Positions 1 to 64,000 of a stretch of DNA of 64,000 bases are shown piece by piece. The position numbers were made by a program, and so were the translations under genes. How positions within the stretch are numbered: the first letter of the stretch is position 1; each line of letters starts with the position of its first letter. Source of the DNA: Symbiotaphrina buchneri (taxonomy: Eukaryota > Ascomycota > Symbiotaphrinales > Symbiotaphrinaceae). The notes under the pieces are model-generated. The model was not told the DNA's origin. It worked only from the letters and a program-made list of their open reading frames with translations, and ran no database searches. The stretch lies in assembly GCA_001599915.1 (NCBI GenBank), contig BCIG01000019.1, positions 558,001-622,000 of the forward strand, given 5' to 3'.

Positions 1-2078
1 AATCGGGCCTTTTGAGGAGAGACCGCCGTTGACGTCTTCGCCTGTGAAGGCCTCTTCGAACCCGGCGTTCCATGTGTCGAAGGCGCGGAAGAGAAGGGAT
101 CGCCATCGCTCTTGTTCTTCTGTTCGTAATGGCGTTTCCAGCCAAGTTAGTTGAGTCTCCCGATTATGCATGTGCCAGCCGACACTGAGCAGGCCAGCCA
201 TGAGGATGACTCGCCCAAAGGCGTGCGTCTTGACATCCTGGCCATGCAGAGAGCGCTTGAGCCCATCGATGAAGTTGACAGGTTTCACGCCGTAGAGACG
301 GAGGCTTGCGTCGAGGCTCTGGACGCTCTCGGGAGAAGTGGCTGTCCAGAGGGACTCATCGCAGGGAAGTCTGAGATGGATCTCCTGTGGTGAGATATTG
401 GCCGCATGGCCGAACATGAGAGCATGTGTGATGTCCATGATGAAGGCAGAGAAGACTACACGGTGCATTGATTCGGTTTTGATCCACTGAGACCACCAGT
501 CGAACGAGCTACTGCCGTTGATAACATCAGCCCGGCTGGGAGCGTCGCTCTCTGGGTCACCGCCTTGATGTTGAGCTGCCCGTCCATCTCTTCCCTCTTT
601 ACTGATTAGAGGAGAGCCCCGTTTCAAGAGTGTAAGTGTAGATGCATGGTGAATATTTGCTTGCTCGTGCAGCTCCCTCGAAGAATACATCTTCTCGTAT
701 AATTCAAGAAGTAGCAGTGTCTGAAACACCCATAACTTTGCAGGTGGCACTGCATCTTCCTCGGTATAGACCTCCCACCTCAGAAACGATGCAAGAAGGT
801 CAGCAAAGGATTTATAGCCTTCTGTCTGATCCTCGAACTTGAGCTTATGTAGGGTTGAAGCACCAAGCGCTATCACGGCCGCGAGTAAGAGGATAGGACA
901 AGAGTCGGGCGAGAAAGTAGGTCGATGTAAAACTGGAATCTGCGGGGAGACGTGCTCCCAGAACGCTGATATACACTTTCCCAATATCGACAGGCTGAAC
1001 TTTTGCGCATCGCCGTCGAGGTAGTTGTCCATACAGGTATCCATTAACGACCGCTTTTTCTTCTGCTTCTGCCTCTGTCGGAAAGACCGAGCCAAATCCA
1101 ACAGTTCCTGTCGTCTTGCCTCCGACATAGTATTTTGCGATGTCCCAGGTCTCTCAAGGGGCCGAAGATCGAAACCCATGGGATGGTCTGGAAGAGAATC
1201 GCGGTCCGTCGGAGACGTCTGATTCTGTGAGAACGCGGTATCGATGCCGAAAGCCATATTCCCGAAATTCAGATCGACCGGAGTGCTTTCCAGGTCGAAG
1301 AGCCAGGAAGCGAAATCGTCCCGCATGGAGGCATCATTACTAAGTGGATTTATCTGCGTGGGTAGTTCTGTATCTTGCAATCCGTCCTCCGGCGGCGCGG
1401 TTCCGAAGCCTTTGAGAAACGGTGACTGCTGCTGGTCACCGAAGGTGCGGATCCCGGCGGCTTGCCTCTGCACTCCTGTGGTTGCAGGATATGTCGATGC
1501 TGTCAAAGTAGCCGGTTCATTTGATTCGATAGGCATGGATGAAATCGTCATTTTCATGGTAGAACGCGGGCTTGTGCCGGGACCGCTCCCATGGTGGCTT
1601 CCGAATGAGCCACTGCGATGCGCCATATGGTCATTGGTTGCAAGAGTATCGCTTAGACGTGATTCCGATGATTCTGCTGTAGACGGGTACCACCGCGGAT
1701 CACGTTCTGGGTTTCCTGTGGGAAATCCAGAAGGCAACGCCTGATTAACGGCATGACGAGCGTGAGGAGGAAGACGGGCGGAATGCCTTTCGCGGTGTCT
1801 GGATAACAGATCGCTCCTGACGAAAGTTTGCAGGCAGCCGGGGTAGTCGCAGTAGAGAATCTCCTTAGGAGCATCTGTGGAACAAGTCAAAAGCTGACGG
1901 TAAGAGTGAACGGTAGGTGCTGCAGCTCACGGTTGAGTTGGTGTCGCTGTAAGTGCTCTGCCCTGGAGTATTTCCTGCCACAATAGCACACAAACCGTTG
2001 GGGCTGGCCTTTGCGACTCGCACGAGTCTTTCGCTTGCTCGTTGACTTGACTGCCTCGTTATCATCACCTGGCTCCAT
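1..2078 (-). CDS. C2H2 zinc-finger transcription factor with fungal-specific regulatory domain (3' end outside window)
   Basis: Nuclear DNA-binding regulator. Exon 1 (2078..1931) starts at an ATG, has a basic stretch (residues 11-28) and opens finger 1 (C31, C33, H46). A 56-bp intron (1875..1930) interrupts the finger and its last His (H50) comes from exon 2. Finger 2 follows at once, with Cys-x4-Cys and His-x3-His spacing. Exon 2 stays open to base 1 and contains the helical segments typical of the fungal transcription-factor domain, including 'VLHRPTFSPDS' and 'ILLLAAVIALGAS'. The first finger has only one residue between its cysteines, tighter than usual. The C-terminus is missing because the gene leaves the window. 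Target genes cannot be read from sequence. The next gene, a sugar transporter, is on the same strand upstream. Confidence 0.85.
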
Positions 2079-2448
2079 GGCTATAGAAGACAGGGCGTGG
2101 TGGGACTACTCGAGGAGGGGGTGAAGCGCGGAAATCACAGGAAGGCGGAGAAAAGTTGGGGTTGTTGTCACGTGGTCTAACGTACAGATACGGAGAGTGG
2201 AACCGCTCGGAACACGAACCGGTGAACGGGCCATTATTAGAGGATCTACTAGGACAATCACACTATAGGGGTCAATTACCCCGTGTACATCCATCATATA
2301 TGCTCAGTAAATTGCAAAAATATAGGTCAAGATCAAATCGCACAGCGTGACATCCAGAGCTATTCCGGATACCACCTAAAACCCACCCATGACAACTTCG
2401 GCGGGAATCTTGAGAGGACCTTCTTGTATGTCACTCTCGTTCGGACTT
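2079..2448. other. Intergenic, promoter side of the C2H2 regulator
   Basis: 370 bp between the regulator's start codon and the transporter's stop codon. I see no further gene, repeat or clear TATA box. Confidence 0.5.
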
Positions 2449-4314
2449 TCAAGCAGTCGTCTCCACATGCACCGCAGATGCAGCAGCTTTCTCGTTATTC
2501 TCAAAGGCCTGATCAAGCGTGATATTCTCTCCCCGTTTCATCGCACGCCAAAGCTCATTCGCTTTCTTGACAGGTCCCACGGACTTATCCATGAAGCAAA
2601 GGTCAACAGACTCCAACGTGAAGCCGGCGGTCTCGGGAAAGAGGAAGTAGACCATGGGGACGAATGCCAGATTAAAGACTGCAAATATGATGTACGTGCG
2701 CCAACCGATGTTGGCTATGCAGACCGGAACGATCTCGACTACAACAAAGGCGGAGAGCCAGAGGCATGCTGTTGCAAGCCCTTCGCCTTTGGCGCGATGT
2801 GCAAGAGGCATTATCTCCGGGCCATAAACCTATACATGGGCGATTAGCGTTCAGAGGATGTCCGGGGTAAGGAGAGACTTTTGTTACAATAGAATTACAA
2901 CGAAGGCGGCGAAGACTTACCCAGATGCCACCCATAAACCCCCATGTATAGAAACTCTGATAGAGGAAGATTATGACGGCAGCGACGATGCCTGATTTGG
3001 TCGTATTGATGGCAACCATTGCCGCCATGATAGACATGATGATAGCCATGCCGACTGCGGTAAACATAAACGAGAAGCGCCGGCCGAGCTTCTCGATGCT
3101 GTACCACGTCCCGAACGAGGAGACTAGAAACCAGACTTGGAGAAATCCGGACATGAGCAGTGCGGTATGGTAGGAGAGACCGACGGACTCTTCGAAACTG
3201 TGAGGTATTTCTGTCAACAAAACATCTGGAGCAGGCTGTGTGGAGTCCTTATACGTACATCACTGTAGTGTAGTAGCTAACAGGAGTACTCCCACTCCAC
3301 GCTTGACATGCATTGATCAAGCAGGCAAGTAACACCCGGCGTCTCGAACCTACTTCGTCTTCTTTGAGCAGATCCTTCCAGGAAGCCTGACGACTTTCGA
3401 GTGCGATAGCCTCGGTGATTTCAGTGACCGTTCTGTTGATGTATTCTTCGTCAAGAACGCCCTTGTGCGTAGCCAGCCGTCTGATGATCTCTACTGCTTC
3501 CTCCCTATATTCACGTTGAAAGAGCCAGCGCGGGGCTGTGATGTCAGCATGGGTCTTGGGTTGAAGAACGGTAAACTTATTGAATGACTTACATTCAGGC
3601 ATAACCAGTAGCAGCAATGATGTAAGGATAGCCAGGGCTGCCTGAAACGCAAAGGGGAAGCGCCAGGAGACGCTGCTCGTGTCGTTCATCATGGCATAGT
3701 CAATCCAATAGGCAAGTAGCTGATACCCCAGTCAACAATCACTCTTATTTCTCTGGATGTAGGACGCATTATCTGTCCCAATATCAAGAAACTCAGCGCC
3801 GACGCAACCGCCAAACCACGAATCTTGCTCGGCGTGACTTCTGCCTGCCAAACAATGACATTGCTGACGATGAGGCCTAGTCCAACGCCAGCAACGATCC
3901 TCCCGACGATTAACTGGGCGACCTGGAAGCTGGTGGCTTGGAGTGTAGCTCCGAGGCATAAAACCAGTGCTCCTAGATGGGAGACGGTCTTGCGGCCCCA
4001 GCGCCCGTTCGAGAACGCAGTGCTCATGCAACCGGCAAAACACCCAATCATGAATAGAGAGGTCACGGTGCCTTGCATGCTGGAGCTGAGTGAGAACTGC
4101 GACTCGAAGCTGGGTGCTGTAAGAAGACCGCCGATGACGCCGTCATCATACCCTGAAGGATTAGAATGTCAGTGATCCAGCCTTAGAGAATAGCCAGAGT
4201 GACTTCTTGGGGGAGGGTAAGTGGAAACCGCTTACCGAAGAGAATGAAACCCATGCCAGCGGCGCAAGTAACTCCCACGAGCAGGGCATTGCCCTTAAGT
4301 TGTAGAGAAGGCAT
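2449..4314 (-). CDS. MFS sugar transporter, one intron with a non-canonical AT donor
   Basis: Plasma-membrane sugar/H+ symporter of the major facilitator superfamily. Exons: 4314..4236, 4152..3773, 3719..3593, 3535..3259, 3197..2921, 2829..2449, summing to 1521 nt (506 aa), the usual size. Family landmarks appear in order: 'FGYDDGVIGG' in helix 1, 'GRWGRK' in the loop between helices 2 and 3, 'RIVAGVGLG', 'PESPRWLF' at the central loop, 'EKLGRR', and 'PETAGFTLESVD' after helix 12. Five introns are needed. Four have GT...AG ends. The second (3720..3772, 53 bp) joins Gly-Gln to 'LLAYWIDY' perfectly but begins with AT. If it is retained, translation stops about 27 codons later, near 3689. Substrate is not predictable. 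Either a mutated allele or a non-canonical splice. Confidence 0.85.
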
Positions 4315-5479
4315 TTTGAATCTTGTCAATTTCACGTGGATCGAGACCCTCTAATCATGCATTAATGTGCTTCGTGAGAACGGAGTGACGGGTGATACTA
4401 GGTGTCCGACTGGTGTATATGCAGAAACCTCCGGATATTAAAAGTGGCGACGCACAGTGACCCCCACGGGGTCCCCCGCATTGGTTTGAGCAAGTTGGGC
4501 CTCATGCATACGAGAGTGTGTAACTTGCTGTATACAGATTGTTCGTATGCAGATCTCCCCACGCCGTTGTTGTCCACAGGTTGGGAGGGAAAGCTGATTG
4601 GTCTGGGGCAGCCGTGGGGTTCATTGGAAATGTTTGGTGTCGAGCCTCGCCGACCGTTACTCGAGGTGACCATAGCCGATATGTACTCCTTTTGTCAGAT
4701 TCTCGAGCACCATTCTTCCGGACTCTGCTCACACACCACTTCCCGACGGAGCACGATTCCCGTTACCCAGAACCAGATCTTCCTATTTTCCTTCTCAGTA
4801 TCAGCCATCCGCTACAACGACTGCTCGTAGGTGGTCCGCCAAGCTATTGAGGGTGACAGCTTACGAACGGAGTATCTCGACCTGTGCCAGAACCTGCCTA
4901 TTGATGACTGGGAGACTTGGCACTAACAAATAACCTACCGATTGCAAGAAATGGACTACGCGTCATTGTTTGTGAATATTCTTACAGAGAAAGAGAAGGT
5001 GAACAAGGATAGGGGAAATCCCCCTGAAGAGAACCGCGGCGAAATAAAGCTGACTAGCCAATCCCTTATCGTTGACGCTACCCCGCTAGTGTCTGTGACA
5101 TCCAAGCATCCAATTTGTTGTTGATGCGCTACTCCGCTAGCGCCCGCAACTCCAAGTCCGTCAACAGGGTCTCACGATACTGACCATGGCCCGATTCCCT
5201 GCGGAAAAACCGCAGTCTCTTCCTGTCTGCGCAGTTCCTTTTTTATTTCTCCCTTTATAGCGTTATTCTCACTCCTTTCTCCTGTCGCACGATTCCCCGA
5301 CCTCTGGAAAGATCTGTCCTGGAGACCTGTCATCCAAGCGCACTTGTTCTGGGCCTGCCACAAAGATCTCTAAACTGCGCGATTTACGCCCCTTTGTTCT
5401 ACAAACAATACTGCTGTTCTCATCTCCTAATCCAATCGTCACATTTTGGCAGTTCTACGAACAGGCCTTGATCCTCATC
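4315..5479. other. Intergenic region upstream of two divergent genes
   Basis: Contains the promoters of the transporter and the FAD oxidoreductase. Open frames here (for example 4402..4830) have no recognisable protein features and overlap each other on both strands. The only structure I see is a short imperfect direct repeat listed separately. Confidence 0.5.
5070..5156 (+). repeat. Imperfect direct repeat, two copies about 48 bp apart
   Basis: Both copies run from 'gttga(t)gcgcta-ccgctag' through 'ccaag' with several mismatches; the first begins near 5070 and the second near 5119. It sits 300-400 bp upstream of the FAD oxidoreductase. Function unknown; could be a decayed duplication or paired regulatory sites. 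Confidence 0.5.
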
Positions 5480-6715
5480 ATGTCAGAAAAGAAAAACATC
5501 GTCATCCTCGGAGGCTCCTACGGAGGCCTCTCTGCCGCCCACTGTATCTTGAAGTACACCTACCCGCAGCTGCCGGCAAAGGAGTCCTACCAGGTCATCT
5601 TGATCAGCATTGCTTCTCAAGTCACATGCCGGCCCGCTGCTCCTCGCGATATCATCTCGGACAGTCTCCTCGACCAGAAGAAGCTCTGGGTTGATATCCC
5701 TCCGCTGTTCTCGCAGTATCCCGAAGGCAGCTTCCGCTTCATCAAAGGCGCTGCTACTGCAGTTGACCATACCGGCCGTAAAGTCACGGTCAGCGTTTCC
5801 GGCGGCACGATAGAGGAACTCGACTTCTACGCTCTCGTCATCGCGACCGGCGCAACCACCACCTCGCCTCTAATGGGCTTCAATCACCAGGACGAAGTCT
5901 ACCTTAAAAACCGTCGGATCGAGTTCCGCACCGCGTTGGTCTCGGCCAAGTCCGTCATCATCTGCGGCGGCGGTCCGACCGGCGTCGAGACGGCCGGTGA
6001 GCTGGGCGAGTACTTCAACGGGCGTCCGTCGTGGTGGCCCTGCTGGCGGCAGCCGCCCAAGATGAAAATCACGCTGGTCACCAGCAGCGAACAGATTCTC
6101 CCTCTGCTGCCTCGCAAAATCGCAAATAACGCTGAGAAGCTCCTATCGCAAGTCGGCGTCACGGTCATCAAGAAGACGAAGGTCGTGGGCGTCATTCCCG
6201 AGGACTCGGGCTCTGATGACAACATTGCCGGCCGCACCAGGGTCGTCCTTTCAGATGGCCAGGAGCTCGATACCGACATTTACATTCCCGCTGCCGGGTT
6301 CAAGCCCAACACAGAATTCATCAAGGACGCCTCCCTACTGGCGGCGGATGGCCGCATCAAGACAGAAAAAACGCTTCGCGTCACCGGTGTCGGTCCGCGC
6401 ATCTACGCCATCGGCGACTGTTCTATATTTGCTCGCTCTGCCATCCACAACATCCAGGCTGCGGTCCCTGTCCTGGCCGCCAACATCAAGCGAGACCTCT
6501 TGGCCGACGCTGGCAACGCCCTGCCTGGCGAGGACCGCGTGTTCAAGGAGGAGACCGGCGTCACGCAGATGGTCCCGATTGGCAGGAGTAAAGGCGTTGG
6601 TGCGCTTAACGGCTCTTCTGTACCTGGCCTGATGGTTTGGGCGTTGAAGGGTCGTGATTACTGGCTTTGGACTACGAAGAATCTGTGGAATGGCAAGCAG
6701 TGGAATAAGATATAA
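5480..6715 (+). CDS. AIF/AMID-like FAD-dependent pyridine nucleotide oxidoreductase
   Basis: Two-dinucleotide-fold flavoprotein that should pass electrons from NAD(P)H through FAD to a quinone or other acceptor; relatives include AMID/FSP1 and NDH-2-like enzymes. Single exon, 411 aa from the ATG at 5480; an upstream in-frame ATG at 5468 would add only four residues. The N-terminal FAD site is 'GGSYGG' (residues 11-16). The NAD(P) site is 'GGGPTGVETAGE' (about 160-172), and the C-terminal FAD contact is 'IYAIGDCS' (about 310). No signal peptide or C-terminal membrane helix is evident. Neighbours give no pathway clue. Exact acceptor and location are not decidable from sequence. Confidence 0.87.
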   Translation: MSEKKNIVILGGSYGGLSAAHCILKYTYPQLPAKESYQVILISIASQVTCRPAAPRDIISDSLLDQKKLWVDIPPLFSQYPEGSFRFIKGAATAVDHTGRKVTVSVSGGTIEELDFYALVIATGATTTSPLMGFNHQDEVYLKNRRIEFRTALVSAKSVIICGGGPTGVETAGELGEYFNGRPSWWPCWRQPPKMKITLVTSSEQILPLLPRKIANNAEKLLSQVGVTVIKKTKVVGVIPEDSGSDDNIAGRTRVVLSDGQELDTDIYIPAAGFKPNTEFIKDASLLAADGRIKTEKTLRVTGVGPRIYAIGDCSIFARSAIHNIQAAVPVLAANIKRDLLADAGNALPGEDRVFKEETGVTQMVPIGRSKGVGALNGSSVPGLMVWALKGRDYWLWTTKNLWNGKQWNKI

Positions 6716-6933
6716 GGCGGAGCTGGCCGTGAATGCTGCTGCTTATATTTTCTCCTATCATGAGTCATTTCGTGTTTATATCCCACGTTGGGTGGTTGTT
6801 AGTGCTGATAGGACTTTTCAGTTCCTGGATAATATTGCCTCCGTGATGTTACTACTGTCAATATGTGAACAATCGCATGTGTTTCTACCACCTTGGAACT
6901 CAATCTCTGTATCCCCGCTCCACTGCATGCCCG

Positions 6934-8274
6934 TCAGATGATGTTAACCGGTGTTCCGTCTTTCTTGTAGACCTGAGCATCCTTCATGACGAAGCTGACC
7001 TTTCTGAGCGCGCCTGGGTCCTCCCTAGGATCCGTATCAAGCGCAATGAGATCCGCACAGATGCCCTCCTCGACCCATCCAAACCTCTTCCCGCACAAGT
7101 CGCCTCCGCATGACTCCCAACCGCCTATCATACAAGCCGCCAACACATTCTCTACGGGGATGCCAGCCTCGACCATGAGTTCCATCTCTCTGGCATTCTT
7201 CCCGTGCGAGAACGTGCCCGTATCACCTCCGCACGCCAGCTTGACGCCTTTGTCGAATGCCACCTTCACCTGTGCCAAGATCTCCTTGAGGATGTGCGAA
7301 CGCATGCGCTCCGCGATGCCAAGGGTAGGCACCAAGAGCGTGCCGTGCTTGATCATCTCCTCCATGCACACCTCATCCATTTGGTATCCATGCTCAATCG
7401 TGATCGCTCCCGCCCTCACCGCGTGCAGAATCCCATTTCTCGTTATCGCATGCGCAACCGCGGGCGCTTCGGCCATATTCGCCTCCTGGACGATCATCCG
7501 CATCTCCTCCTCAGAATACACCAGGACGTCTGGGTTATCATTCTTATTCGGAAAGCGTATGCCCGGGATATAGGGATGCTGCTGCTTAGGCGGCGCCCGC
7601 ATCAGCCGCCTCCTATAATCCGCATAGAACTTAATAATATCCGCACCCGCCCCAATGCGTCTGCGCACGCCCTTCCGAATCTCATCGATCCCATCCGCCG
7701 CTTCTCCACCAGCAGGCAGGCGCGTGCCTCCAAGCGCGTTCTCATTGCGGGGCTCATAACTTGCCGTGCTAGCGAGCACCTTCGCCGCAACAAACAGGCG
7801 CGGGCCGACCGTCAAACCGCGATTGATCGCATCGCGCACATTGGCGTCGGCTTCCTGCATGCTCTCGGAGCCCAGGTCGCGGTAGGTGGTGTAGCCGGCC
7901 AGCAGCGCCGTGCGGCAGTGGTTGACGGCGCGGATGAGGCGCTCGGCGAAGGACTCATCGCGCTTCTGGTTCACGGAGGGATTCTCCGCGTACGAGTGCA
8001 GGAAGATGTGCGTGTGTGCGTCGACGAAGCCGGGCATGGTTACTTTGCCCCGCAGGTCGATGTCGTGAGGACCGAGGGTCGGCTCACTGGTCCGTGTGTA
8101 GACCTTTTCGATAAGGGATGTATTCGGATTTACTGTGATAGAGATGTCGGGCAGAAACTTGAGCTGTTTTGGATCGAAGAGTAACGATGTATGCAGCGTG
8201 TAGGCCTCTTCAGGGACGTTTGGCGGCCCATGTTCAGGGTGCACGCCGAGAGACTCGCAGCAGTCACATGCCAT
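6934..8274 (-). CDS. Metal-dependent amidohydrolase (imidazolonepropionase/prolidase-like)
   Basis: Amidohydrolase-superfamily TIM barrel that hydrolyses C-N bonds using one or two metal ions. I chose the ATG at 8274 (446 aa, starting MACDCC); the frame is open 51 codons further upstream but those residues look non-coding. Metal-site motifs: 'DAHTH' (H87, H89), 'IIKFYADY' for the bridging Lys, 'AHAIT', 'EHGYQMD', and the catalytic Asp in 'GGDTGTFSHG'. The C-terminal 'ADLIALDTDPRED' closes the family's beta-sandwich. A TATAAA-like element lies about 115 bp upstream near 8385. It is divergent from the amino-acid permease, sharing a 387-bp promoter with a palindrome, so co-regulation is plausible. 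Substrate unknown. Confidence 0.87.
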   Translation of the reverse strand: MACDCCESLGVHPEHGPPNVPEEAYTLHTSLLFDPKQLKFLPDISITVNPNTSLIEKVYTRTSEPTLGPHDIDLRGKVTMPGFVDAHTHIFLHSYAENPSVNQKRDESFAERLIRAVNHCRTALLAGYTTYRDLGSESMQEADANVRDAINRGLTVGPRLFVAAKVLASTASYEPRNENALGGTRLPAGGEAADGIDEIRKGVRRRIGAGADIIKFYADYRRRLMRAPPKQQHPYIPGIRFPNKNDNPDVLVYSEEEMRMIVQEANMAEAPAVAHAITRNGILHAVRAGAITIEHGYQMDEVCMEEMIKHGTLLVPTLGIAERMRSHILKEILAQVKVAFDKGVKLACGGDTGTFSHGKNAREMELMVEAGIPVENVLAACMIGGWESCGGDLCGKRFGWVEEGICADLIALDTDPREDPGALRKVSFVMKDAQVYKKDGTPVNII

Positions 8275-8537
8275 CTTTGGACGGTGTGTATGAGCTTGAG
8301 GAGATCGTCTTACTTGACAAGCTTCAGGGAAAGATCCGCCCAGATGAAGAAAAGCCGTCCAAGAGCAAGGACAGCAAAACGGATTTATAGGCACCGATTG
8401 CAGATAAGCATCTCCGAGAAACCCCACTGGATCTTGCGGTGATGTCCGTGTTTTGCCTATCGCCCATTTCAGGGTCCGTCCCTTTTCGGTTATTTAGACG
8501 CCGAAATCGAAGTCTGATCACGACTTAGCGTACAGGT

Positions 8538-8559
8538 GCGTTAGCCGTACGGCTAACGC
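8538..8559. promoter_or_regulatory. Perfect 22-bp palindrome in a divergent promoter
   Basis: Every base pairs with its mirror partner across the centre at 'CCGTACGG'. It lies 264 bp upstream of the amidohydrolase ATG and 103 bp upstream of the permease ATG. The core is an everted CCG/CGG pair spaced by two bases, the kind of half-sites Zn2Cys6 dimers bind. Inference: an operator serving both genes. Confidence 0.6.
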
Positions 8560-8661
8560 GGGCCGGAGCAACATCATCTCGCCTACACGGACCAAGAATT
8601 ATCACGCCATCGACACGATCAGCCGTCATTCGGCCGTCTTCACACCTTCCTCTATCATAGC

Positions 8662-10464
8662 ATGAACAGAACGAAGCGCCGGTATACCATGGAGCAGTCT
8701 AGCACTGACCATATAGAGCCGGAAGGAGATGTCGAAACACCACTCCTAGGAAGCAGCGAGGGGGCAAGGCAAGGAAGGCATGGAACAGACGACGATTCCT
8801 CAGGCGGACCAAGCGGTCGAGAAACATTCGCGCGCCGTCTATCTGCGCTGGATGGATTTGCACTGCTTATCAGCATCGTAATTGGCTCGGGCGTCTTTAC
8901 ATCACCGGGAGCTATCGACGCAAATGTTCCGTCGCCAGGCATCGCCCTCGTCGTATGGCTTGTCGGGGGTCTTCTGGCGTGGACCGGTGCTGCGACAATG
9001 GCTGAACTTGGTACCGCCTTTCATGGCGAGGGAGGCATCCAGCCATATCTTACGCATATCTATGGCGAGCTCTTTGGGTTCCTTGCCGCCTGGACCTGGA
9101 TTGTCGCAGTGATGCCCGCCACGCTGGCAATCCTAAGCATCGTCTTCGTCGAATCCATCTATTCTGCGGCGGGGAGCAATGACGGTTCCAATCAGCTCCT
9201 GCATAAACTGTTCTCTACTCTCGTGTTAGTTGTCATAAGCACTGCCAACTCGATCAGTACGAAGACCAGTACGCGCCTCGGCAACTTCTTCGTGACGGTC
9301 AAGCCGTCTTCTATTGTGCTACTCCTCATTGCCGGCATCACGGTCGTTTTGATCTATGCAACGCGTCATGGGAAAGACTACGGCGGTGGAGACTGGCACT
9401 CGAAGAACTGGTTTAGCCCGAGGGACACGGTGTTGCCTGATGGCAGTACAATTGATTGGAGATCTGCCAGTACCTGGGAATTGCTCGGGCATTTCTCTGC
9501 CGCTTCGTATGGCGCGCTCTGGGGATACTCTGGCTGGGACAAGGTACGTCCGAGCCATCTTCTGGACCTCACTAGCTCACTATGACTTATGCATCTACAG
9601 GCGAACTACATAGCAGCTGAGCTGTCTGCGCCATCAACTCAACTTCCTCTCGCCATCAATTCCGCAATCCCTACCATCATCCTTTCCTTTGTTGCTGCAA
9701 ATGCGGCATATTATGTTTTGCTGCCATGGGAGGTGGTGTCCACTACCGATAGCGTTGCAGTGGTAAGATCCAACTCTAGAAAATACACGTCCCTGCCATC
9801 TCAGCTGACGGTGGAACTTGAAGACTGCGGCAACGTATTTGCTGGGAAGACCAGCCGCCATAGTCGCCGCCATATTGATCTGCCTCGTCGTCGCGGGGTC
9901 TCTCCTGGGCAACTCCTTCGTTACTGGTCGTATGACAGTCGCAGCGGCAAACAAGTCCTGGCTTCCACAATTCCTAAGCGTCGTTGGAGGATTTAAGAAG
10001 TCACGCACCCAGGAAGATTTACAACCTCTCCTTGACAACCAGGGTCCAGAAGAGGTCAACGAGCGGGACTCTCCCATGTAAGCACACTTTGTTCCTCTGA
10101 CCAACAAGAACTAATCGTACCCAGCAATGCCCTCGTCCTCTCCACCATCATCACCGCTCTCTACATCTTCCTAGGCAACTTCCGCGCGCTGCTCACCTTC
10201 AATGGGCTTGGGGAATATACGTTCTTTCTCCTGACCGTTGTCGGGGACCTCATCTTGCGCTGGCGAGAACCGGGTCTGCACCGACCTTACAAACCATTCA
10301 TCCTGATTCCAGTCATCTTTGCGCTGATCAGCACGTTCACGGTTGTCCGCGGAGCTGTCTTCGCCCCTGTCCAGTCTGGGATACTGGTTGCTGTCTGGGT
10401 TCTAGGTGTTGTGTTCTATTTCGGTAGACGACGGTGGGCGAAGTCAAGAGCTGCGTCTCAGTGA
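8662..10464 (+). CDS. LAT-family amino-acid permease (APC superfamily, methionine-permease-like)
   Basis: Membrane transporter moving amino acids across the plasma membrane. Four exons: 8662..9543, 9601..9762, 9824..10077, 10125..10464, giving 545 aa. The third exon uses the acceptor at 9823, just after a consensus 'gctgac' branch point; this restores the frame into 'GNSFVTGRMTVAAANK'. The first helix carries 'IGSGVFTSPGAI', the unwound substrate-binding helix of the family. About twelve hydrophobic helices follow; the N-terminal ~65 residues are polar and cytosolic. Divergent from the amidohydrolase. An alternative in-frame ATG lies at residue 10 (8689). Substrate preference is inferred from family only. 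Confidence 0.87.
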
Positions 10465-10819
10465 GATGGTTGGTCTTATCAGTGGTGTTGAAGATCGATC
10501 ATGCGTGGTCTGGTACACTTACTATTTTGCCAAGGCCTAGGGATTGAGGCCATGATCATTGTAAGGGGTCCATTGGCACTGTAGGAATAACTCACATTTG
10601 AAAGGAAATGAGCTACGAATCGGGAAGGGAGGAGAGTGGCGTCCTTGAGTGGCCACCACAAACCAAAGGTAATGGAAGGTTTACGCCGGTTGGTCAATCA
10701 AGGATACGGCTCAGAATGTCTCTTTTTGACATGATTCTATGACCAAAAGATTTTTGGAGACCAACTATGGCAGGAGTGTAACAAGCTTGAGAAACCGGAC
10801 ACATCCGGTCTATATCTAT
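10465..10819. other. Intergenic between convergent genes
   Basis: 355 bp holding the two 3' ends; nothing else seen. Confidence 0.5.
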
Positions 10820-12700
10820 TCAATAATGCTCCGGACTCGGAGTACTCTCACTGCAATTATCCGAACCCTCGAATAGAAACACGCCTGCTTGACACTGGCA
10901 ACTCGAGCCACTCGACGGGACACACGCGTCAAACTCGCACCCGATGATATGCAAATCCCAAAAATTCGTTGGCATCACTCCACAGTAGGGGACTTGCCCG
11001 TCCCCATCGCCTTGTAACCCAAGTTGGATGGCGGCGTAAGTGTCGAGACTGTTGGTAACAAAGAGAATTAGTACGAAGTGTTCTCACGATGTCGGAGGGG
11101 TCAAGGAGGGCTGATGGTTAACTTACGACCAGTGTGCTCCACAGATGTTCAACAGGGATTTTAGCGCCACGACGTCTGACGTCAGCTCGTTCCATTGCTG
11201 CCCGTAATCTGTGACGGCGCACTCTGCCGAGGCCGGCGCCGCAGTCGCGAGCGTGCCTTGCGCAGACCAGCCGTTGTCGGGCGCGCTGGTAGTATCGAAT
11301 ACAATCGGCAGATTGAACAGGCAGTCGCCGGGCATGGCTTCCGAAATAACGGATGACGCCGGCCAAGCATTGACCACGCTCAGGCCCTGCCCGGAGATCG
11401 AGGCCACGTTCTGGCTCAGCTGGCAGCGCAGAGAGGTGTTGAAGAGGTCTTCCGGATCAATCTGCTGGTCGTTGTTGGTGATGAGCGGCGACCACAGCGC
11501 GGCGCCGGGGGGGTACTTCTCCAGGTCTGCGGCGCTCCACGTGTCGACCCAGTTTGCCGCGGCCTCGGCCGCCTCGTTCCACATGACGGGCCAGACGCTG
11601 AACGAGGTGCCTTCGAAGGTGATGCAGGTTTCGCCGACCATGCCGTAAGTGCCGCCGCTGGCGCACGAGGGGTTCACGGCCGCGTGCAGGAAGACCTTGC
11701 TGGCTTGCAGCACCTGCGAGACGGTCCACTTGTACGTGTAGCTATACACTTGCGAGTGGATGTCGGTGGTCTGCAGCTGCGAGTTTTGCATGTAGTCGAA
11801 CCAGGCGCCGTTGGCGAGGATGGCCGGCATGGCGCTGCTGGCTAAGGGGTCGCCGGGCGTGTTGAAGAGTGCGTCCCAGCCGTTGGTTAGAGAGTCCATG
11901 GTCGCTTGGTACTGCGTGCCGCCGGTGGCCGAGATCTGGTTCACGAGATCGTTTAGAGCAATCAGACCGGATACTTGGTCGGTTTTGGTCGCGGTCAGAG
12001 ACGCAAGCACCTTGGCCACGCCGCCTGCAACTTTGGTGTAGGGGCTCGGAATCAGGCCCAGGACGGTGCTCAGCAGGCTGAAGGCGTCGTTGGCCGATAC
12101 ACCGTCTGAGACACTTGCCGGATCGAGATTTTCAGGGATTAACTTGGTTATGATGTTCGATTGAAACAGCGTGGTGATCTGCTCCATGAAGCCAAGCGTG
12201 GCCTCCGCCTGAGAGTACCAGTCATTCAAATAGCTGATGGAAATCTGCACGATGCGGCCTTGCACTGCGTCGGCGTCAGAGAAGTCGGTAGGAGGCCAGC
12301 CCTGCGTGCCCGTGCAGGACATGCCCATGGAGCACGACAGGGTGTTGTTGACCAGGCCCGAGAAGATCCCAATGAAGCCGTACCCCTCCGAATTGGCGTT
12401 GAAGGCATCGCTGTTCTGCGAGACGAGGTTATGGAGCCAGGTGTCGGTGTCGCACGCCTGCCAGATGTCGGGCCGCGGTAGCTGAGGCGTCGTAGCAATG
12501 GCTGCAAGACATCCTGCGGACAGCGTCGACTGTGATGACGCTGATGATGTGGCAGACGCGGACGCGGAGGTCGTGCTCGATGTTGATGTGCTCGTGCTGT
12601 TCACAGCATATGTGGCCGCCTGAGGAGCAGGGGCAGCATATGCGAATGGTGCTAGAGTGATGAGAAGGGCCCCAATAAAGGATCCTCGAGCGGACAACAT
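10820..12700 (-). CDS. Secreted protein of unknown function with spliced Cys-rich C-terminus
   Basis: I do not recognise a catalytic domain. Exon 1 (12700..11127) begins with a clear signal peptide (MLSARGSF, hydrophobic core, 'AYAAP' cleavage region). A Ser/Thr-rich linker (residues about 35-60) likely to be O-glycosylated follows, then a globular body with several N-glycosylation sequons and paired cysteines. The obvious stop at 11123 lies inside a GTAAGT donor. Splicing out 11049..11126 (78 bp) adds 76 residues in exon 2 (11048..10820) with six cysteines, giving 600 aa. A TATATA element lies near 12830, about 130 bp upstream. Probably an extracellular or wall-associated protein; similar uncharacterised proteins are common in ascomycetes. 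Confidence 0.8.
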
Positions 12701-13671
12701 CCTCGAAATGTGCTTCCGAGAAAGTCTGAGAAGTCCTGGGACCTCAGTTTACTCTCTATGTAGAACAGCAAACCCACGCAACATCTGTCAAGGAGAAAAA
12801 GAGGAGAGAAGGAAGTTCGCTGACGGGTATATAACAAAATTCCATCCCGACTCAGATCACTGATTTTGCCCCGCAGATCTGGAGCCAGATCGACCGCTTG
12901 TGCTAGGGAAGATGCGTCTAAGGATAACCTTATCCATCTCTCCTGGATAGGCCTCACCCGCATCGGGATTAAAGCTTGTTCGTCTTAGAGTGCTTGATCG
13001 GAGTATAAGCAGATCTAGATCAGAGTCCGGAGAATAAACGGAATGGCGCTATTCCCCTTCCGGTGCCGTGTCAGTCTGCACTACCAGCATTTCCCCTGAA
13101 TTCTTAGAACCATTCCGGAAGCTCTCGCAATATGGTCTCAGACGAGTGAATACTGCTGTTTCCAGAATTGTGATAGCAAGTACCACCGCACTTGGGCAAC
13201 GTCGCATGATCGCAATTTGGCGGACGCCCATCGTCCCGGTTCTGAAAGCCCATCCTTTAGCGACGGAGAACGGCTGCCTGCGCCATTCCTTACAAGGAGA
13301 TGGAAGAAGTTCTAGTAGACTCGGATACAGCACTGTCAGGACCCGTCGCCATCTGAACCCAGGAAGAGTGGTGGACCTATCAAACACGGTGATCGGTGTG
13401 TAGATGTTTTTCTGAAGTTGCATCCTTCTTTGTCGGTATATGTTCGCTTTCTGCCGGCGCGGGCACCGTAGCGGATAGTTAGAAGGCCCGCACATCGCCC
13501 GCAATTATTCCGCACCAGACTCGGCCGAACACCAACCTACCTTATTCATTGGCTCCGCCGGTTGCTGCCTGCGCAGTACCTCACATTTGTCAGCGGTTAG
13601 GAAACCCATGTAGTACACAAATATCCACTCATCCCGGATACGAAAATGTTGCAAAGCCCTTATTCCGCATA
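12701..13671. other. Intergenic, divergent promoters, one doubtful small frame
   Basis: Contains promoters for the secreted protein and the Zn2Cys6 regulator. A minus-strand frame 13495..13049 (from an ATG, about 148 codons) has no recognisable motif and no supporting signals, so I do not call it a gene. Confidence 0.4.
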
Positions 13672-14976
13672 ATGCCCGCATATTCCCGCCGCCAGAAAGC
13701 ATGCATTGCTTGCGCCGAGTCCAAGCGCAGGTGCGATAAGCAGCTGCCAGAGTGCCAGCGGTGCCTGGATCGGGACGTGGACTGCGCTTATCCGCTGCCC
13801 AAGAGAAGGCGGAGAGATCCTGTTACTCACGACAATAATCAGGTTCAAGAGCTTCCCGCACTGGAAAACTATGTTGCCGCCGATCTCTTGGCCAGTAACT
13901 TTAATTTTGACGATTGGGACGCCATTGGGACTGTCGACCTCGATCCTTCTCTGCCAGATGTGGACTTTTCATACCTCCCGGCAACCTCAACTTCTATTGC
14001 CGGTCCACTAGATCACGAGGCTGTCTTGGAGAGCAACAATATCTCCAGTCTATCACACCCATGGTTCCTCCGCGATGAGACCTGGATCATGCAGCACAGC
14101 TACGACGAAGCCGTCTGTACGACATTCGTCGAACTGGAGCCTCTCATCCGGGCCGTTGAGGAAATGCTGCGCAGCTGGGTGCAGAATGGGCATAATAGCT
14201 TCATCCACAGGCGGCTGTATATCAAGGGCATGCCGACATGTGTGCAGGATGCCTTCACCACGGTCGCGGCATATCATGGCTGCACCCCTGCGATGGAGGA
14301 GACAATCCTGCTCATTGCCGAGGAGCGCTTGTCCGCACTGGCTCACCAGGGATTATCGAACCTAAATACGAGTGCCGGCAGCGTCGATGGGATGCGGGCA
14401 CACCTGGCTCGCGTCCATGCACTGTTCGTCTATGAATTCATCCTACTGTTCGATGGCTCCGTGCGTGCACGCGCAGCTGCCGAGCAGAAGCTCCCCACGC
14501 TTCGCAGCTGGGTGTGCGAGATGCTGGAGGCGGTGAAACCGTACCAAGGGAACCCGGGGCTCATGGGTTATAGTGCACTGCAATTAGATGCGAGCTCATT
14601 CGAACAGCAATGTCAAGCTGCCTCGCAGATGTGGCAGCTATGGATCCTGACGGAAAGCATCCGGCGAACGCAGATCATCATCGATACGATCTGCAATATC
14701 TACCAGATGATGACGAAGGGCTGGGCCGAGTGTACTGGGACCGTCATGTTCACGCTGCGCTATGGCTTGTGGGATGCGGACTCGGCGTTGAAATGGTGGG
14801 AACTGTCGTGCGCGAAACCCCCGCTGCTTGTGCCGTCGCTGCAGCCTAGACCGCTGATTTCTCAGCACAACGCTGCGGAGATTGATGATTTCGCGAAGTT
14901 GATCTGGAAGTTCTTGGTGGGCACGGATTATATTCAGTATTGGATCGATAGGAGTAGTCAGGCAGGGAGAGCGTAG
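13672..14976 (+). CDS. Zn2Cys6 binuclear-cluster transcription factor
   Basis: Nuclear regulator of 434 aa in one exon. The zinc cluster is at the extreme N-terminus: C11, C14, C21, C28, C31, C38, followed by the basic linker 'PKRRRRD'. The start at 13672 puts the cluster ten residues in, as in many such proteins; an upstream open frame lacks an ATG. The C-terminal ~300 residues are helical and rich in Trp/Leu, like the reduced regulatory domain of secondary-metabolism-type Zn2Cys6 factors, but no DNA-target can be inferred. Next to it lie repeat-rich DNA and then an aldo-keto reductase and an MFS pump on the same strand. Control of those two is a guess based only on position. Confidence 0.85.
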   Translation: MPAYSRRQKACIACAESKRRCDKQLPECQRCLDRDVDCAYPLPKRRRRDPVTHDNNQVQELPALENYVAADLLASNFNFDDWDAIGTVDLDPSLPDVDFSYLPATSTSIAGPLDHEAVLESNNISSLSHPWFLRDETWIMQHSYDEAVCTTFVELEPLIRAVEEMLRSWVQNGHNSFIHRRLYIKGMPTCVQDAFTTVAAYHGCTPAMEETILLIAEERLSALAHQGLSNLNTSAGSVDGMRAHLARVHALFVYEFILLFDGSVRARAAAEQKLPTLRSWVCEMLEAVKPYQGNPGLMGYSALQLDASSFEQQCQAASQMWQLWILTESIRRTQIIIDTICNIYQMMTKGWAECTGTVMFTLRYGLWDADSALKWWELSCAKPPLLVPSLQPRPLISQHNAAEIDDFAKLIWKFLVGTDYIQYWIDRSSQAGRA

Positions 14977-15180
14977 TATCTGCTCGAGTACGGTTTAGCA
15001 TATTCCGCAGCTGATCAAACGAAGTATACCATCATAATGTTGGATCCATTAGGCCGGTACGAGTTAGAGACACATGAGCACTGTATGATGCCAATATAGG
15101 AGAAGCTCTCGTCATTGCTGTCAGGGTCCTACTCCAGGGTCGCTACGAAACCTCTAAGATTAGACACCGAATTGAGGGCT

Positions 15181-15276
15181 ACGGCCGGAAGGGATACGGC
15201 CGGAAGGACGACACTCTGCCGGAGGGTTGTTGCTCCGCAGGGAAGGACGGCAGCCTGCCAGAGGGTGGTTGCTCAG
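15181..15276 (+). repeat. Tandem imperfect repeat, 39-bp period
   Basis: Two adjacent copies, 15202..15240 and 15241..15276, share 'ggaaggacg', 'ctgcc', 'gagggt' and 'gttgctc'. Just upstream a 'tacggccggaagg' unit occurs twice. No coding potential. Confidence 0.6.
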
Positions 15277-15473
15277 TTGGGTGTAGGGCCTAGGGAGGGG
15301 TTCAGGAGGAAGTCCTATCTTGATAGTTATCTAATATCCTATAGAGATCCTAGATATTCAGGCTCTAGTGATTAGTCTTGTATTATATCCTATCTACCTT
15401 CCTATGCCTCGTTCGAACCATATCACCGGAGTCAGGAAGCCTGCCAAGAACAACCTCACAATTGCGGAAACAG

Positions 15474-15545
15474 GCGGGAGGCGTGCGGGAAACATGCATG
15501 AACATGCGGGAAGCATGCGGGCAACTTGCGGGGAATTTGCGGAAG
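15474..15545 (+). repeat. Minisatellite of 'gcgggaa-catgc' units
   Basis: About five degenerate units with alternating 'tgcggga' and 'catgc' elements, ending some 205 bp before the aldo-keto reductase start codon. Function unknown. Confidence 0.55.
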
Positions 15546-15750
15546 CCTTGGTTTTCACGACGCGAGACCATATCATGATTATTGATTATAAAAGACGCCC
15601 GCGCCTGAGTCCCGCTGCCTTTATATCTAGCAAGATTTCGACACCACTCAAGTTCTGCGTTATTGACTGCATCGCGAATCGTATCATCTCATCAAAAATC
15701 TCACGTTCAAGCTCTCCGAACATATTCCTGTGCCCCATACACCTTCCAAG

Positions 15751-16867
15751 ATGCCTGTGAAATTCATTCTCGGCACGCATACAGTATGTCCCTCAGCCAT
15801 CACGGCCCGTCACTTCTAATTACATAATGACAGGTCGGCGACAGCACCCAGGACCCGCTTGCAGCTTTCGATAGCGAAGAGGATGTCCAAGCGCTTCTAG
15901 ATGCATTTCAAAGCCGCGGCTACAAGGACATTGACACCGCGCGGGACTACTCTCCCCACGCTCCTGGCACATCTGAAGTCCGCCTCGGCCAGGCCGGGGC
16001 CGCGTCTCGGTTCACGGTCCACACCAAAGTGCACAGCCTAAGCCCCGGGGCGCACGAGCCCGCGAAGCTCGATCTGAGCATTCGGCAATCGCTGGATGCG
16101 CTGAAGACGTCCAGCGTCGAGACGATGTTCCTGCATGTCCCTGATCGGCAGACGCCGTTTGAGGATACCATCAAGGCTATGCATGATGCTGTGCAGCAAG
16201 GCCGAGCCAAGAGATATGGCCTCTCGAACTATACAGCGGCGGAAGTGGAGAAGATTCTGGAGATCTGCGAACAGAAGGGGTATACGAAACCTGCCGTGTA
16301 TGAGGGCCATTACAATTCGATTGTCCGAAGAGGCGAGGAGGAATTATTCCCGTTGCTGCGTAAACATGGTATTGCTTTCTTCGCTTATAGGTAAGCTCGA
16401 ATCTGCGCGTTAATCCTCGATCGAGGAAGAGACTGACGGGTTGCATAAGTCCGGCGGCAGGTGGCCTTTTCAACGACAATGCGGCGACGGCGCTGCGTTG
16501 GAGTGATGGGGTGAGTCTCAGAAGGAGCACTTTCCTCATCAATCTAACACAATATCAGAATGCTCTCGGCCAGCTGTATAAAAGCGCTTACGGACACGCT
16601 CCCATCCAGGCCGCGGTGGACGCTGTGCGAGCTGCTGCAAAGAAGCATGGCATCAGTGGACATGCAGCCGCCATTAGATGGACGGCATTCCATAGCGTCT
16701 TGGATGAAAGGTATGGTGATGGGGTTATCTTTGGCGTCTCCAAGATAGAGCAGCTCCACAAGACGCTGGATGCACTTGAGGCCGGTGCACTCCCGGATGA
16801 GGTTGCGGAGGCTATCACCGCGGTCTACGGGACGTATGAGGGCTTTGAACCTCCTTATCATCTCTAG
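15751..16867 (+). CDS. Aldo-keto reductase (AKR7/aflatoxin-aldehyde-reductase-like)
   Basis: NADPH-dependent cytosolic reductase of aldehydes or ketones. Four exons: 15751..15783, 15834..16390, 16450..16510, 16559..16867, giving 319 aa, the normal length. The catalytic tetrad is visible: Asp and Tyr in 'DTARDY', Lys in 'HTKVH' and His in 'FLHVPD'. 'YGLSNY' and 'FAYSPAAGGLF' (rebuilt across the second intron) are typical AKR7 segments, and 'FGVSKIEQL' is the phosphate-binding end of the NADPH site. The first exon codes for only 11 residues, which would be missed by simple gene finding. It lies upstream of, and in the same direction as, the MFS pump. Confidence 0.87.
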
Positions 16868-17706
16868 GCGCACTGCCTGGTGTTTGCGTTCCTGTCATGA
16901 AGCCAGTCGGTTCGGCAAATAATGAGAACATTTTCTTTCCTGGAAGACTTTCAGAACTATAGATTTATAACTGGGATCAACTTTTCCTGGTAGCATCGGC
17001 TTTGCTACAATTGTCACGTTATGTTCTCCCAATCAGCATCATGCTTAGTCCCTTTCCCTACGACCTGCTCTCGACATCACGAAAGGTGTCCAATCGTCCC
17101 TACTTATACTGAATCCCACGGTCGTCACGGTCGTCACTAGGTCCCCACTGGCTGTCACTCCCCGGGATTATTCCGCCCCTGCTGGAGGAAGCTAAGCCAA
17201 AAGGCGTCTCAACCCCACATGCACCCGAGTCCACTCCACAGTCTCCACGCTCCCACAAGACACGCCCCTAACTGCTCCTAGGGGCGAAAGGGGATTGCAC
17301 AAAGCCCCAACTGCCGTTATTGTAAGCCCACGCGGAAATAAGCCTTCTCAGAGACGAAAAAGGACAGAGGCGGCTCGCGCATTCGGCTTTAGCATTTTCC
17401 TGCGCGCGGCTGCCCTGCCGCGTTTCCGTGCGGGGAGGTATTGGATATTCCCCATCCTGACCTTCTCCACTATTGTTTTCTGGTTTGTGCTGCAGAACGA
17501 CTGACAAGACCAACAGAGGCCAGGCAAGGTGTCAACAACAGGATTGAGCAAACCCATTGCTGAGGTCCTCTCCGATTGACGGCTTCACATCACCACCAGC
17601 GGGAAACCCCTTCGGCCTCGCCGACTCACACGCCGAAATCCGCGCGTCCGCGCCTAGATTATCCCACCTACCTGGTCCCACCGCATCAAGCAGCCCACCA
17701 AGCACG
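16868..17706. other. Intergenic, promoter of the MFS pump
   Basis: No supportable gene. 'ggtcgtcac' is repeated in tandem near 17120. The short frames seen on both strands have no protein features. Confidence 0.45.
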
Positions 17707-19715
17707 ATGCACAACTCCCTACGGTCGGGCGACATCGAGGGGCCCGCGCCGAGCCTAGAAGGCGAGCTGGTGGATCCCGAACAAGACATGCACGAGAAGC
17801 TGGAGAAAGTGGACGAAGGCGTCGAGGTGCGGAGTGAGGGCGAGGGCGAGGTCAAGGTTGTGGATTGGAATGGGCCGGATGATCCTGAGTGTCCGCTGAA
17901 TTGGTCTCGTGGCAAGAAGGTCGCGAATGTGGCTGCTGTGGCGGCGATGGTGTTTTTGACGTGAGTGTTTCCGTCTATGAATTTGGGTGCGAATGGGATA
18001 GCTGGTAGGGAAGGGACGAGATAGGAGCAGATGATTATAGGAGACTTGCTGTCTGCGTTTGGCTTGAGGGGGTGCTGACATGGGTTTCTTACCCGATTAT
18101 AGACCGCTCGCATCAGCCATGTTCGCGCCAGGGGCAGGGGTGAGTACTCTGCAACAGACGAAATATCTGCACAGCAAACTGACATAATCAACTACAGCTC
18201 CTAATGAAGGACTTCCACAGCAGCAACAGCGCTCTCGCCTCGTTCGTCGTCTCCTCCTACGTGCTCGGTTTCGCCGTCGGGCCGCTCTTGTACGCCATCT
18301 TCTTCCACCTCTCCTCCCCTCAAACACACCTAGCCACTAACCTCAACACCCTCTTAGCATCGCGCCTATGTCCGAGCTCTACGGCCGGGTGCCCGTGTAC
18401 ACAGTCTGCAACTTCGTAACGCTGTGCTTCAACGTCGGCTGCGCGCTCGCGCCGTCCATGGCGTCATTCATCGTCTTCCGCATCCTGGCGGGCATGGCGG
18501 GCGCGGCGCCGCTGTCGCTGGGTGGCGGAACTATCCAGGACCTTTTCGTGCGCGAGAAGAGAGGCGTGGCGATGTCGTTGTATACCCTGGGGCCCATGCT
18601 GGGTCCTGTGGCGGGCCCGATTGTCGGTGGCTTTTTGGCTGAGTCCAAGGGTTGGCGGTATGTTCGCTGCCACGTGGGTGCGTGAGGAAGGGAAGAGAGG
18701 CTGACTGTGACATGTAGCTGGGATTTCTGGGTCCTTGTCATACTGGTATGTCTTCCCCCTGCCCACGTCCGTCCATATCTCTTTCCTAACAGCGCACGCT
18801 ACAGCTCGGCGTGACCACCATCTCCGCGATCCTCGTGCTGCGCGAATCCTACCACCCGGTGCTCCTCCAACGCAAAGTCACACGCCTAATCCACGAAACC
18901 GGCGACCCCTCGTACGTCTCCAGGATGGGCACCCCCGGCTCTCCCAAACTCCTCTTCTGGCTCGCCATCAGGCGGCCCATGACCATGCTACTCTACGACC
19001 CCATCATCCTCATCCTCTCACTGTACATCGCCATCGTATTCGGGTACCTATACCTGCTGATCACGACCTTCACTTTGGTGTACTCGCAGCAGTACCACTT
19101 CAGCGAGGGCGTCATCGGCCTGTCCTACATCGGCTCGGGGCTGGGCAGCATGCTCGCGGTGGTGTTTGTGGGCGGCACTAGCGATCGCATTCTTGTTGCT
19201 CTGACGAAGAAACATGGGGGGAAGCCGCAGCCGGAGTTTAGGCTCCCGCCGATGATGTTCCTCGGCTGGACCCTGCCTGTGGGATTATTCTGGTACGGCT
19301 GGGCCGCGCAGGCGAAGGTGCATTGGATCGTGCCGATGCTGGGGACGGTTGTGTTCGGGCTGGGTTTCTTCGCGACCATGGTTTGTTCCCCTCCACCAAA
19401 CCACAGCCCTCCCTATCCCCAACCTCAAGGGACTCAGTCCTGGCTAACTCTTACCGATTCACGCAGATGCCCGTCCAAACATACCTCGTCGACGCCTACG
19501 GGCGCTACGCGGCGAGCGCGCTGGCGGCTAACACGGTGCTGCGGTGTCTCGTCGCCGCGTTCCTGCCGCTCGGCGGCCAGGGCCTGTATGAGAAGCTGGG
19601 CATCGGTTGGGGGAATAGCCTACTGGGCTTCATCGCGTGCGTGTTCTTGCCTTTTCCGTTTCTGTTCTATCGTTATGGCGCGGCTATTCGGAGGAGGTTT
19701 GAGAGGGAGTATTAG
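17707..19715 (+). CDS. MFS drug/H+ antiporter-type transporter (DHA1 family)
   Basis: Twelve-helix plasma-membrane exporter. Seven exons: 17707..17960, 18103..18139, 18198..18289, 18358..18657, 18718..18745, 18805..19380, 19467..19715, summing to 511 aa. Two exons are tiny (37 and 28 bp) but both splice in frame. The N-terminus is acidic and cytosolic and ends in 'DPECPLNWSRGKK', a hallmark of fungal DHA1 pumps. Motif A is 'PMSELYGRVPVY', and motif C is 'GPMLGPVAGPIVGG' in helix 5. 'ESKGWRWDFW' follows, rebuilt across an intron. The C-terminal half ends with 'MPVQTYLVDAYGRYAASA'. Likely exports small organic molecules or polyamines; the cargo is not predictable. Tandem with the aldo-keto reductase. 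Confidence 0.87.
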
Positions 19716-19982
19716 GGGTTTTGCGAGGGTGGTTCAGTTGGCAGGGGATTGGGGAGATGAGGGACGGAGTGGGGTGGGGCGGTGGTGCGAGCTGGGTGGG
19801 TGGGTGAGGTTGTAGATCGGTGGTGGCATCTTGTATAGCATATATAATATGAGTAGTCTTGAAAAGGATCTGAGTCGATACGTGCTTGTGTCTTTCTAAT
19901 CCGAAGAAGAGAATGATGCATGCAATTTTAGGCAGGACTCCTATATACCCCACATACACTCTGCGCAACACTGGAAAGAACA

Positions 19983-20300
19983 ACGGTGCCGTCGGGGTTG
20001 TATTTTACGGGGAGCTCGCCCGTTTGTACTGCAGACTCGTGGATAAGCGACGGTGTGAGATGCTTGTTTGAGAAATTATCGAGGCTTACCTATTGTGCCG
20101 TACGCAGCCGGAGTGTAGAACGCAGGCACGCCCGCTGCTCCAGCCGCGCACTTCTCCGCCATGGTCCCCTGGGGCGTAAGCTCGAGAGCCAGATCGCCGG
20201 ACAAGTACATTTTCTCAAACGTCTTGTTCTCGCCAATATACGAGGCGATCATCTTGCTGATCTGCTTGGTATCAAGCAATTGGCCTGCCCCACGCACATT
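19983..20300 (-). pseudogene. Fragment of succinyl-CoA:3-ketoacid CoA-transferase (SCOT)
   Basis: The intact family catalyses CoA transfer from succinyl-CoA to acetoacetate in mitochondria and is about 500 aa long. Here only about 85 codons survive. One exon piece (20300..20090) reads '[20 protein letters not shown]', then '[20 protein letters not shown]' and '[20 protein letters not shown]'. A 61-bp GT...AG intron (20029..20089) follows, and then 'VQTGELPVKYNPDGTVV', matching the family's next segment. Similarity ends abruptly on both sides. The CoA-binding Glu region and the whole C-terminal half are absent, so it cannot be active. The retained intron shows it came from a DNA duplication or deletion, not from a processed mRNA. 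An intact copy should exist elsewhere in the genome. Confidence 0.85.
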
Positions 20301-21797
20301 AGCCCTCTGCCCTCACCATCACCCTCAACCACTCCCGCCCCGCGAAAAACCAATCACGACACTACTCCCAATGGAAAAGTGCAGTAGCAGTATAAATGCG
20401 GGAGAGCAGGCAGACGTGGTATCAAGAGTTGAGTGAAGCCAAAAGATCGGTGATCGACGGTGATTTATGCCGTTGTCGATCTCCCGCAAAAAAAATGACG
20501 ACACGGCAATCACAAATCTCTTTCGCACCCGTCCAGTTTCAACAGAGCACAGAAAGTCTATCCTCACTCTTATCACAAATGCAGGATCTCTTTCTTTCCA
20601 ACAACTTCATTCTCCAAAGTTTCAAAAGGATCCAGAAACCTCGAGCGGGAGATGGCAATGGTGCTGACCAAACGCCATCAGCTCGAAAACATTCCCATCA
20701 TCCCATGTTGTCATCCCTGGCTAATGCCCAGCCTAGCGGCTTCGGTGCATTGCCGCCCGGCGATCATGATTGGAGCTTGGCCCCGCGAAGAGGATATTGT
20801 TGCCTCAAGCGGGATAGTCGCCCTTTGAAATCTCCCTCGAGTTGCCTGATTGGGATGCATACAAGTCCATAATTGTACTCCACGGAGTGGTTTCCACATG
20901 GACGGGCGAAAACTTCCGGATGTTCAGAAATTGTCCTTAGAGCTTGCAGCATGAGTTCAGGAGTTCCTGAGGGACAAAGGCCGGATAGCTGACCCACCGA
21001 GCTTGGTGGAACTGCCACGGAGGGACGCAAGAAGTTCAATAAACATGGAGGCCTGCAGCCATGGAAATGCTGATAATAAATTAAACCCGGTATATATATC
21101 ACAATCTCAGATATTTCAATCAGATACGACCACAGGCAATGGAATACGACGCATCCCGTCCGCTCTGCTGAATCTAAGCCATTGACCGACTCGTCAGTAC
21201 TAAGGTCGGGGACGACTTGGGAATCCGGGTTGTTGTATCTTTTTGTCTTTTTTTTTTACTTTTTCACAGACGAGAGTTATGTTTTTGATTTGGGCTGTTA
21301 GACAATGACACAAGTGTAATTGAGTTATTCTTGAGTCAGGCAGACGTGTCATATGCACGGGAAAGTTCCCAGACAATGTTCTTATATGGTGATTTTTCCG
21401 GCCCATGAAGAAGTTGGAAGCTGACTAACTTTTTAAGGTCCTGAATCCAGCATTTGCCTCCTCAAGCTGGGACTGCGCGACTCATGATGACTTGCTTGAG
21501 TATTATTATTATGTGTATGCGCATAAATCGTCTATCGTTCTGTTTGACTCACTCCAAATCGAAATAATCTGGTTGGCCGCCACCGCCGGCAAAGTCTCCA
21601 ACTAACCGATAGCTAAGATAGGCAGTTCCACACGATAGCTTAGATAGCCCCGCCGCCACACGCCCTTCCAAGAACTCATTCTAGATCCCATGGCATAAAG
21701 ATCCACAACCCAGTGCCCGCCATTACAGCACAAAGCCCAGGGCACGCAGGCAAGACCGACAGGGTCTCTCTCCAATTGCCCTAAAAGACGAGCAGCA
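20301..21797. other. Gene-free stretch of 1.5 kb
   Basis: No recognisable gene. Open frames up to about 158 codons (20396..20872) lack motifs and resemble random frames. A poly-T run occurs near 21245 and a short (tat)n run near 21500. It lies between the SCOT fragment and the PaiB-like gene and may be the remainder of the rearranged segment. Confidence 0.45.
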
Positions 21798-22688
21798 ATG
21801 TACCTCCGCGCCGCACACGCCGACTTGCACATCCCAACCCTAGGGGCCTTCATCCGCGCCAACCCCCTAGGCGTGCTAACCACGGCGATTCCGTCCGCAA
21901 ACTACCCACTGCTGCAATCCAGCCACATCCCGTGGATCCTCGATCTCGCGGATGAAGATGACGACGCCGAGCTGGGCGTGCTGCGCGGCCATATGGCGCG
22001 GGCGAATCCGCAGGTTAAGGCCATGATCGAATCTGTCTCCTCCTGCTCCTCCTTATCGGGCGCAAATGCGTCCACCGACCCAGCAGCAGCATCAGCATCA
22101 GCAAACGGCAGCGGTGGCAGCGAGCTCGACCAAGAAGTGCTGGTCCTCTTCACCGCACCAGCACATCACTACGTGACGCCCAAGTTCTACACTCAGACAA
22201 AACCCTCGACGGGCAAAGTCGTTCCAACATGGGACTACGCCGCGGTGCAAGCCTACGGGCGACTCACGATCCACCACGCCAACACCCCCAGCACATCCTC
22301 CTTCCTCGACACCGCCGTCGCGGACCTAACGCGCTTCGCCGAGGAGGATATCATGGCGCATACGGGCTGCGCGGGCGCGCCGCGGGCCTGGGAGGTCGGG
22401 GATGCGCCCGAGAGTTATGTAAGCTTGTTGAAGAGGGGTATTGTGGGTGTGACGGTGAGGATTGAGAGGCTGCAGGGGAAGTTTAAGATGAGCCAGGAAC
22501 TGGCGCTGGGGGATCGGAGGGGCGTGATTGAGGGCTTTGAGCGGATGGGGACGGAGTTGGGCAGGGAGATGGCGCGGTGTGTCAGGGCAAGGGGGAAGGT
22601 GAGTGATCGTGCGAAGGAGGCGGCGAAGGAGGCGGCGAAGGAGGCGGTAAATGGGGCGTCAAAGGAGGACGCGGTAAAGGCGTCGTAG
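21798..22688 (+). CDS. PaiB-like FMN-binding split-barrel protein
   Basis: Single-exon protein of 296 aa related to bacterial PaiB (the FMN-binding 'transcriptional regulator' family), which folds as a flavin-binding split barrel; most fungal members have no proven function. Family landmarks: 'MYLRAAHA' start, 'NPLGVLTT', 'SHIPWIL', 'LRGHMARANPQ', 'FTAPAHHYVTPKFY', and 'KVVPTWDYAAVQAYG'. 'FKMSQ' near the end is also typical. Two features are unusual. A Ser/Ala/Gly-rich insertion occupies about residues 80-110. After about residue 270 there is a Lys/Ala/Glu tail made by a 12-bp tandem repeat (22612..22660) that looks like a LEA-type helix. Flavin use is inferred from the family. Confidence 0.85.
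   Translation: MYLRAAHADLHIPTLGAFIRANPLGVLTTAIPSANYPLLQSSHIPWILDLADEDDDAELGVLRGHMARANPQVKAMIESVSSCSSLSGANASTDPAAASASANGSGGSELDQEVLVLFTAPAHHYVTPKFYTQTKPSTGKVVPTWDYAAVQAYGRLTIHHANTPSTSSFLDTAVADLTRFAEEDIMAHTGCAGAPRAWEVGDAPESYVSLLKRGIVGVTVRIERLQGKFKMSQELALGDRRGVIEGFERMGTELGREMARCVRARGKVSDRAKEAAKEAAKEAVNGASKEDAVKAS
22612..22660 (+). repeat. 12-bp coding tandem repeat in the PaiB-like gene
   Basis: About three to four copies of 'gcgaaggaggcg' encode AKEA units at the C-terminus of the PaiB-like protein. Such repeats change copy number easily, so length variation between strains is expected. Confidence 0.7.
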
Positions 22689-23176
22689 GAGGAAGAAAAT
22701 GCGGATGTCGTGTTGAGGGCGTGCGTGCGTGTACGGCGATGCTCGGCCAGTCCTAAGGTACGATGGTGTTGGCAGCCTCCTGTTTTGCTGCAGTTGTCTG
22801 CATTTGTCTGCAGTTGCACCGGGACAGAGCACATTAGGGATGGGAAGAGTCGGAGACGATATCAAGCAATGATTGTTAAGAAGATATATTATTATCTATA
22901 TATATGAAGATCTACACAACGATCTGCGATCTGATAAAGAGTGAATATGGCGGCCATCTCGCCCAACGCCAAGCCCGAAGAACCGTACGATGAATTCGGG
23001 CGGCGTTTCCCGTCGGGAATAATAATCACGCAGCAGGTCCCCGATGCCAAAATTCCGATCATATTCACAATTCTGACTCCGAATACCATACGATATATCA
23101 TCTCCTACATATCACACCCGCAACCGCCCTTCTCTTGCATGGGCATCTAGCCAGCTTTCCACCAACCTTACCCCCA
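22689..23176. other. Intergenic, promoter of the D-amino-acid oxidase
   Basis: 488 bp; contains an AT-rich 'tatattattatctatatatatg' stretch near 22885 (22 bp described by position only) and no supportable gene. Confidence 0.4.
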
Positions 23177-24638
23177 ATGCCAGCCCCAACATTCATCATC
23201 CTCGGCGGGGGCGTGATCGGGCTCACCACCGCGCTCCAGCTGTCCACCAGCCACCCCTCCAGCCGAATCATCCTGCTCGCACGGGACCTGCCCGGCGACC
23301 GCACAATCGGGTACACATCGCCCTGGGCAGGCGCCAACTGGCTGAGCGTCGCAACCGACAACGGCCCCCAGGAAGCCTGGGACACAGTGACGTACGCGCG
23401 GTTCGCGGAGCTGGCGGCGCGCGTGCCGGAAGCCGGCGTGCAGGCGCTGCCGATCCGCGCCGTGTTTGATAACCCGCTTCCCGAGGCGGGTGTGCTGAGT
23501 CGTGGCACTGGGAAGATCTGGTATGAGGGCCTGACGGGGCTGCGGTTCTTGGAGAGGGAGGACTTGCCGAAGGGGGCGGAGTTTGCGTTTGAGGCGCGCA
23601 GTTTTGTGGTGAATACTCAGATGTACCTGCCGTGGTGAGTTCTTGCTGTTTTTTTGATTGCTGTAGCAGGGGCTTTTTGGTTTTGAGGTGGGAAGAAGGG
23701 TGTTGATGTGTGTTGCGACACCGAACAGGCTGCAGATCCAGGCCGTCAAAGCGGGCGTGGAGATCCGGCGGAAGATCGTCGACGACATCCGAGACTTATT
23801 CAGGGAATTCCCCACCGCGGCCGCGTTCTTCAACTGCACCGGTCTGGGCTCCTACGCGCTGAAAGGCGTCGAGGACAAGAACCTGTACCCGACACGAGTG
23901 CGTTTCCCCCTCTCCCTCCCCTTCCCCTATCTTCCCCTCCACTTTCCCACCTCTATCTTCCCCATCAACCACGCTCCCGCAAGTCCTAACCTGTCCCTCC
24001 GTTTTCTCCGCGCAGGGGCAAATCATGCTCGTCGAATCCCCTTCAACTCCCATGAAGCGGATGTACTTCCGCTCGCCACGGCGCGTCGACAACGACACGA
24101 CGTACGTGTTCCCGCGCAACCCGTTCGGCGGCGTCGTGCTGGGCGGGTGCCGGCTGGACAATGTCTGGGACGGCGAGGCGGACCTGGAGATGGCGGAGGA
24201 TATTAAGCGCAGGTGCTGTGCGCTGGCGCCGGAACTGGGCCGCCCCGAGGATTTGAAGGTGCTTTATCATGGCGTGGGGCTGAGACGTGAGTTGATGCTC
24301 TTCTCTTGTGCTGCTTTTCTTTTTGTTTTGGGTTCTCTTGTGGAACCCAGCACCTAGATGCGAGGAGAGGAAGCGCATGGCTGATACTGATACTCTGCAG
24401 CGAGTCGGAAAGGTGGTCCGAGGATTGAAAAGGAGCTCATAGATGGCTTCACGATGGTGCATAATTACGGCGCCAGCGGGGCAGGGTATCAAGCATCGTG
24501 GTATGTGACATCTTTGAACGACTCTTGACGAAGATGGGCCTTACCGACGAGTGTTTGGCTAACTTCAACAATAATAGGGGCATGGCCAAAGCCGCGGTTG
24601 ATTTATGGTCTGGTCCGAATACTACTTCCCGGTTATAG
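23177..24638 (+). CDS. D-amino-acid oxidase, peroxisomal (C-terminal SRL)
   Basis: FAD enzyme that oxidises D-amino acids to imino acids and H2O2; the imino acid then hydrolyses to a 2-oxo acid and ammonia. Five exons: 23177..23634, 23729..23897, 24016..24286, 24401..24500, 24578..24638, giving 352 aa. The dinucleotide-binding motif 'ILGGGVIG' is at residues 8-15. 'YTSPWAGANW' is the conserved FAD-contact segment. Near the C-terminus 'HNYGASGAGYQASWGMA' is the family signature with its conserved His, rebuilt across the last intron. The final residues SRL form a type 1 peroxisomal targeting signal. It converges with the RidA-amine oxidase, 304 bp between the stop codons. Confidence 0.93.
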
Positions 24639-24942
24639 GGTAAGAATCTTCGGGGCGCTTCCTTGGTCTTTGGGATGGGAGAGCAGCACATAAACTGCAA
24701 GGTAAAGAAGAAAGGTCTACGTGCCAGCCGAAGGATATTTGACCATTGATAATGATCTAGATGGAAGGACGTAATACTTTCAAATGTCTAATTGTATACA
24801 AAGTAGTCTGGGGAAAGCCACCAGTCAACTACACTGCACGATAGGAGAGTTGATATAAATGAAATACACAGGCTGACTCTAGTGGTACTATGTACACATC
24901 GACTCTATATGCATCATCACCTCAAGCGGTAGCATGCCCCCC
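24639..24942. other. Shared 3' region of two convergent oxidase genes
   Basis: 304 bp between stop codons of the D-amino-acid oxidase and the RidA-amine oxidase. No gene seen. With normal 3' UTR lengths the two transcripts could overlap. Confidence 0.5.
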
Positions 24943-27067
24943 TCACAACCTCGCCACCCCTCCCCTCCCCATTGCAGCCAAAACCTCCTCCGCAGCCCTC
25001 TCACCACTACGCACCGCGCCCTCCATATATCCTCTCCAAACCAAACTGGTCTCCGTGCCCGCAAAATGCAAATTCCCCACGGGCCTGGCTAACTCATCCG
25101 CGAACTCCAGCACGCCGCCCTTGCCATCCTTGCCCGGGCCAAACACCGGGCACGGACAGCCCTGGGACCACTCGTCCGCGACCCAATTATGGAACACGAA
25201 ATCCACGGGGTTCTTCGCCAGCTGCTCCACCTCCTTCCTGACACGCTCATACTCCTCAGACCCCGGAGACGACGCCACCGCCGCCGCGCACGCCGGTCCA
25301 AAAATACCCGCCATCTGCGCCAGCACGCTCTCGCGCCTTGCCTGCTCGGGGAGCTTAACCCAGCGCCGCCCGGGCTCGCCGACCGCGAAGCACGTCAGCG
25401 CGAACTGCCCGTCTTCATCGACAGAGGTATCGCGCAGGACGCTGATCGGGCCACGGGCGTCCTGCGCCAGGCCGCAGAGACCATATGCGCGCCACCACGG
25501 GCGCGTGTAGGTTAGGAGCACTTTGGTCACGGTGCCGAGCTTGGTGGCGCGTGCTAGAGCGGCCTTTTTTGGGGGAAGAGGGGGCGAGAAGGTTAGCCAG
25601 GTCAGCGAGGGAGTGGGCACGCTGATGATGCAGCGGGAGGCGGTGAACGTGCTTGGAGAGGCGGATTTGGTGGTCAGCGTTACGCCCCGAGAGGAGTGCG
25701 TGATGGAGGCGACGGGCGTGGAGAGTAGGACGGTCGAGGGTTTGAGTGCGCCGGCGAGGCGTTTGGAGAATTCTTGGGTTCCTACGACGCAGCGGGTTAT
25801 TAGTCTCCACGTCCCCACCCATCCATGCCGTGGGAAGGCGCAAAACTTACCAAACTTAATGCGCAGATACTGGCCACCATGTTCTCTATCACCACGCATA
25901 GTCAACAAGCTGCCGCCCGCACGGCAGTACCAGAGGAAGAAGAGCGCCGAGACCTCGTGCGGCTCGAAGCCCAGCATGGCGCGCGTCCACACGCTGATGG
26001 TGTCGAGCGCGGTGCGCCCGAAGCCGTTGCGCTTCACCCACTGCTCCACTGTCTCGCTATCGTACTGCAGCGTCTCCTCCATCGTTGGCGCTACGGGCCG
26101 GTGCCCGTCGAGCCCCACGCAGATCCGCTCGAAGAGGTCACGCATTGCTACTACTTCTTCTTTCTCGCCGGGTGGGTACTACAGGCGCGTCAGTCAGCGT
26201 ATGTCGGATTCGTGCCGTGCCAGAGTGCACCAGCAGCAGCAGGAGGAGGAGGAGAGGTATTCTAGGGGCAAAAGAACGTACAGGGGCGTTAGTCCCGTAT
26301 GCGAACCTCTTGATGCTGCCATCCGTATCCGCCAGGATCGCATCGCCATCAGTATTCTGCTTGACGACCTCAAGCCCGAACCGCCGTACCATCGAGTACA
26401 TCCTACTCTGATTGCTATCATTGATCCACGCCGCACCCACATCCACGCGATGTTTCCCCGGCGTGCTGACGCTCCACGTCTTGCCCCCAACCCGGTCTCG
26501 CGCTTCCAGCACCAGCACTTTCAGGCCCGCCTCTTGCAGTTGGCGCGCCGCTTCCAGACCCGAGAGTCCCGCGCCGACAATCAGCACATCCACATCCGTC
26601 TGAGCCGGTATCTCGCCCATCACCGCCTCTGGCTGACCCGCGAGCGCAGCTTTTTCCTCAGCAGCAGCGCCCACGATAGCCGTCGCCTCAATCTCAAACA
26701 AGAACTGCTCCTTCGCCAACTTCGGCACGGGGACGAGCGTCGTGCACGGGCGGTGGCCGTCCAGGAACTTCAGGAGGTATTTCACATGCGGCTGCGTGCC
26801 CTGGCGCGCCGCCTCGTAGCCCACAATGTAGTACGTCAGCTTGACGATGTCCTTCGGCCCCGCCCCCGCCGCCGCCAGGCATTTCCGCAGGTTCTGCAGG
26901 GCCAGCACGATCTGGTCTTCGTAGCCGACGGGCGTGTACCCGTGCTCGTCGATGGCCACTTGCCCTGCGGTGAAGATCAGCCCGTTGGAGGTTTTGGCGG
27001 CGTGCGAGTACAGTGGTTTGGAGGAGGGCACGCCCGTGGGGTCGAGCGTGGTGATGGAGGGAGCCAT
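24943..27067 (-). CDS. RidA domain fused to flavin monoamine oxidase, peroxisomal (C-terminal ARL)
   Basis: Two activities in one 650-aa protein. Exons: 27067..26282, 26178..25851, 25781..24943. Residues 1-135 are a complete RidA/YjgF domain. 'FTAGQVAID' is the family core, and R106 in 'HRPCTT' aligns with the Arg that catalyses imine hydrolysis in RidA. 'FEIEATA' is the closing strand. Residues 158-650 are a flavin amine oxidase: 'VGAGLSGLEAARQ' and 'EARDRVGGKTWS' for FAD, 'HNWVADEWSQGCPCP', and 'FAGTETS' near the end. A Cys in that segment is near the position of the flavin-linked Cys of mammalian MAO, but covalent linkage is uncertain. The final ARL is a type 1 peroxisomal signal, as in fungal MAO-N. 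The oxidase makes imine plus H2O2 and the RidA part can hydrolyse the imine. Domain order and peroxisomal location match that job. Confidence 0.92.
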
Positions 27068-28646
27068 GGTGGCTTGCTGAACTGATAAGGAGAGGATGTC
27101 AAAGGGAACTGAGCACGCTCCCCAAAACTAGCTGGGAGCTGTGAGCAGAGACAGCACTGTATATAGGCGGTCGGTTGTTGTGAATTGTTTTCGGCACCTT
27201 CTGACTTTTATGTATGGGAACCCGAGACATGGAGATTGTGGTTGTGATGACCTTGGCTGGGGACGCACTGATTGGCTGTCCGGGTTGTTCGGGGCCGAGG
27301 CAAACAAGTTATCGCTGATAATCTGTGCCACGCAACTAATTGGCGGGACAAGGTTGGCAGGCTGCTAAATTACCGGAAGAAGAAGGCATCTAGAATCCTG
27401 GAAAATCCAGTGCTTGGAACGGTTCTTTTGACAAGGTTCCTTTTGTAGGGGTCGCCATACCCAGATCCTATCGCTCAATGGTAGAGATAATAGCCGGAAA
27501 CGCAGTCGTCATTGCTTCAATACTACCATATATGGGGCTCACCATGATACTCTTGCCTTCGGAGGTCAAGGTTGATCTGCGTCTTTGCTGGCACGTATGC
27601 GCCTACGGCACGTATTCGCCTGTTCTTCGTTTTCTTTGCCCTCCGTAATTCGAAGTTTGGAAACTCCATTGGACGCAGCGACGAGGCCGTGATTCGCAGT
27701 GTGCCCGACGCTTGGGGTCACAGGGGAGCAACAGGAAGCTATCACCAAATCCCGACGGCCTGGACTTTCTTTTGGCCTGCAAATGGTTCTCCAGACGGTC
27801 GGCAGGTTTACTCCAAGAGGGAGTCCATAGCTGCTGTTACAGATCGCCGTCGGTCCGGTCCGTCAGACTTGGCGATTTCCCTCTCGGTCTATGCAGAGTC
27901 AACAACATGGTTGAATCACGATGAAAGTGGACCATCTGTTCTTCAAGCAGAAGAAACTCGACATCGTGATCCAAGACCCAGAGCACCGCTGATGATGTGT
28001 TTGAAAAAGCAACGAGCCCAGAAGCGCAAGATTCCAAATCATCCAGGGGCAGAGCTGTCGGTGGTTGCTGCGCCCAGCATCGCCAACACCAATCTTAGTA
28101 AGTCCCTGGTCTAGCCCGTTTGCTATCTTTACGCACACCGTTACTTTGCTTGCAGGGCTGTGCCAGCCTTCGTGTGGCACTCTGTGGCTAAGTGCTTATG
28201 TACAATACTCGAATAGGCTCTCAAATGGGTTAAATCTAACGAGTCTAACGAATCATCGCAGCGGGCGCGGCACAGCGTTACGTCTTGGCCGGCTGCCATG
28301 TCAGCTTTTAGCGCGTCAGCGTCGAGTTGGCAGGGGACGGTGGAAAAGATATTACCGACTCTTCTTACGGGCTGTTTGTTCCTCTAAATTTGATCCTACT
28401 GTGGAAGAAGAGTCTATCTTCAAGTTTTCTGCCTCCTTCAACTCCTAAGAACCGACTGCTTTCTTTTCTTTCTTTTTGGTGTTTCCTGAATCTCACGAAC
28501 AACCTTCCACAATATAACACCCCACAATCCGGACAGCTCCCCGTTATCAGCTGTTCCCTGTGCGACACCCCGCTCTGTTCGCACCGCAATCCCGCGAACA
28601 AAATCTCACCTCATCCTCCACCCTCACCTCTCCACCCGCCGGCAAA
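27068..28646. other. 1.6-kb region without a supportable gene
   Basis: Promoter of the RidA-amine oxidase on the left and of the DUF7053-like gene on the right. A plus frame 27572..28114 ends near a plausible intron (GTAAGT at about 28096, CAG at 28156), but the translated product has no motif on either side. A tRNA-like A-box near 27470 lacks the rest of a tRNA. Confidence 0.4.
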
Positions 28647-29854
28647 ATGTCCAAACGCACCGTCTACACAAACATCACGCCCCTGCCATCATGCATCACG
28701 CGCGAAACCGTCATGGCCACTCTCCACTCACACGTCGAGATGATCGACCTCAACCCACTCGTCATCGAGCGGCACCCCATAAAACCACCACGGGACTGTC
28801 CCGCCGACGAGTTCCACTGCGTCTGGTACCAACTCACAGACAAAGTCCAATACCTCCCGGGGAGCAAGCTCGTATCAGGAAATGTATCCTACAACGCCTG
28901 TTTCCTGGACCTGCCCCTCGGGCTGAGCACACACATCTACGCGCCGATGGGTCTCGAAATCCGTGGGAAATGGACACTGGGGGGCAATCTTCCGGGCGAG
29001 CCGCGAGAACTCGTCGAGCTGGGCGTCGACGTGCCCAAGGAGGGCCTGTACTGCGCGAGGACGTAGATATGCGCTGCAACATCCTGATGACCAGCTTCGT
29101 CAAGAAGACCCTGAAGAAAGCACATAGCGTCCTCGTCGAGCGCCTGCTGCATAAATCGCTCCTGCTGGAGGAGGCCCGCCCCCGCCGGCCGGAGAGCTTG
29201 CTTAGCCCGCATCGCGTCGGCAGCTATCATAGTGTCCAGAGCCGCCCCACGAGTGGTTTCCCCTCGCCTGCGACTAGCTTCGGCTCCTCCCACCCGGGCA
29301 GCCCGTATCTGGCGCAGGCAGGCTTTGCGCCGCCGCCGCAGCTATGTGGCAGCCCCTCGGCGTACCCCGGCAGTCCACCGCTCAGCTACCGCAGCAGCTT
29401 CGCGAGCCAAGGCCATCTCGCGGGCCTGGGCGTGTCGGGCGGAGGGTACGGCTACGACGCGGCATCGGCGTACACGCAGGAACTCAACCGGTACGACCAA
29501 GGCGGGCTGGTATCATACGAGCACGAGCACGAGCACGAGCACCAGCAGCAGCCCGTGGAGATCGCCAGCTCCGAGTACGAGGCGCAGGCGAGCCCCGCGC
29601 CGAGTCATCAGCAGTCGGCTGAGCAGAATCATGAGCAGAGGAGAGGCGTGGAGTTGAGGGATGATGGACCGGTGTCTCCGGTGTCGAGGGCGCAGGAGTG
29701 GCCCGATGAGAAGCGCGCGTATAGAGAGCCTGAGGAGGTCCATCCCCTGCAGGTTGTGGAGAGGAAGGAGAGGCTGAGGCTGGAGCGCGAGAGGGCGGAG
29801 AGGGAGAGGAGGGCGGTGCGGCAGAGCCAGGAACAGGCGTATGAGCTTGAGTGA
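28647..29854 (+). CDS. DUF7053-like conserved fungal protein, interrupted by a 1-nt frameshift
   Basis: Conserved ascomycete protein of unknown function. Residues 1 to about 138 (28647..29063) read 'MSKRTVYTNITPLP', 'HVEMIDLNPLVIERHP', 'EFHCVWYQLTDKV' and 'IRGKWTLGGNLPGEPRE', the usual globular domain. The frame then meets a stop, while the expected continuation 'LREDVDMRCN' and 'FVKKTLKKAH' is in the next frame from 29051 to 29854. One missing C after 'TAC' near 29051 explains this, and no intron can. The rest is a disordered Ser/Pro/Gly-rich tail with a His-Glu repeat (29519..29542) and a final charged coiled coil. As it stands the product would end 4 codons after the break. Either a broken allele or a sequencing error. 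Confidence 0.75.
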
Positions 29855-30114
29855 TAGTGGAAATGCTGTAGAGATGGTGCTTTTTGCTTTGGATGGCGTT
29901 AGGATGTGGGAGATGAGTTTGCTGGAAAGAGCCTGATGTTTATTTGTAATTTTCATGCGAGCAGAGCTCCAGCAACCTCAGAGACAGACATGCTTTCCGG
30001 ATACCAGTTTATTCACCATTTATAGTATGCGATATCATGCTTTTCACTCCTACTATGCCTTTTCGTTTCGCCTCACACGACCAAAGCGAACCTCCAACGT
30101 CCCTCCATCGGCCC

Positions 30115-31201
30115 TTACCGGCCCATAAATCCACCATCCACCTGCCCAACAACACACAACACGTTAGCTTTCCATCGCACCAGTCATCGCCAACGAACAT
30201 GCACAACTGATCACATACCGTCAAGATCTCTCCAGTAACATAATCACTCGCCCTGCTCGCCAGAAAGATCGCCGCGCCCTTCATATCATCTGGCTCGCCC
30301 CAGCGGCCCATGGGAATGCGCGCGTTGATATGGCGGTTATACTCGCTGTCCACGTCGGCGCGCGTATCCGCGTTGATGTCCGTGGCGATATACCTGTGCG
30401 CACAAGAAGCGTGGCGTCATCATCAGCCCTCAACTCATCATGCACACCGCATTTCCTCTCAGGCAGCAAGAATAACAACACCTTCAAACAAAACTGAAAG
30501 AAAGAAAGAAGAGAGCGGCCTTACCCCGGCGCAATAGCATTAACGCAAATCCCCCTGCCCGCCCACTCATTACTCAGCGCCTTGGTCAACTGTCCCACCG
30601 CGCCTTTACTTGCCGCATACGCGGGCATATTCCAGCCGCCCGTAAACGTCGTCAGACTCCCCAGATTGATGATCTTGCACCCCGTCATGCCATTTTCAAT
30701 CCAATACCGGCCTAGATCGCGGCACAGTGTGAACGTCGTATTCAGGTTGAGCTGCAGCACTTCGGCGAAGTCGGTGTCGGGGAAGGACTCGGCCGCGTGT
30801 CGTCGTTGGATGCCCGCGCTGTTGATGAGGATGCTGATGGATGGGTGGAGAGAGGTGAGCGTGGCGATGAGTGTGGCGACGGAGGTGGGAGAGGACAGCT
30901 CGCAGATGTGTTCGTGGCATTGCCGCCCCAAAGCCGTGATGGCTTTCTTGGTGGCGGTTTCGGCTTCGGTACGCTAGATGAGGAGCAGGGAGTTGGATCA
31001 GCTGGGGTTCGTTTCTTGCGGGAGTTGGAGGAATGGGATCCTCTGGAATATATTCTTTCAAACTTGTGGTGGGAATATGCATACCTTGATCAGAACAATG
31101 TCAGCGCCGGCTTCGGCCAGGGCAATGGCCATGGACTGCCCGATGCCTCGCGTGCCGCCTGTGATCAGGGCAGTCTTGCCCTTTAAGCTGAACAAATCCA
31201 T
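30115..31201 (-). CDS. Short-chain dehydrogenase, 2-deoxy-D-gluconate 3-dehydrogenase (KduD)-like
   Basis: NAD(P)-dependent oxidoreductase acting on sugar acids or similar polyols. Exons: 31201..31085, 30973..30525, 30393..30219, 30141..30115, giving 255 aa, the classical SDR length. Cofactor motif 'TGGTRGIG' is at residues 14-21, the Asn motif is 'NSAG', and the catalytic Ser is in 'INLGSLTTF'. 'YAASK' holds the Tyr and Lys. 'APGYIATDI' and the ending 'VDGGFMGR' are characteristic of the KduD/gluconate dehydrogenase group. The final exon codes for only eight residues and the stop. It is divergent from the large Zn2Cys6 regulator, 662 bp between start codons, a common arrangement for a pathway regulator and a target. 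Confidence 0.87.
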
Positions 31202-31863
31202 CTCAATAATTCTTTGCTCTCAAATTGTTTGTTTTTCTCGACCCTGTGACGTATATACCCTGGCCTATGGATGGAGGTCTCGTGTAAGAAACTCTGTCGG
31301 ACGATTCCGGCCAGACTAGCCTCCGAGACCCTTCTTCTCCGCTTGGCGCGTGCGCTATCCAGCCTCCTTATCTCGGGCCCGCCGACCAATTATCGCCGAC
31401 TCTTATCACAGCCCCTTATCATGCCAGCGCGGCTGGAGCTGCGAAGCTCAAGTGGGGAAATCGCCAGAGAGCAAGGCAGCTGTTGCCTGCGTACCTTATC
31501 AGCGCAGACGCGGCTGCAGGGAGCCCAGGCATAATCTCCTCAAGAGACAGACCACCACTGCCTTCATCAACCCCGTCCCCAGAATCTATCTCAATTGCTC
31601 CATCGACCGAGGCGCAGATATCGACCGAGGGCTGCACAGTATCGTTCACTACACCACCGATATTTCGGGTTGAGCTTGACCTTAATTGGAGCGCTGAGAG
31701 AACGCCTTAGAGGTCGATCTCGGACCACCTGTGCAGTAGGAGGCTGCTCCGTCGCCGAGCGCTCGCTCGACTCTGGACCCCTGACGGCGGTGCCGAAACG
31801 TGCACACGCAGCGGCCGACCGAGGGAGGACCCTGAATTGCGTCTTCGGACCAAAAGGGGAATT
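31202..31863. other. Divergent promoter between KduD-like gene and Zn2Cys6 regulator
   Basis: 662 bp. No gene; frames on both strands are short and motif-free. Scattered CGG/CCG triplets occur but I see no clean palindrome. Confidence 0.45.
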
Positions 31864-34395
31864 ATGGCTTGTGATACTTGTCACCGCCGCAAGGTGCGAT
31901 GCGACTCCAAGGACAGATCGCTATGCTCGAATTGTCGGCGGGCGAATATTCCCTGCAGGTGAGGCCGTTCCCTGGGTGCAATTGGCGCTGGGCTGCAGTT
32001 ATTGCATGATGATGATGGAAGCTAATATGCTTGATTACATAGATTCGACGTCGCAGACGCCATCATTAACAAACGTCGCCGTCTAAAAGAGCCTCTCTCC
32101 CTCCGACGGCGCGAGCATCGCAGGCTGGCCTGCAAGCCCGTCAACACCAGCTACTCGCACGCACCCAGCCAATCCGTCGACACGGCGTCGTCGCTCGTGC
32201 TCCTCGCCTCCCAGCCCAGTCCCTATCAGAACGGGGGCTCGCACATCACAAACCAATCCAGCAATGATCACGCCACCGGCCTGCACAGCCACACGCCCAG
32301 GCCCATCGAGGAGGACAACATCGGACCGCAGGAGCCCGAAGACGACAAACTAACCCGCTCCGCCCTGCCAAACTTCTTCAAAGAAAAGCTTCACTGCGCC
32401 TCTCCCTGGGCGCGGGACACGCGCATTGCCTACATCGGCACCACGGCGTCCAACCTCACCCACCTCGTCTCCACGCAGACACTACAGCCAGACGTACTAC
32501 ACTACCCCTTCCCCGCGATCCGGCCCGTGCTGCCGTGGAAGCCGGACCCCAAATCCACCGTCAGCACCGCGGTGCCGATCCCCGGCCCGCCAGGGGAGTC
32601 GCAGGAGCTGCCGCAGTGGCGCTTCCGATCCGTGCCAGGCGTCGACTTCGACTCGCTGCCCGTCAAGGAGATCCGTGAGCAGCTGGTCGACGCGTACTTC
32701 ACGCGCATCCACCCGGGCTTCCCGGTCATCGAGGAAGCCGAGTTCCGGCGGCGGCTGGGCTACTCCGGCGACAAAGAAGCCGCGGCCGCGGGCCATGAGC
32801 CCCCGCCGCTCCTCATTGTGCAGTGCGTCCTCCTCGCCGGCGCGCATGTCTGCGACCATCCCACCGTTGCAAGAAGCCGCTCCGCCGTCAAAGCCGCGCT
32901 GTATCGGCGGGCCCGCGCGCTCTTTGATATCCGCCATGAGAACGACCGCATGTTCCTCGTGCAGGCCGCGCTGCTGCTGACCTGGCATACGGACGGGGCG
33001 GATGACGTGGCGGGCAACACGTGGTACTGGTCGGGCGTGGCGACGCGCATCGCGATGGGGCTGGGGATGCACCGCAGCAGCGAAGCCACGGGCATGGACA
33101 CGCTGGACAAGCGGCTGTTCAAGCGTCTATGGTGGATGTGTCTTCAAACCGAAGTGCTCGTGGCACTCAACCACGGGCGGCCACTCACCATCGACCCGGA
33201 CGAATGCGACGTACCCCTCCTCACCGCCGAGGATCTGGTGGAGCAAGACGCCGACCCGGCGCTCAACGGGGGCTACAGCACCTTCTGCACGGCGAACGTG
33301 CCCTTCGTGATCTCCAACGTCACGCTGTGCCTGCTCGTCATGGACATCCTGAAACTGCACACCCCGGGGGCCAAGCGCCGGCTCGGCGGCGACGACGCCC
33401 CCGCCATGATCGACGCCCGCAACAACCTCAACGCCCGCCTCGCCGCCTGGTGCATGCGCCTGCCGCAGGACATGGCGCTGTCGTCGCGCGGCGGCGCTGG
33501 CTCGGGCGGGTCCACGCATAACTTCTGGGCTGCGCAGCTGCACTTGCATTACTACACGGCAGTCCTGTCGCTCAACCGCCGCCTGCCCACGCCCGACACG
33601 CCGCTGCAGGAGCCCGGCGGGTCTGGCTCTCCCTTAAGCAGCCACTCGCACTCGCACTCGCACTCGCACAGCGCCAGCCTCCCTCACACCCTAGGCGGGG
33701 ACGCCTCCTCGCGGGCGGACGTGTGCTCCGGCGCGGCGTCCTCTATCGCGGGCATCATGGACAACCTGTACTCCTCGCACCTCCTCTGCCAATGCTGGTT
33801 CACGACCATTACAGCCGTGCTGGCGACCGCGATCCAGATCAGCAACGAGGTGCGGCGCGCGCTGCAACTCTCCGGGGGCAGCTCGGTCCTCGCGCTGAAC
33901 GGCCTCGACCGCCTGCAGAACCTCTCGCCCATCCTCGCCGGCCTGGCTGCGTACTGGCCCGCCGCCGAGGGCATCCAGCGCCTCTTTGAAGGCGTGGCTG
34001 CGACGCTTGGAAGACAGATTGCCCTGAGCGTGCAGCATTCCCACGGCGGGCACCTCGCCCTCCCCGGCGGCGGCGGCAGCGGGGGCATGCAGGGGGCGTC
34101 TTCCCTCGCGGACGACCCTCACCAGCAGCAGCACCTACAACAGCAAGAGCAGGACAGCGAGCACGACACGCCCGGGGGGATGAGCACGATGCTGGATCCG
34201 CTGCGGGGGTTCTTCCGCGGCATGGAGAGCGCGAGCCCGGGGTTGGGACCCCAGGATGGGGCGATGGGAAGCCCCAGCGCCATGTTGTCCGCGGATAGTA
34301 ATTGGAGTAATATTTTTGGTGTTGATGCGGGCGCGGATGCGCTCCTGGAACAGCATTTTGCGGATGTGGGGCAGTGGGTTAGTATGCCCATCTGA
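31864..34395 (+). CDS. Large Zn2Cys6 transcription factor with fungal-specific domain
   Basis: Nuclear activator or repressor of 815 aa. Exon 1 (31864..31958) encodes the zinc cluster C3, C6, C13, C21, C24, C31. An 84-bp intron (31959..32042) ends just after the last Cys. Exon 2 (32043..34395) starts with the basic linker 'NKRRRLKE'. The central regulatory domain is well conserved: 'LVDAYFTRIHPGFPVIEEAE', 'YWSGVATRIAMGLGMHRS', 'FKRLWWMCLQTEVLVALNHG' and 'PLTIDPDECDVPLL'. A Ser-His repeat sits near 33646-33680 and a Gln-rich, Gly-rich tail follows the domain. Flanked by a KduD-like dehydrogenase and a carboxylesterase, so a small catabolic cluster is possible but unproven. Confidence 0.88.
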
Positions 34396-34887
34396 GTGGC
34401 GTCTTGCCTGCTATATATGACATGGGGAAGGGTTGGTCTTGCAGCGCGGGATTAAGGGATGGAAACGGAGTTTCGGGTTTTGAGTTTTGGACGTGGCTTG
34501 AACAGGGAGGGATGCAGTGATGTTTATGAAGTTGTTTGAGGAAATGGGCCCGGTTATGGCATTTTGTACTATGTCTGATTCCAGCCAGAGGTCTATGGCA
34601 GCACATTCACCAAATATTACTCCGTATACCTGCAAAAGAAGACATCAGTTCCACAAGCTCCAGCCTTCCCCCTCAAACACCGCGTCCGCGAGTCCCAAAG
34701 CAGACATCCATCACAGCACGCCCGGTTCGCCCTGCAACTCTGACACCTACTCCACGCTCTCTGGCACCCTTAACACCGCCGGACGTACCTTCGGATCCAG
34801 GATCTCCCTGCGCATCATACAAAGCTGATCAGCCAGCCTTCCCCACAGCTCCATCCCGCCCATACGCTCAATCTCCTCCCAGCACTT
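34396..34887. other. Convergent 3' region
   Basis: 492 bp between the regulator stop and the esterase end; frames here are motif-free and I call nothing. Confidence 0.45.
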
Positions 34888-36559
34888 CTAGCCCCTCTTC
34901 TCATCCTCCCGCACGGTTCTCAACCTTACCTCCCCATCGCCAAAGACCATGACCCTTCCGGCCTTCTCGAACGGCTCCCACGGGTCCTCGCCATTCGCAA
35001 AGCACAGCCAACACGTCGCCATGCGCGCCGAGACGCGCTGCTGGTGCGGCGGCAGCAGCGCGCGCAGCACGCTCCAGATGAAGACGTTGTCGAGGGAGTG
35101 GTGGGCCAGCCCGCGCCAGGCGTTGTCGAACGGCGACGGCGCGTCGAAGTGGTATGCGAACGCGGCTGGGTATGCGCGCACGGCGGCTCAGTTGAGCGCT
35201 GGGTACAGCGCGTCGGTGGTGAGCTTCTCGATGGTGGCGAAGGTCGTCGCCGCGTCGGTGTCAGGCGTCAGAGAGTACGGCTCCAGCAGTCGCTGGGCGG
35301 TGGAGGGCGCGTCGGCGAAGAAGGAGTGTACGAGGGAGATGAAGCGCGTCGCGGAAAGGTGCCCGTAGGCTTTGTTCCAGATGATGCATTCGTTGGCGGC
35401 GTCGCCGATCATGATGCGTGGGCACCACGAAGGTGGCTGGAAGGTGTTGAAGCTCGAGTACGATGGGAGCGAGCCGGGGATCAGGAAGTGGTCGTCGCAG
35501 GGTGCGAAGGTTATCACCGGGGTGATGCAGACCGGCACCATCGCGGCAGTTAGGGCGTCCTCGTCGACGTGCAGGAGCTTGTGTAGCCGGGCTCTGGGTG
35601 AGAGGTCGGTTGGGATCTTGAGGACCTCGAGGATCTTGTCGTAGATGACTTGGTACTCTTCAACAGACATGATGCCGCAGAGAGGCACGAGGCCGGATTG
35701 CATGATGGTAGAGGAGAACAGCTGCTCGTCTCTTAGCAGATGAATATCGGTTGACACTGGGCCACCAAATGTTAGCGCTCTTTCTAGATGAGAATAATCT
35801 GATCTGCAATTGACATACCTCCACCTGCACTCTGACCGAAGAGCGTGACTCGGCCCGGGTCGCCTCCAAAGGCAGAAATATACTGCTGTATCCATCTCAA
35901 AGCCTCAATCTGATCCCACAAGCCGTAATTGCCTACGCCACCTTCCCCAAAATCCTCATTATAGCTCCTGATCTCCTCGCTAGCGAGGAACCCGAACACG
36001 CCCAGGCGGTAATTGAGCGTGACGATAATCGTCGGCTTATCGAGTTCCGCCTTCGAGATACCGGCGAGGACCCTACCATCGTAGATCGCGGCCGAGCCCG
36101 CCGCATACGTGAATGCGCCGCCGTGTAAGAAGACCATCACCGGATACAGCCCAGCAGCAAGAGCTGTGCCCGTCGGCGGAGTCGGCACCGAGATGTTGAG
36201 GTTCAGACATTCTGATGATGACGTCGTGGGGGGCTCGAGCCACGGCCTTTCGGGTGTTGGTACGGGATAGGAGTCCCGCGGGGGCTGGGGGCAATACGGT
36301 CTGCATGCCTGATGAGTTCATCTGCTCGATCATCAAGGGAAAGCGGAATTGGGAGGTGCGCTGCGTACCCTAGCTCCGTGCCATCCCATCTATTACCCGG
36401 CCATGGCACAGGCGCGGGCTTGGGTCGACGGAAGCGCCCTGGGACGGTGGCGAATGGGATGCCCCAGTACTGCGTGACGCCCTGGTCGAAACAGAGTCCA
36501 GTGATGGTGCCTAAACCTGAGACGTCCAGGTCGACGTGGGTGATGTCTGGCGTGCTCAT
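34888..36559 (-). pseudogene. Type-B carboxylesterase/lipase with an internal TGA codon
   Basis: Alpha/beta-hydrolase of the carboxylesterase family. Exons 36559..36369, 36300..35819, 35756..34888 give 513 sense codons plus one internal stop. Landmarks: 'YWGIPFATVPGRFRRP', 'PVMVFLHGGAF' (oxyanion hole), and 'TLFGQSAGG' with the nucleophile Ser near residue 221. The frame meets TGA at 35190..35188 (codon 414) and continues unchanged into 'AYHFDAPSPFDNAWRG' and 'LAHHSLDNVFIW', which carries the catalytic His. The truncated product lacks that His and about 100 residues, so it should be inactive. The likely ancestral codon is TGG. The context, TGA followed by GCC, is not the known CTA readthrough context. 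Mutation or sequencing error. Confidence 0.85.
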
Positions 36560-38002
36560 GCCTTCTAGTCCCTGCCAATTAGAAGGCGACCTGATGAGGG
36601 AGGATTATCAGACTTCTCTATCAGGTGAAAATTGATGTTATGTTCTCGCCATATTAGGAGATCGACGATGATGGAACCAGTGAAATCCCCAGATGGTAGC
36701 TATCTGCTCTGGTAGAGATAGCTGTGGCCACGAGTTGAGTTTCTCGGCGCCGAAACGGATGTAGGGTCAGTTTCCGACCACTGTCCAGCCTGATCTGCCC
36801 AACCGCAACCTCATCGACTCGTAGTCTTCTCGCGCAAGCAACCAGGAGGACCCTCAAGGCTGATTTTGATCTATTTGCTGTGATTCATTCTTCCGTGGTT
36901 TTCAAATCCCATTATGCAGACGAGATTGAAGCTGTGGTCAAGACCCGTACGAGAGGCAGGTATAATACACGTGAAACTATCCCCACGGAAGACTATGTTT
37001 CTCCCTTAAATTCCTAGAGAATGCTAGTCGGAGAGAATCTCATTCACCCAATCCGAACAGATGAGTCTACAGGACTTTGCCCGGCGAAAAGGTCCTCTGG
37101 CTTCTGATGCAGGATCAGAGGGAGGGATAACTGGGTTTGGCATGCACTGCATTGGACTTCTTAGATGGATATGTCTGGCAAGAAGAATCACTACACTTAT
37201 TCTGAAATTCGGGACATTGAGGTTGTCCCTGGAAAAATAATTCGAGCGCATTCCCATGTCGACCGATGGTTGAGAGTTACGACCGAACATCGCCGTGTTA
37301 AATATTTGTCCCACCAACTCGCCGTTCCATATCTAGGTACTCTTCTGAAGTAGATTTGGTTCTCGATACACAACCTCCATGATGCTCTGCAGGATATCCC
37401 AGCCTTGAAATAAAAGGCTCTCTTGGCGGAAGAGACTACTCTGTCTCTAACCGCGACGTTGTCGGTGAATCGGACCCTATGGTTGTCTCAATGTATCACG
37501 AAGACTGCACCTTGCGAGCTCAGCTCTCCATGACCAGCTAACCCACGACCCCAATTATCATCACCATCCACTTTCCGATTTCATCTGATTAAACCACAAT
37601 AATGCCAGCAATCAAACGCCGTCAGAGCAGATACACTGCCTTTCCATTTTGATTCCTCAAGGCCCCCTTCCGGCGATTTTCGGTGTTTCTTCTCTTTTTC
37701 TCAATTTTACCCCGCACGCAAAGTGGGGAAATCACCGTCTTACATCGATTACCCCAATTCCGTGACTGCGCTCTCTACCCCGCCGGGTCCATCCCGTCAC
37801 CACCACAGCCAGCGGGTGAGACAAACCCCGAATTGGCCCGATCCAAGTCTTTTGATTGTTTTCGATTCTTTTCTCGTCAGCAAAGGTCCGTCGTCATAAT
37901 CCTCAAAGCATTTTCTCAATTACACCTGCAATCTTCCAGCTCCCCAGGGCCTTCTACCTCAGCCGACAACAACCCCACATACACTCAAGTCACGAAAACA
38001 AC
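36560..38002. other. 1.4-kb gene-free region
   Basis: Promoter of the esterase on the left; on the right a pyrimidine-rich leader of the dehydrogenase gene. No recognisable gene or repeat. Confidence 0.45.
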
Positions 38003-39066
38003 ATGGCATCCTACTCCTCCTCCTCGTTCGAGTACACGACGGTGGGCTTCATCGGCCTCGGCGCCATGGGGCGGCCAATGGTGAGCCACCTGGCGAAGAA
38101 GCTGCCAGAGGGCGTTAAGATCTACGTCTTCGACGTGTTCGAGAAAGTCGTGGACGAGGTCGTGGCCGAGTTCCCCGGCCGCGTGTTCAAGGCCGCCAAC
38201 GCGAAGGACGTGGCGGAGAAATCTGTAAGTGCCGTGCAGCGTCACTCTCCCCGGAATGCGTGTTTGCATGACTGACGCGGGCGCGACACAACTAGGCTAT
38301 TATTATTACGATGGTACCCGAAGGCTCACACGTACGATCCGTCTACCTGGACCCCAGCACGGGGATCTGCGCAACCGACATCTCGCACCGCCTCTTAATC
38401 GACTGCAGCACCATCGACACCGCCACCTCCCTCGCCGTCAAAGAGCACATCAGCGCGCACTTCCCCAGCGCGTCCTTCTACGACGCGCCCGTCTCCGGCG
38501 GGCAGGTCGGCGCCATCAAAGGCACCATCGCGTTCTTCCTCGGCTGCTCCCCCACCGACCCGAACCTGCCCCGCCTCAAGGACCTACTCTCGATGATGGG
38601 CTCGCAAATCATCCCCTGCGGTGCACCGAGTCTCGGCCTCGCCGCCAAGCTGAGCAATAACTACCTCAGCGGGCTGATCGCCATCGCCGCCTCCGAGGCG
38701 CTGAACATCGGCATGCGCTCTGGGCTGGATCCGCGCGTTCTAAGTAAAGTCTTTGCGGCGGGCACGGGGCAGAACACGATTATCGACCGCTTTAATCCGT
38801 GCCCGGGTGTGTACCCGGAGGCGGCGAGTTCGAAGGGGTACCAAGGCGGGTTTAAGGTGCAGCTGATGCGCAAGGATTTTGCGCTGGCGGTGGATACGGC
38901 GGAGAGGGTGGGCGCGAAGTTGATGCTCGGAGAGAAGGGGTTGCAGACGTATGATGGGGCCAGCAAGGATCCGAGATGTAGGGACTTGGATTCCAGGGTC
39001 GTGTTTAGATACCTGGGCGGCAATGAGGACTGGCAGAAGGATTTTCCGGGGGAGGCGCCGCTGTGA
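38003..39066 (+). CDS. 3-hydroxyisobutyrate dehydrogenase-family oxidoreductase
   Basis: NAD(P)-dependent beta-hydroxyacid dehydrogenase. Two exons, 38003..38224 and 38296..39066 (71-bp intron), give 330 aa. The N-terminal Rossmann motif is 'GFIGLGAMGRPM' (residues 15-26). The substrate-binding segment is 'YDAPVSGGQVGA', and the catalytic Lys is in 'LGLAAKLSNNYLSG'. 'QLMRKDFALAVD' is typical of the C-terminal all-helical domain. The family includes the mitochondrial valine-degradation enzyme, but this N-terminus has no convincing mitochondrial presequence, so a cytosolic relative acting on another beta-hydroxyacid is equally likely. Confidence 0.88.
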
Positions 39067-39629
39067 GATCAGGTTGGGGGAGAGCATTTTTGGTAGATTA
39101 GATTGAGTAGAAACAAAACATGATGAGACAGGCCTAGGCTCCATGAGATGGTCTATATCCAGTGTAGGCACTCGAAATCATAGAAGACCCCCCACTTGTG
39201 GCGTGTACCGCGATTAGAGCAACGCCTTCCAAAGGGCTGCATGATCTGTCGCGCTTCTCTTATCTGCTCTGTTTGCGTAAAGCTGAAAAAGATAGTGATC
39301 TGGACAAGGTCCTGGTGCAGTATGGACTTCTCCAGTTGGGCCACCGGAAGAAGGACAGAAGAGACTGCAACGGCTTTCTGGTGCTTGTTATATTGATAAG
39401 GTACTTCCAAAGAAGGCTGACTAGCGTTTTGCTTTTCGGCACTCAAGCCACAACCCCGTCAAGTTCCTCCAGGATCATCCACTGAGCTTAGATCTCTAAG
39501 CTCATGCGATCACTTTTTGGCCATACCTCGATTATCAAATCTGAGTGTGTCATGGTTTGAGCTGCAAGCTCAGTCCAACTATGCCAGCCCACGCACTGAG
39601 GAATGTAAATGCTGCTGCAGCCAATGCTG
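39067..39629. other. Convergent intergenic region
   Basis: 563 bp between the dehydrogenase and PAP2 genes; nothing supportable seen. Confidence 0.45.
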
Positions 39630-40874
39630 CTATCTCGCACCTCGCGCCGGCCTCATCTCCACGCTGCCGTCCACGCCGGGCATCATCGGCGCCTGACTAC
39701 CATCGCTCGTCGCCGTGCCCTCCGTGCCTTGCTCGACGTCCCAGCTACGGATCTTCGTACGCTGACCATTCGCATCCATTCTATCCGACCTAGTGCCTAA
39801 TCCGTTCGTGCCACCCGCACTCACGCCCTCAACACCAGCTCCCGGCTCCCTCGCCTCGCTACCCCTCACGCCACTGCCAAACACCAGCTCCCTAAGGCGA
39901 AAACGGCGCGGCATGGCAAACCACCAATACCCAAGCACGGCGCAGGCGATGCCCAGTGCAGCCCCGGACAGGATGTCGAAGCCATGGTGTCTGAAATCAC
40001 TGTACCGCGTGCCTGAAATATACGCCGCGAGCCCAAGTGGCACGAACGCGACGCCGATGGCTACAAAGCTGAGTCTTGCGCCACCGGGATGTTTGAGCGT
40101 GGCCGAATCCTGCGAGTCCGTGTAGCCGTGCAGGTAGTACCGCACGTACCGCGCGACCGCTAGCAGGTACAGTGTGAGGTAGGCCAGGCCGGCAAAGGAC
40201 GTGCTCGAGTGCCCGCTCGGCCAGCTGCGGAAGCCGTCGTCGAGGACGCTGCTGTCGGTGTTGGTGCAGATGGTCCAGCTGACGACGCCCCCGATGGCGC
40301 CTGCGATGGGAGGATAGCCGCCCAGTGTGTTAGCGGCGATAGACGATGTAGAGGTGTCGGGTTGGCAGCGGTGGAGCAGGTCAGGCCGTGGTTTGCCAAC
40401 CAGGTTCTTGAGCCCGTTGGTGAAGAAGAAGGCGGTGGTGACGCTCAGGCCAAGACCTAGCCAGGCGCGGTTCCAGCCTAGTAAGGAGCGTTTGAGGAGG
40501 AATTTGATAGGTTCATGTTGGGTTCTGCGAGGGCTGGTGCGCTGGAGAAGGAGAGAGAGGAATGGCAAGGTGATGCCGATGAGGAAAAGGATGATTGCTG
40601 GAACGACGACGGCAAGGATGACGAGAACGGTTGTCGAGACTTTCTCATGCTGCACGTAGGGGAAGGAGATTTGCGGGTCTGTAAGAGAGAAGGGACGTTT
40701 GTTAGGAGTTATGTTGGAGAGATGGCCCGCGACGATGGCGACGACGCTGTGAAGAGCATTAGTTTGGATGGCTGCTGTGATTATGATATGAGATGGGTAA
40801 GGAGCTTACATTATGACGATCCAGTCTGCCACGTAGAGGAGGAAGTTCCACACGTTGAAGAGCTTGCCTGCCAT
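39630..40874 (-). CDS. PAP2-family lipid phosphatase (DPP1/LPP-like)
   Basis: Integral membrane phosphatase that removes phosphate from phosphatidate, diacylglycerol pyrophosphate or related lipids. Exon 1 (40874..40810) encodes the first 21 residues; after a 63-bp intron exon 2 (40746..39630) completes 393 aa. The three-part phosphatase signature is intact: K135...R142-P, then 'PSGH' (198-201), then R-x5-H in 'TRYSDFRHHGFD'. Six hydrophobic segments surround them. After the last helix comes a polar, disordered C-terminal tail of about 100 residues, likely cytosolic. Divergent from the next Zn2Cys6 regulator. Confidence 0.9.
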
Positions 40875-41516
40875 TGTGGCGATTCCGTCCGGCTTCCACT
40901 TCCAAGATTAGAAGGTGTGATAGCTCAGCTGTAAACAAGCAATGCTCGTTGAAAGAAAATGCTACCAGAATCAGCCAATCCGCCCATTTCCGGAAGGCAC
41001 AAAGAGACCGATCACTCACCAGTAGAGCAGACTGCTCAAGCAGCACTCATACCACTGATTATGACTTTACTCCAGGACATGAAAGGAAAGGGGGAGAGGA
41101 TGGAGCTGGAGGAGAAGGACAAAGCCTGCTTACGACGTGGAGGTGGCTGAGAAATGAGGTTGTCGCACAGTGAAAATGTCACTGACTGGCTGTGAATGGC
41201 CAGCTGAGGCACGCGACACTTTTACTGTTTTGCTCTCGTCATTGTCTCTGCCAAGCCTCCAAACGCTGCGCCGCACGGCTGTTTCCGGCCATAAAAGGGA
41301 GGCCTAGGGGGGATTGAATCCAGCATTATCACGTGCACGTGACTCTAACCGCCAAGCTTCGGCGCTTGCGCTATCTCCGGGCCGGTGTGCTCAAATCTGC
41401 CTAAAAACATCGGATAGAGACAGCCTCCAGGTCTTGACCATCGACGAATCAAGTACGACACTTCGGAAGCCAAATATCTATTCATGTAGCTCTCGCCCTG
41501 ACCTTTAACTGGCAGT
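40875..41516. other. Divergent promoter region
   Basis: 642 bp. A 'cataaaagg' TATA-like element lies near 41291, about 220 bp upstream of the regulator's ATG. No gene seen. Confidence 0.45.
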
Positions 41517-44171
41517 ATGGTACCTGGCCGGGACGTCTCGCCCGGAGATGACCCGCTCGTGGAACGCTCGACAAGAAAGCGCAAGCGGATCCCCCTATCG
41601 TGCAACTTCTGCCGTATCAGAAAGTACGCGCATCCTGGCCCCCATCTATCTAACCTATTTTGAAAGAGCATGTATTGACTGCGTACTTGATTGGTGCAGG
41701 CTAAAGTGCAATCGAGAATATCCCTGTCAGAATTGCGTTGCACGACATGAAAGTCAATCATGCGAGTACGCCAACGCAGCCACGGCCCGTGGCAGTGGCA
41801 GTGGCGACAATCGCGCAAGCGAAGATGGACATGTGGAGAGTGTGTCAATGTCACATAGCGATGAGATGCAAGCCAGGATAGACCGGTTAGAAAGCCTGGT
41901 CACGAGCTTGTTGCAGGACAAACAAAGTCCTTCCAACACGGCATCCTCAAGTTCGGATCCATCAAGCGCCCGCCAACCTCGATCTGGCTCAGATACGGAT
42001 GGCTTTGATGATCGTCAAGTGCCGAAGATGGAAGAAATGCAGGATTCGCTTGGTGTGTTGCATCTCGATCACCACAAGTCAGAATATCATGGCAATACCA
42101 TTGGGACGTAGTCCTTCAAGACGTAGGTCCCCTCTGTCAGTCTCTCCCTGTCCTGTGAAGAATCTTACCACTCGTAGATTGCTGCCTTGAAATCAGCCTG
42201 GAATGAGATCAAAGAACAAAACAAGAAAGAAGTCATGGAAGACACAAAAGCAGAATTAAGCATATGTGGGCCGACACTTCTTTCAGGACTACCTAAGCCG
42301 AGTTTGGCAGAACTGATCGCTTCGTTGCCGTCGAAGGACGCAGCAGACAAATTGGTGGAACGATTCTTCAGCGTGCTTGATCCCGCTGCTCCAGCCCGCT
42401 GTGAGTCTTGAACCTACCAATATGCTGTATGCCGCTTACCGTGCTCTGCAGATGTGCTTCACAAACCGTCTTTCATGAACGATGTACGTTCAGTTGTCCT
42501 AAAGGTGAATCCTAATTACTGACTATACAGTATCATCGTCATTGGCAAAATCCCCTCTCCAGTACTCCCACGTTCCTCGGCATTCTCTATGCCATCTTCG
42601 CCATGGTTATGAAATCTTACAACTTCAATTCGACGGAACCACTCGAATACAAGAATATCTCCGGCACCCTTTCAGACTCTTACCGTACTCTTACCACACG
42701 ATGTCTGCTCTTAGTCGATGTCAACAAACCGACACCTTACCTTCTCGAGACGCTAATCGTCCACAGCATGGTGGAGTACCTACGAGCTAATGCTAAAGCT
42801 TGCCTGCTCATCTGCAGCTCCACCTCCCGACTTGCCATGCAAATGGGCTACCACCGTGACCCAGCACCATATAAAGAGCTCACTCCATTCCAAGCGGAGA
42901 TGAGGCGACGCACGTGGGCCTTCATATTGGAGATGGACCAGATCTTCTCCTTCCACGCCGGTCTCCCAGGCTTAATTCGACCCGAGCACTGCGACACGCG
43001 CGACCCATTGAACGTCAACGACTGGGAGCTCAGCGAAGACATGAAACACTCTCCAACTTCCCGGTCGTTATTGGAAGACACCGACGCAACATATCTGCTG
43101 GGCAAACTCATCATCGGCCGTGTGGTAGGCCGCATCACCGACTACCTCAACTCGCTGCAGCCGCAAAACTACAGCACCGTCCTATCTCTCGACACAGCGC
43201 TGCGTGAAGCACGTGCCCGCCTACCCCTTGGCCTCCCCGGCACGTTCTTCGATGCGCGACCAGCCATTTCGCAAACTGCATTCCTGAACCGCGTGCAGTT
43301 CGAGTTGCTCTACCACAAGGGCGTATGCGTGCTGCACCGGCGGTACCTCGGTCTCGCACGTGAAGACAGCCGCTATGCCTACTCCCGCACAGCGTGCATT
43401 GCGTCTTCCCTCGAAATGCTGAAGCTGCAGCGCATCCTGCATGACGCCGTCCGCAGCGGAGAGCGTAGCCAGACCCTGAAGTGGTTTCGGTTTGAGGTGA
43501 CAAGGAATGATTTCACGCTGGCGGCAATGGTGTTGTGTTTGGACCTGCATCATGCGGCAAGGCGTCGCGCAGCGGTGACGATAGCGCAAACAGAGCAGCA
43601 GAACGAGAGGGAGCAGGTGCTGCATGCGTTGGAAGCAGCACGCGGAATCTGGGAGGATGTCCGCAGCCAGTGTCCAGATGCAGATCGCGTCTGTAGGATC
43701 CTCAAAGTCATGCTTGAGGATCTGCGGAAAACCAAACCCGGGATTGGCGTGCATCCACCGGAAGCCTTTGATGTAAACCCGCTGATGACGCTCGCTACGG
43801 CTTCAACAGCTACGGATCACTCAAACAATACCTCCCCTAACGACGGCGAGAAGCTAACTGCCCTGACGGCTACGGATTCTACAGCTGCGTTCTCGTCCAG
43901 CCTGGTATCGCCGGATGAAAGTGCACCTTCGACGTCAAATACACTGTCCTTGGAGACGCCGCTTGATGACGACATCATGGCTGATTTCAACTGGGTGAGT
44001 CCTTTTTTCCTTGCTCTATAATGAATGAGCATATGAACAAGTCAAAGTGAGCGGATATGCTAATCTCATATTGCACAACAGGATGCTTGGGATGCCTATG
44101 TCATGGGCGAGGGCCCGAATGAGGCGCATGATGGGCCGGTGTCGTTTGAGGATATGTTGAAAGATGTGTAA
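41517..44171 (+). CDS. Zn2Cys6 transcription factor with a 1-nt frameshift in exon 2
   Basis: Nuclear regulator. Six exons: 41517..41623, 41700..42122, 42178..42400, 42452..42483, 42531..43994, 44082..44171. The total is 2339 nt, one short of 780 codons. The zinc cluster C29, C32, C39, C45, C48, C57 is split by intron 1. A short coiled coil follows ('MQARIDRLESLVTSLLQDK'), then the fungal-specific domain with 'HKPSFMND', 'LAMQMGYHRDP' and 'RRRTWAFILEMDQIFSFHAG'. In exon 2 the frame breaks near 42097-42101: 'YHGNT' runs into a stop nine codons after the break begins, while 'WDVVLQD' follows in the next frame. One lost C in an ACC-CAT context explains it. Without repair only the DNA-binding part would be made. 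Confidence 0.8.
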
Positions 44172-44722
44172 ATCTGACTGTGTGCCTGTGAGACTTTTCT
44201 GCCGATTGCGTGCTTGGAGTGCGGTGTCCGGTTTCTGCGCAGGTCGTGATTGATCTATTTGCAGCATCAGGTACACGGGTATGCAGGTAGTCTCCCCGGC
44301 TGGAGCAGGTCAGGCAGGCAGCGCGGCGTCCAGGAGAGTACCCAGTAAATGAAACAAACATAAGCAAAAGCTTGTAAAAGCTGGATTTTTTGCAGGCCGC
44401 CATTGTGAGTGAGTCATGCTTATTATCAGCAGCAATAGCTGAAGTATTAACTGCAGCCTGGGACCGCAGCTTCCCATGATCAAGCAAACTCCACTTCTGT
44501 ATTCACCATCCCAGCGCCACTTCCTGCTTGTTGTTTGCCATCTCTCGTCTGCATGACCACCTAGGTACTGCACTTCTGCAGCTATTGTTTGCTACCCTAT
44601 GACTCACCTATGCATCACTGCTGTACCCCGCTTTGTTGCATCATAGCACAGAGCAAACAGAGGGGCAAACAAAGCAGAGCAAACCGGGCAGAGCTTGCAA
44701 ACAGGCGGGCCGATGGGTATAT

Positions 44723-44736
44723 AAAGACCGGTCTTT
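44723..44736. promoter_or_regulatory. 14-bp perfect palindrome next to a TATATAAA box
   Basis: 'AAAGACCGGTCTTT' overlaps the end of 'gtatataaa' at 44717-44725. No clear gene follows, so a regulatory role is only a guess. Confidence 0.35.
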
Positions 44737-44862
44737 TCCGGGGTTTGAGGTTTTTTTGCTGGTGTGGTATCTCGTTCCAAGTTATTACCTATACATACCT
44801 TATATATATGGGATTATATCTTTCCTGATCAATGTCTTGCCTATCCCTAGACGGACACCCAG

Positions 44863-44886
44863 ATATATAGACCTGTGTCTATATAT
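44863..44886. repeat. Hairpin: 10-bp arms with 4-base loop
   Basis: 'ATATATAGAC' and its exact reverse complement are separated by 'CTGT', followed by a run of T. As RNA this would fold into a stem; being A/U rich it would be weak. No terminator role is known for such structures in fungal mRNA genes. Confidence 0.5.
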
Positions 44887-46040
44887 TTTTTTATATACAC
44901 CGTCAACCTCTCCTGCTCTTGCTGCGTCAGTAGCCCGAAACTGTATTGCACCAACGTACAATACGTGAGAAGTGCCGCAATAGACGAAGACTTCGCCGAT
45001 ATCTTACCGGTGGCCATACCGGACAAGTACTGCATTTACGGTAACTGGTTCGTCGGAAAGAGGAATGAGAGAGCTGGCGTGAAGCCTTGCTGCCTTTTGG
45101 AGGATTTGACTTCCCTCCGGGCCACAGGAGGTTCACTCCCCAGACGAACATCATGCGCCATGTTGATGCATCACAGTGACATACTCGGTAAGCTCTCCTC
45201 CGTATCAAGGATGTACTGTACTGAGCCCTCCCAGAAACGAGGCGGATTCGTGAAAAGCTCCAACCGAGGTCCTGAAACCCAGCATATCGTCGGAGGAGGA
45301 TCACTCGTCGGATGAACCCGTTGAAGGGCAGAGAACTGAGTCGGTATCAATCATCTATGCATTCGGATGTGTGCTGATATCTGGTAGAGCCAAAGCCAAG
45401 GAACTCATCCTTTGAAGTTCCTTTCACCCTGACGGAGATCGATTCTCAGCATCTAGCACGAAGAGAAAGAAATGCCCCACTACGCTGCCCTATCGAACTT
45501 ATGGAAGTCCCCTGGTACCGGGTCCCCTGGTGACGATTTTGTCAAATTCATTCTCGCACAATCTGCAGGAGATCCTGCCCCCATGGCAGCCGTTGAACAA
45601 AATGGAAAGCCTCCGGGAAAATAACGTCGAGAGCACAAGACTCCGCGGAGTCTATATGAATGCCATGTATGCTCCAGGAATAGGTCCCGTGAGGCTGTAC
45701 GTAGGATCATCATATGGCCGTTTAGGCGTAGGACACCGTGTCCATGTCAAACAAGACAGGACTTCTTCTTCGAAAAGGCAAAATCTGGGTGCCTGATATG
45801 CCAGAAATGAACACCACATTGGTTACAAAGTACCATGTGAAATCACCAGAAGAACACCTGACGTCATGTGATCCTGTAGCTTAAGCAAGCTGGTAGCATT
45901 CCCGTTTTCAGGCAAGATCAAGAATGTGGAGACGAGGAGGTACGTGGCCAGGAGCGCGGCTAGGATGATGCGCATCAGACACTGGCCCAGGTTGGCCGTT
46001 GCATTACGTGACATCCAGCGTCATACGGCCCCAGATATAG

Positions 46041-46907
46041 TCCATTGGAAAGGAGGAAAAAGTTGATGTGGGCTCTCGAAGTAGCCCGCAGTGCTCGTTT
46101 GCTGCTTTGCCTGGTCAAGTACGCGCGCAGATATTGTTCGATCTCACGGAAGAAGTATGCCCTACCGCCGCTCCGGCTATCGCTACCTTCTCCGACTTGC
46201 CAACAGAGTTGGTATCAAGAATATACCACTACGTCCATGCGCAAAGCCGCATCTTACAGTACACCGGGCCCAAGAGTCAGCCCATTCGGCATACAAGCAA
46301 ATGGTTACGCAAATGTGTCGCCGGTTTACCTTTCGAATTACGGCCATTTTTCAAAGTGAACGAGGGCAGACCAGCACACCTTTTGAAGAGACTTGTTCGT
46401 GCTTTCAAGCGTTGCGGCGTGGATTCTGACGCCAAGTTACTCTGTGAGCTGTCTTCTGGGTTGGAAATGAGCACGGTGATCCGTCGACATCTGGCCGATG
46501 TCGACGCGATCCATGTTCTCCATGGTGTGCGGGTGACGGAAATTCATTTCGTGTTTTTACTCGAGTGTACCCCAGGTACGCTCGCGGAAGAGAGTAATCT
46601 GTTTTGGTGGTTGTATGCGTCGTTCCCCTCCTTGGAGCGTGTCATTGTAGAAAAGGCGGGTTGTTACGCGTTCCGGTTCGGTCAGGGTCCGGGGATGTCT
46701 CTGCGCGCAGAGATCCCAGTGGTGTTGGTAATACGACGATATTACAGTCGATGTAAGTGTGATCTTCCACCCTTCATTCCTCTTATCCGTACGATGGGAA
46801 GGGTCATGGTTTCATTATATTGGGTCATTATTCAAGATGATATACTGAAATTTATATTAGTGAAGAGGATGATGAGGTGGAAGAAAGGGAGGAGAGGGAG
46901 ACCATAG
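46041..46907 (+). pseudogene. F-box-like protein, incomplete or decayed
   Basis: The frame reads 'FSDLPTELVSRIYHYV', a good F-box core, about 50 codons in, then 'HTSKWLRKCVAGLPFELRPF' and a leucine-rich body ending near 46750. F-box proteins link substrates to SCF ubiquitin ligases. No in-frame ATG exists between the upstream stop at 46038 and the F-box. A possible acceptor (ATATAG at 46040) suggests a lost or unseen first exon. At the 3' end a GTAAGT donor (46753) could splice to 46861, but the acidic frame that looks like the natural tail (from 46862) would need a different phase. I read it as a decayed gene; a functional gene with an unrecognised first exon is possible. Confidence 0.45.
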
Positions 46908-47296
46908 AGACATCAAGCAACGGTAGTTCAGATGATGGTGATTTTGAGTATGAACATTCGGTATGAGTACCTTGTTTCTCTCCTTGTATCTTGACACTGG
47001 CGGACCAGAGTGGCTTACAGTGGAATGCGAGATAGAAGACGTGGTGATGGGGGATTCTTCGCCGACGATGTCTTCGGAGCCATTTACACTTACTTTCCGA
47101 TTTCCCGCCCTCCCGGACGAGACTGCCGAGCCGTCCTTGTGCATAATGAGCGGGGCATATCCCGACTCCGTTAGAAATGCGAGTCCGAGTCTCCATTGTG
47201 AGGCCAGAGGCATCTCTACCATCTCTGCCCGAAGCCCCGTCGATCGGCCTGGCTCGGCTGTATACACTTCGCCAGGAAAGCGGTATATATATATAC
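46908..47296. other. Intergenic
   Basis: Acidic-coding stretch to about 46966 belongs with the F-box remnant; beyond that nothing supportable. Confidence 0.4.
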
Positions 47297-47311
47297 ATTG
47301 ACACTTCTAAC

Positions 47312-47883
47312 AAAAGGTGTTAAGCTTGAATAGCTTGAAAAGAAACGAAACGAAACGAAATGAAAATGGCTTTATTACTGACGACCATACCGAAGTGCTA
47401 GCTTCGACTCTATCTCCAGAAGCGTCCGTTTTGCTAGACTTACAGTTCTATCGCCTTCACTTCTGTCAACGCTTCTAGTTCAAGTCCCTTTGTACTTCAT
47501 TAGAAGAAGAAAAGCATACACCCCTTAGATATGAGACCGCCTCGACCGGTGAGCATATCTACCGCTTCATCGACACGATCGCAAAGGTTATCCCAGCAAA
47601 ATATCGAGACAAACCTCGTCCCTCAGTCGGTATAATCAATGTTGGAGTAGCATACCTTGTTGTTATGCTCAAGGAACAGTATGAATCCTTTACCATTTCC
47701 AGCTACTGGGCGTTGAAATGTGACTCACTGTACAACACTCTCGTCTGGGAAGGCGTTCTGACCCGTCTGCCCCAACTGCAGAACGCGGCATTCGGAGCGT
47801 GCAAGAGCCGCTACGCGATCTGCCGCAAGAACCATTTCGGCGGCGCGGCCAAGTGTTATATTCGCAGGAAGCATGAGCAGTAA
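47312..47883 (+). other. Long unrecognised open frame without ATG start
   Basis: One reading frame is open from about 47312 to the TAA at 47881-47883 except for a single TAG at 47476, about 190 codons in all. It contains 'HIYRFIDTIAKVIPAKYRDK' and 'QYESFTISSYWALKCDSLY'. The first ATG is at 47665. I do not recognise a family. It could be the decayed body of a gene or chance. An (aaacg)n microsatellite sits at its beginning near 47340. Confidence 0.25.
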
Positions 47884-48068
47884 CAGCAAGGTGCGGTGGG
47901 AACACTGGCGGAAAATCTTCTTTCGACTGCGTCTGAGACAACGGCAGCCACGCACAACTTCTTCTTGCCTCTCGTAGCAGCTTCCTGCCTGCTTTCTCTT
48001 TGCATCCCCCTTGCAACAAACCAGCTCTCCTCTCGCGCTCTGCCAGCGTTTTCTTGACTTCCTCAACC

Positions 48069-48332
48069 ATGTCTGCTCCTGTGCCTGATGTGGCTGCGCC
48101 CGGCGTGCTTCCTGCCGGCAGTGACCAGGACCATCCCAGGCTGAACCCACGCAAGCTCCCTGAACCAGCCTCCCCGTGTAGGGAAGCGCGCGGTCAGCAA
48201 ACGGCACGAATGGTGTCAACGCTGCGTCCGGTGGTTCTCCGGGAACCATTGGGGAATTTCGAAGATTGCCACACGAAAGGATCAATGCGACGGTGCACCT
48301 ACTGCGCCAAGTCGAATCACAATTGTCTTGCT
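48069..48332 (+). CDS. Hypothetical first exon with a CxxC segment
   Basis: From the ATG at 48069 the frame encodes a Pro-rich segment and then 'RRCTYCAKSNHNCLA', resembling Cys clusters seen in uncharacterised eurotiomycete proteins, and ends at a good GTGAGT donor (48333). I cannot place the downstream exon; an acceptor near 48627 would continue in frame. A pyrimidine-rich leader precedes the ATG. Function unknown and reality uncertain. Confidence 0.3.
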
Positions 48333-49475
48333 GTGAGTGCTTCCCATGTCATGAGAATATCATTTCCTTCTTTCCTATGGGGATCGTCGGAACGGGAGAC
48401 CGACAGGCTGGTCGAGATCAAAATTTCTAAAGGCTGCTATCGGAATGATGTTTGGGATGAGATGTTTGACCCTCAGATCCTTACGAACGTCCCAGACCTG
48501 ATCATCCTCCGCCAGTGGAGATGGAAGGAGACACTCCCGAGTGGAGATCTTTTGAGGTTGAGAAGGTCGTAGGAAAGAGATTACGTCGGTATGGACGCGT
48601 AAAACCAAAGACTTTTGGCCTTTGTGCAGGAAAGCCGTGTGGAAGCTGGCGCGGTGGTGGGCAAGGCCTCTGGGGGTTGTAGCCGAGATGTCGAGCTTGA
48701 ATCGGATCTTCATAACCATCGATCGGTAGCAGATGATATATATGCTTCAGCACAGACCAAACCACATGCTGGAAGCTTGGCCACACAAAAGCGAAGAAGC
48801 CCCAGAGCCAACTACAATTTCTTGAGAGTCGGTTGTTGGCTCTGTTTGAAGGCTATAGTGTGTATTTTGGAAGCGGGTAACACGTTCCTTCAGGGGTTAC
48901 CCCTTACCGAGAGTCAGGGGTGGTCTCTTACAATGTCATACAGCGCACCACCAAAACCCCATAGCATTACCATATACACTCTCTCTATAAGCAATTATAT
49001 ACAGTATCACATCATTTCCAGATACATCGAAGAACTCCTAAAGCACAGTAACCTTCTCCAACAACTGGAAGGTCCCTATATCACGTGACCACACCCACTA
49101 AATCCGCTCTGTCGAGAACAAGCCACTTCCCGCCGCTATAACCGCCCCGACTGGACCCTAGCGATCCATGCACTAAAAGACGGGATGATGCAACCAACGG
49201 CCAGCGCCAGTCGCATTGATTCCAGTCGCATTTCCCTGGCGCAGATCCCCCGCTTGATTCGTGCGCAAATCTTCCCTTGTCCCTCCCCCGGTACATAAAC
49301 CCAGAAACTTACAAAAATCCCCCCTTCCCACCCCCATGGCATTATATGCATGAGTTCCGTCGCTGAAAATTGTGAGAAAAACCACTCAAGCATTTTTAGA
49401 TAATTCATAATTTAAGACGGATTGAGATCTGTTCTAGGGGAATCTGTGCGATTAACGCTCACGCGCTGCAACGGC
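48333..49475. other. Gene-poor stretch
   Basis: May contain the rest of the hypothetical gene starting at 48069; otherwise no motif-bearing frame. Confidence 0.35.
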
Positions 49476-51382
49476 ATGCCATCCACCATTGCGCGGCCAC
49501 GGCGCAAAGCGGCCGTTATTTCCAATTGAGTATTGAAGCCCCCAAAAGCCAATCCGCGCGCACGGATTTCTGCTTTATTGGAAGAATTGGATACTCTCGC
49601 CCAGGACCGCGCGCTCGATAGCGAAGAGAATACTGCGCTGAAGGAAGTCCGCGATCTGCTCAGCTGCGCTATATCAAAATTGAAGGAGGAAAGGAAACAC
49701 ACAGGGAGATTAGACAGCAAAGCAGAGGCGTTGCGGAAGAACAGAGGAGAAGCCACTGCGCGGAGTGGTCGGGGATGGGGTGCAGAGAATATGCTGGAGG
49801 GTCCTGGGGTGACAGACGAAGAGGGGACCGATGAGTCCCACGGCAGCGATGAAGAAGTGAATTCTGGATCTATGGATAATCTTGATGCTCAGATCCCCGA
49901 TGACCAGATCCCTGATGATGAGATCCCCGATGACGAGATCCTTGATGACGAGATCCTTGATGATGAGATCCCTGATGAGATCCCTGATGAGATCCGCGAT
50001 GATCAGATCCTCGATGATCAGATCCTCGCGTCCTCCTCAGATCCCCCTTCCATACCAACCGAGGTCGACGAAGAAGAAGAGACCTACCTCGACGCCAGCG
50101 CCAGCACCTACAACGACCAATCGCTACAGTCCTCCTCCGATTCACTAACCAGCGAGCTTGACGAGGAAGAGGAACAATACCTGGACAGTTCCGCAACAAC
50201 CGAAGATGATCTGCACTCTTTCCTTCAACGGAGTCATTCGCAACAGGAAACCACACCTCCGCAGAAACCCTCCGAACTAAACACCTACCTCCCTACCCCG
50301 ACAAGTCTTCCGCGCGCGCCTAACACGCTGAAACCTCTCCGCGAGGCTACAAAAGGCGTTCTGGAAACAGTCGAGGCAGGCAAGCAGCGCGCCAAACAGA
50401 CTTTCGGCATCATGGGCTACGACGCGGTCGAGACCGCTCTCGGTCTGCGTGAGCTGATTGAGGCGCTGCGTGGGTCGGGTTCTCCTTCTCCGGCCGGCTC
50501 GGGGGAGGAGGTGCAATCGGGAGTTCTGGACACTACAGCAACAGAGCCGCTGCCCGAGGGGGAGCAGGGAGGGGAAGACGACGAGTTGAGAACTCAGGTC
50601 CAACGGGCGGTGCAGAATGCTGCAGTCTGCGAGCTGCGCGAGGGGGAAGGCAGGAAGTCGGCGCGCAAGCGGTTAGCTGGCAAGGATGGTTCGGACATGG
50701 ATTCAAGAGGAGATGAGGGTCAGCTTGAGGCACAGCAAGTTGTCCTCACAGATGTGTTACGTGGAGCGGAAGTCAGGAGGCGGCGGAGAAGTGGAGATGC
50801 CACTCCAGGGAAGTTATTCAAGAGCGGCGTCACGGCTGCCGCGAAGGGGGTAAAAGACGAACTGCAGATCCTCCAGCAGGGAGTCCAAGAGGTAGGTCTC
50901 TCACCCTCCCACCTATGGTCCCTCATCTTCGTACCCTTTTCTACCCAACCATGCACTAACATCCACCCTTCCAGCTCCTAAACCTCAAAAAACCCCTGTC
51001 CTCCATCATCCCTCCCCCCACAGCCTCCCAGTCCACATCCACACCCTCCCTCCTTCCGCCTCCCATCCCAGCACCACCATCAGCATCAGTATCCATCTCA
51101 CCATCAACCTCAACATCCTCACCCACCGCCGCAGCAGTATCCGACCTGCACCTCTCCGACTTCGACATCGGCCGCGCCTACACGCCCGACGAGATGATGT
51201 GTGCCCTGTGGCAGCTGCTGCACGGGGTGATCTACTGCGCGAACATGCTCGTGGCAGCGTTTTTAGGGGTTGAGCGGGGGAGGGGGAATGTATTGTTACT
51301 GTTGGTTTTGCTCGGTGTTGGTGGGGGCTGGATGGCTTGCAGCGGTGAGGAAGGGGGGAGCGGGCTAGGGTTGAAGGGGTAA
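49476..51382 (+). CDS. Acidic repeat protein with C-terminal hydrophobic segments, unknown function
   Basis: Unrecognised fungal protein. The long frame runs from about 49530 to 50891, then an 83-bp intron (50892..50974) and exon 2 (50975..51382). Sections in order: a helical segment 'ISALLEELDTLAQDRAL', an acidic Asp/Glu/Ile repeat (15-bp DNA unit, 49886..50030), Ser/Glu-rich low complexity, a conserved-looking helical region ('TFGIMGYDAVETALGLRELI'), a basic stretch, and a Pro/Ser-rich linker. After 'IGRAYTPDEMMCALWQLLHG' come two hydrophobic segments. The frame lacks an ATG upstream of 49791. An ATG at 49476 is in frame but separated by a TGA at 49527..49529, so the start is either mutated (CGA to TGA would fit) or in an unseen exon. 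Confidence 0.6.
49886..50030 (+). repeat. Coding minisatellite, 15-bp unit (encodes IPDDE-type units)
   Basis: About nine degenerate copies of 'gatgaccagatccct', encoding repeated Ile-Pro/Leu-Asp-Asp-Glu/Gln. Unit number is probably variable between strains. Confidence 0.8.
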
Positions 51383-51702
51383 AGGGTGGGATCTTGTGAG
51401 GGATGGACAGGGATCTTGGGCGCGGAGGAGAGGGACGGTGGTTCAGGTGGTGGCAAGGTCCGAAACGGGTCTTGGTAGGATCTTGAGAAGGTCATACATA
51501 GGTCTTTCTTGAATGCGTATATACCCCTAGCTGAATGAACATCCCCGAGCATTGCTCTCAGTAATCCAAGACATTATCAAAGTCTATCAAGATATACACA
51601 TCAATATCCATTCAAAGGAGATGTCAATTCCCTCTCCTCACTCAGACCATAGGGTATCTCTGCTTTCATCCATCTCGTAACAAAAACACCATAACCACTA
51701 CC
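51383..51702. other. Convergent 3' region
   Basis: 320 bp; nothing seen. Confidence 0.45.
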
Positions 51703-53864
51703 TCAAAATAAATCCGCAACCTTCTTCTCCCTTCCCGCCTCGTCCCCAGCAGCAACCCTCTCCTGCTCGACCCGAGCAAGCGCTCTTTTCCGCGCGGAGT
51801 CATGCGGGTCGGTATACGCTTCCAAGCCGTTCTTGCCCGGCTTGAGAGTATCTCTCCTGCCCGCGTCATCTCCTTCCCCATCCTCCTCCGCAGGATCTAT
51901 ATTATTCCCCTCGAACGGTTCCGGCGACGCACACACCTCGACCTCCTCCTCTTCCTTCCCCTCGGCATAACCCTCATCCTCTTCCGCTTCCTTCGCCTCA
52001 TCCTCCGCAGGTCGCGCTCTCCTTAACGCCCTCCGTCTCGCAAAATCGTGCGGTCTCCGAAACGGATCCCCATCCCCCTCCGCACCCCCGTTCACATCCT
52101 CCACATGCAGCACCTCCAACCCCTCCTGTTGTTGTTGCTCCGGAGGCCCCGTCACAGGCGTGGTCTCTTCCGGCAGAACAACCTGCTCCGCCTCTAACCC
52201 TTCACCGCGGAGGACCCAACCCTGGACAACCTCAACACAATCTTCCAGCAGGCGATGATAGCCCGGATTACGCTCCTCTTCGAACATGCTAACGTGCGCC
52301 TCGACCTCATCGCCCGCAACTAGATTAATCTCTTTCTTCCACGCGCCCTTCTTCGCTCCCCCCTCCTTCCCCTCCCCCTTCCCGGCCTCTTTCCCCTCTC
52401 CTCTCCCACCTCCAGCACCCTCCTTCGGCACCGCACAAAACGTCCTCCCCCCCATCGCCGCGCCCTTCCAGCCAGGCACGCTCACCGCAGGAATCACATG
52501 GCGTCCCAGACACGTATACAGATTCACAAAGCCCACGCCCTGCAGCTCTAGCAACTTCTGCACGCGACGCCGACACGTTTTCGGCTGCAGCAGCGCGCCG
52601 ACGAACGTCAAGTGCGCGACCAGCCACGCGTAGCCCTGCCATAGCTCGTCGCGCTTCGTGTATGCGGCGACGCCGAGTGCGGCGGCCGCGCCTGTGGTGC
52701 CGAGATACGCGGCGAGAGTGCGCCATGCGGGCACGGCGTACGGCGCGAGCGTTAGCAGCCGGGACTTGCGGGGTGGTGCGTCGCTGGTGCTGGTGGAGGG
52801 GCTTCCCGGAGAGGGAGTGCTGGTGGTACTGGTGCTGGTGGAGGTGGGACGCCGTTTGAAGGGCGAGGGGAGAAGCGTCATGAGTCGGTAAGCGCTGCTG
52901 ATGCGGGAGAACTGCGAGAAGGCGCCGTAGGCGAGCATGGGCGAGGCGAGGCCCAGGAAGGGCGTGTCGAGGCAGAGGAGCGCGAGAATGCGTGGGGCGG
53001 GTTTGGAGCTGAGGGAGGTGCTTGCTGGTGGGTTGGTTGTGGGATTGGAGGGTTCCGCGGCGAGAGGTTCGCTGTGTTCGACGTTGACGTCGTTGCCCGG
53101 AGTAGGCGTGTCTGGGAGCGGGATGGAAGCTGGAGGAAGCTCTGCTGCGGGCAGACTAGTATCTTCAGATGGGATATCTGGAACATCGCCTGCGGCGGCG
53201 GAGGTAGTTCCGGACGGGTCCTCGTCGGCGGCATTCTCGTCCGCATTGACGAGCGTTTCGCTCTCCTTCCCCTCTTTCTCGGACTCAATCGAAAGAACCG
53301 TTTCCGCGGCAACGAAACCCCTGCTCTCATCAGCCATCTCCTCACTTCCAGTCTCACCATATACACGTAACAGTCAAACATACCCCATCGAATGAGCCGC
53401 CAAGATCACCTGCACCGGCTCGTCGGAGCTGTTCTCCGCCTCGAGCGCGTCGACGCGTTGCTGCAGCCTGATGGGTCCGATAGCATGTCAGTACATCTAT
53501 CCAGCTACATACGAGCAAAGAGCAGCAGAAGAGAGTTGCTTACCATTCGCGGAACTTCGCAACACACTGCACAAGGTTCCCAGAGGTCTCGTATTTCGGG
53601 TAAACGGCGGCGGAGACGGTCCAGTCTGGTAATGAGTCCTGCAGCTGGGCCTGGAGATGCTGTTGTGGTCTTGTTAGATGCGGAAGATATATTCCAATTT
53701 CCAAGGGTGGAGCTTACGGAGGGGAAGGAGTGGAATGTGTCGTCGTTGCCCTATTGGAGCGTCAATATCTGGCTATCTGGCTGGGAGGTTGCAGCGGATA
53801 GGGGGTAGGGGGTGGTGCTGACACTAAAGCCGTGGATGAAACATAATAATAGATTATTCCCCAT
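51703..53864 (-). CDS. DUF676-like serine hydrolase (alpha/beta-hydrolase)
   Basis: Putative lipase/esterase conserved in ascomycetes. Exons: 53864..53823, 53750..53718, 53659..53544, 53467..53384, 53320..51703, giving 630 aa. Three small 5' exons assemble 'LLLCFIHGFSGNDDTFHSFP' (His-Gly oxyanion motif, residues 5-24), then 'YPKYETSGNL', then 'VILAAHSMGG' with the nucleophile Ser near residue 90, continuing into 'FVAAETVLS'. 'ILALLCLDTPFLGL' is the next conserved strand. After about residue 250 come hydrophobic segments and a long charged, Glu-rich tail ending in two related 'PHD(S/F)ARKRAL' motifs. The ATG at the start of the large last exon (53337) is a decoy. The first intron donor (GTCAGC) is weak, so that junction is the least certain. 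Confidence 0.83.
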
Positions 53865-55572
53865 TCTTCTTGCGATGGATATTGCAACATTTGAATTCTG
53901 TACGGGGTAACTATGCAACTCTGTATTCCTGATGCAAAAGAAATATAGAACAAATCTAGACACCGTCTTTGCGAGCAATGCTCAGAATGTCTAACCCCTA
54001 CAACGGGCGCGTCTCCTCTCTTGCGCACAAGCATCCAGACTCCACTGGGAAGCTACAGCACACTCACTTAGAGCCATTGCGTTGACCCCCTACTGGGACA
54101 TATTCCGTACAGTCAATTGCAAAGTACACCCACCCGGGGTACTGCCGCGCCACACCCATCAGGCAGCATCTCATCTCATCCCTTCACACAACGATGCTCT
54201 CGTAGCTCCACACTAGCCACATCCCGTGGCGTCATCTGCCTCCCTTAGCATCGTAGAGCAGGCTGGATTTACGTCATGATCCTTCCACGCAGTCTGCAGC
54301 GGAGAACTCGGAAGGAGGTGTTTCCGAGACGGCAATGCGAATACGAAGCTATGAGGAGTCGCCAAGGGGGAGAAGATGCAATTGTGGCGTCAGGACGAGG
54401 TGCTGGAGGTGTGGCTGGCTCGATGGTGGCTGCTTGGACGCTGATCGAAGCCACAAATCCTGATTGCTGTGGTCAAGGAATGACCGAGGGAGCCAATGAA
54501 GGGCGCTGAGGAGACGAAGGAAGAGGGGAAGATGGGATGAGCTAAGCACTACTTCGTACCTTTTAGTTAAGACAGTGACCAAGAAGTATAGCATCACGTA
54601 CCTCAGTCGTCCAACATGTTACATGTCAACGATACACTGAGCCTGGCAGAGACATAAGGTAGCTTCCACCTCCACTGTACCTAGCAACGTACCTGGTATA
54701 GTCTGGTACAGGGTACAGCGATCATCTCACGGCAACCTTTCCCGACATCTTGGCGTACCCGGCTAACAGGCCGCACATCCAGCCTTAGCGCGCCCATGCC
54801 TGTCAACCGCGCCGGCGTGCCGATCATCCTCGAACACGCGGCTCGCTTAGCCTTGCACGATCCGGCAAAGCGCGCCTGTACTTAATCCCCGATGCCACAG
54901 AAGCCCACCCTCGTCCTCCCCCTTGTCCAAAGTACCCCCGCCGATCATCTCAAGCCTCGCTTGCAGGTCCACGCGTCTGAACGTCCGTTCCCAACCTTAC
55001 CAACTCCGACCGTTTCTTCACCACTGAGCTCAACTGCTCTGCGATCGATCGACGCTACCTTACTTACCTTAGGTGGATAGAGTGCTAAGCGAGCACCTTT
55101 TGACGTTGCTGATCCGCCGCGCCCGCACCACGTTCCATCGGACAACGGCTTGCATCATGCCCGCGTCGATCACACCTCCAAGCGGCGTGGGATAGCATGT
55201 CTCGCTGCTTTTGAGGCCGAACGCTGCTGTGGCTGGTGTGCCTGTGTACTACGAAGGACATCGGTTGCGGAAACGTCTATTTCGCAGGGCGGCTGAAGGA
55301 TGGGATGAAGAGTGAGGGTGCGAGATGGATGTCCTGAGGCTAGACGTCATTGGATGGCCGTGCACTAGCCACACCTCGATGGACCTCTGCGCAACATCAG
55401 AGGATTTGGCGTCCAATGTCGCATAACAAAACATAGAAAACCGGGATTGTGGCTTAGGAATTCCGTATATCCTATTTCTCTTTTACCAAATCATGTTTCA
55501 CCACTACTGAAGGTACTTTACAAGTGGTCTCACATACATCGTACCTGCACCTCGCTATACCCTTGATCCCGT
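53865..55572. other. 1.7-kb intergenic region with GTACC motif cluster
   Basis: No supportable gene. Six 'gtacc' or 'ggtac' copies occur between 54556 and 54716, noted as a finding. Small frames at 54276 and 54892 are motif-free. Confidence 0.45.

Positions 55573-64000: not shown

Follow-up and report, generated by a model that had tools for sequence, protein, structure and literature searches.

The locus described here raises the question of what a Rid domain does when it is joined, in one polypeptide, to a flavin amine oxidase. The window, a stretch of 64,000 nucleotides of Symbiotaphrina buchneri DNA (contig BCIG01000019.1, positions 558,001 to 622,000), contains at 24943-27067 a single minus-strand gene whose three exons, separated by two GT..AG introns, give an open reading frame of 650 aa ending in VARL. 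Exon 1 (26282..27067, minus strand, with a GT donor at 26281) encodes residues 1-262 and thus spans the entire Rid domain, the linker and the beginning of the FAD-binding fold. It is followed on the same strand by intron 1 (26179..26281; 103 bp, GTACGT..GTAG), exon 2 (25851..26178), intron 2 (25782..25850; 69 bp, GTAAGT..GTAG) and exon 3 with the stop codon (24943..25781). When the 650-aa product was searched against Pfam, both expected domains were found. Ribonuc_L-PSP (PF01042) covers residues 19-132 (26672..27013, minus strand; E 8.5e-19) with 68.2 bits against a cut-off of 27.3, and structure matches agree with a Rid fold. Amino_oxidase (PF01593) covers residues 168-639 (24979..26566, minus strand, split by both introns; E 2.5e-66, 225 bits). 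Because exon 1 runs without interruption from the Rid domain across the linker into the beginning of the FAD-binding region, these are two domains and not two genes. The fusion of a Rid domain to a monoamine oxidase (MAO)-type enzyme is genuine and lies in one gene, and the first-pass annotation, which had read the two domains as a single 650-aa polypeptide, was right in this respect. We also note an in-frame Met150 (26618-26620, minus strand) about 10 residues upstream of the FAD-binding motif, from which an isoform with the oxidase alone might be translated. A D-amino-acid-oxidase-like gene (window 23160-24500, plus strand; PF01266, E 5.6e-7, in the frame of its first exon) lies tail to tail with the fused gene and represents another imine-forming flavin oxidase type. 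Beside this D-amino-acid-oxidase-like gene is an FMN_bind_2 protein (PF04299, E 3.8e-46; window 21699-22688, plus strand) that we take to be PaiB-like.

The fusion is widespread among the ascomycete sequences found and is not unique to this gene. A protein search returned 1624 matches at E <= 0.001, and 117 of the best 120 carry both domains along most of the protein. A second search, with an unfused paralogue as the query, returned 2542 matches, of which the best 120 were taken. Pooled, and with the window protein and the paralogue counted in, the two sets of 120 give 200 sequences, and among these listed matches 169 are fused, 27 are unfused and 4 are incomplete. The named sources in the first set of 120 include Mollisiaceae, Phialocephala, Talaromyces, Aspergillus, Fusarium, Exophiala, Zymoseptoria, Colletotrichum and Penicillium, which we take to be ascomycete fungi; two rows labeled Quercus suber are the only exceptions among the matches listed. 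Annotators can already see this architecture, as had been surmised from the start, since one of the database names in use for these proteins is "Putative flavin amine oxidase, YjgF/YER057c/UK114 family". It had also been said that no functional description of such a fusion was known, and we found no functional study of a Rid-MAO fusion in the open-licence literature, a body of work that leaves subscription papers mostly outside its coverage. The only paper found there that names both Pfam numbers, PMC4113356, has them on different genes in the sections available.

By sequence comparison with solved chains, the oxidase domain is closest to MAO-A/B and bacterial MAO, and also to putrescine oxidase and cyclohexylamine oxidase. 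A structural model of the nearest homologue likewise matches the MAO-type fold, and both this fold and the FAD-binding motif are present in the domain. C580 (25156..25158, minus strand) aligns with what we take to be the MAO-A/B cysteine that carries covalent FAD, and is kept in 167 of the 169 listed fused proteins; in the 27 listed unfused oxidases this column is Cys in 15 and Ala in 12. Lys458 and the cage tyrosine Y623, whose roles we assume to be those of their MAO counterparts, are also kept. The second cage site, which presumably corresponds to Tyr398 of MAO-B, is Pro581 in all 169 listed fused proteins, and the two-tyrosine aromatic cage of MAO-A/B is thus incomplete. The fused oxidase therefore resembles human MAO-A/B and bacterial MAO in fold, sequence, position of the flavin Cys, Lys458 and Y623, and differs from them in Pro581, in its PTS1-type end and in the added Rid domain. 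MAO-N of A. niger and MAO P3 are fungal amine oxidases too, of which MAO-N presumably also ends in ARL and lacks a Rid domain. We suggest that FAD is probably bound covalently through C580. This is put forward as a prediction because the available part of PMC8538783 states that fungal MAOs, MAO-N and MAO P3 among them, bind FAD non-covalently; contrary to that general statement, many fungal MAOs may bind it covalently.

RidA needs Arg105, numbered Arg107 in animals, for its activity. This residue binds the carboxylate of the substrate (PMC4433059 and PMC7311433, in the parts available), and its replacement by Ala is reported in excerpts of PMC4433059, PMC8113886 and PMC7311433 to nearly abolish activity. 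The first-pass annotation had placed this catalytic Arg at residue 106. We find that canonical Arg105 aligns opposite T109 (26741..26743, minus strand), a Thr three residues past R106, by each of four alignment methods. With phmmer against PDB chains, Arg105 lies opposite T109 in two Arg-bearing chains out of the three printed, while the third and closest printed chain, 5v4f, has Asn at this site. An HMM of 12 Arg-bearing Rid sequences places T109 at Arg105 with the highest posterior class across these columns, hhalign of two profiles does so with 98.8% probability, and MAFFT L-INS-i of 60 Rid sequences gives the same result. The motifs can also be compared directly. Canonical RidA (L101) reads P-A-R-S-C-V-E-V-A-R-L and the fused protein H-R-P-C-T-T-L-V-P-V-P-K-L, and once the prolines are matched, together with the V-x-V-x-[RK]-L strand, Arg105 falls on T109. 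Among the matches listed, the Arg105 column of the MAFFT L-INS-i alignment contains Arg in none of the 169 fused proteins (Thr 54, Ile 49, Ser 28, Met 28, Gln 5, Val 3, Ala 1 and Asn 1). R106 is a conserved Arg, and as the catalytic RidA Arg it is rejected. Loss of the catalytic Arg across homologues, which had been named beforehand, together with loss of imine hydrolysis, as the observation that would speak against a RidA imine hydrolase, is what we see at the level of sequence.

A quick tree of the 60 Rid sequences, built with the Arg column left in, parts 15 Arg-bearing from 45 Arg-less rows in one change (support 88); shuffled labels needed 13.4 changes on average and 0 of 500 shuffles were as low as one. 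The 24 fungal rows form one clade (support 97) inside the Arg-less part of this tree, and ten non-fungal matches placed in the same alignment are also Arg-less. Judged by its sequence, the fused domain groups with Arg-less Rid proteins. Rid subfamilies without the Arg are reported in the available parts of PMC4433059, PMC8113886 and PMC7311433 to have no imine hydrolase activity. The fused domain is like Rid4-Rid7 in that the Glu is kept and the Arg site is variable. Excerpts of PMC4433059 describe the Arg as variable in Rid5 and Rid6 and the site as Trp in Rid4 and Rid7, and unlike the latter two the fused domain does not have Trp there. It further differs from Rid4-Rid7 in being fungal, in being joined to an oxidase and in having a conserved His/Arg set of its own. 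RidA itself also includes proteins that lack the Arg, about 10% of them having Ser in its place (PMC4433059, in part). A separate Rid gene of the host (L089, C31:110600-116600) has, by eye, Trp at the Arg105 site, and its neighbors, also named by eye, are an alpha/beta-hydrolase, an FAD monooxygenase and a homogentisate-dioxygenase-like frame. A YjgF-family gene recurs in a fungal salicylate/3-hydroxyanthranilate pathway cluster according to the portion of PMC7842363 available.

Loss of the Arg probably does not make the domain a relic, because it is as constrained as the oxidase: mean column entropy in the fused set, uncorrected for relatedness, is 1.48 bits for the Rid domain and 1.44 bits for the oxidase. 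The Rid domain looks functional on this measure. The Arg105 site is among its freer positions, ranking 88th of 119 in conservation, whereas four other residues rank near the top. These are E125 (26693..26695, minus strand; 6th), which is the equivalent of RidA Glu120 and is kept in 167 of the 169 listed fused proteins; H105 and R106 (26750..26755, minus strand; 9th and 7th), which lie three to four residues ahead of the Arg105 site and are kept in 165 and 166 of the 169; and H94 (26786..26788, minus strand; 11th), kept in 162 of the 169. Retention of E125 is weak evidence, since the pocket Glu is near-universal in Rid proteins and is kept in 34 of 35 other Rid rows. The two histidines are more particular to the fungal rows: in the Rid alignment all 24 fungal rows and 0 of 35 others have H94, and 23 of 24 versus 6 of 35 have H105, where the 35 exclude the host's C3 RidA, which has His at 105 and not at 94. 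R106 is replaced by Gln and Lys in the stand-alone fungal relatives P0125 and P0126, respectively.

The C-terminal ARL (24946..24954, minus strand), pointed out in the first reading, fits the PTS1-type peroxisomal signal. Among the matches listed, a strict [SAC][KRH][LM] C-terminus is common to 120 of the 169 fused proteins, this one included, and occurs in 11 of the 27 unfused sequences. A peroxisomal location of the fused protein is likely from this signal.

The same genome also contains the two parts as separate genes. On host contig C8 (L100, 2437-7056) there is a stand-alone Rid gene, fragments of which share 48 and 56% identity with the fused Rid domain, and a stand-alone MAO gene that is 44% identical to the fused oxidase. 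The Rid protein ends in SKL and the MAO in SRL, about 2.7 kb separate the two matches, and between the two genes is a 710-residue frame that by eye is Zn2Cys6 regulator-like. This Rid protein is Arg-less too, with T at the Arg105 site, and the MAO has Ala at the column of the flavin Cys of the fused oxidase. In the Rid tree the C8 Rid protein falls among the fused Rid domains (support ~80), and in the oxidase tree the C8 MAO is basal on a long branch; the pair may be either the original arrangement or the outcome of a later separation. The chance of a Rid gene lying within 5 kb of a given MAO is ~0.003 if eight Rid genes are spread over 23.4 Mb, a rough figure for which the gene number was set by hand and one pair was picked after the fact. 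Rid and MAO thus seem to stay linked even when they are separate. Their coupling does not seem to require the tether, and this speaks for cooperation inside the peroxisome and against a chance structural joining.

Our preferred reading, which we hold tentatively and at somewhat less than an even chance, is that the protein is a peroxisomal MAO, its FAD probably covalent, preceded by a re-tooled Arg-less Rid domain that may handle carboxylate-free imines. As expected from its family, the oxidase would convert a primary amine to an imine with release of H2O2, and the Rid domain would probably assemble as a trimer as other Rid proteins do. Its altered pocket, in which the carboxylate-binding Arg105 is gone, E125 is kept and the near-fixed H94, H105 and R106 may take part, would receive a carboxylate-free imine or its product from the oxidase and would either speed hydrolysis of the imine or hold it. 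The re-tooled pocket is favored because imines of the MAO type, which have no carboxylate, and a Rid family without Arg105 fit each other, and the split pair, with PTS1-type ends on both proteins, supports functional coupling of Rid and MAO. The general idea of an oxidase paired with a Rid protein is supported by Chlamydomonas and Gluconacetobacter, where a Rid protein acts with an L-amino acid oxidase or has its gene next to the oxidase gene. Additionally, in bacteria the genes for RidA and for FAD amine oxidases are found clustered, and RidA hydrolyzes imines produced by an amino acid oxidase (PMC4433059, sections available). Several observations count against a catalytic pocket. In the available parts of PMC4433059 and PMC8113886, none of the Arg-less Rid4-7 proteins is shown to have deaminase activity, and the Rid7 protein that was tested did not hydrolyze a leucine-derived imine. 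The imine formed by the fumonisin amine oxidase AnFAO is said in an excerpt of PMC9415688 to hydrolyze spontaneously, so that a catalyst would be less needed. P0125 and P0126 have Gln or Lys in place of R106, and the Rid domain seems dispensable in places because 27 of the 200 listed sequences are unfused and are interspersed with fused ones.

A quite possible rival, nearly equal to the re-tooled pocket, is that the Rid domain is non-catalytic and keeps MAO units together or modulates them, as a trimerizing or scaffolding module or as a small-molecule sensor. H105, R106 and H94 would then form a contact with the oxidase or between Rid subunits. The absence of Arg from the Arg105 column in all 169 listed fused proteins and the reported lack of imine hydrolysis in Arg-less subfamilies are both consistent with such a role. 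So are P107 and G35, which match the UK114 oligomerization positions Pro105 and Gly35, although these are two of the four positions named and the others fare less well, Arg107 being lost and the Tyr21 site only Y/F/H in most rows. The split pair, in turn, keeps Rid beside MAO without a covalent tether, which argues against a purely structural role even though the separate proteins could still form a complex. The pocket Glu conserved in the fused family would point in the same direction, but it is general in Rid proteins.

It is improbable, in our judgment, that the domain is a canonical RidA imine hydrolase in which R106 reaches the Arg105 space from the preceding loop. The conservation of R106 in 166 of the 169 listed fused proteins would suit such an arrangement, as would the bacterial association of RidA with FAD amine oxidase genes and amino acid oxidase imines mentioned above (PMC4433059, in part) and the LAAO/RidA pair of Chlamydomonas (PMC5053998 and PMC10805672, in part). 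This is opposed by the four alignment methods that put Arg105 at T109, by the single tree change that parts Arg from no-Arg rows, and by the Gln and Lys that replace R106 in the two stand-alone relatives. It is also opposed by TIGR00004 (Rid family detoxifying hydrolase), for which the protein scores 36.2 bits and three fused relatives 35.0, 29.2 and 38.2 bits, all below the cut-off of 106.25, whereas the Arg-bearing controls pass, the host's own canonical RidA at 134.3 bits and a bacterial RidA at 182.4 bits. In comparison with RidA/UK114/TdcF, the fused domain thus has Arg105 replaced, the Ser30 site mostly Ala, H94, H105 and R106 near-fixed and a score below the TIGR00004 cut-off; on the counterpart of Asn88 the alignments disagree. 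The RidA imine hydrolase proposed in the first reading cannot be upheld in the established sense of that name.

Far less credible is the view that the oxidase is an amino acid oxidase whose 2-imino acids are hydrolyzed by the Rid domain. RidA chemistry is known for imino acids, and the D-amino-acid-oxidase-like gene at ~23160-24500 (plus strand) adjoins. However, the nearest structures are the MAO, putrescine oxidase and cyclohexylamine oxidase types named above, L-amino acid oxidases score far lower in the sequence search against solved chains, and no L-amino acid oxidase is present among the best 50 matches of the structural-model search made with the nearest homologue's model. The carboxylate-binding Arg is, moreover, missing from the Rid domain. 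That the fusion is an annotation artifact of two adjoining genes or two transcripts can hardly be entertained, for although Met150 right before the oxidase domain could begin a shorter product, the same domain order recurs in 168 other sequences among the matches listed and exon 1 alone, unbroken, crosses the domain junction, which refutes two genes at the DNA level.

Known enzymes offer several points of comparison. The fumonisin oxidase of Exophiala reportedly has a YjgF-like N-terminal extension and is said to have been used, and to be active, in a truncated form; if so, the Rid part would be dispensable for oxidation. Membership of the fumonisin oxidases in the fused family is at this point a lead. 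AnFAO and the Exophiala spinifera enzyme are likened to the fused oxidase by description alone, as fungal MAO-type enzymes that oxidize a primary amine (PMC9415688, in part). LAO1/LAO2 of Chlamydomonas and lao-cccA-ridA of Gluconacetobacter are similar in that a flavin oxidase works with or is encoded beside a Rid protein, and differ in that they are separate polypeptides with L-amino acid oxidases, periplasmic in Chlamydomonas (PMC10805672 and PMC5053998, in the portions available).

Regarding the history of the fusion, a quick tree built from 45 fused, 27 unfused and 8 bacterial oxidases (80 in all) shows fused and unfused rows interspersed, and the fused label requires 10 changes as compared with a shuffled mean of 26.4. 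One early fusion followed by several losses of Rid is the simplest story, and several separate fusions may be an alternative. Incomplete gene models may account for some of the unfused rows, among which P0004 carries the label partial. P0122-P0124, which were counted as stand-alone Rid proteins, sit on short contigs and may be fragments of fused genes. A protein of 877 aa from Phaeomoniella chlamydospora (P0064) has Rid, amine oxidase and PF01070 together, as either a triple fusion or a merged model. In bacteria, no frame with both oxidase and Rid was found in the best 80 of at least 187 confirmed oxidase loci, some of which were matched by the FAD motif alone and some of which have short flanks. 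A Rid ORF lies inside the flank in 3 of these best 80 loci (L038, L041 and L084) as detected with a model derived from the fungal Rid domains and the sequences closest to them, by which distant Rid genes in flanks could be missed. The L084 Rid gene precedes a frame that by eye is methylmalonyl-CoA-mutase-like and not an oxidase. The two Pseudomonas Rid genes, L038 11996-12427 (minus strand) and L041 4100-4525 (plus strand), have by eye Trp at the Arg105 site and are within ~1.5 kb of an amine oxidase frame.

The available part of one family survey calls the function of the Arg-less Rid4-7 proteins completely unknown (PMC4433059), and an excerpt of PMC7311433 states that eukaryotes have only RidA-family members. 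The large fungal family described here ties an Arg-less Rid domain to an imine-making type of enzyme, in fused form and, in this genome, also in split form, and thereby gives a substrate class to test. The question that remains, the role of an Arg-less Rid domain tied to MAO, is a testable one. The presence of R106 does not justify annotating Rid-MAO fusions as imine hydrolases. A broader idea, which we regard as rather unlikely, is that Arg-less Rid represents a second chemistry, in which the carboxylate-binding Arg was given up in order to act on carboxylate-free imines and the fused MAO names the substrate. If this is true, the fused partner would provide a way to learn what Rid4-7 proteins do.
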